Part shown: positions 1 to 64,000 of the stretch, piece after piece | Layout of the letters: each line of letters starts with the position of its first letter | Position numbering within the stretch: the stretch's first letter is position 1 | Assembly: GCA_039707465.1 (NCBI GenBank) | Contig: CM077644.1 | Span: 222,103,962-222,167,961 of the forward strand | DNA from: Rhabdophis nuchalis | Taxonomy: Eukaryota; Chordata; Lepidosauria; Squamata; Natricidae | DNA: 64,000 bases | Reading direction: 5' to 3' | The notes under the pieces: generated by a model | The model's input: only the letters and a program-made list of their open reading frames with translations | Told to the model about the DNA's origin: nothing | Database searches by the model: none | Position numbers and translations under genes: made by a program

Positions 1-128
1 GCCCATCCATTTGCAATGGATAGACAGAAGGATATTGTATAAATATCCTTTAAAAAGCCATTGTGAGATTATTATTCCTCAATCCAATTGGCCCTTCATC
101 TGTAATTTGATAGTCGCTATAGATTTAG

Positions 129-464
129 ATAGGCAGGGCACGGTGGCTCAGTGGCTAAAACGCTGACTTTGTCGTTCAGCAGGTCGGCAGTTCAGTGGTT
201 TGAATCCCAAGTGCTGCGTAACGGAGTGTGCTCCCGTTACTTGTCCCAGCTTCTGCCAACCTAGCAGTTTGAAAGCATGTAAAAATGCAAGTAGAAAAAT
301 AGGGACCACCTTTGGTGGGAAGGTAACAGCGTTCCATGTGCCTTCAGTGTTTAGTCATGCTGGCCACATGACCACAGAGAAGTCTTTGGATAGCGCTGGC
401 TCTTCAACTTTGAGTACCGCCCCCCTAGGGAGTGACTAGCACATAGGTGTGAGGGAACATTTAC
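129..464 (+). mobile_element. tRNA-derived SINE, full length with TSD
   Basis: A Pol III type head has an A box (TGGCTCAGTGG, about 146) and a B box (GGTTTGAATCC, about 198), followed by a tRNA-unrelated body. The copy is flanked by a perfect 12-bp TSD, CTATAGATTTAG, at 117-128 and 465-476. The element is non-autonomous and would need LINE machinery in trans. The short reading frame across it is not a gene. Confidence 0.88.
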
Positions 465-846
465 CTATAGATTTAGTTAATTATTCAGTTTATATGAATT
501 ATTGTATATAGTTTGGGTGAAAAACAAGTAGAAAAATAAGTGTGACTACACATAGGAACACACACACACACTTGGCATTTGCAGTGTTTTGCAAACCATT
601 GGCAATTGTTCTCCTTAAAAATGTATGCATTTGTTATTTGGAAGTGATATGCACTCATGGTCTGGTGCAATTCTGAATTTAGTTTGCCCATTTTGGATTA
701 AATTACATGACCAAATCTGGATTAGAAATGTGAGTTTATGTTGTATCATCCTGCCTTGATGCAACCAGACAATCTTCTACAAATCCTTTTTGTAATTTTT
801 GTTACATCTTATAGCCTTGTTCTCTCTTGGTTGTATATAGGGGGGA

Positions 847-1076
847 AAAGGTGGTATTCAGCAGGTTCTGACCAGTTCTGGAGAACTGGTAGCGGAAATT
901 TTGAATAGTTTGGAGAACCGGTAAATGCCACCTCTGACGGGCCCCACCCACCTCTATTCTCTTGCCTCCCAAAGCTGATCGGAAGAAAATGGAGATATTA
1001 CAGTATTCTTCTCCTGCCACGCCTACCAAGCCATGCCTACAGAACCAGTAATAAAAAAGTTTGAATCCCACCACTA
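847..1076. mobile_element. hAT-type MITE (CAGTGGTGGG family), old copy
   Basis: The ends read GGTGGTATTCA on the left and AATCCCACCACT on the right, with repeated ACCGGT-type internal motifs. The same family recurs about ten times in this window, elsewhere with 8-bp TSDs. No clean TSD is visible here, so the boundaries are approximate. Confidence 0.7.
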
Positions 1077-1487
1077 GGTAAACAATAGGCAGGCCAAATT
1101 GTACAATTTCTGAAATAAAAGAGAAATTAAACTAAAATAGATCTGAATCATATAATAATTTAGGAATTAGCTTCTCAAGAACCTTTTTTATATCTGAGAA
1201 AACCTACTCCTCCTAGACTTTCTTTTGGAATGGTAAGATTGCCTGACCTTTCTATGGGAAAAAAAAACATTGGCAATAAACTCAATGAATATAACAACAG
1301 TGGGAAACCAATAGCATGTAGGTTTTCAGAGTAATAACGTGCTTTAAAACATTCAGAGATTAACATTTCCTAAATAAACAATAAAATAAAATTTTCAGAC
1401 ATTCTTCCTGATGCCAGTCTAAGATAGTTGTCTTTATCATGAAACCAGTGTCTGACACTGTTTGCGGTTCTCCTTCTATGGAAGGAA

Positions 1488-1603
1488 ACTCCTTAAGATC
1501 GAGAGATTTCTTTGAAAGATGATAATAAGGAAATAGCACTGCCAGGATCTCCTAAGATCTAGAGATTTTTCTGACAGAATAATAAGGAAATAGCACTGCC
1601 AGG
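1488..1603. repeat. Tandem duplication of about 60 bp
   Basis: Two adjacent copies share AAGATC.AGAGATTT and then AATAAGGAAATAGCACTGCC. They differ by a few substitutions and small indels. There is no coding potential. Confidence 0.7.
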
Positions 1604-2037
1604 AACCATGATTATCTCAGGAGCATCAAAAAACAACAACACACAGCTGGAAAACAGTTGAGGTAATTAGGATGAACTCATCAAACCTTCCACCTGCAGC
1701 CGATCTTTTTTTCCCAAGGTAATTTTTCCCAAAAGGATACTAGCTTTTCTATCACAAGTGTTCCTTCCATGAAACTTCTGGTGACTGCCCTGACTGTACG
1801 TAACCATGTTCTTGATTGGTTACATTGTTTTATATGCCACACTAGAACTTTGGGCAAGGTGCAACAGTATATATACTCTTTATATACACCCACCCACACA
1901 AATGAGTATGCAAGTAATTGTCCTTTTTTTCCTGTCTTTTTCTCCCAACCTAATTAATGCTTGTTCATCTTGCAATGCAATCTAGACAAGAAGTGAAGGA
2001 TTACAAGCTCTATATTTATTGCAAGGTTACATTAATA

Positions 2038-2275
2038 CAGAGATGTCAAACTCAATCTCATTGAGGACCACGTCAGAACTGTGGCTGACCTCGGGGGGCA
2101 GCATGGCCAACTGGATGGGCGTGGCCATCTTGACGCCACTCCCCAAACTGCTGGCATGTTTCCTCTTTGCATTGGGTAGACTGAGCCGAAGCCACGTTGG
2201 CCCGATCTCTCTTCTTTGCATTGGGTAGACCAGGCCGCCCCATCTGGCCCACAGGCCTTGAGTTTGATGACCCTG
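2038..2275. mobile_element. hAT-type MITE (GTGTCAAACTC family)
   Basis: The inverted ends are CAGAGATGTCAAACTC and GAGTTTGATGACCCTG. They are flanked by CATTAATA (2030-2037) and CATTAATG (2276-2283), a 7/8 match, as expected for the 8-bp duplication made by hAT transposases. The interior has no transposase. Confidence 0.82.
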
Positions 2276-2419
2276 CATTAATGGAATCTTGTAAGTCTAA
2301 AAATATTTCTCTCCCCCTCCCCTTCCTTTCTTTTTACTCTCCAGAAATCTAGCAAGGGTCCCTTCTAAAACATTTCCCCCATGCCTCTCCTCCTCCTCCT
2401 CCTCCCTCCTAACACACTA

Positions 2420-2763
2420 CAGGCAGTCCTTAATTTACAACCACAATTGAGCCCCAAAATTGTATGTTGTTAAGCGAAAAATTTGTTAAGCAAGTTTTGC
2501 CCTGTTTTACGACTTTTCTCACCACCTTTGTTAAAGTGAATCACTGCAGTTCTTAAATGAGGAACACGGTTGTTAAGTGAATCTGGCTTTGCTTGTCATA
2601 AATGTGAGTCAGTTATCAAGCATCCCAAGGTGAATTACATGACCATGGGGATGCTGCAATGGTCATAAGTTTGGAAAATGTCACAAGTCATTTTTTGTAC
2701 GTACAGTGCTGTTGTAGCTTAGAACGGTTACTAAGTGAACTCTTGTAAATCGAGGGCTACCTG
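2420..2763. mobile_element. Tc1/mariner-like MITE
   Basis: The ends read CAGGCAGTCCTTAATTTACA and, inverted, TCGAGGGCTACCTG. Each is bordered by a TA dinucleotide (2418-2419 and 2764-2765), the target used by Tc1/mariner elements. The body is non-coding. The same family recurs at 5529-6341. Confidence 0.72.
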
Positions 2764-3543
2764 TAGTTGCGCAGTCTGATGCTCTCCTGTTTTCAAAGTC
2801 ATTTCCACATACCACTGCACAGCGTGGGATTTCTTGCTGATGCTCACCCACTGGAACACTAATCATTATCCAGACCTGCTTAGTGTTTCCAAGATCAGCC
2901 CAATTATGATTATTACTATTAAATGATTTCACAAAATTTTGACAGTGTCTCCTATTTAATGAACTAAGAGTTAATCATACACTAATAAGCTTCATGGTAT
3001 TATTAATCCTCCCATTCCCAATGTCATGCTTGTCAAGGAAATTCCCTGTGATTCTTTGACATTTCCAACAAAACTGGTGTATTATAAGCCATTAATGTAG
3101 GTTCCCCCCCCCCCCCATAAAATTGCTTCATATGAAAATTATGGCTGTATCTCCGTCTAAATGTCAACATTAATGGATTTTTTTAACGTCTTCTTTTTAA
3201 TCTACAGTTACTTTAACATACTCCATTTTGTAATGAAGTTTAGGAGAATAGAATTTGTTATTGCTTCATTTCAATGTAATTGATTTTCAGAGTTGACGAC
3301 TGTATTTTTTTAAATATATGATTTAATCTATGCAAATTTAAATAATTCATTATTCATTTATGATACAATATTTTCATGTGCTTAAATACAGGTTCCCCCT
3401 AATAATTTTTGAAGCCTTCTAGTGGAAGTTGGAATCATATAACTTTGAAGATTTCTAGCTGAAGTTATATAATTTCTTGCAGTAATTCCTTATTTTTTAA
3501 TACATTATATTAACATGATTTATAGAAACTGCTTTGTTGCCCA

Positions 3544-3919
3544 TCTCTCTATATAAAAATGGCTCTCTGTGTGTGTGTATGTTCCAGAATAACTCTGGAA
3601 CACCTCGAGCAAAATCAACCAAACTTGGTACACAGATGACTTACTCTCTGGGAAAAAAATACTCTGGGGGTAAGACACCCCTAACACCCCTCGGGGGTTC
3701 TGTTATGATACAGCCTGTTATGCCTTAAAATGGATTCTACAGTGCTGTTGTAAAATGGTTTCTACTGTACAGCATAGTAGAGTTGCCATGGTAACGGCTT
3801 CACAGTACTCCACAAGGGGGCTCCCTCTGGTAAGGGGAAAAATCCAACATTAGAAATTACATTTGGCAGGGACATTTCCCCCCTATAAATAAATCAGACA
3901 ACTCCGGGTTATCAGCTAG
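3544..3919 (+). mobile_element. Possible non-autonomous Helitron-like repeat
   Basis: The segment begins TCTCTATATAAAAATGG and ends in CTAG, resembling the 5' TC and 3' CTRR ends of Helitrons. It has no terminal inverted repeats and no target duplication. I cannot define a convincing 3' hairpin, so this is tentative. Confidence 0.35.
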
Positions 3920-4660
3920 CAGTTCATAAAAATGGCAGAGAGAACTGGAATGCTTTCTATCATTTGAATTCAATGCTCTTTCTTCCTTACCTCCTGCTCA
4001 ACCTCATTTTACCCTTTTCTGATAATTTCCAATATTTATAATATCCTGAATTTAGAAAGAATCAGCTGGCGTTTGATGAGGAAGGAACTAAAAGCAGAGA
4101 AATGCCACTTTTTAGAAGTCTGAGCCCTGTCCTGATCCCAGAAGAAATCATTTGATATATTCTGTGATCTTAATGACTGTTCCAAGACAATAGGATTGCA
4201 AACTTTGAACGGGTAATTGAAATTAATTAAATTCAAAATTTGGATCAAAGAAGGTGAACTCGCAAATAAAATTAAAAGTCCAAACATTTATAAAAAATGT
4301 TAATAATTACTAGATACAGCAGCAGATAAAACAAAAGTAGACAATTCAGCAGAAACACATTGAGAAAAGGTCTTCGAGACAGAAAGGAAGCAATAATGAA
4401 CTCTTGAGGAAGGACATTCCAAAAATTCTTATGGACAAGAACTGTAAACCGTCTTTTCTCCACTTGTGATTTTATTGATTTTGCGTTGCATTGTGTTAAC
4501 TCTATGGTATAATTGCATTATCTTTTGGACGAAGGAAAGATCTGACTTTGAATGAGTTTTCAACATGGCATTAATCAAGCGCTGACTACAGAGAAATCAA
4601 AGGACAAAGAATGCATCTTCAGAATCATAGAGTCACCAAATTTGGAAGGACCCTTTAGGC

Positions 4661-4942
4661 CAGGGGTGTCAAACTGGATTTCCTTGAGGGCTGGATCATC
4701 ATTGTAGTTTTCCGTGGGTGAGCCAGGTGGAGGGGGGGGGGAGATGGAATGGACACCTCCTGTGGCACCCTGTTGAACAAAACAGAGTGCAGGGCAGGAC
4801 CTCATGCAGCCTTCCCTGTGCCCTGTTTTGGTTGCGGGAGGCACAGGCCAATCTTTTGTTATTTCCAGGGTGGCCCTATGGGCCAGATTTAAGTACCTCA
4901 ATGGCTGGATTTGGCCCGTGGGCCTTGAGTGTGACACCCCTG
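4661..4942. mobile_element. hAT-type MITE with perfect TSD
   Basis: The inverted ends CAGGGGTGTCAAACT and GTGTGACACCCCTG are flanked by a perfect 8-bp duplication, CTTTAGGC, at 4653-4660 and 4943-4950. It is the same family as 2038-2275 and 23564-23882. There is no transposase ORF. Confidence 0.9.
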
Positions 4943-5707
4943 CTTTAGGCTATTCTTTGACTCCGTATTCATCCAAGAATCATATGGAAGCATCCTTAAT
5001 GGTGAGTCCAAAGGTTAATAATTCCACAGGACCCAATTCCCAAAGCATAGAAAAAGTCTTCTGTTTATGGTGTATGGACTCTTTCAGGGATAGCAATGAC
5101 AGAATGATGGGAAATAGTGAATGGAGAAAAAAAATAGAAGTATTTCTCCCTCCGTTGTCTTTTTAGCTGCATATTATATCTCCTTATCTTATTATATCTA
5201 CGTACTGCCCCTGGAATTCTGGGATTTACTTCTGACCCTATATATAAAGAATTGTATTTTTGGTAATTTTAACTGAACCAATGTTACCATTGATACATTA
5301 ATTTTTTCTACTTTTTATTATAAAGCTTTAAGAATATATGTAGAAAATAGTGCTTTTTATACATCTTTTATCACTTTTTTTTGGCTAACCCCATAAATTC
5401 TTTACCACAAATTTCACTGATAAAACACTTTCCATTATTTTTGATCATTTATATATGTCCCAATCAGTTCAGTTCAATTAATTTATGAGTCTAGCCATCT
5501 GCCCATATTGTACCAATGTGTTTGATTACAGATTGTCCTTGAGTTACAACATCTAATGACTGTTTGGCATTTCAATGCCACTGGAAAAAAAATGACTTAT
5601 GAATGTTTTTCATATACATGACCATTGCAGTATCTCCATGGTCACATGATGAAAATTCAAATGCATGGCAACTGAGTCATATTTATGGCGGTTGCATGGT
5701 CCCAGGG

Positions 5708-6132
5708 CAAGGTTTGGCAACAGTGGAGCCACATGTGGTTCTTTCTGCTGTGGCTCCCTGTCACTGGTCAGCTCCGCAATTGATAGGGCTTTCGGTTAGG
5801 ACAGGTAGAGGAAAAAGGATGCTGCACCTGGAGGAGACTCTATGGTGGGGGAACTGGACTTCCAGTTGGCAGAGGAAGAAGGACACCCCGCTAGAAGGAG
5901 ACTCTATGGTTGGAAAATTGGACTTCCAGTTGGCAGAGGAAGAACACCCCACTAGAAGGAAACTCTATAGTGGGGGAACTGGACTTCCAGTCAGCAGAGG
6001 AAGAAGGACACCCCTCTATGAGGAGACTCTATGGTGGAGGGAACCGGACTTCCGGTTGGCTCCAGAATTGAATGGGGGGCTTCTGGTTAGTACCTTTGTG
6101 GCTCTCTGATTGTTTAAGGTTGCCGACCATTG
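5708..6132. mobile_element. hAT-type element nested in a mariner-like MITE
   Basis: The ends CAAGGTTTGGCAAC and GTTGCCGACCATTG are inverted repeats. They are flanked by TCCCAGGG (5700-5707) and CCCCAGGG (6133-6140), a 7/8 match. The interior is largely a minisatellite, and the frame open across it is only the translation of that repeat. Confidence 0.72.
5833..6060 (+). repeat. Minisatellite, about 4 x 61-64 bp
   Basis: Units start near 5833, 5897, 5958 and 6022 with GGAGACTCTATGGT and continue GGACTTCCAGTTGGCAGAGG. Copies differ by several bases. It lies inside the hAT element at 5708-6132. Confidence 0.88.
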
Positions 6133-6341
6133 CCCCAGGGTTATGTGATCCCCTTTTGTGTCCTGACAAGCAAAGTCAATGGGGAAGACAGTTTCCCTTA
6201 GCAACTAGGTTCCTAACTTAACAATTGCAGTGATTCACTTAACAACTGTGGCAAGAAAGATGATAACATAGGGCAAAATTCATTTAACAACTGTCTCACT
6301 TAACAGAAATTTTGGGTTCAATTGTGATCACAGACTACCTG

Positions 6342-6943
6342 TTTTTGGTCGGGATTTTTACTTTGCGGGATTATTTCCATTGCAATCACACATCACATAA
6401 GAGATACAGTATTAGATTATCCTGATGTCAGAGTGATTACACAAAGAACGTACCATAAACTACCAGTTCCATGCAGATATACATGTATACCTGTACTAAT
6501 AGAGTGGCTTTTATTAATCTTAGAATCAGGGAGTCACTGAACACTTTAAGATGTATGTATTTTATCCATTTGTGCTTCAAATAAGTAAATGGTAAAAATT
6601 CACAAGAAACCAGTTAAACTAAACACAGAAAAATAGCAACTGGGGTATCATTCTTAAACACTGACTTTTTAAATTCATGTACAAAAAAAAATGCAGTGAG
6701 CTTGAAATTAAGGCTAACATAAGGGAATATTAAGGAGATATTTATGTTACTTGAATCCAGTAAATAAAAAATCCCAGAAGAAAGAATATATTGCCCTTGA
6801 AAATAGAATTCAAACAACTTGACTGGTATAGTCAGCTTCTGCTGTTTATGGCTTAAACTTGCAACACAGCAATAATAGAAAGTGTAAATTTCCACATTGA
6901 ACACAAGAGGTCACCTTGTTACCATAATTCAGAAGTACCCATG

Positions 6944-6949
<6 letters not shown>
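6342..6949. other. AT-rich stretch, nothing recognised
   Basis: No long reading frame, terminal repeats or RNA motif was seen. Confidence 0.5.

Positions 6950-7019
<70 letters not shown>
6950..7019 (+). repeat. (TC)n microsatellite
   Basis: About 70 bp of uninterrupted TC repeat. Confidence 0.97.
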
Positions 7020-7020
<1 letters not shown>

Positions 7021-7102
7021 ACAAATTGTCTCCCTTTTTTCTAACTCCAGGGTGTGTGTGTTTAGAAATATGAAATAGATATTAAAATGGAATAGCTGGA
7101 GC

Positions 7103-7129
7103 TGTGTGTGTGTGTGTGTGTGTGTGTGT
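7103..7129 (+). repeat. (TG)n microsatellite
   Basis: About 27 bp of TG repeat. Confidence 0.95.
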
Positions 7130-7689
7130 ATCTGCAACCTTATCCTCTTAGTAATGATCTTTTTGCAAGATCATGGAAAAACAAAGCTTATGGATGTGAT
7201 AATTGAGTTGTGTGATAAGGCTCTGAAGTGGTCTAGAATTCAGTGTAATAATGCCAGAGAAGTCCAAAGAAGAACAAAGGACTAATCTGAACTGAAATGT
7301 GAAATTCTCAGTGGTAAACCTACCAGCTTCATAAACTAGGCTTGCCAAAATTGTGGAAACCTTTTGGGAGAAGTGTACCGTATTGTTGAGGTTTGGTGGC
7401 TAGTAACAGCACTCTCATCACTCCAAATAACACTCTCCCATTGTTCCTCTGTCCAGGTAACATGGTTTTAGTTCAGTTTAGTCCTTTCAACCTTTGTTTG
7501 AGAGATAAAAGTGGTTTTGTTCATGGAATAGTAAACAGTAAACAGCCTGATTAGCACAAGAAAAAAAAATCTGCCTTTGCCTCTGTCTCCCAGAAATTTG
7601 CCTTGTGGAGCAAAAAGCAAGTTTCACTTTCAATTTCAGCAGGAGCCTCCTGGTCATCAGCTGTTTCAGGCTGCAGGAATTGCTATAGC

Positions 7690-7826
7690 CCAGGGGTCTG
7701 CAAAGTTGGCTCTTTTAAGACTGGTGGACTTCAACTCCCAGAATTCCCCCGCCAGCATGGCTGGCGGGGGAATTCTGGGAGTTGAAGTCCACCAGTCTTA
7801 AAAGAGCCAACTTTGCAGACCCCTGG
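7690..7826. mobile_element. Perfect palindromic foldback MITE (hAT-like)
   Basis: Two 67-bp arms (7690-7756 and 7760-7826) are exact reverse complements around the 3-nt spacer ATG. The ends are CCAGGGGTCTGCAAAG and its complement. The flanks GCTATAGC at 7682-7689 and 7827-7834 serve as an 8-bp TSD and are themselves palindromic, so the perfect pairing extends to 75 bp. Frames open on both strands are a product of this symmetry. Confidence 0.9.
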
Positions 7827-7929
7827 GCTATAGCCTATTGCAGCCCCATTTTCTCTGTTTGCTGCAAGGAGGCAAATTGCTGGGAGGCAGAGACCAAAGG
7901 GTTGGGGCCAATGTGTGGGTGGGGCTACA

Positions 7930-8012
7930 TTCAGTGTATAAGACACACCAACATTTTCACTCTCTTTTAGGGAGGGAGAAAGGTGTGTCTTATACTCAGA
8001 AAAATACGACAT
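7930..8012. mobile_element. Short MITE remnant
   Basis: The inverted ends CAGTGTATAAGACACACC and GGTGTGTCTTATACTC enclose about 45 bp. This resembles mariner-like MITEs whose ends contain ATAAGAC. No certain target duplication is seen. Confidence 0.55.
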
Positions 8013-8323
8013 CTTTCCACTGATATATAATTTTATGCTACTATTCCAAAAAAAGTGGTGTTATTAGCCATCAAATCTCAAAAATGCACTTTCCCAAAAA
8101 GGTTTCCACAATTTTGGGTACTACTGTATACCGTCTGAATTCTTGTCTGAACCAATTACAAGTACCCAGTCTTTCAGCTTTGCAACTTTACAATGATTTT
8201 GGAGCCATATGCATAGTTGCTTATTAGAATTGGCTACAGCTAGTTACAGCTTCAGTGGTGATTTTCTTCAACAAAGCTTCCAGAGAAGCACCCTCCAAAG
8301 CTGCTTCAAGAAGCAATAGATCC

Positions 8324-10320
8324 GACTTCCGGTTCTGGCTCCAGCGGCGACGGGCGAGCCTAGCGCTCGCTCGCCGCTTCGTTGCCTTTTCTGCCCCCCC
8401 CACGGGGGCGAGACGCTCCGGTTACCGGAGGTCTCCTGTAGGGTCGGCTCGGAGAGGACGTTCTTCCTCACGGCGGTGGGGAGAGCGCTCCCCTCCGCGA
8501 CCTAGGTGAGGAGGAACATGCTGCAGGGGGTTCTCCCTTCGCCAATGGCTGTCGGCGCCATTCACTTCAATGCAGAGGGCTGAGCAGAGAGATCGGAAGG
8601 TCTGCCGAGGCTTCAGCTGCGAGGGAGAGTGAGTTTAAAAAAGACTTTTTTTCCTTGCTGCCAGCCAGGCTGAACGGACTGGGAGGGGGGTGTTTGTTTC
8701 CAAAAAACCCCCCTCGGATTTAAGCGGCACTTTAAAATGGCTTCTCTGGAAGAGAAAGCGGAAATCTTAAATCCGGACTGTCTCTAACAAGGGAAAGTGG
8801 TATGCGGCTACTTGCAACATTGTTTCTAGGTCTGGCTGGATAAAAAAAATTTATTTTTCTACTCTCTCCTCTGGGCTCTGAGATGGGCGGTGGAAGGTGG
8901 CTTTTCTTTGTCCCTGCCTGATTATTTCAACTATGGAAAATTCCCAGCGTCTCTTTACAATTGGGACTCTCTCTGGATATTGATGAAGAATTTTTCTCTT
9001 GCTGGATTTGTGATTTCCTTTCTGGAGTACCTTCGCTATTATAACTATTGAGTTGGAAAATTGTCTCTCTCTTGGTTCCTGAATTTTACAACGTTTCAAC
9101 CTTGATCAGAACTTTTGGCTCCCGGTTAGTCTCACCAACCCCACCCTGAAAACGCCATTTTGGTGGCATTGACTTTAACAGTTAATCATGGCTCAAGAAA
9201 CAGCACTGGCAAGTTTAGAACAACGGATGGCTTCTCTTGAAACTGTTATACAAACTTTGGTAAAAGAAATTCAGGCCCAGAGGGCAGAAAACATCAATTT
9301 CAAGAAGGAGCTATTGGATACACGGAAGCAAGTGCTGGAAAACACACAGAAGACTGAAGAATTGGAAGGGGAGTTGGTGGGGGTTAAGGGAGAGATTAAA
9401 AATGTTATTAAAGAGGTTGGGGAAACAAATGGGCATGTGTCTAGGATAGATATGGAAAGAATGACATATTTTTTGAGATTTCAGAACGTTCTTGAGGAAT
9501 CTGGTGAATGCCTCCCTGATCTTATGAGCACAATTTTAGCAGACTATTTACAAAAACCTAAAGATGAGATCAGGGGGGACATTGACCTAGCCTACAGAAT
9601 TAACTCAGCATATGCCAGGATAAATGAAGTGCCTAGAGAGATACATGTGAAATTTGTTAGAAGGTCAACCAGAGAGGAAATCCTGAAAGTGCAGAGAGGT
9701 AGTCCATTAATCTACCAACAAAAAGAGGTTGCTATCTTGAAGCAGATCCCTAGAAAGATTCGAGAAGCAAGGAGGGAATTTTCCTTCTTGACAAAAATTT
9801 TATTTGATCATGGGATTTGGTTCAAGTGGGTGACACCCGAAGGGATGCTGGTGTTCTGGGAAGGAGGAAGAGTGAGGATTAAAACAGTTGTTGAGGCGGA
9901 AGCCTTTTTTAAAAAACATTCCTCTGCCCTGGGGGAAGATCCAGGGGGGACGGAGGGGGCCGCGGCCCTGCCCGCTGGGGGCCAGGGAGGAGAAAAAGAA
10001 GATACAATAGCCAAGAGACTTAGATCGAAAAAATAACTTTGCCTTGATTTTTCTGAACAATTTTGCATAATATTTGTTCTGGATTTTTTGTAAATGTCTG
10101 ACAGCATGGAATTGAGAATTTAGGTATATGTACTTGCTTTTACCTTGTAGTGTTATGAAAAATGCTTTTTTTTTTTGTTATTTGTTATTGTGTATTTTGA
10201 GGTCTCGGAAGGGCCGACGACTCTGACGTGAATGCTCTCAAAATTTCTTTGTATCCCTTACCCTACCCTATAGAAAAAATGTAAAACCAATAAAACTTTT
10301 TCAATATAAAAAAAAAGAAG
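8324..10320 (+). mobile_element. Full-length ORF1-only L1 ('half-L1')
   Basis: The element is bounded by a perfect 16-bp TSD, AAGAAGCAATAGATCC, at 8308-8323 and 10321-10336. It comprises a GC-rich 5' UTR (8324-9187), one ORF1 (9188-10036), and a 3' UTR of about 280 bp ending AATAAAACTTTTTCAAT plus a short A-rich tail. No ORF2 endonuclease or reverse transcriptase is present. The minus-strand copy at 55633-57615 has the same 5' start, the same single ORF and the same 3' end, so this is a propagating structure and not one deletion. Mammalian HAL1 elements are the closest known analogue. Confidence 0.92.
9188..10036 (+). CDS. L1 ORF1p-like RNA-binding protein
   Basis: This intact 282-aa frame starts at an ATG in CAATCATGGC context. 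Residues 1-80 form a heptad-rich coiled coil expected to trimerise. Residues about 90-165 resemble the ORF1p RRM (LRFQNVLEE near the start, PREIHVKFVRR near the end). Residues about 170-245 resemble the C-terminal domain (ILKQIPRKIREARREF, then GIWFKWVTPEGMLVFWEGG, VEAEAF). A basic tail, AKRLRSKK, closes the protein. In L1, ORF1p coats the transcript as a trimeric nucleic-acid chaperone in cytoplasmic RNPs. The frame has no stop or frameshift although the element lacks ORF2. It differs from the copy at 55905-56753 at about 21 of 282 residues. This is a transposon protein, not a host gene. Confidence 0.9.
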   Translation: MAQETALASLEQRMASLETVIQTLVKEIQAQRAENINFKKELLDTRKQVLENTQKTEELEGELVGVKGEIKNVIKEVGETNGHVSRIDMERMTYFLRFQNVLEESGECLPDLMSTILADYLQKPKDEIRGDIDLAYRINSAYARINEVPREIHVKFVRRSTREEILKVQRGSPLIYQQKEVAILKQIPRKIREARREFSFLTKILFDHGIWFKWVTPEGMLVFWEGGRVRIKTVVEAEAFFKKHSSALGEDPGGTEGAAALPAGGQGGEKEDTIAKRLRSKK

Positions 10321-10334
10321 AAGAAGCAATAGAT

Positions 10335-10749
10335 CCATGATGGCGAACCTATGACACACATGCTACAGGTGGCACGTGGAGCCATATTTGCAGGCCCTCG
10401 AGCCGTCAGTTGATTTTCAGCCTTTCGGAGGGCCGTTTTCGCCCTCCCCAGGCTTCAGAAAAGCCTCCGTTGCTTGGGGAGGATGAAAAACAGGCCCAAC
10501 CGGAAATTCAGAAACAATCCATTTCTAGCTTCCAGAGGGCCTCCAGAGGGCCTCTGGAACATTTTCGCCCTCCCCAGGCTTCAGGAAAGCCTCAGGAGCC
10601 CAGGGAGGGCAAAAACTCAGCCCCATGCAGAGTGGGGGTCATGCGCACATGTACAGGTGGGCGGGGCACATTGAATTGTGGGTGTGGGCATGCACACGCA
10701 TGCAATCACATGCGCACACACAATTTTGGCACAAGGTTTGCCATCACTA
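10335..10749. mobile_element. hAT-type MITE (CCATGATGGCGAACC family)
   Basis: The left end CCATGATGGCGAACC pairs with the right end GGTTTGCCATCACTA. A perfect 8-bp TSD, CAATAGAT, lies at 10327-10334 and 10750-10757. The left TSD is part of the half-L1's own downstream TSD, so this insertion came after the half-L1. Confidence 0.88.
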
Positions 10750-10757
10750 CAATAGAT

Positions 10758-11640
10758 ACTCCATCCAAAACTACAATTTCCCTTTCTTTTGTGTTTGTTT
10801 ATGGCATCTCCTTACACATACATTACCTAGAAGAATATTATGCGCTTCTAAGCACAGGCAGAAAATTCTACCAATGCTAAAAGTGTCGGGGAGGGTTGCA
10901 ACAGTAACTAACATGAGGTATCTTGAAAGTGTGAAGCAGGTCACCTCTAGAATGCAAAGGCGTTCCTAGACTTGAAGCAAGCATTTTGCACTCTGCAAAT
11001 ATTTCTTTTTTTTAGGTTGATGGGGACAAGAAGAGAAAGCTTTGATTCTTTTTTAAATACACATTTTCCCCACTTAAAAGCTAATTAAGTTTTGCTTTCT
11101 AGAGGCATTGTTAGATATTGCTAGGGGAACAGGATGGGTTAAATAAATTTCATCTGGTGGAGAAAACACCATAATTATTTTGATTCATGAAGACAGTGGG
11201 GTTTGGAGGGCATCATTTGTTACATAACTGCAAACTTTTATTTCTTTAAAAAAAAACCCAACATCCTAGCCTAGACTTTCCTTTAAAAATTTCGTGCTAG
11301 AGAATTTCTGCCATATGTCCATTGGCCTTTCCTTGGCTTCTGTGATTAGTTTAGCCAGTAGTTAATGAAGTATACACTGCACAAAGAATCCCCTGAGCAA
11401 CCTTGCAGGAGGACTTTTGTCTGGGAGCAACTCACAACAGCCCTTTGTCATTTTAGAAGAAGTCATTAATTTTAGCTGACAGACCTGAAGGCGGTGTAGG
11501 AATTTCTGTGCATCTTGCTAAGCCACCATCCTCTGCTGACTTAAGCAACAAAATCATTTTAATTTATGCTGTCTTTTCCCATTTGCCCAGAAGATCAAAA
11601 CAATGTGCGAGAGTCCCTGAGGTTTGCTTTGCAGAAAGGA
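10758..11640. other. Unique-looking non-coding DNA
   Basis: No convincing gene, repeat ends or RNA motif was seen. Confidence 0.5.
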
Positions 11641-11865
11641 AAGAGAGAGAGAGATTAAGATAGAGAGAGAGAGAGAGATTGATTAAGAGAGAGAAATTGA
11701 TAGAGACAAAGAAGAACAGAGAGAAAGAAACTGAAGGAGAGAAATTGAGAGAAGAAAAAAGGGAGGGAGGGAGAGAGAGATTAAGAGAGAGAAATAGAGA
11801 CAGAGAAAAGCAGAGAGAAAGAAATTGAAGGGAAGAAATTGAGAGAATAAAAAAGGGAGGGAGGA

Positions 11866-11901
<36 letters not shown>
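11641..11901 (+). repeat. GA-rich simple repeat
   Basis: A degenerate (GA)n/(GAGAGAAA)n purine tract. The long minus-strand frames across it are translations of the simple repeat. Confidence 0.93.
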
Positions 11902-11903
<2 letters not shown>

Positions 11904-12314
11904 AAATCTTGCAACTATGTGTACATGGAACTTCCAAAACGATTTACTCTGTGAACCCATAAATATTTTATATCTCTTGCTGAGCAATTACAAAAAGGAG
12001 AGGGAAATATCAAACTGGTCATCATTTATTTAAAGGATACTGAAGTTACCAGGTGTTTGAATCATCTTCATAACCTTGACCATCATTTGAGCTCCTGGAA
12101 AACAAGTAACTGAACAATGATTATGTTGTGTGGGAGGGTATGTTCCTATCGTAGAAGAAAGCATTTTGACTGGTTGGATCCCCTTGAAAAGTTCTCCCTC
12201 CAACAGATTACTGATATGAAACCCTGCAACATATCAGAGACAGAGATGATCCTCCAGACTTTTCAGTTTGCATTGAGCATAATGTCCTCCTTTTAAAAGG
12301 GAACCCCAATCATA

Positions 12315-12551
12315 CCCTGTTTCCCTGAAAATAAGACCTCCCCAGATAATAAGCCTAATTAGGCTTTTGAACACATGTGCTAAAAAATAAGCCCTCCCTG
12401 AAAACATTGGAACACAGCAGCCGCCTTGAGGTGAGCATGCTCACCACCTCCTGCACCTCAAAATTAATAAGACATCCCCAAAAATAAGGCCAAGTGCTCA
12501 TTTTGGGAGTCAAAAGAAAATAAGACCGTGCCTTATTTTCGAGAAACACGG
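12315..12551. mobile_element. Mariner-like MITE (ATAAGAC ends)
   Basis: The ends CCCTGTTTCCCTGAAAATAA and TTATTTTCGAGAAACACGG are inverted repeats bordered by TA on both sides (12313-12314, 12552-12553). The same family recurs at 42732-42967. Confidence 0.8.
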
Positions 12552-12989
12552 TACATGTCATTCTTCCATCCTAAAAGAAACATAAAATGGTCTTCTTTCC
12601 TGTGGAGTCTTTGGTGCTTGTTAGCTTGATTGTGTATTTGCACATATTTTATTATCCAAATAGGTAATGTGCTGATGAGTATGGGTTAGATCCCTGTTTA
12701 TATAGAACAGCTTGTCCTGCTAGTGTTGGTGGAAGTGTGATTTTCTTCCTTCTAGTTCCTTGATTAGGGTATTGTTTGTTCCTTGCCAATAATGCAATCA
12801 GTAGGGAGCTGCAGACACCCCTGAATTTCTGTCCTCACTTAGAAATACAGGTGTATTTAATGCAGCTTCTGGAAGAAGTATTGCAAAGTCAGATTAAAGA
12901 GAAACTTCCCTGACAAATAATGGGTGAAGCAACTCTTCATGGAACAACTGCCCTTCATTTTGCCATAAGTTCCCTCTATATAGGTTCTC

Positions 12990-13520
12990 CCTCCTCATGG
13001 ATTAGGTAAGGTGACTATCCTGCAGGGAGCATAACTTGTAAGGAAAAAGAAAGCACCATAAATGGCATCCCCATTTTCATTCTTCAAGCTGATCCAGAAT
13101 GATACCATGATCAAGGGTGTTGAAGGTTTCCAAGAGCTCAAGGAGCACAAGGATGGAGGAACCACATCCACCCCAACTCTGCCCCAGGCCATTTACAAGC
13201 ATGATTCTCTCAAGATTCTCTCAGTATTGAATCCCACCTGACAACCAACTGAATCCACTTTCTTCAGGATTGGTGAAAGGATGGTAGTTATCTATAATTG
13301 TTTGGTCCAAGGGCAGCTTCTTGAGAAGGGGATGTATCACCACCTTCTTCAAATCTGGAGATAAACCTTCTCCCTCAAAACTACAATCTATAGTCAAACA
13401 GAGGTCTATTTCACCCCTATATTAGAGGAGTCTGAGTCTAATAAACATACACTATAAAAGCACCTGTCTACTTCCTCAGGAGTCACTCATTCAAATTCAT
13501 CCCAGATCCCATCATAAGGC
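12990..13520 (-). pseudogene. Ancient L2-clade LINE fragment (reverse transcriptase)
   Basis: Read on the minus strand across frameshifts, it retains LVLLELLETFNTLDHGI, matching the first catalytic RT block (LLDLSAAFDTIDHGI in the copy at 44981-47977). Upstream lies PLLKKLPLDQT, matching PLLKKPSLDP. Many stops and indels show this is the oldest L2 copy in the window. Boundaries are approximate. Confidence 0.65.
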
Positions 13521-13979
13521 CAGGCCTAGGCTCCAGTTAAGTCCAAGTAGGAGACAATTTGATTAATTATTAACATCATTTGGATTTACTAGTGATCAAA
13601 ACCATTGCTTTTATGAATAAACATTCCTTATTCTATGTCCCTTTATAAGCTAATGATGAACCAAAATATAAAATACAAAAATTCTACTTTTTAAAACTAA
13701 ATTAAAATAAATACTAATGGCCAAAATATCCAGAATGATATGAGGTGTTCCTTACACATTGGTTTCCATTGAAACCAAGGGTGATGGAGGTAAGAAGAAG
13801 GAACAGTAATTGCAAGCTATCTTGTAAAGGTTTTATAGATGGAGGAGACCACCATCTACAAAATTCTAAGTTTGTAGACAAAACTAAGTTAAAAATATTC
13901 TAGAAAAAGACAAATTATTTCTGCCAAGGAAACTCCATGGTTATATCTACACAGTCACCAGGAATGCAACTCAATTAAG

Positions 13980-14340
13980 GAAGAATAGAATAGAATTCTT
14001 TATTGACGAAACGTGATTGGATACACAAGGAATTTGTCTCTGGTGCATAAGCTCACAGGGTGTTTACAACCAAATCATAGTTTACAACCATTCATTATAA
14101 ACTACAAACAACGGTTGATAAATCATAAGAAACCAATAGAAGATGGCAGGAAAGATGAGAAGATGAGAAAAGATGAGAAATAAGACAGCGCCATGGGAAT
14201 TGTTTAGCAGAGTGATGGCACGGGAATAAAAAGCTATCTTCAGTCTGGGTGTTTTGGCATGCAACGCTCTATAGCAACATCCTGAGGGTGAGAAGTTGAA
14301 ATAGATTATGTCCAGGATGTGAGATGCATCCATGCTGCAA
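13980..14340 (-). pseudogene. LINE 3' end (C-terminal SGRRYR-type segment)
   Basis: The minus strand encodes HILDIIYFNFSPSG followed by CCYRALHAKT and AITLLNN. This resembles the conserved C-terminus (LPSGRRYR...SF.P.AI.LLN) of several vertebrate LINE ORF2 proteins. The left edge carries (AATAG)n, consistent with a 3' tail on the minus strand. The LINE family is uncertain. Confidence 0.55.
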
Positions 14341-14402
14341 AGTATTAGATGGAAGCAAATAAATTTAGAAAACTGGTAGTCATCATAGCTAATTTGGCTC
14401 AA

Positions 14403-15251
14403 CTTTTAATCTCAAGAAAAATAAGTGAGATAAATTAATATGTAAATGCTCATCCTCCAATTTAAGAAAGACAATAGGAGAGTAACAGAAGAGTTTAATT
14501 TCTCTACATCTACATCTACCTCTCTTTTCCAGGATTTTCTAGGCCTTTATATTTTTTCCTTCTGAGATCTCAAAAGTCATTTTTGAAGGAGGATTTGTCT
14601 CAAAGCAGAATGAATGCATTAAATCCCATTTTAAGATTTAATTTTGCCATTTATTTTCTCTATCCATCTACAAGATTTTCTGAATGGTATACTTTCCCCA
14701 TTCATTTCTAAAGAACATTGGAGTTTTTAAAACATTGCTATTAATGAGGCTCTGGATTTCAGTTAAAGCTAGATTTGAAATGGTAATATGAAATGGGCGA
14801 TAAATGGCACATTACAATAAATTTTGCTTAGTTATTAGCTTTGATTATAACTGCACAGAATAAACGCTCAGTTTCAACCAGGAGTGAAAAAGCTGTGGAG
14901 AAAAAAAAATGCATATTTTCTAGGTTATCTTCTGATTAGTTCAAGATATCTGCAGGTCAGTAGTTTAGTGCAATCCTTCATATTCTGAATGCTAGGTTGA
15001 AAATGAAGAAATCTACAGATTTAGTCCAAACCTCATTTTTCTCTATCATTTCTCCTCAAAAATTCCCTCTGGGCACATTCATCCTCTCTTGTAAAAGTAA
15101 CATCCAATTAGAAAAGGTTGTCATTTTTCTATTCAGTTCTCTGATGAGAGTACAACTATTTCATGCTCTTATTTTTAAATTATCTCTCCCATTCTGAAAT
15201 TGCATTTCTAAGCTCTACACGTCTTGAATAAAATGCATGATAGAAGGAATA
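14403..15251. other. Non-coding DNA, nothing recognised
   Basis: AT-rich sequence without a recognisable element. Confidence 0.5.
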
Positions 15252-15261
15252 GAAAGCAATG

Positions 15262-16526
15262 TTTTTTTTTTTTTGGTTTTTTTTTATTGAAAAAGTTTTA
15301 TTCACACAGATTTTCCCCCTTTTTACCCCCCCCCCGACATGTAATATAAATCACATACAAATACTATACCCCCCCTCACCCCGTCTTAAAATAAGTTTCT
15401 CATTCAGATATTATACCCCCTCGCCTCCCAGCAGACACAATATAAGTTTCTCTTAGTATATTAATATCCCATTAACACCATCTTCTAAGTTAATTAAAGA
15501 TATAAAAAACATAATATAAATTTCTCTTTAAAAAAAAAAAAAAAAGGCATATCCCATTATTCCCCTCTCTAGATTAATCATACATATATATTACCCCGCC
15601 CTCCACCCTAACCCTCCCCCACCTCCCATTCAAACCCACCCCCCTGACTTCCGCTATACACCACTCTAATAATTCCAAGCATCCCAAATATTATTTACTC
15701 TATTCACCTATCAATCAAAGCATTCTTAGCTAAAAACTACATAGTACTTCCTAATCTGATATTTATTCTGTATATAACCAATCCATTAAAAACCTTATAA
15801 CAAGCTCAACATAAACACCCCCTTTTAGTTAAACATTAAAATACATAGAAAATAATTCTTAAGATCTAAATACCATGTCATATAACCTAACACTTATAAA
15901 ACTTAAACCATATATCCTAGCTCAAGTTTACATCCTTCCTGATTCAAAAGGTTTACTATTTTTCCCCTCTCCATTTGCTTAATTGCCCACTTAACAACAC
16001 AAAAAAAAATGTAAAGATTACTCTAATATTTGAAAAAAGCAAAGTTACTTCTCTCTTCACAAAGGAAACAGAAATAGTATAGGAAAATTTCAGATCCTAT
16101 CACAAGAAGGATACAGCAGATTGCAAGAAAATTTCAAAGTTCGGCCCAAGTTTTTTCCCAGAACACTAACATAATATTAGTCCTTTCCGCGTCAATGTTC
16201 ATAAGTCCAACTCTTCAGGTCTCCTTCCATTCCATCCATAGCTGTTTGTAATACCAGTTTAAGCAGCTGCCCCCATAAATAACAAGAAAAAAACCCTTTA
16301 CATAGGTAACCCCCGAGTGACTTTTCATCAGGATTATAAAGTTCCAAGATCGTGATAGGGTAACAACCAGATCCACTGCAAATGCTCCGGTTCCAGTTTT
16401 CAACCCTGAAAAAGTTTCCACATCCAAGAGGACCAGCATTGCAGAGATCTGTATATTTTTATCTAGATTGATTAATTGCTTCGTCCTTTAATCCTTTTGT
16501 CTTTCTTAACTCGCCGAGATTGAGAC
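15262..16526 (-). mobile_element. PolyA-tailed L1-like retroposon sharing the half-L1 3' end
   Basis: A T-rich tract at the left edge (15262-15290) is the tail on the minus strand, preceded by AATAAAACTTTTTCAAT, exactly as in the two half-L1 copies. A 10-bp TSD, GAAAGCAATG, lies at 15252-15261 and 16527-16536. The remaining 1.2 kb has only short frames and no RT or endonuclease motif. It could be a 5'-truncated autonomous L1 (long 3' UTR) or another non-autonomous derivative. Confidence 0.7.
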
Positions 16527-16817
16527 GAAAGCAATGGTTTTCAAGGGGATTTCTTTCCTTCCCTTTTGCCTTGAATGAACAAAAAAGAAACCATCCCTTC
16601 TAATCTAATACATTTTCCAGCCTGGACACCTGAGGGCAGTAAATTTTCACTCTTGGCCTCTCTCATCTTCCTACTGAGTCTTTCAAAATAGGAATTACGG
16701 CTGCTGCATCATACAAAATTTGTTTGGGGATAAAGTAGCACAGAGTATCAAAAGGTTATTAAATTAGGACTAACAGCCGGAATTTTTACTATTGTTATTT
16801 TAAACTAATGTTTGATA

Positions 16818-16935
16818 TTGTTCTCTGGGGTAGTGGTTAAAAGCACTGGCCTAAAAAACAGCAGTTTCCAAGTACTGGTCCACAGAAACCAGCTGAAGAA
16901 CTATAGGCCAGTCATTCTCATAGTCCTAGAAAGAA
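16818..16935 (+). mobile_element. tRNA-derived SINE fragment
   Basis: It begins GGGGTAGTGGTTAAAAGCAC (A-box region), then a weak B box and GGCCAGTCATTCTCATAGTC. This resembles the minus-strand SINEs at 37010-37175 and 30643-30765. Confidence 0.55.
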
Positions 16936-16965
16936 GGAAATGCCAAATCATTCCTTTAATTGTCC

Positions 16966-17544
16966 TGTGGAAAGTTGTCACCCATCCTTCTCCCAGAAAA
17001 ATGAAATATCCTAGGAAATATTGAAAAGACAGAATATTACATTCCCCCTGGCTGTGAAAAAGGGAGCAACATGTTTTAAAGACAGAATAGCTCCCTGCAG
17101 CTTCCTACCCCCATCCCCTTTGTCAATGAGCCATTATTAAAGCCTGAGCTAGTCCACTTTACATAATAAAGGTAATATCAGCTTTTCACAGAAACTCACC
17201 ACATGGCATCTGAGAACTCAACCAAACCTGGATTCAAAACACAGCCTAGAGAGTTGCCCCTGTATGGCCCCATGGGAGTCTGACAACCAATCAGAATATG
17301 TTTATTACGCAGGAACAGGAAACAGAGAGGTGGGGCTGAACAGATTATAAAAAGCCCAGCAAGCCCCTTCCTCCTTCCTTCTCTTCTTCCTCACCCATCA
17401 TGGAAGCATGTGATCACCTTTTCTGTTCAGGACTCAAGCCATGTGGTCCTGTCCACCATTAAACCATCTTTCCAAGCAGCCTCCATGTCTCCAGTGTCTT
17501 TTTCCCCACTTGGAGCCGAACCCAGAAGGACATTTCTTTCAACA
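16966..17544 (+). mobile_element. Solo LTR-like element
   Basis: A 579-bp unit starts TGT and ends ACA, flanked by the 4-bp duplication GTCC (16962-16965, 17545-17548). It contains a CCAATCAG box near 17288, a TATA-like TTATAAAAA near 17345 and an ATTAAA polyadenylation-like signal near 17458, in LTR order. A related copy lies at 34739-35253. No internal coding region is present, and ERV versus gypsy origin cannot be told. Confidence 0.62.
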
Positions 17545-17548
17545 GTCC

Positions 17549-17860
17549 TAAAGGTGCTTTTTTCAAGAGGCAACTGGAATTTCTTGTTTTTCTTTGAAGA
17601 TGTTTCGCTTCTCATCCAAGAAGCTTCTTCAGCTGTGACTGGATGGTGGGGAATGGAAGGATTTATACTCCTTGCAGGCAACTGGTCATTTGCATTTTTT
17701 AGAGAGTCATTGAGGCCACCTGAAGGTTTATCTGTGTTATGTTGTAGACTGGGGATAGATGATGTCATAACCCCTCTGTCGTATTGCCTCTGTTGAGAGA
17801 GGGCAGTTACTTCTTGAAAAAAGTACCTTTGTGACAACCATGATCTAGATGACTGAGAAT
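17549..17860 (-). repeat. Snapback repeat with hammerhead-like motif
   Basis: On the minus strand, 17594-17633 reads CTGAAGA, then a GCTTCT/AGAAGC stem with a 6-nt loop, then GAAAC-ATC. This matches the hammerhead order CUGANGA-stem II-GAAA except for AUC where family members have GUC. The surrounding sequence is shared with 19508-19840, 25745-25965 and 33957-34090. A Penelope-like origin is inferred, not shown. Confidence 0.5.
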
Positions 17861-18090
17861 CTCCACAGACACTTCTTTAATATTTACATAAATTTGGTTT
17901 TAGATATCTTAGCAAAATTGTTGTCTAAGACAGGGATGTGAAGGGCTTTAATATCCTTTGTTAATTATCATGAAGAACTGACAATAAATGACCATAATGA
18001 AAATTGAACATGAGCCAAATATGGAAAGGGAAGGACATCAACCTGGCAACCAAATGTAGGTTAGTCTGTTCTATTGTATTTCTGGTAGCT

Positions 18091-18140
18091 CAGGGTTGTC
18101 CAACCTTTGCAACTTTAAGTCTGAAGGTTGGAGACCCCTG
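18091..18140. mobile_element. 50-bp minimal hAT MITE with perfect TSD
   Basis: CAGGGTTGTCCAACC at the left and GGTTGGAGACCCCTG at the right are separated by only about 20 bp. A perfect 8-bp TSD, TGGTAGCT, lies at 18083-18090 and 18141-18148. It looks like an internally deleted member of the CAGGGGTCCCCAACC family. Confidence 0.82.
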
Positions 18141-18180
18141 TGGTAGCTACCTACAGTTATGAAAGCAAGACAGGAACAAA

Positions 18181-18552
18181 ATTGACTTGTTTGAGCTGTG
18201 GTGCTGGAGAAGTCCGCTGTGTATTCATTGGACAGCAAAGGTGACCAACACACAGGTGTTGCATATAACACCAGATATGTCACTGGAAGGAAAAATAACA
18301 AAATTGTTTCTGACTTATTTTGGCTATTACATGTGGGAAAATTCACTGGAAAAAGCAATTATGTTGAGAAGAGTTAGTGGTAAAAGGAGACCAGGCCACC
18401 AAAGAAGACAATGGCTGGACACCATGAAAGCTGACACCAGCTGGAGCATAAAAAAACTCGACGAAATAGTGCAAGATTGGAAGATGGGGAGAGATTCTTG
18501 GGCCCAGAGAATCACCAAGAATTGAACACGACTGAATGGATAACATCACCAC
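18181..18552 (+). pseudogene. RTE-BovB LINE 3' fragment
   Basis: The plus strand carries ELWCWRSPLCIHW (a decayed copy of the BovB block around GAGCTGTGGTGCTGGAGAAG) and then MLRRVSGKRRPGHQRRQWLD, the conserved C-terminal motif of BovB-type RTE ORFs. The end, GAACACGACTGAATGG, resembles the BovB 3' terminus. The copy is 5' truncated. Confidence 0.8.
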
Positions 18553-19357
18553 CCTGTCTGAAAAGGGTGCTTCAAATGCAATGCCAGACAAACATAGATA
18601 TTACCTGTACTTTGGCATTGTAAGCAGCATGTTATGAAATATTGGCCATCATCATTATAAAAAGTGTTATTTACTTTGCAATTCCAGGAATAAGGTTTTC
18701 AGCTTTTTGTTAAGGTCAGAGATTTTCACATCTTCCGTTGAAGATTACCTGTAATGTTCATCTACAATGCAGTGAAAGCAGCAATGTTTGGCATCTACAG
18801 AGCTAAGAATAATGAACCTAGAAAATTCAATGTTATAACACAGGTCGTCACATAACAAAACAGATAAACACATGGATTTAGTCTTTTGAAAAAATGGTCA
18901 GATCAAGAGAGACTGGCCTTGAAGCAACTTTTCACAGAGTTATGTGAAAAGTGTGTTTGTGTGTGTGTGTGTAGTAACTTTACCTGCATTGAGATAATTT
19001 GTTTGCTTAACTGAATATCACATATAGATATTCAAAAGAATGCTCAATTCAGACCCTTCTGCAGAAAAGGTAAATATATTTGCATACTCCTGCTAATGTT
19101 GGGTGGAGATTCTGTACCCAGAATCTGAGGACACAATTGTTGTCCTTGACTTATGTCTCTAATCTAGGAATATGTCTGTGTAGAAGCTTTAGCTGGATCA
19201 AGGCTTATGTATTTACAATTCCTGTCATCGCTTTATTTATTTGTACAAATTTAGAGGCCATCCAACTTCCCATGATTCTGGATGGCTTACTATTACAAAA
19301 TAAGGGAAAAAATAAGATAAAATAATACTCTGTCCATAAGATTCAAGGAGAAATACA

Positions 19358-19505
19358 GTAGGTAGGTAGGTATGCAGCTATAGGGATAGAGAGAGGAAGA
19401 AATACAGTAGGTAGGCAGGTAAAGAGAGTGAGAGGGAGAAATACAGTAGGTAGGTAGAGGGATAGAGAGCGAGAGGGAGAAATACAGTAGAGGGATAGAG
19501 AGAGA
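19358..19505 (+). repeat. Degenerate simple repeat (TAGG/GAGA-rich)
   Basis: AAATACAGTAGGTAGG and GATAGAGAGAGAG blocks alternate in an imperfect minisatellite of about 45 bp. Confidence 0.75.
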
Positions 19506-19507
19506 GA

Positions 19508-19840
19508 GGCTTTTGAAGACATTTCACTTCTTATCCAAGAAGATTCTTCAGCTCTCACTGGATGGTAGGGCAAGGAACCCATCTGCACTAGTCAGGTGAC
19601 CCTGAGGACCCAGACAAACCTCCAGGTGGCCTTAATGACTTTCTAAAATAATACAAATGACCAGCTGTCTGCAAGGAGTATAAACCCTTCCATTCCTCAC
19701 CATCCAGTCAGAACTGAAGAAGCTTCTTGCATAGGAAGCAAGAATACATAGAAAAACCATAAAGTCCAGTTGCATCTTGAAAAATCACCTTTGGGACAAC
19801 CATGACTGAGAATGACTGAGAATCTCCATAGACATCTGGA
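19508..19840. repeat. Inverted-ended snapback repeat with hammerhead-like ends
   Basis: The left end, read on the minus strand, and the right end, read on the plus strand, both contain CTGAAGAA.CTTCTTG, so the ends are inverted copies around a body of about 160 bp. The same family is at 17549-17860. Confidence 0.6.
19511..19555 (-). ncRNA. Candidate hammerhead ribozyme (GUC cleavage triplet)
   Basis: On the minus strand the order is CUGAAGA (CUGANGA with N=A), a stem II of about 5 bp with a 6-nt loop, GAAA, a 2-bp helix III (AU/GU), then the cleavage triplet GUC. Stem I is short (GAG with UUC). Very short helix III is typical of Penelope-associated hammerheads, which are thought to work best as dimers. 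Activity is untested. Confidence 0.5.
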
Positions 19841-19896
19841 TTCAGTGTGAGACTGGAGGCTGATTGGGGGAGACTGTTCCCTCATGGGATCCCTCC

Positions 19897-20184
19897 CAGT
19901 GGTGGGTTCCGGATCCCATTGCAAATGGTATGCTGCGATGGGGCTGGATGTCCACCTTGGGCATGAGCGCTGCCACTGCCCTGCGATGCCCCAGCTGCTC
20001 GGCGAGGTGGCACAGGTGCCATACAGTGTGCATGCATGCACAATTGGCCTGTTTCCCTCAAAAAGAGGTAAGGAATGCGGGCGGCCAGTGGGCCTAATGA
20101 ATCACCATTCTGGTATGGTGGCCACTGCTTCCAGCTGTCACCAGTATGCCTTTATTGGGCCATACCGCCCAGAACCCACCACTG
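19897..20184. mobile_element. hAT-type MITE, perfect TSD
   Basis: The ends CAGTGGTGGGTTCC and AACCCACCACTG are inverted repeats. A perfect 8-bp TSD, ATCCCTCC, lies at 19889-19896 and 20185-20192. The interior is GC-rich and non-coding; frames open through it on both strands are incidental. Confidence 0.92.
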
Positions 20185-20192
20185 ATCCCTCC

Positions 20193-21122
20193 CCCTCCCT
20201 TCCTCCATTACAGCAGATCCACATTATTCCTCTTCCAATGACTTCACTAGAAAAGAAATCTGATGTTGTCCCTTCAGTTCTAAAGTTCTAAAGGAAGAAA
20301 AATAACCTCTTGGAACAGGAAAAGAAACAAAGACAAATCCCTCTCATGTTGCAGGGTTCAAGACCCCTGGCAGAAGTTCTCCACCTTCACCCTGGTAGAA
20401 TCGCTTTGTTAAGAACATTTAATAAGCACAGCTTCGAAACTAGATTTATATTAATCTTATTCTTAACCATTATCTAATACTTTCCCGAGGCTTTACCACG
20501 TGTATAAATATTTAGTGCCTCCACCTTGTTGGTATTAACATTTGACTTTTATTATTCTTTTATCATGAATGGATAAGGCAGCATAAAACCCAACATGGAA
20601 AATAGGACAGCCACCAGATTAAACATCAGGAGCAGGAGCAATATAGCAACAAACAGAGCTAAATAATGAATTACTTTAAAAAGAATCAGGAAAATAAAGC
20701 CATATTTCATCTGTTTCATTTATCTGCTTATTCTACCAGCTTTTAAGGATTTGCTAAAAAAGACATTTCTAACTGAAACCTTTCCAAGTAGTCAACAAAA
20801 CACCACAAAACGAGGGGGGAGTGCCATTCAAAAGATTTGCAAAAGGGCATTCCCCCTCCCCTTTCAACTCAGCCTAGTTTTAATAACAGTAATAGGATTT
20901 CTATTTTTAACATATTGCTATCTGTGCTGAGCCTTTGACTCAGGAGGTTATACAGCAAACAGAGGCCTACAGAAGTTTAGAATTGGGTCCACCCATTTGC
21001 CTCAATACTTTCCCCCCCTTAAAATGCCCCTCACTCAATGCCCTGGGGAGGGATTCCTTTTCTTTACAGTTTAACTTGGTTGCACCCAACACACATAATA
21101 ATTATCCATACATTCTCTACAG
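20193..21122. other. Non-coding DNA, nothing recognised
   Basis: No element ends or coding signals were identified. Confidence 0.5.
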
Positions 21123-21310
21123 GGGTGGGCTTCAAAAATTTTAGCAAGATGTTTTCTGCACAGTTGCTGGGAGGGGCTGGCCATGGTGGGAGTGGCCTAG
21201 TTAGCCTAGTCAGCCTCCTGCACCACATGGGGGGAGGGCTTTTTTCCCTCCCTGGGCTCTGACAGGGAGATAGGGCGGTATATAAATGTAATACAATAAA
21301 TAAATAAATA
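21123..21310. repeat. Mosaic of hAT fragment and LINE-like tail
   Basis: CAGGGGTGGGCTTCAAAAAT resembles a hAT-family left end. The right part, AGGGCGGTATATAAATGTAA followed by (AATA)n, resembles the 3' tail of the L2-type LINEs here. The junction is not defined. Confidence 0.45.
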
Positions 21311-22282
21311 TTGAGTCACCTAAATAACTACTTTATTCAGGAGAGAAATCCTATGCTTATCATATACTATATTCAAGAAATATGTGACCAATATCTGAAT
21401 TCACCTGTGGATAATGGCTATCTCATTTGCTCCAATAGGCAGGGAAGAATGCCAGCTTTTTAGGAACGTAGAAAACTGTCATATAACCAAATCAGACATC
21501 TGTTTTTCTTAGCCTAGCATTAAAGCTTTCTAGAGTTTTAGGCAAAAATTTGACCAGCCACAGATGTAGATCTTGGCGATCAAATGAGGACCTTCTGCAT
21601 GCAAATTATTCCACCCCTCAACTACAACCTCTTTTCTTAGCTGGCATTTCTAACAGCAAAGACTATAATAAAAGTATACAAAACTTAAACAGATTTTGAC
21701 TTTAAAGACTGCTATAGCATTAGATCATTCTCACCATGCAGCCATAATCAATATGGTCGGGGCTATTAGTTTCTCAGTTAGGGCTTTCATTTTGATTATT
21801 TGTTTGCTATTATGATAATTATAAAGATCAAGGCTACAAAGAATTTAAAATGCAGTCTAATGCTTTTCCTCTCTATGAGACCCAAGGTAGTACTTTAGCT
21901 CTTGTGATACATCATATTCTTGCTTGCTCCCCAGGACAAAAGATCTTGCAATGAGAGCAACTATTGAGCTGCTTCCAATGCTGGAGACCTAACCTATCAT
22001 TGTAATCTGAGATGTCTGAAAGTTTGAATCCCACCTAAAACATATGAAATCATAAGTGAAAGTAAACAAATACTGTTGGTAAGTAGCCATTGTTCTAAAC
22101 GCTGGACACGGAAACAGAACCTGAAAGCTTTTAGAAACCATAATCAAGTGGTTTGTCAAAATCGTATTATAAAGTAAGTTAAAAATGAAAAAGTCCTAGA
22201 GTTTTCCTTGGTCTGAGTAGGAGCAATTCATGTTACAGGAGAAGGAAGTGTCATTATAGTAAGAGCCATTGGAGTTCATGAC
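21311..22282. other. Non-coding DNA, nothing recognised
   Basis: Low-complexity AT-rich sequence without recognisable elements. Confidence 0.5.
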
Positions 22283-22290
22283 AGTAGGAG

Positions 22291-22638
22291 CAGTGGTGGG
22301 ATTCCAAATCTTTTCCTACCAGTTCTATGAGGAACCACTTCATGCGTTTTGCGTGTGCATGTACCTAACATGCACTTTGTGTGTGTGTGCAGCACTCAAA
22401 GACTGCCCTTGGTGTCAGCGCTGGTGAACAGAGCTGTTTTTTAGCTCAGTTGAGGTGCACCAATCCACTTTGCCGCACGAATCAGCTGAGCTAAAAAACA
22501 AGGGAATATAGGGCAGGGAATGACGGGGGCAGGAGGGCGGGGCCTGCCAGAGATGGTATTTGCCGGTTCTCCAAACTACTCAAAATTTCTGCTACCGGTA
22601 TGCCAGAACCGGTCTGAACCGGCTGAATACCACCTCTG
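22291..22638. mobile_element. hAT-type MITE (CAGTGGTGGG family)
   Basis: Left CAGTGGTGGGATTCCAAAT and right GAATACCACCTCTG are the terminal repeats. The flanks AGTAGGAG (22283-22290) and AGTAAGAA (22639-22646) match 6/8. ACCGGT motifs lie internally. Confidence 0.8.
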
Positions 22639-22646
22639 AGTAAGAA

Positions 22647-23555
22647 TGATGGTTAAGGATTAGCAATAGGGCAACTGAGATTCAAACCCAGCCTCCACAG
22701 TGCCAAATATCCAAAATATAGCATAAATGTTGTTGCATCAGATCAAAGTCTGCTCTCTTGGATCAAAACTTTCATCTACTATATTCGATTTCTAACAGTG
22801 ATAAGTCAAATGCTAACAAGGAGACAAAAAAAATGGCCCTCTGCATCAAATATTCCTTTGCACTTTGGTCAGGGACATTCCAAGATTGAAACATGCTGAA
22901 TGTTCACAAAATTACAGCATTTTGGCAAGAAGAACAGTGAATGAGCCAGATTTGGAGCAGTATTCTTTAATCATTCTTTTAGGGGCTGCACACTAGAACT
23001 GATAGCAGTTGAACAGTGACACACTGTACCATTCCTGCTGCAGGCAGACCTAGACAAGACAGTTCCTGGAACATTAGAAGGACTGTGATGGATCTTTCCA
23101 AGGATCCAGCATCATAGTCTCAGGGAAGCCACAAGGACAGCATACATTTGTTTACTCACTACATGGCAGTACAGAGAGAGAAAAAATATTTAGAAATATA
23201 CTCCATTCCTATTTTAATGTTGATTGCTATTTTCTGCACCTTTTAATACTGTAGATATCTTCACTGTTGTTTTTTTTAAACAAGCAAATGGATCCCTAGA
23301 GGATCAGTCTGAAAGCATCTTCCCAACAGTTGAGTAATCTCAACTTCTTAGGGGGAAAAAATGAATACGATTGCATAATTATCTCTTGGTGAGAACATAA
23401 TCAAACACAAATAAGCTAAATAACTAAAAATGAAACTGAACATTTCCATAATTGTTAGTGTATGATTCATAAGAATATATTCCCAATGCTTCCTTTTTCT
23501 TTGTTTCACGCTTTAAAATAATGCATAAATCGAATGAATTTGAATGAAATTAATT
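22647..23555. other. Non-coding DNA, nothing recognised
   Basis: No coding or element signature was found. Confidence 0.5.
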
Positions 23556-23563
23556 AACTGGAG

Positions 23564-23882
23564 CAAGGGTGTCAAACTCAAGACCTGAGGCCATCCTGGA
23601 AACAATGAAGGACAGGCCCACAGTGCTTCTGCCAGTGAAAACTGGAACAGGTGGCCCTCCCGAGCTCTGTTTCCACTGGCAGAGGGTTGTAGGAGGGCAT
23701 GCCAGACAAAAATGGAGCTCGGGAGCCCGTTTTCACTGGCAGAGCGCTCAGGCTACCATAGGTGCCCCTGACAGGAATGACGTTGAGCTAGCCATGCGTA
23801 CCCAGACCACACCCATCCCAGCCTTTTGAGGTCAAACACAACCCTGATGCGGCCCTCAATGAAATTGAGTTTGACACCCCTG
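23564..23882. mobile_element. hAT-type MITE (GTGTCAAACTC family)
   Basis: CAAGGGTGTCAAACTC and GAGTTTGACACCCCTG are near-perfect inverted ends. The flanks AACTGGAG (23556-23563) and ATCTGGAG (23883-23890) match 7/8. Confidence 0.87.
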
Positions 23883-23924
23883 ATCTGGAGCCATTTTAAC
23901 AGGGGTTAAATTACATAGAATAAA

Positions 23925-24420
23925 ATAGAATAGAATAGAATAACAGACTTGGAAGGGACTTTGGAGGTCTTCTAGTCCAACCCCCTGCTTAGGCAGGAGA
24001 CCCTACACAACTTCAGACAAATGGTTATCTAACATCTCCTTAGAAACTTCCAGTGTTGGAGCATTCATAACTTCTGGAGGCAAGTTGTTCCACTGATTAA
24101 TTGTCCTAACTGTCAGGAAATTTCTCTTCAGTTCTAAGTTGCTTCTCTCCTTGATTAATTTCCACCTGTTGCTTCTTGTCCTACCCTCAGGTGCCTTGGA
24201 GAATAGCTTTATTCCCTCTTCATTATGGTAGCCCCTGAGATATTGGAACACTGCTATCATGTCTCCCCTAGTCCTTCTTTTTATCAGACTAGACATACCC
24301 AGTTCCTGCAATCATTTTTCATATGTTTTAGCCTCCGGTCCCCTAATCATCTTTGTTGCTCTTCCCTGCACACTTTCTGGAGTCTCAACATCTTTTTTAC
24401 ATTGCTTGGCTTGGCTGGTG
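23925..24420 (-). pseudogene. CR1 LINE, 5'-truncated copy
   Basis: The minus strand encodes the C-terminal part of CR1 ORF2: QELGMSSLIKRRTRGDMIAV and further to LTVRTINQWNNLPPEVMNAP. The CR1 3' UTR (GGGGTTGGACTAGAAGACC) and an (AATAG)n-type tail follow at the left edge. About 100 residues are open and closely match the C-terminus of the copy at 38091-40442. Confidence 0.88.
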
Positions 24421-24449
24421 AATGACCTATACCAGAAAGAAGGAGGAAT

Positions 24450-24790
24450 ACAATCCTGCTAGTTCTTTTGTAGACTTTTCAGTGGTATTTGATATATATT
24501 TTTAACCCTAAGATCTTTTGGGGGCCATCTGGTTGGAAAGAGCCTCAGGGGAAGTATTTTGCAGCCATTTGCCCTTTCTGTTGGATGCTCAGGAGGTGGT
24601 GCTGGGAGACTACTATTTGACATCAAGTTTTTTGACCTCACAGGTTCTCTCTTGTCCCTTTGCAGCTGATCATTTGCATGTGTTGATGATGTTATCTGTT
24701 CAATCATGTCTGCTCTAGATGTTTCCATGGAGCAGCTGTAAACAAAACTTTGAAACCTCATCATTCAATTCCAGTCAAAGAAAACCTATT
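24450..24790 (+). pseudogene. Possible very old L2-type LINE remnant
   Basis: The plus strand reads SSFVDFSVVFDI and later FACVDDVICS in broken frames. These faintly resemble the RT blocks LLDLSAAFDTI and YADDTQLYI. This is weak, pattern-level similarity only. Confidence 0.3.
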
Positions 24791-25744
24791 AAAAGCTCCT
24801 AGAGAAAAAAGAGGATAGATACAGTTTAACCTTGATCAAGCAGACCCACTTTGTTAACCTTAGTTTTAGCTTTAAGGCTCTCCATTATTCCTTTTAGGTA
24901 ATGTCCCCAAATCTGATTGTCATTCTTTCTTTTGCTTTTTCTAGGTATATTTCTTTTGTAAATTCAAAGTAAGAAAATCATCCAAGTCGGTTTTCTGAAT
25001 AAAAATCCCCGTATCCAAGTTGTTCTTCTGGTTTATTATTTGTGTGCCCCTTTTAACTATTGCAATCTTGGCAAATTTCATTTGTTGGAATGATACATGA
25101 CGTATCATTCTTCTTCCAAAACAGCTAGATTTTCAGCTCTTCTTTCTACGTTTAAGTCCATTATTATTGTATCAGACAGTCTAATGAGTATATTCTTGCC
25201 AAATATCCTTAATTGTTTTCCAGAGTTTAACTGTTTTTCTCCATTCAGTATTACTGGGAGTCCTCCTTTAATTATAAGGGCTGGTCTTTCCTACATTTCT
25301 TTATCTGATTGCTGCTGGGGGCTCTTCCTTCTTTTGTCTGATTGGTTTTTAGGCATCATCTTTTTTCCTCATTCCCTGAAGGTCATCTACACACTCCATT
25401 ACAGCTATAGACAATCTCTTCTATAGCAAGCTTTAACCATCAAGTACCTACTTGTATTCTAATTGTATTGCTTTTATGGTCATGACTTATATTTGGAATT
25501 TTGTTTTATTTTTGTAAGCAGACTTAAGTGCTAAAGTGTGCTTAATGTGTAGAAAGGCAAGGTATAATTTAATTAAATGATTCTGAAAATATAACTTCAT
25601 ATTTGCAATATAGGTCTTTCTGACTAACATGAACAGGAGCAAAAGTCTAAAACAAAACTTTTTGGCAGTAACCCTAACATATTTTTGTAGGAGAAAAAAG
25701 CAACAGTAACATTCTCATGAGTGGAAATGAGTTATACTTTCACT
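24791..25744. other. Non-coding DNA, nothing recognised
   Basis: The short plus-strand frame at 25097-25426 has no recognisable motif and is probably chance. Confidence 0.45.
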
Positions 25745-25965
25745 TATGTGTATGGAGGTTCTCGGTCATCCAGGTCATGGTTGTCCCAAAGATGCTTTTT
25801 TCAAGAGGCATCTGGACTTTCTGGTTTTTCTTTGAAGATGTTTCGCTTCTCATCCAAGAAGAAGAGCCGAAAAAGCTTCTGGGACAAGCAGAGAAATGTC
25901 TTAAAAGAAAAACCAGAAAGTCCAGATGCCTCTTGAAAAAAAAAAGCACCTGTGGGACTACTACA
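25745..25965. repeat. Foldback copy of the snapback repeat
   Basis: Arms at about 25786-25861 and 25889-25958 are inverted copies, including CATCTGGACTTTCTGGTTTT. The left arm, on the minus strand, contains the AGAAGC-GAAAC-ATC hammerhead-like segment of this family. Confidence 0.65.
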
Positions 25966-26180
25966 GTGGCGCATGTACGTATATACATAAGTTTCTTTTA
26001 TTTCATTATAGAACCAAGTCTTCTAATCAACTAACCACAGCATGAAGATGTCCTGCAAACCATCTTAGAGGACATATCTTTATGAAGTCACCTTCAATTC
26101 ATTCCCAGCTTACTGCAAAGACAACTTAAAGTTGTATTACATATGTTCTTGTTTTATGGCACACATCATGAGGTACGAAT

Positions 26181-26446
26181 CAGTGGTGGGTTACGGCGGG
26201 TGCCTGCAGGGAGCACCAGGTACTATTCCGGTATGGTGCTTCAGAGGAACCCTCCTTACATGTATTTGACCCAACTGGGCCATTTGTGCACATGCACGGC
26301 GCATACGGCACCTGCACGATGCTCATCTGAGCAGCTGGAGCATCGTGGGTGGTGGGTGCACATGCTCACACAGTGCACATGCATGTGGTGGACACCCGGT
26401 CCCGTCGTAACGTACCAGTTGCAAAGGGATCCGGAATCCACCACTG
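26181..26446. mobile_element. hAT-type MITE (CAGTGGTGGG family)
   Basis: The inverted ends CAGTGGTGGGTTAC and GGAATCCACCACTG are flanked by GTACGAAT (26173-26180) and GTATGAAT (26447-26454), a 7/8 TSD. Confidence 0.9.
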
Positions 26447-26454
26447 GTATGAAT

Positions 26455-26982
26455 GCTTTGCAGTTGGCTATGATGCTGCTCAAGTATTTGGTATCTGTCT
26501 ATTCCCTATCAACTGGTTTAAGTTGCTTCAGTAATTCATCTAACCTCATATCACTGGAACAACTATCAATGCCCTTTTTGGTTTGGGTTGCTGGATATCT
26601 AGGACACCCTGGATAATTGGTTCCCAAAGGTGCATCCATTCTAATCAAGAATTATGTGCCTTCCTTATACACATGGATTTAGTTCTCTTCTAAAAGAATT
26701 CTAGAGCTGCTGAATATGTTTAGTGTTATTCTGAAACTGAATTAGGCCCAATTTTAAGAAAATGTATTGGTGCTTCAGTTGGATTTAAATCTTCAGTTGG
26801 AGAGCTAAGTTGTGCTAGCTATATGTGGCTTGTTCTGACTATATGTTTTCTCTTGTTTCTGCAAAGAAGAGTGGAACAGTGATCATACTTCCTTTTACTT
26901 TTATCAAGAACAACATAGATTTCAATCAGGTATCTTTAATGATAGTTTGGGATGAATGCAGAATACTGCAAACTGTAGAGTA
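26455..26982. other. Non-coding DNA, nothing recognised
   Basis: No signature was identified. Confidence 0.5.
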
Positions 26983-27087
26983 GTGTTTCTTAAACTTGCA
27001 ACTTCAAAACTTCAACATCCTGGCTGGGGAAGTCTGGGAGTTGAAATCCACATATCTTAAAATTGCCAAGTTTGAAACTTTATTATA
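26983..27087. mobile_element. Decayed foldback MITE
   Basis: AGTGTTTCTTAAACTTGCAA and TTGCCAAGTTTGAAACT are inverted ends around GGGAGTTGAAATCC. It is related to the elements at 7690-7826 and 35563-35701. Confidence 0.6.
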
Positions 27088-27192
27088 GAGAGAGTCCCAG
27101 TTTTAGTTCAAAGAGTTAATTAAGACAGTTGATACTTTCCCCTACCTCTCTCAATAACTGGATGAGGCCCTTCCCAAGATAAACATTCAAAT

Positions 27193-27451
27193 CAGAGGTG
27201 GGTTGCTACCTGTTCACACTGGTTCGGGTGAACCAGTAGTGGAAATTGGAACTGGGTTACTGAACTGGTAGGGACAGCAGTCTGGCCATGCCCCTGAACC
27301 AGTTCCCTGGTTGCGCTGCCATTGCCAGCTTGTTTTTTAGTCATTTTTTTAATGTTCTGAGCATGTGCAGAACAATTTGCAGTCAACTGTGCACGCACAC
27401 ACAGCGTGCGACTGGCATGCACATCAAGCAAACGGAGGCAACCCACCCCTG
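27193..27451. mobile_element. hAT-type MITE, perfect TSD
   Basis: The ends CAGAGGTGGGTTGC and GCAACCCACCCCTG are flanked by a perfect 8-bp TSD, ATTCAAAT, at 27185-27192 and 27452-27459. Confidence 0.92.
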
Positions 27452-27459
27452 ATTCAAAT

Positions 27460-28199
27460 ACCTTATCTCCAGATTCTACATAGTATTTGATGGATGGTGG
27501 CATTGAGTAGCGTGTTTTGTACTACTGCTGACCATAGCAAGACCCAGTTTTTCATTGCTGTGACATTGCTATTACTATTGAATACTTACCAATCTGGGAT
27601 GTATGGGAACTATATGAAATTAACACATCAGCATCATAGAGGAATGCAAGGAATGAAATCAGGTGAGATGAAATTACCTGATGTACTTCACAATCCTTCA
27701 CATTGTGCCTTCTGGCTCCTTCTATTTCAGTCTAGCTTTTAATTCCAGAACATTCTATAGGATTTTAAAAAAAACCAAAAAACTGCTAAGCCTGCATCCC
27801 AAAATAGCTTAGTTATCAGGTCTAAAACGTGGAGGAGAGACCCAAAAGAAGAAGCAGAGAAATTTTCCAGTGTATTGGGACCTCCATTCAGACATCTTGA
27901 AAGATGACTAAAGACTCTTGGGTGACAGAGGCATCTGGCTACAATTGGCCGAGCCTGAGGTACTGTGTGTCAAGAAAAGTGATTTATGGTTGTTTTTTCC
28001 CACTGGCAAGTGACACTCAATGGGAGGGCTAGTGAAGGCTGGGAATCACCAGCTGCTTCCTTTGATTTTCTCTGCCTCAAAACCGTAAGAACAATGTATT
28101 TGTCAGCCTCCTTGTGGAGGGAGATTAGGCTTCAGAGCAATGCAATAGATGTTGGCATATTTATGTCAGGAAGATGGTAAGGGGCTTGGAGGTTAAAAC
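27460..28199. other. Non-coding DNA, nothing recognised
   Basis: No element or gene signature was found. Confidence 0.5.
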
Positions 28200-28401
28200 T
28201 TACAAAAAGCATTTTTTAGTAAAAAAAATGCTAAAAAAATTCTAGTGATCATGCGGCACAGTTGATTGTCACACCTCTGATTGTTGGAACATTTTAAAAA
28301 CTTTTTAAAGCATTTTTTTTACTATCAGGTCAGGTGAACGATAGCATTTTTTAATACCGGTTTGGGCAAACCGGCCCAAACCAGTAGCATCTCACCCCTG
28401 C
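28200..28401. mobile_element. hAT-type MITE fragment
   Basis: The right end GCATCTCACCCCTG, with repeated GCATTTTTT and ACCGG motifs, matches the 60487-60722 subfamily. The left end is not recognisable. Confidence 0.55.
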
Positions 28402-29227
28402 TTTGCAGTGAGAATAGGATTGGTAGTATCTAAATAGGATAAATAAACAAATACATTAAACTAAGGAGTTATTTCCTGGTAGTGAAAGCGATTAAGCAAT
28501 ACCTCCTGAAGTTGTGAATACTCCAGTCTTAGAAGTTTTCAACTAAAAACCTTCATGGTCCCTTCCATTAGGGACCTTGATTCTATCATTAAGATTCTAT
28601 GATTTATTTATTTTTTTGCATAGTGGGGGAATGCATGTTAATATAACTGGAAAACCCCCCCCCTCCATCTCTTCAGCTTCCTTACTTTCCAGTATAAAAT
28701 GAATCTCCAAGTAAAAATAATATGGCAATGTGTTTTTTTAAAGAGAAAGAAGAGAAACTCCAAAGTAATACAAAGGAAAACATAATGTAAAAAATATAAT
28801 ACAAAAATCGACAATAGCAGAACTTTTTGCCACCTCACAGCCATAATATAACCTCAAATATAACCTACAATATCAAATTCTAAAGAAATCCTATAGTAGC
28901 CAAACGTCAAGCCAGAAAAACATGTGTTTTTGTTTTGAAGTAAATGAAATTATTTTAGCACGCTATTAATCTTGTCGGTCCTCTGTCCTTTCTGCCTTCT
29001 GTTTGTATCTAGAGATCCTTTTTCTTGGATTAGGAAATAGTTACATAAAAAGGCAAGCAGCTGACCACGTTCACTGCAGCTGCATTAAAGAGGTTGCTGA
29101 TCAGAAAACCTATCTTCTGTGTTGGTCAGCAGTCTTTGCGGTGAACAAAGAGAAAGTGTCCCAGGAATGAGGTTGAAACACCAACGAGGAATAGAAGACA
29201 TCTGAATAGAACTAAGTTCAGCAGATT
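28402..29227. other. Non-coding DNA, nothing recognised
   Basis: No signature was identified. Confidence 0.5.
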
Positions 29228-29606
29228 TATTGTTAGTTATGAAGTTGTGTCTGACCCATCGTGATCCCATGGACAACTCTAGGCCTTCCTGTCCTCTACC
29301 ATCCTCTGGAGTGTATTTAAGCTCACGCTGACTGCTTCGGTGACTCCATCAGCCACCTCATTCTTTGTCGTCCCCTTCTTCTTTTGCCCTCCATCTTTCC
29401 CAGCATGAAGCTCTTCTCCAGTGATTCCTTCCTTCTCCTTAGGTGGCCAAAGTATTTGAGTTTCATCTTCAGGATCTGGCCTTCTAAGGAGCAGTCAGGG
29501 TTGATCTCCTCTAGGACTGACCGGTTTGATTGCCCTGCAGCCCAAGGGACTTGCAGGTGTCTTCTCCAGCACCATAGTTCAAAGGCCTCAGTTCTTTGGC
29601 GCTTTG
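29228..29606 (-). pseudogene. RTE-BovB LINE 3' fragment
   Basis: The minus-strand sequence matches the 3' part of BovB-type RTE. On the plus strand it reads GTGTCTGACCCATCGTGATC, then CCTTCCTGTCCTCTACCATC, then GGTGGCCAAAGTATTTGAGT. Frames are interrupted. Confidence 0.78.
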
Positions 29607-29674
29607 TGGACTGAAAGGTTCACTTCAGCTTGTTACAAAGAGAGCAGCCTGGAAGGGCTTGAGAGAAGAATGGG

Positions 29675-30494
<820 letters not shown>

Positions 30495-30642
30495 TGTGTC
30501 CAACCCATTGTGACGGCATGGACCAGGTTTCTTCAGGCCTTCCTGTCCTCTACTATCCTCTGGAGTCCATTTAAACTTACGCCAACTGCTTTGGTGACTC
30601 CTTCCAGCCACCTCATTCTCTGTCGTCCTTCCTTCTATTTTC
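30495..30642 (-). pseudogene. RTE-BovB fragment
   Basis: The plus-strand text CCTTCCTGTCCTCTACTATC and CCAGCCACCTCATTCTCTGT parallels the BovB copy at 29228-29606. It abuts a SINE on its right. Confidence 0.7.
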
Positions 30643-30765
30643 CCCATAACAATAACCCTGTGAGGTGGGTTGGTCTGACAGAGTGACTGACCCAAAATGC
30701 TCAGGTGGGATTTGAATTCACAATCTCCTGCTTTCTAGCCCAGTGTCCTTCATCTTCAGTGGAAA
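30643..30765 (-). mobile_element. tRNA-derived SINE
   Basis: On the minus strand a B-box-like GAATTCAAATCCCACC is followed by GGGTCAGTCACTCTG and CACCTCACAGGGTTATTG. The arrangement is the same as the SINE at 37010-37175. Confidence 0.65.
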
Positions 30766-30981
30766 AGTTTCTTTATTTGATTTAAATGGCCAGTCAGCTT
30801 ACATCAGAGAGACTCTGGTTCCTTCTGTATCTCACAGTACTATTTTTTTTTTTTAATGGTGCTGAGATTGCTCCAGAAACACCTTGAGAGAAATATACTT
30901 GGGGAATGTTTGGTCTTTATAGAGGTGGGTTAATTTTTCTTCTTCCCTAAAAGTAGCAAATTGTTATTTCAGGAATGAGTC

Positions 30982-31432
30982 CAGGGGTGGTATTCAACCG
31001 GTTCGGACCTGTTCAGGTGAACCGGTAGCACCAGTGGTCAGTTCCTCCCACCCTGCCTTATCCTGTCCTTTATTTCCTGCTTTCTAGCTCATCTCAATCT
31101 CACGGCACAGCTTATCCCACCCCTCTCACTGTTTTACTTACTGTTGCTGACTTGGAAGGTAAGCAGCTGAGCTTCTAAATGCTCCATTTTCAGTGTTGCG
31201 CCCAAACGCTATAGGTGGGTGCGCGTGCAAAGCACACACTCAACAAACAGGTTTAACAGATTAACAGAGTTGGAAGGGACCTTGCAAGTCATCTAGTCCA
31301 ACCCCCTGCCCAAGCAGGAGAGCCTACATCTGCCTCTACCGAGGATTGAACTCACAACCTCCTGACTGAGAGGCGAGAGCTCCACCTCTAGGCCACAGCA
31401 GCAGATTGTTAAATGGCAGCATCCCACCACTG
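30982..31432. mobile_element. hAT-type MITE, perfect TSD, carrying a nested SINE
   Basis: The ends CAGGGGTGGTATTCAACC and ATCCCACCACTG are flanked by a perfect 8-bp TSD, AATGAGTC, at 30974-30981 and 31433-31440. It is enlarged by the SINE at 31263-31401. Confidence 0.92.
31263..31401 (-). mobile_element. SINE with tRNA-like head and CR1 3' tail
   Basis: On the minus strand, a tRNA-like head (A box TGGCCTAGAGG, B box GAGTTCAATCC) is followed directly by the CR1 3' end GGGGGTTGGACTAGATGAC and TCCCTTCCAACTCTGTTA. CAGATT at 31257-31262 and 31402-31407 may be the TSD. Sharing the CR1 tail implies mobilisation by CR1 reverse transcriptase. Confidence 0.85.
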
Positions 31433-31440
31433 AATGAGTC

Positions 31441-32413
31441 TTCTAGATAACCCTAGTTGTTATAACCAGGGAGATAAATGTTATGAGGAATCAGTGTTGG
31501 CCTAACAGTTCTATTCAGAGATGTATTTTATTTAAGGATTGGCAGATGGGTACTTGTTGTTCCACCTCCCCTCCAAAATGTTGCAAACTACTTTTTGAAA
31601 CTGCAGCCCTTCATAGCTATGTGCATTAATTCACACCTTTTGACAATAAGGGGAAGCCAGAGAATCAAGTGGTGACATCTCAGAGAAAAGAGCAAAAACA
31701 GATGCCACATTTCTTCTTGAAAAGCAGTTTCAGCTCAATAGCTTTTTTAAATTTTTAACCTTTTGAAATTTTTGGATCAAGTGTACACATGCTATAAAGG
31801 GAAAACACCCAGATTCTTTGCTTGCTTTTATTTCATTTTTAAAATGTACTTTATTTACCACATTTTTTATAGCGCTCAGCCCAACAGGGTTGTTAGTGGC
31901 TTATTATATAACTTCATATATTGGAATATTTTTTAAAAACAGGGAGGTGAAAGGCTGCGTGGTTTTATGGATTTTCTTCAAAGATGTGATTACATGAAGT
32001 TAGATCACCCCACCAAAGGTTTGTATTTGTATTTAGTAGTGTGTGAAACATGTACTTATTAGTTTGTCAAGCAGGTATAAATATAAACATGGACATGAAT
32101 GAATGAAAGAAATGAATGAATGCAAATAAAAAGGGACAGTAGGACAGGGAATATAGGCACGCTGGTGCGTTTATGCACACCCCCTTTTACAGACCTCTTA
32201 GGAATGGGGAGAGGTCCACAGGAGACAGTTTAAGGTTAAAACTGTGAAGGTTTGAGGATGTAACAACGGAGTCAGGTAGAGCAGGCCTAACATGTGGTCT
32301 GAAATAATCAAGCATAAACTAGAGTTTTATTCCTCTTTTTTTGACACTAGCAAATTATGTGGTAACACTCCTTGGCAGTGCAGTTTGTGTTTCTAATTAA
32401 AAGTTCAATGTTT
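31441..32413. other. Non-coding DNA, nothing recognised
   Basis: Only a short GAATGAAT-type low-complexity patch near 32096-32125 was noted. Confidence 0.5.
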
Positions 32414-32546
32414 GCATTTCTAGTAACAGCTGAAGCTTGCATTTTAACTGGCTGCGTGGAGAGTGTTGTCTTGCTGCTGCATAAATTCGACATGTAAAAA
32501 TTCTTCAGCCAGTTAAAGTGCAAGCTTCAGCTTTTGCTAGAAATGC
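32414..32546. repeat. Imperfect inverted repeat with 41-bp arms
   Basis: GCATTTCTAGTAACAGCTGA (from 32414) and its complement at 32506-32546 form arms of about 41 bp, with a loop of about 51 nt. No flanking target duplication is seen. It may be an old foldback MITE or a structured transcript; neither is established. Confidence 0.75.
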
Positions 32547-32782
32547 CAACTAAAGCTAAGCGGTGAAGTGAAACGCAGCTCTGTTTCATGGTTCTGCTTC
32601 ATTTGACTGAACCTCCAGGAAACCAGCTCACCCCAGCAAAGCTTTGCCCAGTTTCCACTTGATCGTTTTCCCCTGTTCACTGATTTCCTCTGTGTTCATC
32701 TGCCACACCCAAATGTAAAATTCATTATGCCCTTCGTTTTCCAAAGCAGAAATCATTTATCAGGTACAAATATACTTTAGGT

Positions 32783-33158
32783 CAGGGGTCCCCAACCTTT
32801 GCAACTTTAAGTCTGAAGGACTTCAGCTCCCAGAATTCTCCAGCCAGCAAAGCTGGAATCAGGCTGGAAAGTGGTAAATGATCAGATACATTTTATTTTA
32901 TGCTGTATTTGTTCAGCTCTAATCTATCAGTGAGACACGAGCAATATATTTCACACTGCTGTATTTTGTGGCTGGGTAATGGTGTGAGCAAAATAAATTT
33001 GCTCAAACCAGGATGTTCTAAATCAGGAGTCCCCAACCTTTGCAACTTTATGTCTGAAGGACTTCAGCTCCCAAACTTCTCCAGCCAGCTTTGCTGGCTG
33101 GAGAATTCTGGGAGCTGAAGTCCTTCAGACTTAAAGTTGCAAAGGTTGGGGACCCCTG
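32783..33158. mobile_element. Composite hAT-type element with perfect outer TSD
   Basis: The outer ends CAGGGGTCCCCAACC and GGTTGGGGACCCCTG are flanked by a perfect 8-bp TSD, CTTTAGGT, at 32775-32782 and 33159-33166. Inside, after a 78-bp left arm and about 160 bp of unrelated AT-rich DNA, the left arm occurs again at 33024, directly followed by the right arm. Confidence 0.85.
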
Positions 33159-33166
33159 CTTTAGGT

Positions 33167-33461
33167 CATTGTTCCCACTCTGTTAAGCACAGTGGTGGGG
33201 AGTCCTAAAATTAGGATTACATTTCCCAGTAACAATCCAGTTTGAATCTGAGCCTGAGTACATAGATACATATATTGGTATTTTTATTTATTTTATTTGG
33301 AAATGTTGACATTTATTTTTGCACATGTTGACGACTCAAGACGGTATCTTTAAAGTGTCCTAGCATTTGCTGATAATTTTCTTGGTTTAATAAATCATCT
33401 GCTACTGCCTTTACCCAATACTGTACTTTTGTTCTTTTCGACTTCCTCATCTACCCTAGAG
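33167..33461. other. Non-coding DNA, nothing recognised
   Basis: No signature was identified. Confidence 0.5.
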
Positions 33462-33751
33462 GCAGGGCTGGGCTGCTGGGGGTTCGCAGGGGTTCGGGAG
33501 AACCTCTAGCTAAGATTCTGTGCAGTTCAGAGAACCCCCAAATCCCACTCCTGACTGGCCTCGCCCACTCCTCCCTTCCCAGGAGTCCACATGTGGCCTG
33601 TTTTGGATGCCAGGTAAGTGAAGAGCACCTATGGAGACTAAGGGAGGGCAAAGAATGGGCCTACCGGAAGTTCGGGGGAGGGCCTCTGGAACCTGGGGAG
33701 GCCCTTTTTGCCCTGCCAGAGGCTTGAGGAAAGCCTCTGGAGACCAGGGAC
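33462..33751. repeat. GC-rich repeat fragment, probable hAT interior
   Basis: GGGGTTCGGGAGAACC, CCAAATCCCACTCCTG and paired GGCTT/AAGCC-rich blocks resemble interiors of the hAT elements at 10335-10749 and 43017-43390. Ends are not clear. Confidence 0.4.
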
Positions 33752-33953
33752 CAGCGGTGAAATCCAAATGTTTTTACTACCAGTTCTATGGGTATGGCTT
33801 GGTGGGTGTGGCAGGGAAAGAATACTGCAAAATCTCCATTTCCTCCCCACTCTGGGGCTATCCAGAGGTGGTATTTGCCAGTTTTCTAAACTACTCAAAA
33901 TTTCCACTACCGGTTTGCCTGAACTGGTCCGAACCAGCTGAATACCACCTCTG
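33752..33953. mobile_element. hAT-type MITE (CAGTGGTGGG family), degraded ends
   Basis: Left CAGCGGTGAAATCCAAAT and right GAATACCACCTCTG have family structure with internal ACCGGT. No matching 8-bp flanks are seen. Confidence 0.72.
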
Positions 33954-33956
33954 CTA

Positions 33957-34090
33957 TCAGAGCTGAAGAAGCTTCTTGGACGAGAAGCGACACGTCTTCA
34001 AAAGGAAAAACAAGAAAGTCCAGTTGCCTCCTGAAAAAGCACCTTTGGGACAACCATGACCCAGATGACTGAGAATCTCTATAGATGTTC
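33957..34090 (+). repeat. Snapback-family repeat, half copy with decayed hammerhead motif
   Basis: The plus strand reads CTGAAGA, GCTTCT, TGGACG, AGAAGC and then GACAC-GTC. GACA replaces the required GAAA, so this copy should be inactive. The remainder (CCAGTTGCCTCCTGAAAAAG) matches 17549-17860. Confidence 0.6.
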
Positions 34091-34738
34091 AGCTAGACCA
34101 GTTGTGGCCTTCACATGATTCAGGTGGAAAGCAATGATGGTTGAGAGCCAATTCTCAATAAGAGCCACATTTCCTACCATACTGTCCTGCTATCATATGA
34201 CAAACGTATCATACTGTTCTGCTAATATAATCCATGAAAGCGGATTGTGTAATGAAAATGATGGTGTTTCTGGCTTTGTCAGTGGTTTTTTCCCTTTTCT
34301 TTTAAAGCTTTCCTTCACTGGAATTTGATACTTGAGGACAGGTAGCATTTTGTTTCCAAAAACTCTCCTTCCTTCTCCCCACCACGAGGTGAATAATCAT
34401 CACTGATGAATTGCTTGGAAGCCAACTCAAATTATTCATGAGCTCCACTTACAGGGCAATACATTCATTACAGGACCTTCCTGATTGCTGTTAGTTTTCA
34501 GGACCTGAAGCTGTTTTCCCCCAGAATCAAAGCAAAGAAAAGCAAGTTCTGTAAGTGACAAACTAGGTCTTCTGCACAGTTACAGTCATGATCTATCTGT
34601 TACATTAAAGCATAGAATAATTTGACAGATGATTATTGATGCATAAAGATTGTCCAGAAAGAAATCTCATTTATTTAGAAGATGACATGGAATTTCAAGA
34701 TTTAGCCTGACTCTTCAGTATGCGAGAAAGAATGCTGG
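34091..34738. other. Non-coding DNA, nothing recognised
   Basis: No signature was identified. Confidence 0.5.
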
Positions 34739-35253
34739 TGTAGGAAGTTAGCACCCACCCCTCTCCTAGAAAAATGAAATATTTTAGGAAATATTAAAAA
34801 GGGTAGAATATTTCCCCTAAAAGGAGGCAGAAACTCAACCCCCACACCTTTGTTAATGGGCCATTTAGGCCTGGGCCAGCTTATCTACAACACAAAAGAC
34901 ATGGCCTCCAGGACATAATAGGACCCATCTAGCAACAGAACTCACCACATGGCACCTGGGAAGATTACATCACCCAGCAAGGCTCAATCAAGCCTAGGAC
35001 ACAGACAACCTACAAAGTTACCCCTGCATGGTCCCATGGGGGTCTGACAACCAATCAGAATGCAAGCTATAATTCAAAAGCCGAGAGAGGACATAGAACC
35101 AGAGTACTAGCAGCATCTCTTCCCTTTTTTGTCCAGGATCTCAAACCACATGACCCTGTCCACAATTAAAACCATCTTTCCAAACAGCCACCATTGTTTC
35201 CAGTGTCTTTCTCCCCACTTGGAACTGAACCCAGAAGGACATTTCTTCCAACC
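34739..35253 (+). mobile_element. Solo LTR-like element, older copy
   Basis: It is colinear with 16966-17544: a TGTAGGAAGTTA start, CCAATCAG near 35051, ATTAAA near 35165, and the end CCCAGAAGGACATTTCTTCC. The TATA-like box is decayed and no clean TSD is seen, which suggests greater age. Confidence 0.6.
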
Positions 35254-35554
35254 CTGAGAATAAGGTTTTGGGTTGGTTTGCACATATGTGTTATTGGTCA
35301 TCTTTTGTAATGCATAATGTGAGGCTAGGAAAGAGCATTGCTGCTAAAAGAATGTTAAATGCTACAGATTTCAAAGCATTACTGTACAGCTACTTTCATC
35401 CATTTTTATCCCCATAGCTATGACTTCAGGATTTTGTGATCCAATGTGGAAATTGTATTTTCCATCTTCTCCAGACAGAAGCTTTACTGTGGATGATTTA
35501 TTGTTTCAATTCCTGAAGTGGGGCTGCAATAAGCAAGAAGATAGGCTTCCCCAG
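35254..35554. other. Non-coding DNA, nothing recognised
   Basis: No signature was identified. Confidence 0.5.
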
Positions 35555-35562
35555 TTAGATTA

Positions 35563-35701
35563 CAGTGTTTCTCGACCTTGGCAACTGTAAGAAATGTGGA
35601 TTTCAACTCCCGGAATTTCCCAGCTAGTATGACTAGCTGCCTGGCGAATTCTGGCACTTGAAGTTCATTCATCTTAAAGTTAACAAGGTTGAAAAACACT
35701 G
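35563..35701. mobile_element. Foldback MITE, degraded
   Basis: CAGTGTTTCTCGACCTTGGC and AAGGTTGAAAAACACTG are inverted ends, and the interior TTCAACTCCCGGAATTTCC mirrors CTGGCACTTGAAGTT. The flanks do not give a clear TSD. Confidence 0.72.
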
Positions 35702-35835
35702 AATTAGAATGTGGGTGGTTGAATTAGGATGTATTACCTGGGGCACATTGCTGGCCCATGTTGCCAATGATGTCTTCTCCTTTGGATTTTCTGCCCCATT
35801 CTTGCATTATATCTAGAATAACAGATCTTAATGTC

Positions 35836-36530
35836 TCAAGAACAAGAATAACAGAGTTGGAAGGGACCTTGAAGGTCTTCTAGTCCAACCCCCTGCACAA
35901 ACAGGAGACCATATACCATTCTGGACAAATGGCTGTCCAGTCTCTTCTTAAAAACCTCCCCTGATGGAGCATTCACAACTTTGGAAGGCAAACCATTCCT
36001 CTAGTTAATTGTTCTCACTGTCAGGAAATTATTCCTTACTTCTAATTTGCTTCTCTTCTTGATTAGTTTCCATCCATTTCTTCTTATCCTGCTTTCAGGT
36101 GCTTTGGAGAATAGTTTGACTCCCTCTTCTTTGTGGCAGCCCCTAATATATTAGAACACTGTTTCATGTCCCTCTTGGTCCCCCCCCCCCTTTAGACTAT
36201 GCATATATAATTCCTGCATGGTTCTTCATATGTTTTAGTCTCCAGCCCCCTAATCATTTTTATTGTGGGGGCGCAGTGGTTAGAATACAGTACTGCAGGC
36301 TACTTCTGCTGACTTCCAGCTGCCTGCAATTTGGCAGATCAAATCTCACCAGGCTCAAGGTTGACTCATCATTCTATCCTTCCCAGGTGGGTAAAACGAA
36401 GAGCCAGATTGTTGGGGCCAATATGTTGTAAACCATAAATGCATTATGAAGCGATATATAGGTGTAAGTGCTATTGCTATTGCACTTCTCTCCACTCTTT
36501 CCAGAGTCTCAACATTATATATTACATTTT
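35836..36530 (-). pseudogene. CR1 LINE 3' portion, split by a SINE
   Basis: The minus-strand CR1 3' UTR (plus text AACAGAGTTGGAAGGGACC at the left edge) and C-terminal ORF2 decay run to 36265 and resume at 36483 with the expected continuation (CACTCTTTCCAGAGTCTCAA). Multiple frameshifts make it older than the SINE it hosts. Confidence 0.85.
36266..36477 (+). mobile_element. tRNA-derived SINE nested in CR1
   Basis: The head GGCGCAGTGGTTAGAATACA is followed by a B-box region with CAGATCAAATCTCACC, then TTGACTCATCATTC and the 3' end GTAAGTGCTATTGCTATTG. TATTG occurs at both edges (36261-36265, 36478-36482) as a possible TSD. Confidence 0.82.
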
Positions 36531-37009
36531 AATCTCCTTTACTACTTTTCACCTCTCCAATTGTCTTTATAGAATTATAGAATTATAGAATTTATAGAAT
36601 TATTTCTACTACACATAGAAAGGTAGTAAAATTCAATACTTTGCCTTTGATGCTGACTGAGGGGAGATATAATAATATTCCTTACGCAGAATGCTTCTGC
36701 ATCTGTTCCAGCTCCAGATGAGATCAGTCGACCATGTTTTACTTCATTGCTCTCTCTGTTATGCTTGGCATGCAGAGCTCATAACCCTGCTTCTTATGTA
36801 TTATGCAGAAACCACATTCATTTACTTTATACTTGCTGACTTCTCTATTTAAATGTGTAGTGAAGTTATGCTCCATTGTAATTGCTATTAGGAGGAGATG
36901 ATTCTTATCCTGGTTGAGGATGCTGAGCATACAAACACACACTCTATCTCTTCTCTGTTTAGATATATTTTTAATCCTACCTTTATTACTTTTATAGATA
37001 ACTCAAGGT
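36531..37009. other. Non-coding DNA, nothing recognised
   Basis: A short TATAGAATTA tandem lies near 36572-36604; nothing else was recognised. Confidence 0.5.
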
Positions 37010-37175
37010 GTCAAATAAATAGAATATTCCTCCTTCCTCCTATTTCCCTCACAAGAATCACCCTGTGGGTTGAGAGACAGTGACTAGTCCAAAGTCACCA
37101 ACCAGCTGTTATGCTTAAGGCAGGACTAGAACTCATAGTCTCCTGGATTCTACCCTGGTGCTTTAACCACTAGAT
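37010..37175 (-). mobile_element. tRNA-derived SINE
   Basis: On the minus strand: TCTAGTGGTTAAAGCACCAG (A-box region), GAGTTCTAGTCCTGCC (B-box region), then GGTGACTTTGGACTAGTC and a CACAGGGTGATTCTTGTG tail. It abuts the hAT element at 37176. Confidence 0.78.
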
Positions 37176-37885
37176 CCATGATGGTGAACCTATGGCACCT
37201 GTGCCAGACGTGGCATGCAGACCCATTTCTCCAGGCACGCGAGACACCACCCATTGTTCTTCTGGGCTCCAGTGCACCAGCCAGCTGGTCTTCATAGGTG
37301 TGGGAGTGCCGGAAACTGGAAGATCAGATGCCTGGTGAACATATGTGTGCTGGGAAAATGATCTTCTGGTTTCCGGTGCATGCATGCACACTATCTTCAA
37401 GCATGCATGCACATCAGGAAGAGCAGGTGGCTGATGCACATGTGCGTGCCGGAAACCAAAAGATCTTGTTCTCATTACGCGCATGCTCACTGGGCGGTTT
37501 CTCTTCTGGTTTCTGGCATGTGCATGCACACTGGATATTTGGTCTTCAAGCATGCATGTACATCAGGAAGAGCAGGTGGCCGATGCATATGTGTGTGCCG
37601 GAAACCAAAAGATCTTCTTCCCATTACGCTCATGCTCACTGGGCGGCTTCTCTTCTGATTTCTGGCATATGCATGCACACTGGCTAGCTGCTCTTTGCAC
37701 ATGCATGTATGCCAGAAACTGGAAGACCAAGTGGCCAACGCACATGCACATGCCAGAAACCAGAAGATCATCTTCCCGGCATGCGCATGTACCCCTGGTG
37801 GCTTCTCTTCCGGTTTCTGGCATGTGTGTGCATATGCATTTTCCCGTTTCGGCACTTGGGGCTGAAAAGGTTCGCGCCAACAATG
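37176..37885. mobile_element. hAT-type element filled by an expanded minisatellite
   Basis: The left end CCATGATGGTGAACC resembles the 10335-10749 family, and the right end is a diverged GGTTCGCGCCAACAATG. The flanks CACTAGAT (37168-37175) and AACTAGAC (37886-37893) match 6/8. The repeated long frames in the interior translate the minisatellite. Confidence 0.62.
37372..37690 (+). repeat. Minisatellite with unit of about 150 bp
   Basis: Blocks such as CATCAGGAAGAGCAGGTGGC, GTGTGCCGGAAACCAAAAGA and GCTCACTGGGCGG.TTCTCT recur with the same order and spacing, in two full units and partial ones. Confidence 0.82.
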
Positions 37886-38090
37886 AACTAGACCAAATGG
37901 CATTGTTTTTAGTCTAGTTTTATATACACCTGTTAAAATATTATCTATCAATAATTCTCTTCTGTAACATTGTGTTATGTACTTTTTTATTTTAAAGGGA
38001 ACTGGAAATAGATTCTTTGTTCTTAGTTTTCACTTCTGGGGCAAAAAATAAGGGGAAAAAGAGAGAGAGAATACCATAACCTGAGTTTAG

Positions 38091-40442
38091 AGGATCTGTA
38101 ACTACCCTGACATCAATTGGGAAACAAACTCTGCACCAAGTGGAAGATCCAACAGGTTCCTAACAAACCTAGCAGACAACTTTGTTTCCCAAAAGGTAGA
38201 GAAGGGAACAAGGGGATCAGCAATATTGGACTTAATTCTCACTAACAGAGAGGAAATGATAGAAGGTGTAGAAGCTACAGGAACTTTGGGGGCAAGCGAT
38301 CATGAAATACTGGAATTCAACATTATGCAAACAAAAGTAGTTGAACAAAGTCAAACTAGAGTCTTAGACTTCAAGAGAGCTAATTTCAATAAACTCAGAG
38401 AGAGCTTGGGAAGGATTCCATGGATGAGAATCCTCAAGGGGAAAACAACTCAAGAAGCTTGGGAAATTTTGAAAAATGAGATTATAAAAGCCCAGTCCAG
38501 CGCAATACCAATGAAGAAGAAAAATAACAGTTCCCAAAAGAAACCAGCATGGCTGCATAAAGAACTCTCTGACAAATTGAAAGACAAAAAGGATAAATAT
38601 AAAAAGTGGAAAAAGGGGGACATAACCAAGGCAAAATATCAGCAAATAGCCCAAGCCTGTAAAGATGAAGTGAGGAAAGCTAAGGCTCACAATGAAGAAA
38701 GGCTTGCCAAAAAAGTAAAAAATAACAAAAAAAGCTTCTTCCAACATGTTAAAAATAAGAAAAAAGTTAAGGAAACAATTGGTCCACTGCTGGGAGAAAA
38801 TGGCAAGAAGATGATAAGCAACAGGGAGAAAGCAGAACTATTTAACTCTTTTTTTGCATCTGTCTTTACACAAAGGGATAAAACAGTCCAATCAATCAAA
38901 AACAGCACCACAAATATCAGATTAGGAACACAAGTTGAAATAGGGAAGAAAATGGTAAGTGAGCACCTGTCTGCCCTGGACGAGTTCAAATCACCAGGAC
39001 CGGATGGATTACACCCCAGGGTTCTGAAGGAACTGGCAGACGAGATCTCAGAACCACTGAACTATATCTTTCAGAGATCCTGGAGCACCGGGGAACTGCC
39101 AGAAGACTGGAAAAGAGCAGATGTGGTTCCCATCTTCAAAAAAGGAAAAAAAACAGATCCAGGAAACTATAGACCCATCAGCCTGACCTCAATACCAGGA
39201 AAGATTCTGGAAAAGATAATTAAACAACAAATAAGTGAACACCTAGAAGCAAACAAAGTAATAGCCAAAAGCCAACATGGGTTTGTCAAAAACAGATCAT
39301 GCCAGACGAATCTAATTGCATTCTTTGACAAAGTAACAAAATCAGTGGACCAGAGGAATGCTGTTGATATAATTTACCTGGACTTCAGTAAGGCATTTGA
39401 TAAAGTAGACCATAACCTACTATTAGATAAAGTAGAAAATTGTGGGTTAGACAGCAGCACCACCAAATGGATTCGCAACTGGCTGACCAACCGCACTCAA
39501 CGTGTAGTCCTCAATGGAACTGCATCTACATGGAAGGAAGTATGCAGTGGAGTCCCCCAAGGCTCTGTTTTAGGCCCAGTACTCTTTAACATCTTCATCA
39601 ACGATTTGGATGAGGGGATAAATGGGGAACTCATCAAATTCACAGACGACACCAAGCTGGCAGGAATAGCCAACACTCCAGAAGATAGGCTTAAGATACA
39701 GAAGGATCTAGACAAACTTGAACATTGGGCACTGTCTAATAAAATGAAATTCAATTGTGAAAAAAGTAAGGTCCTACATATAGGCAAGAAAAACCAAATG
39801 CACAAGTACAGTATAGGTGGTACCTTGCTCAATAGTAGCAACTGTGAGAGGGATCTTGGAATCCTAGTGGACAACCATTTAAATATGAGCCAGCAGTGTG
39901 CAGCAGCTGCCAAAAAAGCCAACACAGTTCTAGGCTGCATCAACAGAGGGATAGAATCTAGATCGCGTGAAGTGTTAATGCCACTGTATAGTGCCTTGGT
40001 AAGGCCACACTTGGAATACTGCATACAGTTTTGGTCGCCACGATGTAGAAAAGACGTGGAGACTCTGGAAAGAGTGCAAAGAAGAGCAACCAAGATGATT
40101 AGAGGACTGGAGACTAAGACATATGAAGAACGGCTGCAGGAGCTGGGTATGTCTAGTTTGATGAAGAGAAGGACCAGGGGAGACATGATAGCAGTGTTCC
40201 GATATCTCAGAGGGTGCCACAAAGAAGAGGGAGTCAAACTTTTCTCCAAGGCACCTGGGGGCAGGACAAGGAGCAATGGGTGGAAACTAACCAAGGAGAG
40301 AAGCAACTTAGAACTAAGGAGAAATTTCCTAACAGTAAGAACAATTAACCTCTGGAACAGCTTGCTTCCAGCAGTTGTGAATGCCCCAACCCTGGAAGTC
40401 TTTAAAAAGATGTTAGACAGCCATTTGTCTGAAATGGTATAA
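38091..40442 (+). CDS. CR1 ORF2p, endonuclease C-terminus plus reverse transcriptase
   Basis: The frame is open for about 784 codons and has no native start, because the 5' end is lost; the TTG at 38226 is an arbitrary internal codon. It begins within the endonuclease (YPDINWETNSAPSGR) and keeps TGTLGASDHEIL, the SDH motif of APE-type nucleases. RT blocks follow in order: [89 protein letters not shown], then F-T-D-D at 39639-39650 where FADD is usual. The C-terminal GMSSLMKRRTRGDMIAVFRY segment is complete. In CR1 this enzyme nicks DNA and reverse-transcribes the element RNA at the nick. The copy cannot be autonomous without its 5' half. Confidence 0.93.
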   Translation, partial: RICNYPDINWETNSAPSGRSNRFLTNLADNFVSQKVEKGTRGSAILDLILTNREEMIEGVEATGTLGASDHEILEFNIMQTKVVEQSQTRVLDFKRANFNKLRESLGRIPWMRILKGKTTQEAWEILKNEIIKAQSSAIPMKKKNNSSQKKPAWLHKELSDKLKDKKDKYKKWKKGDITKAKYQQIAQACKDEVRKAKAHNEERLAKKVKNNKKSFFQHVKNKKKVKETIGPLLGENGKKMISNREKAELFNSFFASVFTQRDKTVQSIKNSTTNIRLGTQVEIGKKMVSEHLSALDEFKSPGPDGLHPRVLKELADEISEPLNYIFQRSWSTGELPEDWKRADVVPIFKKGKKTDPGNYRPISLTSIPGKILEKIIKQQISEHLEANKVIAKSQHGFVKNRSCQTNLIAFFDKVTKSVDQRNAVDIIYLDFSKAFDKVDHNLLLDKVENCGLDSSTTKWIRNWLTNRTQRVVLNGTASTWKEVCSGVPQGSVLGPVLFNIFINDLDEGINGELIKFTDDTKLAGIANTPEDRLKIQKDLDKLEHWALSNKMKFNCEKSKVLHIGKKNQMHKYSIGGTLLNSSNCERDLGILVDNHLNMSQQCAAAAKKANTVLGCINRGIESRSREVLMPLYSALVRPHLEYCIQFWSPRCRKDVETLERVQRRATKMIRGLETKTYEERLQELGMSSLMKRRTRGDMIAVFRYLRGCHKEEGVKLFSKAPGGRTRSNGWKLTKERSNLELRRNFLTVRTINLWNSLLPAVVNAPTLEVFKKMLDSHLSEMV

Positions 40443-40524
40443 GGTTCCTGCCCATTCAGGGGGTTGGACTAGAAGACCTACAAGGTCCCTTCCAACTCTG
40501 CTATTGTATTGTATTGTATTGTAA
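38091..40524 (+). mobile_element. CR1 LINE, 5'-truncated, nearly intact 3' part
   Basis: ORF2 is open from the truncation at about 38091 to 40442. A short 3' UTR follows (GGGGGTTGGACTAGAAGACC, TCCCTTCCAACTCTGC), then the (TATTG)n tail typical of CR1 near 40500-40524. No TSD is visible, as usual for CR1. Confidence 0.93.
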
Positions 40525-41052
40525 TTGCAAACCTACTGCAAACCTACAACACTGCAAACCTACAAACCAGTTGTAAGTTATGTAGTTAAATAATTCCAAT
40601 CTTCTTAAAATAGAGTATTTGGAACACAATTTTAATCAAATTAGAACATGCTCAATCTAACATAAACTCTTTAGGTCAGCCTGACATATATGTGTATATA
40701 TTTACAAAAAAGACATAATTTATAATTTCTGGAATCAAATCTGCTAGCATTATTTTCTAATAACTGAAATCTAATTATACTCCTCCAACCCATTCAGTTC
40801 AAACATGAATTTAAGGAAGGATTTGCCATGAGAAAGAATGGTTATAGAAGTTTTTTTCAGCTGTCATGTTGAGAAATATATAGCATCACTATGCAGAATT
40901 ATAATTAGAATAATTAGCAAGAAGAAACAATCAGGACATCTCTGTGAGTTTCCTAATCAAAATATAACAACTTATTTTATTTGCTGATGGAATAGAGACC
41001 TGAAGGCTGCAATTTTATGTACATGACAAATGTAAACCTATACATATACATA
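40525..41052. other. Non-coding DNA, nothing recognised
   Basis: No signature was identified. Confidence 0.5.
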
Positions 41053-42215
41053 GGTCGACATCGAGGCACCTCACATGTGGGGTGCCACAGGGGTCGGTCC
41101 TCTCACCTCTCCTGTTCAACATTTATAGAAGCCGTTGGGTGAGATCATCCCTGGTTTTGGGGTAGAATTCCATCAGTACGTGGATGATACCCAGCTGTAC
41201 ATTTCTACCCCAGACCACCCCAAAGATGCCGTCAAAGTGATGTCCCGGTGTCTGGAGGCCGTGCGAGTCTGGATGGGGAGAAAGAGGCTTCGACTCAACC
41301 TGTCCAAGACTGAATGGCTGTGGCTTCCAGCGTCACGTTACAGCCAGATGGTACCATCGCTGGCTATTGGGGGCGAATCACTGGCCCCCACAGAGAGGGC
41401 TCACAACTTGGGTGTCCTCCTGGACTCTCGGCTGTCATTAGACGATCACATGACAGCCGTGGCCAGGGGGGCTTTTTATCAGGTTCGCTTGATTCGCCAG
41501 TTGCATCCCTTTCTGGATCGTGACGCTCTACGCACGGTCACTCAAGCCCTTGTCATTTCCCGCCTGGACTATTGCAATGCTCTCTACATGGGGCTGCCCT
41601 TGAGGTCCACCCGGAGGCTCCAGTTAGTGCAGAATGTGGCCGCGCGGGGGATTCTGGGAGCCTCAAGGTGCTCCCACGTGACACCTCTCCTGCGCGAGCT
41701 GCACTGGCTGCCTGTGACTTTCTGGGTGCACTTCAAGTTGCTAGTAACCATCTTCAAAGCGCTTCATGGCATGGGTCCTGGTTATTTGCAAGACCACCTC
41801 TTGCTACCAAATACCTCCCACTGACCAGTTCGCTCCCACAGACTAGGCCTCCTCCGGGTGACATCGGCCAAACAATGCCGCCTGGCGACCCCCAGGGGGA
41901 GAGCCTTCTCTGTGGCAGCCCCTGCCCTCTGGAACGACCTACCTCCTGACCTACGTACGACCACTGACCTGCGCCTCTTCTGTCGGGCCTTGAAAACGCA
42001 TTTATTCCATGAGGCCGGCCTGGCTTAGTTGCTTTTAATTGGTTTAATTGGTTTTATTTAAGAGTTTTTATCTAGATTTTACAACGGGCCCCAATTTAAT
42101 ATTATTTTAAAGTATTTTATGTATCGATGTCTTTTGTATGTTTTTATTGATGCCTGTTCACCGCCCTGAGTCCCGCAAGGGAGAAGGGCGGTATACAAAT
42201 TTAATAATAATAAAC
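41053..42215 (+). mobile_element. L2-clade LINE, 5'-truncated
   Basis: It begins at GTCGACATCGAGGCACCTCA inside the RT domain and ends with CACCGCCCTGAGTCCCGCAA, GGGCGGTATACAAAT and an (AATA/ATA)n tail. It is homologous to the longer copy at 44973-48178. Confidence 0.9.
41060..42028 (+). pseudogene. L2-type ORF2 C-terminal pseudogene
   Basis: The frame contains [15 protein letters not shown], a frameshift near 41128, then [15 protein letters not shown] (A to V next to the catalytic aspartates), [14 protein letters not shown] and [11 protein letters not shown] premature TGA at 41822-41824 interrupts the C-terminus, which stays recognisable ([21 protein letters not shown]) to the natural stop at 42026. 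It is inactive. Confidence 0.88.
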
Positions 42216-42731
42216 TAAACATATTAAATGCCAACTCAGTCTATTGCATCAAATTGACGTGTAATGGTTTCAAAGTAATACACAGACATCCTCAAATTAT
42301 ATAGTAATGGCCATATAAATTGGGCACAGTTTGTAAAAATGTATCTTAAGGGCATAACCTTGCTGCTAAATTAGAATGGATTTATATTTCTATATATGTT
42401 ATAAATCATTGGAATTTACATAAAGACACTTATATGTATGGTTATAGTCTATTTCTTAAAGAATGTATCTTTGGAATGTTTTTCATTATATTTATGTGAG
42501 CTGAAGTCAGCAACAGCATTTGTTCAAAATAGATATTGATTATCTCTTTATTTTTATCTCCACATAAGCAGGGTCAGCCAGAGATCCCATTACAAAAACG
42601 AATAGCCTGAGTCTGACAAAACATTATTTTTAGGTAATTTCATTAAGCTACATTTTAGTCTTTCTGTAATATCTTTATGATGTATAATTAGGTAGTTACA
42701 GTAGATAGATGACAGATGGATGATCTATCTA
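42216..42731. other. Non-coding DNA, nothing recognised
   Basis: Only short GATAGATGA-type repeats near 42700-42730. Confidence 0.5.
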
Positions 42732-42967
42732 ACCTGTTTTCCCCAAAATAAGACCTCCCCTGATAATAAGGCCAATCGAGCATTTGAGTGCATGCGCTAA
42801 AATAAACCCTCCCCCAAAATATTGTAAGACAGCAGCAGCCAAGAGGTGACCATGCTCACCGCCGCCTGCACCTCAAAAATAATAAGACCTCCCCAAAAAT
42901 CAGGCCTAGCGCATATTTCTGGGATCAAAAAATAAATAAGACCCGTCTTATTTTTGGGGAAACACGA
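42732..42967. mobile_element. Mariner-like MITE (ATAAGAC ends)
   Basis: The ends ACCTGTTTTCCCCAAAATAA and TTATTTTTGGGGAAACACGA are bordered by TA. It is the same family as 12315-12551. Confidence 0.78.
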
Positions 42968-43016
42968 TATCTGAAGTATTATCTATCTATCTAATGGATG
43001 ATCTATCTATCTATCG
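42968..43016 (+). repeat. (CTAT)n microsatellite, interrupted
   Basis: ATCTATCTATCTA appears twice around GGATG. Confidence 0.85.
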
Positions 43017-43390
43017 CAGTGATGGCTAACATTTTTTGGCTCGCATGCCAAAAGCGGGGGGAGTGCAGGGGGGGGGGTCGTGCGTGGGCGTGCCACACCC
43101 ATAATGCTATGTGTGTGACCCCCTGCTTTTGGTGCACTTTTTCGCTCTCCCCAGGCTCCAGAGGCTTTCTAGGAGCCTGTGGAGGGTGAAAACAGCCTCC
43201 CCCTACCTCCAGAGGCTTCTGGAGCTTCCCTGAAGCCTCCAGAGGGCAAAAAATGGCCTCAAAAGAAGGCCTAAATCAGCTGGCCAGCGCACACATGTGC
43301 GCTAGTGCTGACAGGGCAATGCCTCGCGTGCTCTAAGAAATGGTTCCGCGTGCCATCTGTGGCACCTGTGCCATAGGTTCACCATCATGG
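43017..43390. mobile_element. hAT-type MITE (CCATGATGG family)
   Basis: The ends CAGTGATGGCTAACA and GGTTCACCATCATGG are flanked by ATCTATCG (43009-43016) and ATCCATCG (43391-43398), a 7/8 TSD. Confidence 0.86.
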
Positions 43391-43454
43391 ATCCATCGGA
43401 TGCATGGATGGACTGGCAGATAGATGAGTTACAGAAATAGTAAATGCATTAGAT

Positions 43455-43598
43455 CAATGGCTCCCACTTTTTGGGTACCAGGGACCAATTCCATGGAAAA
43501 AGGTGGTGGTTTTTTTCGTGCTGCCTGCATCCTGCAGATGGGGCTTTGCTTGTTTGCTGGCATGCTGTGGACCATGAACTGAGAGTTGGGGACCTCTG
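43455..43598. mobile_element. hAT-type MITE, small
   Basis: Left CAATGGCTCCCACTTTTTGG and right GAGAGTTGGGGACCTCTG are related to 52233-52576. The flanks CATTAGAT and TATTAGAA match 6/8. Confidence 0.65.
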
Positions 43599-43606
43599 TA
43601 TTAGAA

Positions 43607-44534
43607 TTATCAATTTTGTCAAAGTACAATCACGGAAGGAAGGAAAAAACTTAATGGGAAAGTAGGATGTTGGTGATAAAGGAAGCATTGATTATAAACA
43701 TTTTACAAAATAGAATTATCTATACTTAAGAATAAACCAAAGAGGAAAGCTCTCCCAAAGGAGAGATAAGGGGTATGCTTTGTTAGGAAATTTAATAATA
43801 GGATTATGGTGATAAGGCTGTGATCTCAAGGGAAAATGGTAGAAGGCTGTACGCTATTAGGGTTTGGAGAGTAGAAGTAAAGATCAGACCATCAGTGGGT
43901 TTCCCAAGTGTATTTCAATGAGCAGGAATTGTGTGCCGGCCTTTTCTGCTAATGTTGCACAGGCTAAGGAATAATCAGGGTCAAAAAGGTCAAAGTGAGT
44001 GGGGAGAGGCTAAGCTTATCTCAAACAGTACCTAGTTTTTCCGGTGGCTAAAATAAAGTAACACTTGATATATTCTATTCATGTCATTCAATTAAGCAAA
44101 GATGAGCAAACATTGAACTCTTAGTTCAACACAAAAAGTATGCCTTCATTAGATAGTCTGACAGGCAGCCCATCTGGTCAAGGACTGTAATGGAGAATTT
44201 CTTGCTATTAATGAATAATAAGGTCTGTCTGAGTGTATTTATAGTTCTAAAGAGGGACCCAAGCTTTTTTGAAATTAGAAATGGCTTCGTTTGTAACAAA
44301 GTTAGATTCAGCAGCCCGATCTTCCGTATTTATTAGCCTGAAATTCAAAATGTGCTGCAATTAACATGCCTTAGTAATAGTGATCAGTTGTAGAAAATAA
44401 AAGTAAACATTACTTTGAATGAAAATCAAGCTATGCTTCTAGTTGTTGAGAAAATATTAGGATGACAAATTAAGATTTAACCAAAAGGGGGGAAATCCTA
44501 TTGGAACTCAAAGTGAAATCACATAGTACGTGTA
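43607..44534. other. Non-coding DNA, nothing recognised
   Basis: No signature was identified. Confidence 0.5.
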
Positions 44535-44972
44535 GTTTCCAGGGCGGCTTATTGTTATACTCATTTCATTTCATTTCATTTATTAAATTTATACCCTGCC
44601 CTTCTCCAAACGGACTCAGGGCGGCGCACAGGAATATTAAAAATACCTACAAAACCATATAAAAATTTAAAAAACGTATTCAATGAAATCCTGCGCTAAA
44701 ACCAAATTAAAATCCCCAAATTTAAAACTATCTAAGAGTCAGTAATGGAGGTTACGCTAGGGCGGCTAGATGGAACAAATGTGTCTTTAGACACTTGCGG
44801 AAGAGGCGGAGGTCGGAGATGGTGCGAAGTTCAGGGGGTAGGTCGTTCCAAAGGGCTGGGCCCGCCACAGAGAAGGCTCTTCCCCTGGGTGTCGCCAGCC
44901 GGCACTCTGCGGCCGACGGCACCCTAAGGAGGCCCTCTCTGTGGGAGCGTATCGGACGGGAGGAGACGGAAG
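44535..44972 (-). pseudogene. L2-clade LINE, 3' part of an interrupted minus copy
   Basis: On the minus strand it encodes [20 protein letters not shown], then [20 protein letters not shown] and LKTHLFHLAALA followed by a stop and the L2 3' UTR. The tail of ATTTC repeats is at the left edge. Its missing upstream part lies at 48179-48486, beyond the inserted plus-strand L2. Confidence 0.85.
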
Positions 44973-47900
44973 GATCCGATATGAGGGGGGAATTACGAGT
45001 CGTTCCGCCGGAGGGCATATCAATCCAGACGGTCGTGGGGAGGGGCAGGGCCGAGGGGAGACAAGTTCCATCCTCCCGGTTGGTGGCACGTAGCCGTTGG
45101 TTACAAACGGTCGGGTGCCACAACCCCCGCAGGCTAGGTGGTCAGGGGATACAGAGCCAGGGCCTGCGGCTGATGTTTTGCAACGCCAGGTCCGTGGTCA
45201 ACAAAGCCCCCCTCGTCCATGACCTTGTGTCAGAGGGGGAGCCGGACCTGGTAGGAATTGCAGAGACCTGGTTGGGCCACGAGGGAGGACTTCCCCTCGT
45301 CGAAATGTGCCCACCAGGTTACTGCGCTTTTCATCAGTCGCGGGCCCTAGGCAGGGGCGGTGGGGTAGCGGTCATTATCAAGGAAGGCCTTGAGCCGAGA
45401 GAGACCATTGTGCCTCAGACTACCAGTTGTGAGTCCCTCTGCGTGAAGTGGGGCCTAGGGAGGCAGTTGGGCTTGCTGGTTGTATACCTGGCTCCCCGCT
45501 ATGTAGCAGCAGCCCTGCCCGAGCTCCTGGAGGTGATCGCTACGGTGGCAGTTGAGACCCCCAGACTTGTAGTCATGGGGGACTTTAATCTGCCATCGTT
45601 GGGCGAATCATCCGAGGCAGCTCGGGAGTTCATGGCCTCCATGACGGCCATGGACCTGACCCAACTAATTCAAGGCCCCACCCACGAGGGTGGACATACG
45701 CCGGATCTCATCTTTGTCTCGGGCCAATGGAAGAGTGATCTGGGTATAGGGGATATAGTCATCACACCCTTGTCATGGTCAGACCACTCACTTCTCCGAC
45801 TCGACCTTCCGACCGCTACTCCCCGTTGCGGGGAGGCGGAACCAGAACTTCCTATCTGGTTTCGCCCCAGGCGCCTGATGGACCCTGTTGGGTTCCAGAC
45901 GGTGCTTGGGCCACTTCCTGTACCCCTGACCCGCGCCCCAATGGAGGACCTCGTGGCCGCATGGAATACTGCGACCACGGGAGCCTTGGATCGGGTCGCG
46001 CCCTTGCGGCCTCTCTTGCGGCGCGGAGCCGCCCCGGCTCCTTGGTTCACCGAGGAGCTGAGGGCGATGAAACGCCGCAAGAGATGCCTAGAGGGAAGAT
46101 GGAGGGCTACTCGCTCCGAATCTGACCGGACACAGGTAAGAGCCCATTTACGGACTTACATTGTGGCGCTGAGAGTGGCCAAACGCCATCATTGCGCCAC
46201 TCTCATAGCATCCGCAGAAAACCGCCCTGCCGCCCTGTTTAGGGTGACCCGTTCCCTCCTGCAACAGAGGGTGCGGGAAGCCCCGCTACAGGGTAGAGCA
46301 GAGGAATTTGTGACTTTTCTGCAGGACAAAACCGCTCAGATACGGAACGAGCTAGCCCCCATTCGTGGCCCAGTGGGATGCCATGAGGCTGATCTTGTTT
46401 GGGAGGAATTTGACTCCGTTGCTTCCGAGGATATGGACAGGTTACGTGGACGACTGCGAGCCACCACATGTTTATTGGACCCGTGTCCCGCCTGGCTTGT
46501 ACTGGCATCCTGGGAGGTGACACGAGGCTGGCTCCAAGAGGTTGTCAACGCTTCTTTAAGTGAGGGTTCCTTGCCTGCTTCCCTAAAAGAGGCTATGGTG
46601 AGGCCCCTCCTTAAGAAGCCCTCTTTGGACCCAGCTCTTTTAACCAACTACCGTCCCGTCTCCAACCTTCCCTTTCTGGCGAAGGTTGTTGAGAGTGTGG
46701 TGGCACAACAGTTTCCCCATCACCTGGAGGAAGTTGATTATCTAGACCCGCGCCAGTCCGGCTTTCGGCCCGGGCATAGCACCGAGACGGCATTGGTCGC
46801 GTTGGTGGATGATCTCTGGAGAGCCAGAGATGGGGGTTGTTCCTCCATCCTGGTCCTATTAGACCTCTCGGCGGCTTTCGATACCATCGACCATGGTATC
46901 CTATTGCATCGGCTGGGGAGGTTGGAGGTGGGAGGCACCGTTTTACGGTGGTTCTCCTCCTACCTCTCTGGCTGATCGCAATTTGTGTTGGCAGGAGAGC
47001 AGAGGTCGACCCCGAGATCCCTCACATGTGGGGTGCCTCAGGGGTCAGTCCTCTCGCCTCTCTTGTTTAATGCATACATGAAGCCGCTGGGTGAGATCAT
47101 CCGTGGTTTCGGGGTAGAGTACCATCTCTACGCTGATGATACTCAGCTGTATATATCTACCCCAAACCACCCCAACGATGCCGTAGCGGTGATGTGCCAG
47201 TGCCTGGAAGCCGTGCGGATCTGGATGGGAAGTAACGGACTCAGGCTCAACCCGACCAAGACCGAGTGGCTGTGGTTTCCGGCTGCCCGATTCAACCAGC
47301 TTTCTCCAACGCTGGCCATAGGGGGCGAACATCTTGCCCCTGTGGATGGGGCGCGCAATTTGGGAGTCCTCCTGGATACCCGGCTGTCTATGGAAGAGCA
47401 AGTGACAGCCGTGGCCAGGAGGGCGTTTTACCAGGTTCGCCTGGTTCGCCAATTGCGCCCCCTATTGGATCGGGATGCCCTCCGCACAGTCACTCATGCC
47501 CTCGTGACATCCCGACTGGACTACTGTAACTCTCTCTACATGGGGCTCCCCTTGAGGTGCACCCGGAGGCTTCAGTTAGTTCAGAATGCAGCCGCGCGAG
47601 CAATTATGGGAACCACTAGGTTTACCCATGTAACACCGCTCTTGCGCGAGCTGCACTGGCTGCCTGTCGTCTTCCGGGTGCGCTTCAAGGTGTTAGTTAT
47701 CATCTTTAAAGCGCTCCATGGCTCGGGACCTAGCTACCTGCGGGATCGGATCCTGCCTCACACATCCTCACGGCCGATTCGCTCCCACAGAGAGGGACTT
47801 CTCCGGGTGCCGTCCACTAGACTGTGTCAGCGGGCGACGCCCAGGGGAAGGGCTCTCTCTGTGGTGGGCCCGGCCCTCTGGAACGACCTTCCCCCCGATA

Positions 47901-48178
47901 TTAGAATGACCACGGACCTCCGCTCCTTCCGCCTGAAACTAAAGACACATCTTTTCCGCCTGGCCGGCCTAGGGTAGTCTCTCTCTCTATGGGTTTTTTA
48001 ATTGTTTATTTATATTTAGTGGGGATTTTTAGTTAATGGGATTTTAGCACAGGAATTAGTTTAATCTGTTTTAAATTGTATGTATTTTGTATATTTATTG
48101 TTTTTATTTTCCCTGTGCACCGCCCCGAGTCCCTTTGGGGAGAGGGAGCGGTTAATAAATTCAACTTTATTATTATTA
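44973..48178 (+). mobile_element. L2-clade LINE, nearly complete, inserted in another L2
   Basis: The 3.2-kb plus-strand copy carries endonuclease, RT and a 3' UTR ending CACCGCCCCGAGTCCCTTTG, GGTTAATAAATTCAACTT and (ATT)n. The flanks join into one continuous minus-strand L2 reading DRLLPHTS on one side and SRPIRSHRE on the other. That places this insertion inside an older copy. Confidence 0.9.
44981..47977 (+). pseudogene. L2-type ORF2 with one in-frame stop
   Basis: One frame runs from an ATG at 44981 to 47977, broken only by TGA at 46973-46975. The endonuclease shows NARSVVNK (from 45182), GIAETWLGHEGG, GDFNLPS (GDF at 45578-45586) and WSDHSLL (near 45776). RT blocks follow: MVRPLLKKPSLDPALLTNYR, QSGFRPGHSTETAL, LLDLSAAFDTIDHGILL; after the stop come [25 protein letters not shown] (YADD at 47129-47140), [14 protein letters not shown] and the C-terminal [10 protein letters not shown]. 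The stop sits at an expected arginine codon, so a CpG transition (CGA to TGA) is the likely cause. Homologous copies lie at 41060-42028 and on the minus strand nearby. Inactive as it stands. Confidence 0.92.
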
Positions 48179-48486
48179 TATGAGGGATGTATGGGGCAGG
48201 AGGCGGTCTCGCATATAACTAGGCCCTGAGCCATGGAGCGCTTTGAAGATGGTCGTCAGAAACTTGAAGCGCACCCGAAAGACCACAGGAAGCCAGTGCA
48301 GCTCGTGCAGGATTGGTGTTATGTGGGAGTGTCTAGGCGCTCCTGTAATCACCCGCGCGGTTGCATTCTGGACTAACTGCAGCTTTCGAGTGCACCTCAA
48401 GGGAAGCCCCATGTAGAGAGCATTACAGTAGTCGAGTCGAGAGGTGACGAGTGCTTGAGTGACTGTGCGTAAGGCATCCCGGAGAT
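48179..48486 (-). pseudogene. L2-clade LINE, upstream part of the interrupted minus copy
   Basis: The minus strand encodes [34 protein letters not shown] and GSGPSYMRDRLLPHTS, where it is cut by the 3' tail of the inserted plus-strand L2. Its continuation is at 44535-44972. Confidence 0.87.
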
Positions 48487-48998
48487 AATGCTCATGAATT
48501 ATCTCCAGAATATTTTTGTACTACCACTGAACAATAAAGTCAGTTGCTATGACAGATTAATTAGTTAATTAGAGTTACAAGTGGGATTTGTAGCAAAACT
48601 CTGCAATTTTCAAGAGTTCAAAACCCCCATTGGCCTTTCTTTCCATGCATTTCAAGGCTATCGATTGTTCCTACTAATGAGGTATAACTTGTGTTCTTCT
48701 TTCCTATCACATTTCTTTGTAGTTTTGCAAATCTTCTTATTGTGCTTGAGTGCAGAGACAATATATACCGTAAACCAAACAATGGAAATAGGCATATATA
48801 ACTGAACATTGGAAAGAGAAGTACAGTAAATTATTTTCTTAGCAAATTCCAAGTTTCTATTCTACTTGCTTTTCTGGGTCAAAACTGATTGGGTCGATGT
48901 TGTTAAAAGATCAAAACCACTTCTGAACCAAGAGCTGTCAGATGGATTCCCTTCATATCAGACAATGTAATGGCTGGGAAAAAAATCATTGGCATTTT

Positions 48999-49029
<31 letters not shown>

Positions 49030-49214
49030 CGCTTGATGGGAAAAAAATTATTGCTTTTGTTTATTTTCCAAAGGAGAAGACTATTTCTTAATTAATAAGA
49101 CATCAAGAATTTTGTCTTGGATTTCAGGGTGTGGTTTAGGTTTGTTTTTTCCCCTTTGAAATATTAGAATTTATCATGTTCAATAAATGCCATGACTGAT
49201 TTGTGTTTTGAATC
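48487..49214. other. Non-coding DNA with a (CA)n tract
   Basis: A CA repeat lies at 49002-49029. Nothing else was recognised. Confidence 0.6.
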
Positions 49215-49627
49215 CATGCTCTGAGCCTGATTATTATTATTATTTTATTTATTTGAATTTATACCCCGCCCTTCTCCATTGGCGGCACACAGGCATTATT
49301 AAAATCGTACAAAAAACAATATACATTATTAAAAGCATATTAAATTAAATCCCGTGCTAAAAAACCCATTTTAAAACCTGAAGATTAAAATTTATGGATA
49401 AAAGTCAGAAATGGGGGGCTATGCTAGGCCGGCTTGTTGAAATAGATATGTCTTAAGATGTTGGCAGAAGAGGCGGAGATCCGAGATGGTGCGTAGGTCG
49501 GGGGGTAGGTCGTTCCAGAAGGCCAGGCCCGCCACAGAGAAGGCCCTTCCCCTGGGGGTCGCCAACTGGCATTGCCCAGCCGACGGTACCCGGAGAAGAC
49601 CCTCTCTGTGGGAGCGGATCGGACGAA
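49215..49627 (-). pseudogene. L2-clade LINE 3' fragment
   Basis: ATTATTATT at the left edge is the tail. The plus text CCCCGCCCTTCTCC and GGTCGTTCCAGAAGGCCAGG corresponds to the minus-strand 3' UTR and the ALWNDLP coding end. It is truncated at GGATCGGACGA. Confidence 0.85.
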
Positions 49628-50027
49628 GGGATTAGTCTAGCACTGACTATTTTCTATCACCTCTTAGAGAAAGATGAAAACCTGCTCTATAATGGTCAAA
49701 GAGGAGGGACTCTGGGGAGAAATGAGACTCTTTTCCCTATCTCTGGAGCCTGAAAAAAAGGAAAGAAGTCCTTTCAAGTATTTTAGTTACAAAGTGGCTA
49801 CGTGATATGAAGAGCTGTACATAAAATAAAGACAAAAAATAAATGGCAGTCTTCCTGGTTTAGCACAATTTAACTTTTTCTATTGGACTTAGAATCAGGT
49901 AGCAAGGCAGATAAGAACTCTGTGGAGAGACAGAAAAATGTATCATTAAAAGCCCCAAAATGCTTCTGAAAGAAATGTGAAATACATTCTGAGGCATCTT
50001 GAGAGAGCAGTAGAGAAACAAGTGTCA
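49628..50027. other. Non-coding DNA, nothing recognised
   Basis: No signature was identified. Confidence 0.5.
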
Positions 50028-50145
<118 letters not shown>

Positions 50146-50581
50146 CCCCCACTCCCCTGCCACAAAAAAAAGTTTTTGGGATATTTGAGGACAGATTTCC
50201 ATACAGCATTGGTCTTGAGTTCTGAGTACTCTTAGGTTTTTGAGATCCAGTCTGCTATAGTGAATAAGATTGTTGGGCTAACACAAGAAAAATGCAAATT
50301 CAAATCTACTCATGGAAGCTCCTTGGGTAAGGTGACCAGATGTCCTGCTTTTGGCAGGACAGTCCCAATTTTTAACAATTTGTCCCGTGTCCTGCGGCGA
50401 TTTTTGGAAATTTTGGAAAGAAAAAAAGCTAGGGAACGGCGGGAGAACGGGAAGGGAATGTTCAAAAGCAGCCAGGGAGTCTGAGGAGCCCTCAAAGCCC
50501 CTGTGCCAGCCACTCAGAGCCCACCGAGCCCGGAGCTGATGCTGCTATGAAACGGAGGGAGACCGTGCGAGAGGCAAGTAG

Positions 50582-50929
50582 CTGAGGGCGGCCGCGGTGC
50601 TTTGCCTCTGCTGCCTTTGGAGCGCCTGCTGCCTCCACTTCGGGCAGCTGGACGCGGCGGTGGTTTGGCCTCCGGTAGCGGCCAGTGATGCGGTGGCGGT
50701 GGCAGCCACCTCCGGCCTCTGGAAGTCAAAGTCTGGCGAGCGGCTCAACGGGGATGGCGGCGTCTTCGGAAACGGCCTGATGGTGCCGCATGACTACATG
50801 GTGGCGCTTTACCGCCGCCTGGCCGGCAGTCAGGATCCACCCCAGCCGGAGGGTGAGAGTAATGATGCCCCGGGCAGCCGCCCCAACACCGTCCCAGGCT
50901 TCGCGGACAGGCGCGGGCACAGCCGCGAG
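50582..50929 (+). pseudogene. Captured exon 1 of a GDF5/6/7-class (GDF7-like) TGF-beta ligand gene
   Basis: 116 codons are open and read as an N-terminal signal peptide and prodomain: LRAAAVLCLCCLWSACC (hydrophobic, signal-like), FGNGLMVPHDYMVALYRRLA, then RPNTVPGFADRRGHSRE. The block VPH-[YF]M-LYR-LAG-[R]-NT-GF-D is the pattern of GDF7 prodomains; GDF5 and GDF6 share VPHEYMLS.YR. The segment ends exactly at a donor-like GTGAGC (50930-50935), as an exon 1 should. The codons where ATG-Asp would be expected read AAG TAG (50576-50581), so the start is destroyed. Family members are secreted morphogens, but this copy has no exon 2 and no mature ligand domain. Identity to GDF7 is from memory of the family, not an alignment. 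Confidence 0.75.
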
Positions 50930-50935
50930 GTGAGC
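50930..50935 (+). promoter_or_regulatory. Retained splice-donor-like site
   Basis: CGCGAG followed by GTGAGC is a good donor consensus at the end of the captured exon, after a complete codon. Its survival implies capture of genomic DNA rather than a processed mRNA. Confidence 0.6.
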
Positions 50936-51181
50936 GCCTCCCCCCCAAAAGGGCTCTGCTTGGCCCAGCTCTTCGCGAGCGGGCCGGTTTGCGTGCAGAG
51001 CGGCCTTGGAAAATGCACTGCGTCCAGACACTTTTGCGCCGGAGTCTCTCCTTTTCCTCTTATCCTTCTTCTCTGGGATGGTGAGTGGGATTGGCTCAGT
51101 CGGAGGACCTTGATGGATCCCCCCCCCAGTCAATGGTGTCCTGCTTTACCAATGTTAAAATCTGGTCACCTTATCCTTGGG

Positions 51182-52224
51182 TGACCTTGGAAAAATCATT
51201 GACTCTCCATCCATCTATCCCACAGGTTTGTTAATGAGAAAAAAATGGGAGAATGGAGTCTTTTGAACCCTGCCTAGATTGAATATATCAGAATAAAGGT
51301 ACAACAATTTAACAAAATAATCAACGTAGCAATAAACTGGTCTTGTACTCTAGACAGCCATACACTTTGTCAAACCATCTTCCAACCATCAGGTATCCCA
51401 GAATGGCAAGGCCTGGTTCTAACATTCTCTGAATTTGCTTTGTTTAGGTGAATCCTGTTATAAATTTGCTGTTAGTTCCAGGTCACCTGGTTTCTAAGGA
51501 TACTGTAGCTTTATCTAGAATAGGAAAAAAACACCCTTTAGTACTGATTATTTAATTTGTGAGCCTATTTTCTGCTACAATAAGTAAGAAATGATAGTAA
51601 TAATACTTAATAGTCTATCAGCTTTCAGAAGAAGAATTTTACTGAGAGGAGTGTTTGAATATCTGAATATACACAAAATGGCCACAGTGTACATCCTTAA
51701 AAAAGCATAAAGAAACAAAACATGCAATGTAGAAATTTGATTTTATCAGCTTTTTCTGTTAAAAAATAAAAGACTAGCATCAGCATTTACAAGTAATGTC
51801 CTCGTAAGAGACTAAGTGAATGCTGAGGTTCTTCATATTTTCAGGGCTATATACACTTGAAATCATTTTTTTGCAAACAAGTTAACAGTGAGAAAAATGC
51901 ATGCTTTGTTTGTAATTATACCTTTTGTGTTTTTGTCACCCAGAGATGAATATCTTACCGACTGCAGGAGACTACTATCTTCATTTTTGAGAATACTGGA
52001 GCCCTCAGGATTATACCATCAAATTCTGTTGAAAATAATTGAATTATTTTGGAATAATCTTCATATTTTTTTCCTTTTTCTTTTGTAAATACATTCAATT
52101 TCCCTAAAATGAAAGCAAGGACAAAATACAGTCTTCATCCATTCAGTGATACCATTGCATAAAAGTTGCATTTCTATTGTAATTACTTGTATGTTCCACC
52201 TTTCTTTCTGAAGCTCAAGGCATA
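51182..52224. other. Non-coding DNA, nothing recognised
   Basis: No signature was identified. Confidence 0.5.
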
Positions 52225-52232
52225 ATATATAA

Positions 52233-52576
52233 CAGAGATCCCCAACCCCTGGGCCATGGACAGGTACTGGTCCGTGGCTTGATAGGAACTGGGGTGCAGT
52301 GAGTGGCGCCACTCTTACAAAGGGCCGGAGAGGAGGAGGAGGGGACAGCCCCCTGGGCAGAGCGCGCGCCGGGGTCAGGATAGTGCAGGCGCGGCCGCTC
52401 GCACTGTTGGGGACCCGAGAGGGGCAAGTGAGCCAACTCACTCCCCCCACACGCATGCGCCACCTGTACCCCCTCCTCCCACTCCCCCTCTATGCCGGCT
52501 GAGCCATGGCCACCGGTCCACATAATTTTTTTAACATGAAACTGGTCCCTGGCGCCAAAAAGGTTGGGGACCTCTG
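52233..52576. mobile_element. hAT-type MITE, perfect TSD, GC-rich core
   Basis: The ends CAGAGATCCCCAACCC and AAGGTTGGGGACCTCTG are flanked by a perfect 8-bp TSD, ATATATAA, at 52225-52232 and 52577-52584. Frames through its GC-rich centre have no family resemblance. Confidence 0.9.
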
Positions 52577-52584
52577 ATATATAA

Positions 52585-53425
52585 CACCCCTTTCTTCAGT
52601 TTTCCCATAATACCTGCCTACCTGTGAAGTGGGATGGACTGGTCTAAAGACAACCAATCCAACATTTTAATTTATATATCACTTTTTATCATGGGGGGGG
52701 GGGGAATGAAAAAAAAAGACCAATAGCTGTAATAGTTAGTAATCCTGGTTACAAGTATTCTGCTATATTCATTTTTCAATGGTCTTCATAAGATGAATAC
52801 ACAATTCAGAATAAATATATTCAGAAATAAGTAAATTCAACAGAACTTAATCTTAGCTAAATAGGATTAACATTTAATCAAGTCAAGATGTTTCCAAACA
52901 GCCAAGGGCCATTATGCTTAATTAACTAAGGGTGAGCAAGCTTCATGGATGAAAAAAAATTAGGGGACCCAATTGGATTTAATACTTAGTGGACTACCCT
53001 CAATTAATCTAAGTTGTTTATTTATTTTGGATGAGATCATTTTCTGAAGGTATTGAGATATGGAGTAATTTGGTTCCTGATTTATCCTTCTTTCTTACCA
53101 ATTTTTAAAATCCTATGTTAGCATGTTTCCCCCTATCTCCATTTCTTCTGTCCTGTTATATTCATTGCAAAAAAATGGTGATTTGTAATACAGCCCTAGA
53201 AAAATACAGTAAGCATCTACAGTATAAATCAAGAATACAAACAAAAGAAATCTATATATGGATTCAACCAGTAACAAATCGTGTCACCTAATACCCCAAT
53301 GCTTTCTGAACTTGTTCAGCTTTTAATACCTTAAGAGATATGGTTGATTAATTTTTATCTTGAAGATACATACACACAGAGAGAGAGAGAGAGAGAAAGA
53401 TGGCAGCTGCGAAGCCACAGGCACC
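52585..53425. other. Non-coding DNA, nothing recognised
   Basis: Contains a G-run at 52695-52705 and a short (GA)n near 53379-53399; nothing else. Confidence 0.5.
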
Positions 53426-53468
53426 AGCTGGAAGATGGCGAGTGAGACCTTGTCGAAATGTTGCAAAG
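53426..53468 (+). ncRNA. Degraded hammerhead-like motif in a Penelope terminus
   Basis: CTGGAAGAT, a GGCGAG/CTTGTC stem, then GAAAT-GTT. It parallels the minus-strand motif at 54211-54254, but the first core block has an extra G and the pairing uses G-U wobbles, so it is probably inactive. Confidence 0.45.
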
Positions 53469-53512
53469 ACAACCTCAATCTTACACGGGAAATTTTCACA
53501 GGTGTAGGTATG

Positions 53513-54018
53513 CTGATCTTGTATTTGGGTCTTTTCTTACACAACAAGAACAGGAAAACGACATCGCCCTCCTCCCTTACATCAAAGGCACCACAGACAA
53601 AATCGGCAAAATTCTCCACAAGCACAATATCAAGACAGCCTTCAACACTGACCAAAAAATAACCAACATCCTAAGAAATCCCAAAGACAAGATCCAGCTA
53701 GTCTACAAAATTCCAAGCAAAATCTGCCCTGCAACTTACATAGGACAAACTAATAGGAGAATAAATGCATGCATCGCAGAACATAAAAATGCAGTAAAAA
53801 AACCCAACTTAAAACCTCATCCCTCTACCAACAACTCAAAGCTATAGGACATGATATTGACTTTGAAAGAACCAAATTAATCTCCAAAACTGAACAGCTC
53901 AACAGGAGAATAATCAGAGAAGCCATCGAAATAGAGAAACAACCTCACAACCTGAACAAATGTGATGATACCTCCTGCCTACCAGACATCTCAAAACCAC
54001 CACTGGCCAACAGATGAG
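53513..54018 (+). pseudogene. Penelope-like protein: RT C-terminus and GIY-YIG endonuclease
   Basis: It reads FLTQQEQENDIALLPYIKGT, then KIGKILHKHNIKTAF and LVYKIPS...ATYIGQTNRRIN with EHKNAV. This is the GIY-YIG nuclease core (LVY for GIY, YIG intact) of Penelope-like retroelements. A frameshift near 53810 shifts the continuation KAIGHDIDFERTK, EQLNRRIIREAIEIEKQ, which ends at a TGA near 54016. In active elements the enzyme nicks DNA and primes reverse transcription. This copy is a decayed C-terminal fragment. Confidence 0.83.
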
Positions 54019-54210
54019 CCCCACCCACCACCCAAACCGTTGAAATACAAAATAAAGAGGAACACACAGATAGTACCAATCAGACCAATCTACCAATCAT
54101 GATGCAACTGCACAGCCAATCAACCCACTCACAGCAACAAAGCCAGCACTCCACCCCCCCCCCCAAGATTTAAGGAAGGGCGGCATCTACGCAGGCACAG
54201 ACTGAAGCCT

Positions 54211-54254
54211 GAAGCAACGTTTCGGCAAGATCTCACTTGCCATCTTCAGGCTTC
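54211..54254 (-). ncRNA. Candidate hammerhead ribozyme of the Penelope-like element
   Basis: On the minus strand: stem I GAAGC, core CUGAAGA, an extra U, stem II GGCAAG/CUUGCC with a 6-nt loop, GAAA, a 2-bp helix III (AC/GU), cleavage triplet GUU, then GCUUC closing stem I. Hammerheads with minimal helix III are known in Penelope-like terminal repeats. The extra U before stem II makes activity uncertain. Confidence 0.6.
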
Positions 54255-54602
54255 GGTCTGCGGTTACAAAGGCATCGCCCTTCCTTAAATCTTGGTGGGG
54301 TGTGTGTGTGGAGTGCTGACTGTTGTTGTGAGTGGGTTGATTGGCTGTGCAGCTGTATCATGATTGGTAGATTGATGCTGATTGGTCTTATTTGTATGTT
54401 TCTCCTTATTTTGAATTTCAATGGTTTGGATGGAGGGTGGAGCTCGTCTGTTGGTCAGTGCTGGTTTCCAGATGTCTGGTAGGCAGGAGGTGTCGTCACA
54501 TTTGTTCATATTGTTAGGTTGCTTCTCTATTTCAATGGCTTCTCTGATTATTCTCCTGTTCAGCTGTTCAGCCTTGGAGATCAATTTAGTTCCTTGAATC
54601 AA
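54255..54602 (-). pseudogene. Penelope-like element, inverted second copy
   Basis: The minus strand encodes TKLISKAEQLNRRIIREAIE, CDDTSCLPDIWKPALTNRRA and beyond. This is the same C-terminal segment as 53870-54200, without the stop seen there. The two copies face each other tail to tail, forming an inverted repeat with arms of about 340 bp. Confidence 0.85.
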
Positions 54603-54611
54603 TTTAGTTCC

Positions 54612-54712
54612 TCATCACCAGAGACCATCTAGACAGAAAACTATGAGTTCTGTTGTGTATTACAGAATGGAACTCATAGCTTTCTGTCTAGATGGTCTCT
54701 GGTGATGAGCTG
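54612..54712. repeat. Inverted repeat at the head of the tRNA/hammerhead unit
   Basis: CATCACCAGAGACCATCTAG (from 54614) and its complement near 54690-54710 form arms of about 40 bp around a short spacer with GTGTATTAC. The left arm is a reversed partial copy of the unit's 5' segment. Confidence 0.85.
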
Positions 54713-54978
54713 AAAAGCAGAAAAGGAAAGCAGTATGCTTCCTCCCTTGATTGGGGCTTAACAGGGTGTTGTGACACAAGTATATACTTATCTTCCTGTC
54801 TCAGCTGATCAGGAAGAGAACCTGGTGGCCTAATGGCTAAGGCTCCTGCCTAGCATGTAATACAGCTCCGGTTCAAATCCCAGTAAGGGTATGGCTAGCT
54901 GATGAGAGCTAAAAAGCTTGAAATAGATCTATACTACTCTCCCTGACTTATTTATTGATCAGCTCAAAAACGCAACAC
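54669..54978 (+). mobile_element. tRNA-head/hammerhead composite unit 1 (most complete)
   Basis: The order is: a 5' segment (GGAACTCATAGCTTTCTGTC, a GGTGATGA/AGAAA hairpin near 54700, GGGTGTTGTGACACAAG), then a tRNA-like Pol III head with A box TGGCCTAATGG (about 54831) and B box GGTTCAAATCC (about 54870), then a hammerhead motif (54887-54943), then the tail CTTATTTATTGATC with AACGCAACACAC. The unit is about 310 bp with no protein frame. Related units follow to 58440 and at 60880. Confidence 0.85.
54887..54943 (+). ncRNA. Hammerhead ribozyme motif, copy 1 (core intact)
   Basis: The core CUGAUGA is at 54899-54905. Stem II is GAGCU-AAAA-AGCUU, and GAAA lies at 54920-54923. Helix III is the palindrome AUAGAUCUAU, then the cleavage triplet AUA and stem I (GGCUAG with CUACUC, one mismatch). 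Confidence 0.8.
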
Positions 54979-55148
54979 ACACACATATATATACACATAC
55001 ACATACATACATACATAAATACATATAATGTCATAACATCCTGATAAGGTCCAAATATGGGAGGGAGCAGAACTGCTTCCCTTTTCTGTCTTTTGGCTCA
55101 CCCTAGGAGCCATCCAGGCAGAAAGCTATTTTTTCATTGCCTTTGTTA

Positions 55149-55150
<2 letters not shown>

Positions 55151-55200
<50 letters not shown>
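55151..55200 (+). repeat. (TG)n microsatellite
   Basis: 50 bp of TG repeat. Confidence 0.97.
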
Positions 55201-55203
<3 letters not shown>

Positions 55204-55415
55204 AAGCTGGTTAATATATCAGATGTGCCTGCAAGATGGAAGAAGAGGGAAGAGGGAAGAGGGAGGAAGCCAGAGAGAACGCTGTTAAATCAACATCAGA
55301 CAGCTCAGTGTTATTTCCTGGGGAGGAACAGCTCAAGCTGTGTTCGATAAGGGAGGAAGGAATAGGAGCATTGATTAACATGCCTGAAATTGAAATTGCC
55401 ACTGAGCCACAGGAT

Positions 55416-55530
55416 CTCCTCCTTGATCAGCTGAGCTCATACATAATATTTCCCAAGTTCAAATCCCAGTAAGGGTATGGCTAGCTGATGAGAGCTAAAT
55501 AGCTTTAAATAGATCTATACTAGTCTCCCT

Positions 55531-55565
<35 letters not shown>

Positions 55566-55590
55566 TCAGCACAAACGTAACACACACAAA
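55416..55590 (+). mobile_element. tRNA/hammerhead unit 2 (head partly lost)
   Basis: CTTGATCAGCTGAGC, then GTTCAAATCCCAGTAAGGG with the A-box part missing, a hammerhead at 55473-55529, then a (TTTA)n tail and AACGTAACACAC. Confidence 0.78.
55473..55529 (+). ncRNA. Hammerhead motif, copy 2 (GAAA changed to TAAA)
   Basis: CUGAUGA (55485-55491) and stem II GAGCU-AAAU-AGCUU are kept. The essential G of GAAA is U at 55506, so cleavage is not expected. Confidence 0.75.
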
Positions 55591-55632
55591 CATGTGTGTG
55601 TTTGTGTGTATGTGTGTGTGTGTTACGTTTTT

Positions 55633-57615
55633 TTTTAATTGAAAAAGTTTTATTGGTTTTACATTTTTCTATAGGGTAGGGTAAGGGATACAAAGAAATT
55701 TTGAGAGCATTCACGTCAGAGTCGTCGGCCCTTCCGAGACCTCAAAATACACAATAAAAAAATAACAAAAAAAAGCATTTTTCATAACACTACAAGGTAA
55801 AAGCAAGTACATATACCTAAATTCTCAATTCCATGCTGTCAGACATTTACAAAAAATCCAGATACAGATATTATGCAAAATTGTTCAAAAAAATCAAGGC
55901 AAAGTTATTTTTTCGATCTAAGTCTCTTGGCTATTGTATCTTCTTTTTCTCCTCCCTGGCCCCGAGCGGGCGGGGCCGTGGCCCCCTCCGTCCCCCCTGG
56001 ATCTTCCCCCAGGGCAGAGGAATATTTTTTAAGAAAGGCTTCCGCCTCAGCAACTGTTTTAATCCTCACTCTTCCTCCTTCCCAGAACACCAGCATCCCT
56101 TCGGGTGTCACCCACTTGAACCAAATCCCATGATCAAATAAAATTTTAGACAAGAAGGAAAATTTCCTCCTTGCTTCTCGAATCTTTCTAGGAATCTGCT
56201 TCAAGATAGTGACCGTTTTTTGTTGGTAAATTAAAGGGTTGTCTCTCTGCGCCCTCAGGATTTCCTCTCTGGTTGACCTTCTAACAAATTTCACATGTAT
56301 CTCTCTAGGCACTTCATTTATCCTGGCATATGCTGAGTTAATTCTATAGGCTAGGTCAATGTCCCCCCTGATCTCATCTTTAGGTTTTTGTAAATAGTCT
56401 GCTAAAATTGTGCTCATAAGATCAGGGAGGCATTCACCAGATTCCTCAAGAACGTTCTGAAATCTCAAAAAATATGTCATTCTTTCCATATCAATCCTAG
56501 ACACATGCCCATCTATTTCCCCAACCTCTTTAGTAACATTTTTAATCTCTCCCTTAACCCCCACCAACCCCCCTTCCAATTCTTCAGTCTTCTGTTTGTT
56601 TTCCAGCATTTGCTTCCTTGTGTCCAGTAGCTCCTTCTTGAAATTGATGTTTTCAGCCCTCTGGGCCTGAATTTCGTTTACCAAAGTTTGTATAACAGTT
56701 TCAAGAGAAGCCATCCGTTGTTCTAAACTTGCCAGTGCTGTTTCTTGAGCCATGATTAACTGTTAAAGTCAGTGCCACCAAAATGGCGTTTTCAGGGTGG
56801 GGTTGGTGAGACTAACCGGGAGCCAAAAGTTCAGATCAAGGTTGAAACGTTGTAAAATTCAGGAACCAAGAGAGAGACAATTTTCCAGCTCAATAGTTAT
56901 AATAACGAAGGTAATCCAGAAAGGAATCACAAATCCAACAAGAAAAAAATTCTTCATTAATATCCAGAGAGAGTCCCACTTGTAAAGAGACGCTGGAAAT
57001 TTTCCATAGTTAAAATAGTCAGGCAGGGACAAAGAAAAGCCACTTTCCACCGCCCATCTCAGAGCCCAGAGGAGAGAGTAGAAAAATAAATTTTTTTTAA
57101 CCAGCCAGACCTAGAAACAATGTTGCAAGTAGCCGCATACCACTTTCCCTTGTTAGAGACAGTCCGGATTTAAGATTTCCGCTTTCTCTTCCAGAGAAGC
57201 CATTTTTAAGTGCCGCTTAAGTCCGAGGGGTTTTTTTTTAAAACAAACACCCCCCTCCCAGTCCATTCAGCCTGGCTGGCAGCAAGGAAAAAAAAGTCTT
57301 TTTAAACTCACTCTCCCTCGCAGCTGAAGCCTCGGCAAGCCTTCCGATCTCTTCCGCTCAGCCCTCTACATTGAAGTGAATGGCGCCGACAGCCGTTGGC
57401 GAAGGGAGAACCCCCCGCAGCATGTTCCTCCTCACCTAGGTCGCGGAGGGGATCGCTCTCCCCACCGCCGTGAGGAGAAACGTCTCCTCCGAGCCGACCC
57501 TACGGGAGACCTCCGGTAACCGGATGTCTCGCCCCCGTGGGGGGGCAGAAAAGGCAACAAAGCGGCGAGCGAGCCCCAGGCTCGCCCGTCGCCGCTGGAG
57601 CCGGAACCGGAAGCC
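55633..57615 (-). mobile_element. Full-length ORF1-only L1 ('half-L1'), second copy
   Basis: A perfect 16-bp TSD, TGTGTGTTACGTTTTT, lies at 55617-55632 and 57616-57631. On the minus strand the element starts GGCTTCCGGTTC (GACTTCCGGTTC in the copy at 8324), carries the same GC-rich 5' UTR, one ORF1 and the same 3' UTR ending AATAAAACTTTTTCAAT. No ORF2 is present. It interrupts the junction between tRNA/hammerhead units 2 and 3. Confidence 0.93.
55905..56753 (-). CDS. L1 ORF1p-like RNA-binding protein, second copy
   Basis: This intact 282-aa frame has the same length and architecture as 9188-10036: an N-terminal coiled coil (MASLETVIQTLVNEIQAQRA onward), an RRM with LRFQNVLEESGECLPDLM and PREIHVKFVRRSTREEI, a C-terminal domain with ILKQIPRKIREARRKF and WFKWVTPEGMLVFWEGG, and the basic end AKRLRSKK. 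About 21 of 282 residues differ between the copies, mostly conservatively and concentrated outside the RRM. Two open frames in elements without ORF2 suggest recent activity or a role for the encoded protein in mobilising its own RNA. Confidence 0.9.
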   Translation of the reverse strand: MAQETALASLEQRMASLETVIQTLVNEIQAQRAENINFKKELLDTRKQMLENKQKTEELEGGLVGVKGEIKNVTKEVGEIDGHVSRIDMERMTYFLRFQNVLEESGECLPDLMSTILADYLQKPKDEIRGDIDLAYRINSAYARINEVPREIHVKFVRRSTREEILRAQRDNPLIYQQKTVTILKQIPRKIREARRKFSFLSKILFDHGIWFKWVTPEGMLVFWEGGRVRIKTVAEAEAFLKKYSSALGEDPGGTEGATAPPARGQGGEKEDTIAKRLRSKK

Positions 57616-57631
57616 TGTGTGTTACGTTTTT

Positions 57632-57727
57632 GAGATGATCAATAAATAAGTCAGGGAGACTAGTATAGATCTATTTTGAGCTTTTTAGTTCTCATCAGCT
57701 AGCCATACCCTTACTGTGATTTGAACC
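57632..57727 (-). mobile_element. tRNA/hammerhead unit 3 (minus, head truncated)
   Basis: Minus-strand tail, hammerhead and the TCAAATCACAGTAAGGG part of the head. Before the half-L1 inserted it lay tail to tail with unit 2, sharing the GTTACGTTTTTGAG segment. It meets unit 4 head to head at 57727. Confidence 0.78.
57654..57710 (-). ncRNA. Hammerhead motif, copy 3 (GAAA changed to AAAA)
   Basis: The minus strand CUGAUGA (57692-57698) is intact. Stem II has one mismatch, and the conserved G before AAA is A. Confidence 0.72.
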
Positions 57728-57890
57728 TGATCAGGAAGAGAACCTGGCTAAGGCTCCTCCCTAGCATGTAATACAGCCCCGGTTCAAATCCCAGTAAGGG
57801 TATGGCTAGCTGATGAGAGCTAAAAAGCTCGAAATAGATCTATACTAGTCTCCCTGACTTATTTATTGATCGGCTCAAAAATGTAACACA
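57728..57890 (+). mobile_element. tRNA/hammerhead unit 4
   Basis: CTGATCAGGAAGAGAACC, an A-box region shortened by a deletion (AACCTGGCTAAGG), B box GGTTCAAATCC, the hammerhead, and the tail CTTATTTATTGATCGG with AATGTAACACAC. Confidence 0.82.
57798..57854 (+). ncRNA. Hammerhead ribozyme motif, copy 4 (best copy)
   Basis: CUGAUGA lies at 57810-57816, stem II GAGCU-AAAA-AGCUC pairs perfectly, and GAAA is at 57831-57834. Helix III is the 10-nt palindrome AUAGAUCUAU, H17 is A at 57844, and stem I is GGCUAG with CUAGUC (6 bp, one G-U) plus an outer GGG/CCC. All invariant core positions are present. Confidence 0.85.
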
Positions 57891-57896
57891 CATATA

Positions 57897-58030
57897 AAAA
57901 AATTACACAGCGGAACTCATAGCTTTCTGTCTAGATGGTCTCTGGTGATGAGCCGAAAGGCAGAAAAGGAGAGCAGTATGCTTCCTCCCTTAATTGGGGC
58001 TTAACAGGGTGTTGTGACACAAGTATATAT
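57897..58030 (+). mobile_element. 5' segment of the tRNA/hammerhead unit, separate copy
   Basis: It matches 54669-54790: GGAACTCATAGCTTTCTGTC, a GGTGATGA-GCC-GAAA-GGC-AGAAA hairpin, then CAGGGTGTTGTGACACAAG. Its tRNA head is missing, and it runs into the tail of minus unit 5. Confidence 0.78.
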
Positions 58031-58069
58031 ATTTGTTTCATTGACTTTTGTTTCCATTTGTGTTTTGTT

Positions 58070-58312
58070 TGTGCTGATAAATAAATAAACAAGGGAGACC
58101 AGTATAGATCTATAGACTAGTATAGATCTATTACAAGCTATTTAGCGCTCATCAGCTAGCCATACCCTTACTGGGATTCGAATCGGGGCTGTGTTACATG
58201 TTAGGCAGATGTTTTAGCCACTAAGCCACCAGGTTCTCCTCCTGATCAGCTAAGCCAGGGGAATAAGTATATACTTGTGTCACAACACCCTGGTAAGCCC
58301 CAATTAAGCCCT
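58070..58312 (-). mobile_element. tRNA/hammerhead unit 5 (minus)
   Basis: On the minus strand: GGGTGTTGTGACACAAG, TCAGGAGGAGAACC, A box TGGCTTAGTGG, B box GATTCGAATCC, hammerhead, and tail. The helix III region is duplicated (AGTATAGATCTAT twice). Confidence 0.82.
58115..58168 (-). ncRNA. Hammerhead motif, copy 5 (GAAA changed to GTAA)
   Basis: The minus strand CUGAUGA (58150-58156) and stem II GCGCU-AAAU-AGCUU are present. One conserved A of GAAA is U, so this copy is probably inactive. Confidence 0.72.
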
Positions 58313-58321
58313 AAGCCCCTT

Positions 58322-58440
58322 CGAAACACAGTAAGGGTATGGCTAGCTGATGAGAGCTAAATAGCTTGAAATAGATCTATACTAGTCTCCCTTGTTTATT
58401 TATTTATCAGCACAAACACACACACACACACACACGTACA
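58322..58440 (+). mobile_element. tRNA/hammerhead unit 6 (head lost)
   Basis: Starts at CACAGTAAGGG just upstream of the hammerhead and ends in (TTTA)n, ATCAGCACAAAC and (CA)n. Confidence 0.78.
58335..58391 (+). ncRNA. Hammerhead ribozyme motif, copy 6 (core intact)
   Basis: CUGAUGA is at 58347-58353, stem II is GAGCU-AAAU-AGCUU, and GAAA is at 58368-58371. Helix III is the palindrome AUAGAUCUAU, and stem I GGCUAG/CUAGUC has an outer GGG/CCC. Confidence 0.83.
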
Positions 58441-58489
58441 TATCTTGCCATCACATGATATATCACAATTTCCCCCCTTCATCGAGCTG

Positions 58490-58548
58490 AGATAGGCATT
58501 CCCTGTGCGTGGCGCATCTGGGCTGTGGGCCTCCAGTTTGACACCTCT
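58490..58548. mobile_element. hAT-type MITE end fragment
   Basis: CTCCAGTTTGACACCTCTT resembles the right end of the GTGTCAAACTC family. The left end is missing. Confidence 0.5.
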
Positions 58549-60197
58549 TAATTAGATGGTCTTCAAAGCTAGCCCCATGGTAAATACAAATATAGGTAAG
58601 TGGAGAGGACAGTATCAGTTACCATAAATTGGAAATTTCCTGGTCAATTCTAAATAATAGAGACATTTGGCCAAAACTATTTTGATTGATTCTTAATTCT
58701 AACTCACATCAATCAGTGTATCTTTGTGCTAGCATTACATTCATGCTACAAAATTGCCAAATATTAGCCTTATGTACAACTCAGATGTGCTTTCAAAATA
58801 ATAGGCCCTAACTGCAAGAAGTGAAAAAACTAGATACTTCTAAAAAGCATTTTTAGACTTCAAAAATCAGTTATGAGATACATTGAGTACTAATGGCTGG
58901 CACCATGCATTGGCCTTATGTGTTTGAAACTATGGTTTATGTAGGAAAAGAACATAGTTTTAGTATTGTAGATGCACAGAATTGTAATGGGTTGTTTAGA
59001 TCATCCCTACGTATATCTATGCAAACTATTTGATGTGTGAAGCCCTTTGAAAACTTCAAAGAGACTTAACAGAGCATATTTATTATCAACAGCTTTCTTC
59101 TTTCCGCAGCATAGAATAAAAAAATATATTTTAATAAGTACAGCTGAGAAATAAACGTTGACTATTTTCTTGTTCTAGTCAAGACTGATACATCAGGAAA
59201 ATTTAAGGGAACTGTTTATCTTTTAAGAAAAACATGTTTCCAACCAAATCCTGAAAGAATTTAGAGGAATGAAAAAATACCCAAAGAAATGTTTCACTTT
59301 GAAATAATTTCCAATATCTAAATGATATCTGGAAAACTTAGAGGCCAGTGCCACACACTCAGTATTTAATTCACCATCTGTTGTTGGCAAGGACTTCTCT
59401 GTTTGTTCTTAGCTAGGAAGCTCAATCATCCCAATTACCATGATTCACTAGGAACAACAATAGAAAATACTGATGGAACTGGTTAACCAGAAATTCACTA
59501 TATTTTTGTTTTAGTTAGAGCTTATGCCCTAAGGAAAAACTCAGCAATGACTATAATTTGCATTATCCCATGAGCATCTCATGGGAGAATAAAACGCTTT
59601 TATTCTGCAAAAAAAAATAACAGCAAAAACCACATTTAAGCTCAGGAGATTTAGAGGAAGGTTTGAAAATTGGAGAATCATTATAGATGAAGCCCAATTG
59701 AAACTGCATTTCACAGGTGCATTGGCATTCACTGTAATGTGAGGGTTGAACAACAAATTGGGTGTGATGTTTTAAGTCAGAAATATGCAGTCCTTTTTGG
59801 TGCCGGGACAGAATGATGTCGCAAGATTATCATTGGAGAAAGTGGGGGCAGAAACTTCATCCCTATTTTTTACAGGTGTATAGGTATGGTGTCAATATCT
59901 TGGTAGCTTTGTAAAATGCAAAAAGTTAGATTCTCAGAACCTGAACAGATTTATTGAAAGGGAGAAAAATGGATTAGATGACAAAAATCTTGACCCATTG
60001 GTATATTCCTTTTACTCCACAACTAATGTCTAAATTAATCAAAGTGGAATTTTTTTGATTCTCTTGCTGATCGCAGGTAGATGCAATGGGGTCTTGATTA
60101 TTCATCTTCCTGTTAAAGGAGGATTGTATAATTTACATATTTTGCACATGTTGCAAACCATTATCCTCTTTCATAAGCTGTGAGAACTTTTATACAT
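58549..60197. other. Non-coding AT-rich DNA, nothing recognised
   Basis: 1.6 kb with no reading frame, repeat ends or RNA motif that I could identify. It may be single-copy. Confidence 0.5.
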
Positions 60198-60275
60198 ACA
60201 ATAATACAATAGCAGAGTTGGAAGGGACCTTGTAGGTCTTCTAGTCCAACCCCCTGCGTGGGCAGGAACCTACAT
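60198..60275 (-). mobile_element. CR1 3' end fragment
   Basis: The plus text AGCAGAGTTGGAAGGGACC and TCTAGTCCAACCCCCTGC is the CR1 3' UTR on the minus strand, with a (TATTG)-like tail at the left. Confidence 0.85.
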
Positions 60276-60486
60276 GGGCTATTATTGATTTTTGGGTATA
60301 TTAGAAAGGGCTATAATACAACTTCTTGTCTCTTCTAATAACTATCTGAAATGGTTAATTTCCTTCCTGTTGTATTTTTTCTTTCTTTCTTGGCTTTAGT
60401 TTCTTTTCTTAGCAATTTCCATCATTTGTCCAGCTTGCTTTCTTCTGTTTTTTCTCTCCTATGGCAGTTTTCATATCCATCTATAA

Positions 60487-60722
60487 CAGGAGTGAAATGC
60501 TACTGGTTCAGATCAGTTCACCCGAACTGGTAGTAAAAAATGCTACCAGTTTGCCTGAACTGGTAGTAAAGAAATGCTACCTGTTTGGGTGAACTGGTAG
60601 CTCTGACGATCAGCTATGTGACAATCAGCTGGTAGCATTTTTTTTTACTACTAGTTTGGGTGAACGGTGCACATGTGCGTGCGAAGCGAACTGGTAGCAG
60701 AATTCAGAACATTTCACCCCTG
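60487..60722. mobile_element. hAT-type MITE, perfect TSD
   Basis: The ends CAGGAGTGAAATGCTACTGG and ACATTTCACCCCTG are flanked by a perfect 8-bp TSD, ATCTATAA, at 60479-60486 and 60723-60730. GAACTGGTAG and TGCTACC motifs repeat internally. Confidence 0.92.
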
Positions 60723-60879
60723 ATCTATAATTGTTTGTTGTTTTCATTGTATAGTTCATTCTAGTACCCACTCAAGGAGGTTCAGCAAACAATTTCTCCT
60801 GTTCTGTTTGAAAATGGTGGCTATACGGTCAAGATCATATTCTGGAAACTGGCTTTGCTTTGAATTTATGTTTACCGGC

Positions 60880-61035
60880 AAAGAAATAAAGGGAGACTAG
60901 CATAGACATATTTCAAGCTATTTAGTATTCATCAATTAGCCATACCCTTCTGGGATTCGAATCCAGGCTACTTGCATATTAGGTAGGTGTATTAACCTCT
61001 AAGCCACAGATTCTCCTTGCCTTGTCAGCTATACC
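60880..61035 (-). mobile_element. tRNA/hammerhead unit 7 (outlying, minus)
   Basis: On the minus strand: GACAAGGCAAGGAGAATC, TGGCTTAGAGG (A box), GGATTCGAATCC (B box), then the hammerhead. It lies 2.4 kb from the main cluster, so the family is dispersed and not only a local array. Confidence 0.78.
60891..60948 (-). ncRNA. Hammerhead motif, copy 7 (C3 changed to U)
   Basis: The minus strand reads UUGAUGA in place of CUGAUGA, with GAAA retained and stem II degraded. Loss of C3 should abolish activity. Confidence 0.68.
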
Positions 61036-61407
61036 AGAGGAAAGATTAAATGTTTTTTCTCTTGAGATCGGTCTATCAGGGCAACCTGGTCTATGCAATG
61101 ATGGGACTGAGGTACTGTTTCCACTTTCGCCTTTCACCCCCAATGCAGGAGCCTTTTCAGGCAGTCGCTTTGATTAGCCTTGTTCTTCTACCTTAGCTTG
61201 ACTTGAAATTTTCATGTGAGTAGTTTGTGAACTGTTCCACAATGATCTGCCATTTTCAGTTGTAACTGAGCTCTTCCATTTCCTTATGCAAAAAAATAAA
61301 ATCTATTTCATTTCAGTGTGCTCTTTCTTGTGACTTCCATGCATATAACTTAACTGCATTACCAACTATGTTATTATTGGTTGAGCAGAAAGTGCTAAGT
61401 CATTTAT

Positions 61408-61409
61408 TT

Positions 61410-61469
<60 letters not shown>

Positions 61470-61470
61470 T
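61408..61470 (+). repeat. (TTTC)n microsatellite
   Basis: About 63 bp of TTTC repeat. Confidence 0.97.
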
Positions 61471-61671
61471 ATTATACAGTCCAACTATTTTTTCCCCTTC
61501 CTACTAAGTCTAACTTTGACATTTTAGTCTCCAACCACAAGCACCACATGCTACTTGAATGTTCTCTTGACTTCAAACTGAACTTGTTCCTCCTTCAGAT
61601 TCATCTGCATCAGTAGTTGAAGCATACACTTGAACAACAATTCTATTAAGGACTGTCAATGAAGTCTAGTT

Positions 61672-61980
61672 CAGAGATGGTATTCAGCAGGTTCTGACCA
61701 GTTCTGGAGAACTGGTAGCGGAAATTTTGAGTAGTTCAGAGAATCGGTAAATATCACCTCTGCCTGGCCCCACCTCCAACTATTCTTTACTTCCCGAGTC
61801 CCAGCTGATCGGGAGGAAATGGGGATTTTGCAGTAACCTTCCCCTGGAGTGGGGAGGGAATGGGGATTTTACAAAATCCTTCCTTTGCCATACCCCCCAA
61901 GCCACGCCCCCCAAGCCATGTCATGTCCACCAAGCCACATTCACAGAGCCAGTAGTAAAAAAAGTTGAATCCCACCATTG
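61672..61980. mobile_element. hAT-type MITE (CAGTGGTGGG family)
   Basis: The ends CAGAGATGGTATTCAGC and GAATCCCACCATTG are flanked by GTCTAGTT (61664-61671) and GTCTACTT (61981-61988), a 7/8 TSD. Confidence 0.88.
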
Positions 61981-61988
61981 GTCTACTT

Positions 61989-63059
61989 GATATTATATAG
62001 ATACTGACTGTGTTGTAGCCAAGTATTCTCTTCGCTATAACCTACACAACTATGAAAGCAACACTTCCTTTTTGTGTGTGCCCTGAATAATAAACAATGC
62101 GATCTTCTAACTGAAAGTGTCCAGTTCCAGACTATTTCAGTCTGTTGTGGTTTAACATGTAAAGATGTATATTCCCCAAACAAGCAATCTAGGGTTAGAG
62201 TAAAGCTGGAACAAGGGAAGGTCATAATTTTGCAGCATGTACAATTTGTGGAGTCTTGATGGTTTCAGAGCTTAGTTGTTTGCTTACAGACATTTCATTA
62301 TTTGATTGGGTAACATCATCACAATTTGTCCAATGTACAATTTGTCCCAATATGCAGCGGATCCCAGAATTTAATCTGTATTTTTGCATATAAGTATTGC
62401 AAAGTCTTTAGAGGAAGTTCTTGCTTATATTAGACAATGCAGATGTCTTCTTTCTCTTAACAGACTGCTCCTAGGTTCTCTCCTAATCAAACAATTGTTA
62501 TATTACACATAAAAAAGCAGTCCGCATCAGGGTCTAGCTTTCCCCATTTTATTCTTTGCCTTACTTCAACAAGTCTCATTCATGGTTTATTTGCTTTTTT
62601 ATACTTTTTTCATAACACTATGATGTAGATCACACTGAACCTGCAACTGTGGTTGACAGTCTATTTATACCTATATCTTTTCAACCTTAGACCAATACAA
62701 TATTTCATTCATATTTACTGAAAGGAGTAGAGACTTAGAAATATGGAAGACTAGGGCAATTATGGGATGCTAGGGCAAATGAGATTAGTGATGCTATTAG
62801 AACAGAAAGACACTTTTCACTAGTACATTGGGAATTAATGTACTGTAAACCCAGCTAGGTTCCATTGGGATATGGATGATTTAAAAGGCACCAGCTATAG
62901 GCTGTGAAAGAATATAACATTCTAGGTTTCCTGGAGAAATAAAAAAACACAGACAAGATCACCTAGAAATGAAATAAGAAGAGGCAGCTTAGGAACTCCA
63001 ACCATGAAAGTCCAAATAGTGGAAGAAGATAAATATTCATGCTGATATTGGCTGATATT
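61989..63059. other. Non-coding DNA, nothing recognised
   Basis: No signature was identified. Confidence 0.5.
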
Positions 63060-63828
<769 letters not shown>

Positions 63829-64000
63829 CAGTGGTGGGTTTCAATTTATTTTACTACTGGTTCACTTGTGGCGCGTGGGCGCAGAAACGTCCAGACAGGT
63901 GGGCGGAGCCTCCTGCCACCACCACTACAGGTTCACCCAATCCGGGGCAAACTGGCAGAAACCCAAGTCTGGTCCCCATCCCCCATCCCCTGCCTATAAA
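63829..64000. mobile_element. hAT-type MITE left part, cut by the window end
   Basis: CAGTGGTGGGTTTCAATTT is the family's left end, followed by TTTTACTACTGGTTCAC. The right end lies outside the window. Confidence 0.75.

Follow-up and report, generated by a model that had tools for sequence, protein, structure and literature searches.

A dispersed hammerhead repeat with a tRNA-like part in Rhabdophis nuchalis and its association with Penelope-like elements

Organization of the locus

The window is the 64,000-nucleotide stretch of Rhabdophis nuchalis contig CM077644.1 (GCA_039707465.1, positions 222,103,962 to 222,167,961), and coordinates below count from its first letter. It contains seven matches to a hammerhead motif, four on the plus strand (54879-54949, 55465-55530, 57790-57860 and 58329-58392) and three on the minus strand (57716-57648, 58175-58114 and 60954-60890). 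They lie in the following features:

53350..54240, plus strand: Penelope-like fragment, C-terminal coding part with a GIY-YIG-type region (frames 53446-53847 and 53787-54017, plus strand), then 3' region
54235..54610, minus strand: second, inverted Penelope-like fragment; a hammerhead-like motif (CTGAAGA...GAAAC) starts at 54249, minus strand
54611..54659, minus strand: inverted piece of the repeat head; no gap separates it from the Penelope-like fragment, and its join to unit 1 is 5'-to-5'
54659..54981, plus strand: unit 1, nearly full length (head, boxes, hammerhead)
54826-54836, plus strand: A box of unit 1
54870-54880, plus strand: B box of unit 1
54886-54944, plus strand: hammerhead of unit 1 with an intact core and a single mismatch in stem I; cut predicted after 54933
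55457..55546, plus strand: unit 2, 5'-truncated; hammerhead 55472-55530, G12>U
55628..57615, minus strand: L1-like element, not part of the repeat, whose insertion into the 3' tail separates unit 2 from unit 3; ORF1-like frame 55905-56762; flanked at both ends by TGTGTGTTACG
57616..57727, minus strand: unit 3, 5'-truncated; hammerhead 57711-57653, G12>A; joined 5'-to-5' to unit 4
57727..58029, plus strand: unit 4, with B box, hammerhead, tail and next head; A box lost
57797-57855, plus strand: hammerhead of unit 4, fully intact, predicted cut 57844/57845
58114..58308, minus strand: unit 5; hammerhead A13>U; joined 5'-to-5' to unit 6 across an 11-nt gap
58320..58426, plus strand: unit 6, 5'-truncated; intact hammerhead at 58334-58392; AC-rich tail that continues as (AC)n
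60881..61030, minus strand: unit 7, an old copy (~76% identity to a young unit); hammerhead 60948-60890, C3>U

The first-pass annotation had placed several units within 54669..58440; the units are there, but they are split by the insertion at ~55628-57615, which we take to be L1-like and whose frames gave only sub-cut-off Pfam matches. The start of the first unit also had to be moved, as the head of the ~334-nt tandem unit begins at ~54659 and not at 54669. A mir-515 match in the window was taken as an artefact, since it sits on the palindrome formed by the inverted heads.

The division into three intact and four altered ribozyme cores was borne out: CUGAUGA ... GAAA is kept at 54899, 57810 and 58347, and units 2, 3, 5 and 7 carry the core changes listed above. 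The linkage of A and B boxes to the hammerhead, claimed for several units, holds unevenly in the window. Both boxes are strict in unit 1 only; in units 5 and 7 the A box is strict and the B box differs at a single base (GATTCGAATCC), unit 4 keeps its B box but has lost the A box to an 11-nt deletion, and unit 6 has a hammerhead without any tRNA-like part in front. Stem I had been said to fit the consensus, and while the core of unit 1 is intact, its stem I has a C-C mismatch (CUAC for CUAG). With these missing boxes, the deletion and the mismatch, none of the window copies has all its parts intact.

A genome-wide repeat unit

The seven window copies recognized earlier cover only part of a larger element, found throughout the genome. 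Its short, non-coding unit of ~334 nt consists of a structured head, an A/B-box stretch, a type I hammerhead and an AC-rich tail, and is often tandem, the tail then being followed by the next structured head. Eight core-to-core spacings of tandem units measured 331-368 nt, and 29 of 129 arms exceed one unit, the longest being 701 nt. Most copies are one or two units long, their 3' ends being defined and their 5' ends variable, and they are dispersed (49 matches on 13 contigs, among the matches listed). Exact matches to a strict intact-core pattern number 7,709 in the R. nuchalis genome, against none for its reversed version; this, together with the stem covariation described below, rules out a chance origin of the motif. 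We left a looser pattern (CTGATGA N11 GAAA; 1,919 matches versus 674 reversed) out of the copy counts because several of its 100 listed places were an unrelated repeat (CTGATGAATTTCAGACCAGAAA). Searches of IMG/VR and GTDB contigs yielded no relatives, which is unsurprising for a repeat of reptiles.

A covarying type I hammerhead

The hammerhead of the window is real: it has the core CUGANGA ... GAAA ... NUH and three helices, and is open at stem I, as a type I ribozyme. In the family alignment, 97.0% of 967 cells are paired, and pairing falls to 33-52% when the partners are slid by 1-3 columns. Changes on both sides were seen at 9 pairs (shuffle mean 4.8) and in 42 cells (shuffle mean 8.1), and 0 of 500 shuffles reached either value; a measure of further pair types stood weakly above shuffles, being reached by 26 of 500 in one run and 99 of 500 in another. 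All three stems covary between subfamilies, and the helix III changes AUAGAUCUAU<->AUGGAUCCAU preserve its palindrome. Position N7 varies (T, A or C) and H17 is mostly A or C.

Searches with Rfam at gathering thresholds gave no match in the window or in 18 fetched loci. Hammerhead_HH9 and Hammerhead_1 matched below threshold, the best at 33.4 bits against a cut-off of 34. The covariance-model check proposed in the first-pass annotation is thus negative at the cut-offs, yet the covariation within the family outweighs it. Folding predictions count against the explanation that we favour below: helix III is missing from the minimum-energy structure of unit 4, the one predicted for unit 1 is non-canonical, and a 118-nt segment that takes in the tRNA-like part shows no folding advantage over its shuffles (z +0.56).

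The tRNA-like part

Genome copies agree with the linkage of A and B boxes to the ribozyme better than the window alone would suggest. Among 42 distinct fetched cores preceded by 110 nt or more of their own unit, a B box was found in 36, a strict A box in 25 and the two together in 22; the values for shuffles are 0.5% and 0.4%. The internal promoter boxes of a tRNA-derived SINE are therefore present. At default settings ARAGORN called no tRNA in the window; at a relaxed threshold it called one in 4 of 8 tandem units, with some call in 8 of 80 shuffles, and the reference unit was read as tRNA-Val (aac). The Pol III stop TTTT is absent from 7 of 8 tandem units; we give this no weight, because the total of 6 lies within the shuffled range (mean 14.2, range 3-30).

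The Penelope-like neighbour

Neighbouring frames of the window were predicted to belong to a Penelope-like element, with reverse transcriptase and GIY-YIG endonuclease, largely on the strength of their relatives. The window fragment has 150 scored genome matches; a related frame at another locus (L063) carries RVT_1 (E 5e-16), and a GIY-YIG Pfam domain or name occurs in some homologues among the 120 matches listed. Pfam gave no match in the window frames, nor any GIY-YIG in the query frames themselves. As the first-pass annotation had noted, the repeat adjoins this sequence, here at a gapless junction, and the Penelope-like sequence has its own hammerhead-like motif. The Penelope hammerhead (CTGAAGATGGCAAGTGAGATCTTGCCGAAACG) differs in sequence from that of the repeat.

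When adjacency was counted with simple repeats masked, repeat and Penelope sequence occurred together in 10 of the 11 loci picked by Penelope and in 11 of the 29 picked by the unit, and none of 20 controls had either. In unit loci taken in genome order only 3 of 20 had a Penelope fragment (Fisher p 0.23 versus 0/20). Apparent Penelope arms in one control (L050) and at window positions 29687-29796 were false, being AT-repeat matches of one reference. Direct junctions (gap <=20 nt) occur at 14 places, five 5'-5', five 3'-3' and four in the same orientation. Nested insertion would give the same pattern, so that these mixed orientations count against mobilisation by Penelope. Penelope arms alone show a 5'-5' to 3'-3' ratio of 9:3, which is not significant (p 0.15). 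Between the references for the repeat and for Penelope the only matches were 11-14 nt long (E no better than 0.66), and thus no common recognition motif was found.

Insertion architecture

Two 3' ends are preferred, at unit ~125-128, after the structured head, and at ~310-327, after the hammerhead; 62 of 96 ends fall within 40 of the 334 unit positions, as do 35 of 58 in a 20-locus sample taken in genome order. The next head of unit 4, which ends at 58029, stops at one of them. The 5' ends show variable truncation, with 2 of 98 at unit positions 271-280 and hence no pile-up at the ribozyme cut. This argues against linear monomers released by cleavage as the usual template and is compatible with circles or with multimers left uncut. 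If uncut RNA is the template, the ribozyme would be dispensable for copying, as was found in vitro (PMC11167929).

Where units are joined with gaps <=20, 5'-5' joins exceed 3'-3' joins by 32:5 in 44 loci and by 18:5 in the 20 genome-order loci; at gaps <=60 the excess is weaker (35:18, p 0.03, in the first set; 22:11, p 0.08, in the genome-order sample). A hairpin snap-back origin was rejected for most of these pairs, since the two arms meet at different unit positions in 36 of the 44 5'-5' junctions and at equal ones (within 15) in just 8, of which 5 come from two satellite-like loci. Target-site duplications were seen at 8 of 104 clusters, where 5.8 were expected, the simple repeats in which copies end hiding duplications, and no poly(A) tail was seen in the listed repeat ends.

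Possible origins of the repeat

A tRNA-derived SINE could have been moved by a LINE of the L1, CR1 or Bov-B type and have captured its hammerhead by chance, with Penelope merely sharing its AT- or AC-rich insertion places. The linked boxes and the relaxed tRNA calls are what such a SINE would have, a 23-bp repeat flanks one locus (L026), and the repeat and Penelope-like families both terminate in simple repeats while having no sequence in common. We consider this origin unlikely, given tandem units, two internal 3' end points in place of a single tail, 5'-to-5' arms, no poly(A) seen in the listed ends and no general target-site duplication detected; a covarying ribozyme also argues against a passive passenger.

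The finding of unit sequence in nearly all Penelope-picked loci, with hammerhead motifs in both, could instead mean that the unit is a fixed part of a Penelope-like element, a pseudo-LTR or internal region. This is largely refuted and has a very low probability: order and orientation vary over the 14 junctions, Penelope sequence is missing from 18 of the 29 unit-picked loci and from 17 of the 20 taken in genome order, and the two hammerheads are different sequences. It is also quite improbable that the repeat is a hammerhead satellite amplified at the DNA level by unequal exchange or foldback duplication, and no longer or never retrotransposed. Tandem units and two loci (L066, L080) with repeated palindromic pairs ~220-350 bp apart would suit such a satellite, whereas the dispersal of copies of mostly one or two units, their defined 3' and variable 5' ends, and the many 5'-5' junctions between unlike unit positions, which hairpin duplication does not give, speak against it.

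The repeat is probably a metazoan-type retrozyme with a Pol III head, non-coding and non-autonomous, moved by a Penelope-like reverse transcriptase. The SINE-like or retrozyme-like element mobilised by Penelope-like enzymes that had been proposed from the window thus fits most of the findings. The architecture and direct junctions make the Penelope link stronger than the window alone could show. The case for mobilisation by a Penelope-like protein is circumstantial.

A possible mobilisation cycle

RNA polymerase III would start at the tRNA-like A and B boxes and read through tandem units, and the hammerhead, to judge from its conserved structure, would cut the transcript to unit-length pieces, its weak palindromic helix III favouring two-molecule folding. 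Host tRNA ligase may circularise the pieces, as proposed by analogy with published retrozymes. The Penelope-like protein of this genome would take the unit RNA, cut target DNA within AC- or AT-rich simple repeats, and begin reverse transcription inside the RNA, after the head or after the hammerhead. Since it would copy onto both DNA strands, two 5'-truncated copies would meet 5'-to-5'. In Anolis, both strands are cleaved and extended by the purified Penelope protein, and its reverse transcription starts internally, in an AC-rich stem loop (PMC11167929). We lean slightly towards a Penelope-dependent amniote SINE-retrozyme, a Pol III-driven, self-cleaving, probably circular RNA parasite of a Penelope-like element. 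It would have its own structured recognition head and two internal start sites for the Penelope reverse transcriptase, and could form mixed insertions in which retrozyme RNA is the template for one strand and Penelope RNA for the other.

Comparison with known systems

Metazoan non-LTR retrozymes, in the parts of their description drawn on here, likewise have a type I hammerhead with a weak palindromic helix III, are tandem, lack an ORF and co-exist with Penelope-like elements, with units of 170-400 nt (330 and 350 in axolotl) (Cervera and de la Pena, 2020; PMC7229834). Our repeat differs from what those parts describe in its A and B boxes beside the ribozyme and its direct Penelope junctions. 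The words reptile, lizard and snake do not occur in the text of PMC7229834. Schistosome Sm-alpha repeats (W36.2) are similar by description, being SINE-like, ~335 bp long and with a type I hammerhead (PMC8490949), and have a tRNA-related part as well (PMC4918200); their host is of another phylum, and the portions of these two papers used here mention no Penelope link.

Anolis PAc shares a hammerhead with the repeat and, with our reading of it, an AC-rich internal start of reverse transcription, the cutting and extension of both strands and AT-rich target DNA; unlike the repeat, PAc is protein-coding, and the ribozyme sequences differ (PMC11167929). The squamate SINEs Squam1-3 resemble the repeat by description (tRNA-related, ~190-350 nt, many copies), with tails given in the part consulted as A(n), (AC2T3)n, (TA3)n or (CT2)n versus the AC/AT ends of the repeat; neither hammerhead nor penelope occurs in the main text (PMC10702118). 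The best Rfam match of unit 4 is Hammerhead_HH9 (29 bits, and 33.8 in older copies, against a cut-off of 52), which has the same type I layout; scores below the cut-off do not establish homology. We take Hammerhead_HH9 to be an amniote intronic ribozyme. The combination had been thought undescribed in squamates, and we likewise found no squamate retrozyme in the open-access papers searched.

Significance

Animal retrozymes yield abundant self-cut RNA circles. Penelope-like elements have been named as no more than a strong candidate for moving them (PMC7229834), and retrozyme repeats are described as having no conserved motif that points to a partner (PMC7761336), according to the parts of these papers used here. 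With thousands of copies in one vertebrate genome, the partner can be sought in the junctions, the end points and the geometry of the strands, and these point to Penelope. As an assay with purified Penelope protein exists (PMC11167929), the question is directly testable with unit RNA as template. If the proposed link is true, this would be the first animal retrozyme with an identified enzyme, and a candidate source of hammerheads later fixed in amniote introns. Amniote hammerheads have been portrayed, in the portions of the literature cited, as few, conserved and intronic (PMC7229834, PMC6155905); in the amniote studied here, intact ones outside Penelope elements number in the thousands.

Abundance and Anatomy of the Repeat

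In the genome that contains the window (1.918 Gb, 348 contigs), an intact-core hammerhead pattern of 35 places, GCTAGCTGATGANNGCTNNNNAGCNNGAAATAGAT, has 3,875 + 3,834 exact matches, a count that covers younger-type copies with an intact core only; the reversed control gave 0 + 0. Counts with looser patterns are swollen by an unrelated repeat (loci L001-L008) that carries CTGATGAATTTCAGACCAGAAA and near variants. Further hammerhead-like strings on the minus strand of the window, at 17632 and 19551 (CTGAAGAAGCTTCTTGGATGAGAAGCGAAAC and a near copy, apparently one repeat), may represent another minimal-hammerhead family.

The window holds seven copies of the motif, between 54.9 and 61.0 kb. Motif search and inspection bore out the first-pass annotation, which had described three of these with an intact core and a disabling core change in each of the other four. 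Among the copies and neighboring fragments named below are:

53350..54240, plus strand, Penelope-like fragment
54235..54610, minus strand, Penelope-like fragment
54659..54981, plus strand, unit 1
57727..58029, plus strand, unit 4
58320..58426, plus strand, unit 6

Among the loci fetched with window positions 57735-57900 as query (L010-L038; L009, which is the window itself, and L054 were dropped), the unit repeats head to tail roughly every 334 nt, and eight core-to-core spacings measure 331-368 nt. Its order is head (u1-128 of the reference unit), spacer, tRNA-like stretch, hammerhead, AC-rich tail and next head. With same-strand pieces at most 25 nt apart merged into arms, 29 of 129 arms exceed one unit, the longest reaching 701 nt. 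In the window, an element that we take to be L1-like (55628-57615) sits in the AC-rich tail of a unit, with an open 285-aa ORF1-like frame and TGTGTGTTACG at both ends. Two LINE reading frames of 749 and 333 aa, presumably CR1/L2-like, lie at 44726-47977 on the plus strand, the first with endonuclease and RVT_1 domains.

The A and B boxes of the unit are solid. Among 42 distinct cores preceded by 110 nt or more of their own unit, a B box occurs in 36, a strict A box in 25 and the two together in 22, at shuffle rates of 0.5% and 0.4%. The proposed placement of both boxes beside the hammerhead is thereby upheld in the fetched copies, but it is defective in several window units, unit 4 lacking the A box, unit 6 the whole tRNA-like part, and units 5 and 7 having an altered B box. 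Default ARAGORN found no tRNA in the window; at a relaxed threshold it called one in four of eight tandem units, three of these calls sharing position and length (73 nt), and 8 of 80 shuffles also received a call of some kind. From sequence, tRNA ancestry is only likely. In old subfamilies (L039, L017, L035) the same ribozyme adjoins quite different tRNA-like stretches, e.g., GGATAGCTCAAGGC, which suggests that the promoter module was replaced.

Structure and Drift of the Ribozyme

The predicted fold of window positions 57791-57862 comprises stem I, an internal loop (UAU/U), an outer stem (AGGG/CCCU) and stem II (z -1.99). Helix III is absent from this fold; it could form as AUA-GAUC-UAU, with three A-U pairs and a tetraloop, or as a ten-base palindrome between two molecules. 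Unit 6 is predicted to form stems I and II, and unit 1, which has one stem I mismatch, a non-canonical fold. A 118-nt stretch including the tRNA-like part is predicted to fold no better than shuffles. The predicted cut falls after u275.

We aligned 60 hammerhead segments (54 distinct) from 93 profile hits, excluding partial and near-identical ones. Standard pairs fill 97.0% of 967 cells; with slid pairing partners only 33-52% pair. Nine pairs (shuffled mean 4.8) and 42 cells (8.1) are changed on both sides, neither value being reached in 500 shuffles, and there are 19 further pair types (16.7; reached by 26 of 500), although such shuffle controls inflate significance when sequences are related. 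The inner 14 pairs alone are 97.5% paired, with 6 double-changed pairs against 2.8 (1 of 500 shuffles), 27 double-changed cells against 4.9 (0 of 500) and 13 pair types against 11.7 (99 of 500). Old subfamilies (L017, L029, L035) have GGCCAG/CUGGUC instead of GGCUAG/CUAGUC in stem I, differing stem II pairs and, in helix III, GGAUCC in place of AGAUCU; their N7 is A or C and their H17 is C, with CUGA.GA and GAA unchanged. Single copies carry scattered core changes, as expected of dead copies. Judged from these comparisons, the subfamily pattern is what drift of a selected ribozyme would look like. The Rfam check that the first-pass annotation had proposed gave no hit at gathering cut-offs in the window and 18 fetched loci, which may be why the family has gone unnoticed so far. 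The best sub-threshold scores were 33.4 bits for Hammerhead_1 (cut-off 34) and 33.8 for HH9 (cut-off 52).

Upstream of an end point at u125-128, the head forms a long hairpin and, after it, a smaller one. In its alignment (32 distinct segments) 94.6% of 671 cells are paired, a figure in which invariant pairs carry no proof at those columns fixed by the search pattern. Double-changed cells number 39 against 15.8 (0 of 500 shuffles); double-changed pairs (6 vs. 5.6) and pair types (18 vs. 19.8) are not above shuffles. We infer that this structure would be the part recognized by the reverse transcriptase.

Architecture of the Insertions

Our first set comprised 44 loci: the window, L010-L038, L039-L041 (chosen by eye from a pattern list) and L055-L065. 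Here 62 of 96 young-type arms have their 3' end in u111-130 or u311-330, where position alone predicts 11.5. The 5' ends are scattered and do not cluster at the ribozyme cut, u271-280 holding 2 of 98. Neighboring arms at most 20 nt apart meet 5'-5' in 32 cases and 3'-3' in 5; same-strand neighbors are uncountable at this gap, since those less than 26 nt apart were already merged as tandem. The ratio is 22:3 in L010-L038 alone. Because these loci, as best matches, are a biased set, we drew a genome-order sample, the first 20 distinct intact-core loci along one contig (L066-L085). It gave 18 5'-5' and 5 3'-3' junctions (p 0.011), and 35 of 58 3' ends within the two preferred intervals. At gaps up to 60 nt there were 22 5'-5', 11 3'-3' and 5 same-strand neighbors in this sample (p 0.08), and 35, 18 and 5 in the first set (p 0.03). 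Different unit positions are joined at 36 of 44 5'-5' junctions, so each of those arms had its own priming event and neither served as template for the other.

Many outer ends lead into AC, AT or tetranucleotide repeats. This holds for array ends at numerous loci, where retrozyme copies often, and Penelope copies sometimes, stop in such repeats, either because microsatellites were the target or because the insertions seeded them. Target-site duplications were not seen above chance (8 of 104 clusters, 5.8 expected); a 23-bp flanking repeat occurs in a single case (L026). At L066:1275-1859 and L080:1203-1682, palindromic unit pairs recur every ~220-350 bp as a satellite of hammerhead palindromes.

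Association with a Penelope-Like Element

Of 3,408 first-look candidates retrieved with the Penelope fragment of the window as genome query, 150 were scored matches, and many of these lie in open frames several hundred codons long. One such frame (L063) has a reverse transcriptase domain, and some of its homologues, among the 120 listed, carry GIY-YIG domains or names. The closest named protein relatives of a Penelope-like frame of this genome are from the squamates Podarcis muralis (80% identity, 94% of query) and Vipera latastei (83%, 62%), in support of a squamate host. Read by eye, the hammerhead of the element overlaps a possible start codon, an arrangement also known from PAc of Anolis (PMC11167929).

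Unit sequence is present in 10 of 11 Penelope-picked loci (L055-L065, the exception being L056) and Penelope sequence in 11 of 29 unit-picked loci. Neither occurs in any of 20 controls, which comprise 12 loci at round-number positions and 8 taken from an unrelated repeat (p 2.5e-7 and 0.0014). In the genome-order sample, 3 of 20 loci have Penelope sequence (p 0.23). At 14 places an arm of one lies no more than 20 nt from an arm of the other, in all orientations, among them:

Unit-Penelope abutments
Window 54610/54611, gap 0
L058, gap 0
L060, gap 1
L057, gap 2

Penelope arms join each other 5'-5' in nine cases and 3'-3' in three (p 0.15). Sequence comparison of unit and Penelope found nothing in common beyond chance-level matches.

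A Possible Route of Mobilization

The Penelope protein of Anolis has been shown to cut each DNA strand and extend it, and to begin reverse transcription at an AC-rich stem loop within the RNA (PMC11167929). If priming is two-sided and starts internally, the outward-facing 3' ends should correspond to fixed points in the RNA and border AC- or AT-rich DNA, and two 5'-truncated copies, in some cases of different RNAs, should meet between them. This is the pattern that we observed. The arms longer than one unit suggest that the templates were tandem transcripts or circles. The lack of 5' ends at the predicted cut is evidence against cut linear monomers as the usual template. In other retrozymes, the ribozyme cuts tandem transcripts into units that then form circles (PMC7229834), and it would do the same here. 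Cleavage was found to be unnecessary in vitro (PMC11167929); circle formation would be the simplest reason for retention of the ribozyme.

Salamander and invertebrate retrozymes are likewise tandem units of ~330 nt with type I hammerheads (PMC7229834), and a SINE-like repeat of schistosomes also combines tRNA and hammerhead (PMC8490949, PMC4918200). A repeat this common could well have an entry, under whatever name, in Repbase, Dfam or SINEBase. The consulted portions of the open literature (PMC6155905, PMC7761336, PMC10702118 and PMC3088659 among them) contain no squamate retrozyme and tie retrozymes to Penelope nowhere beyond common features and co-existence. Retrozymes themselves are already known; this family offers unusually informative genomic evidence on which enzyme may move it.
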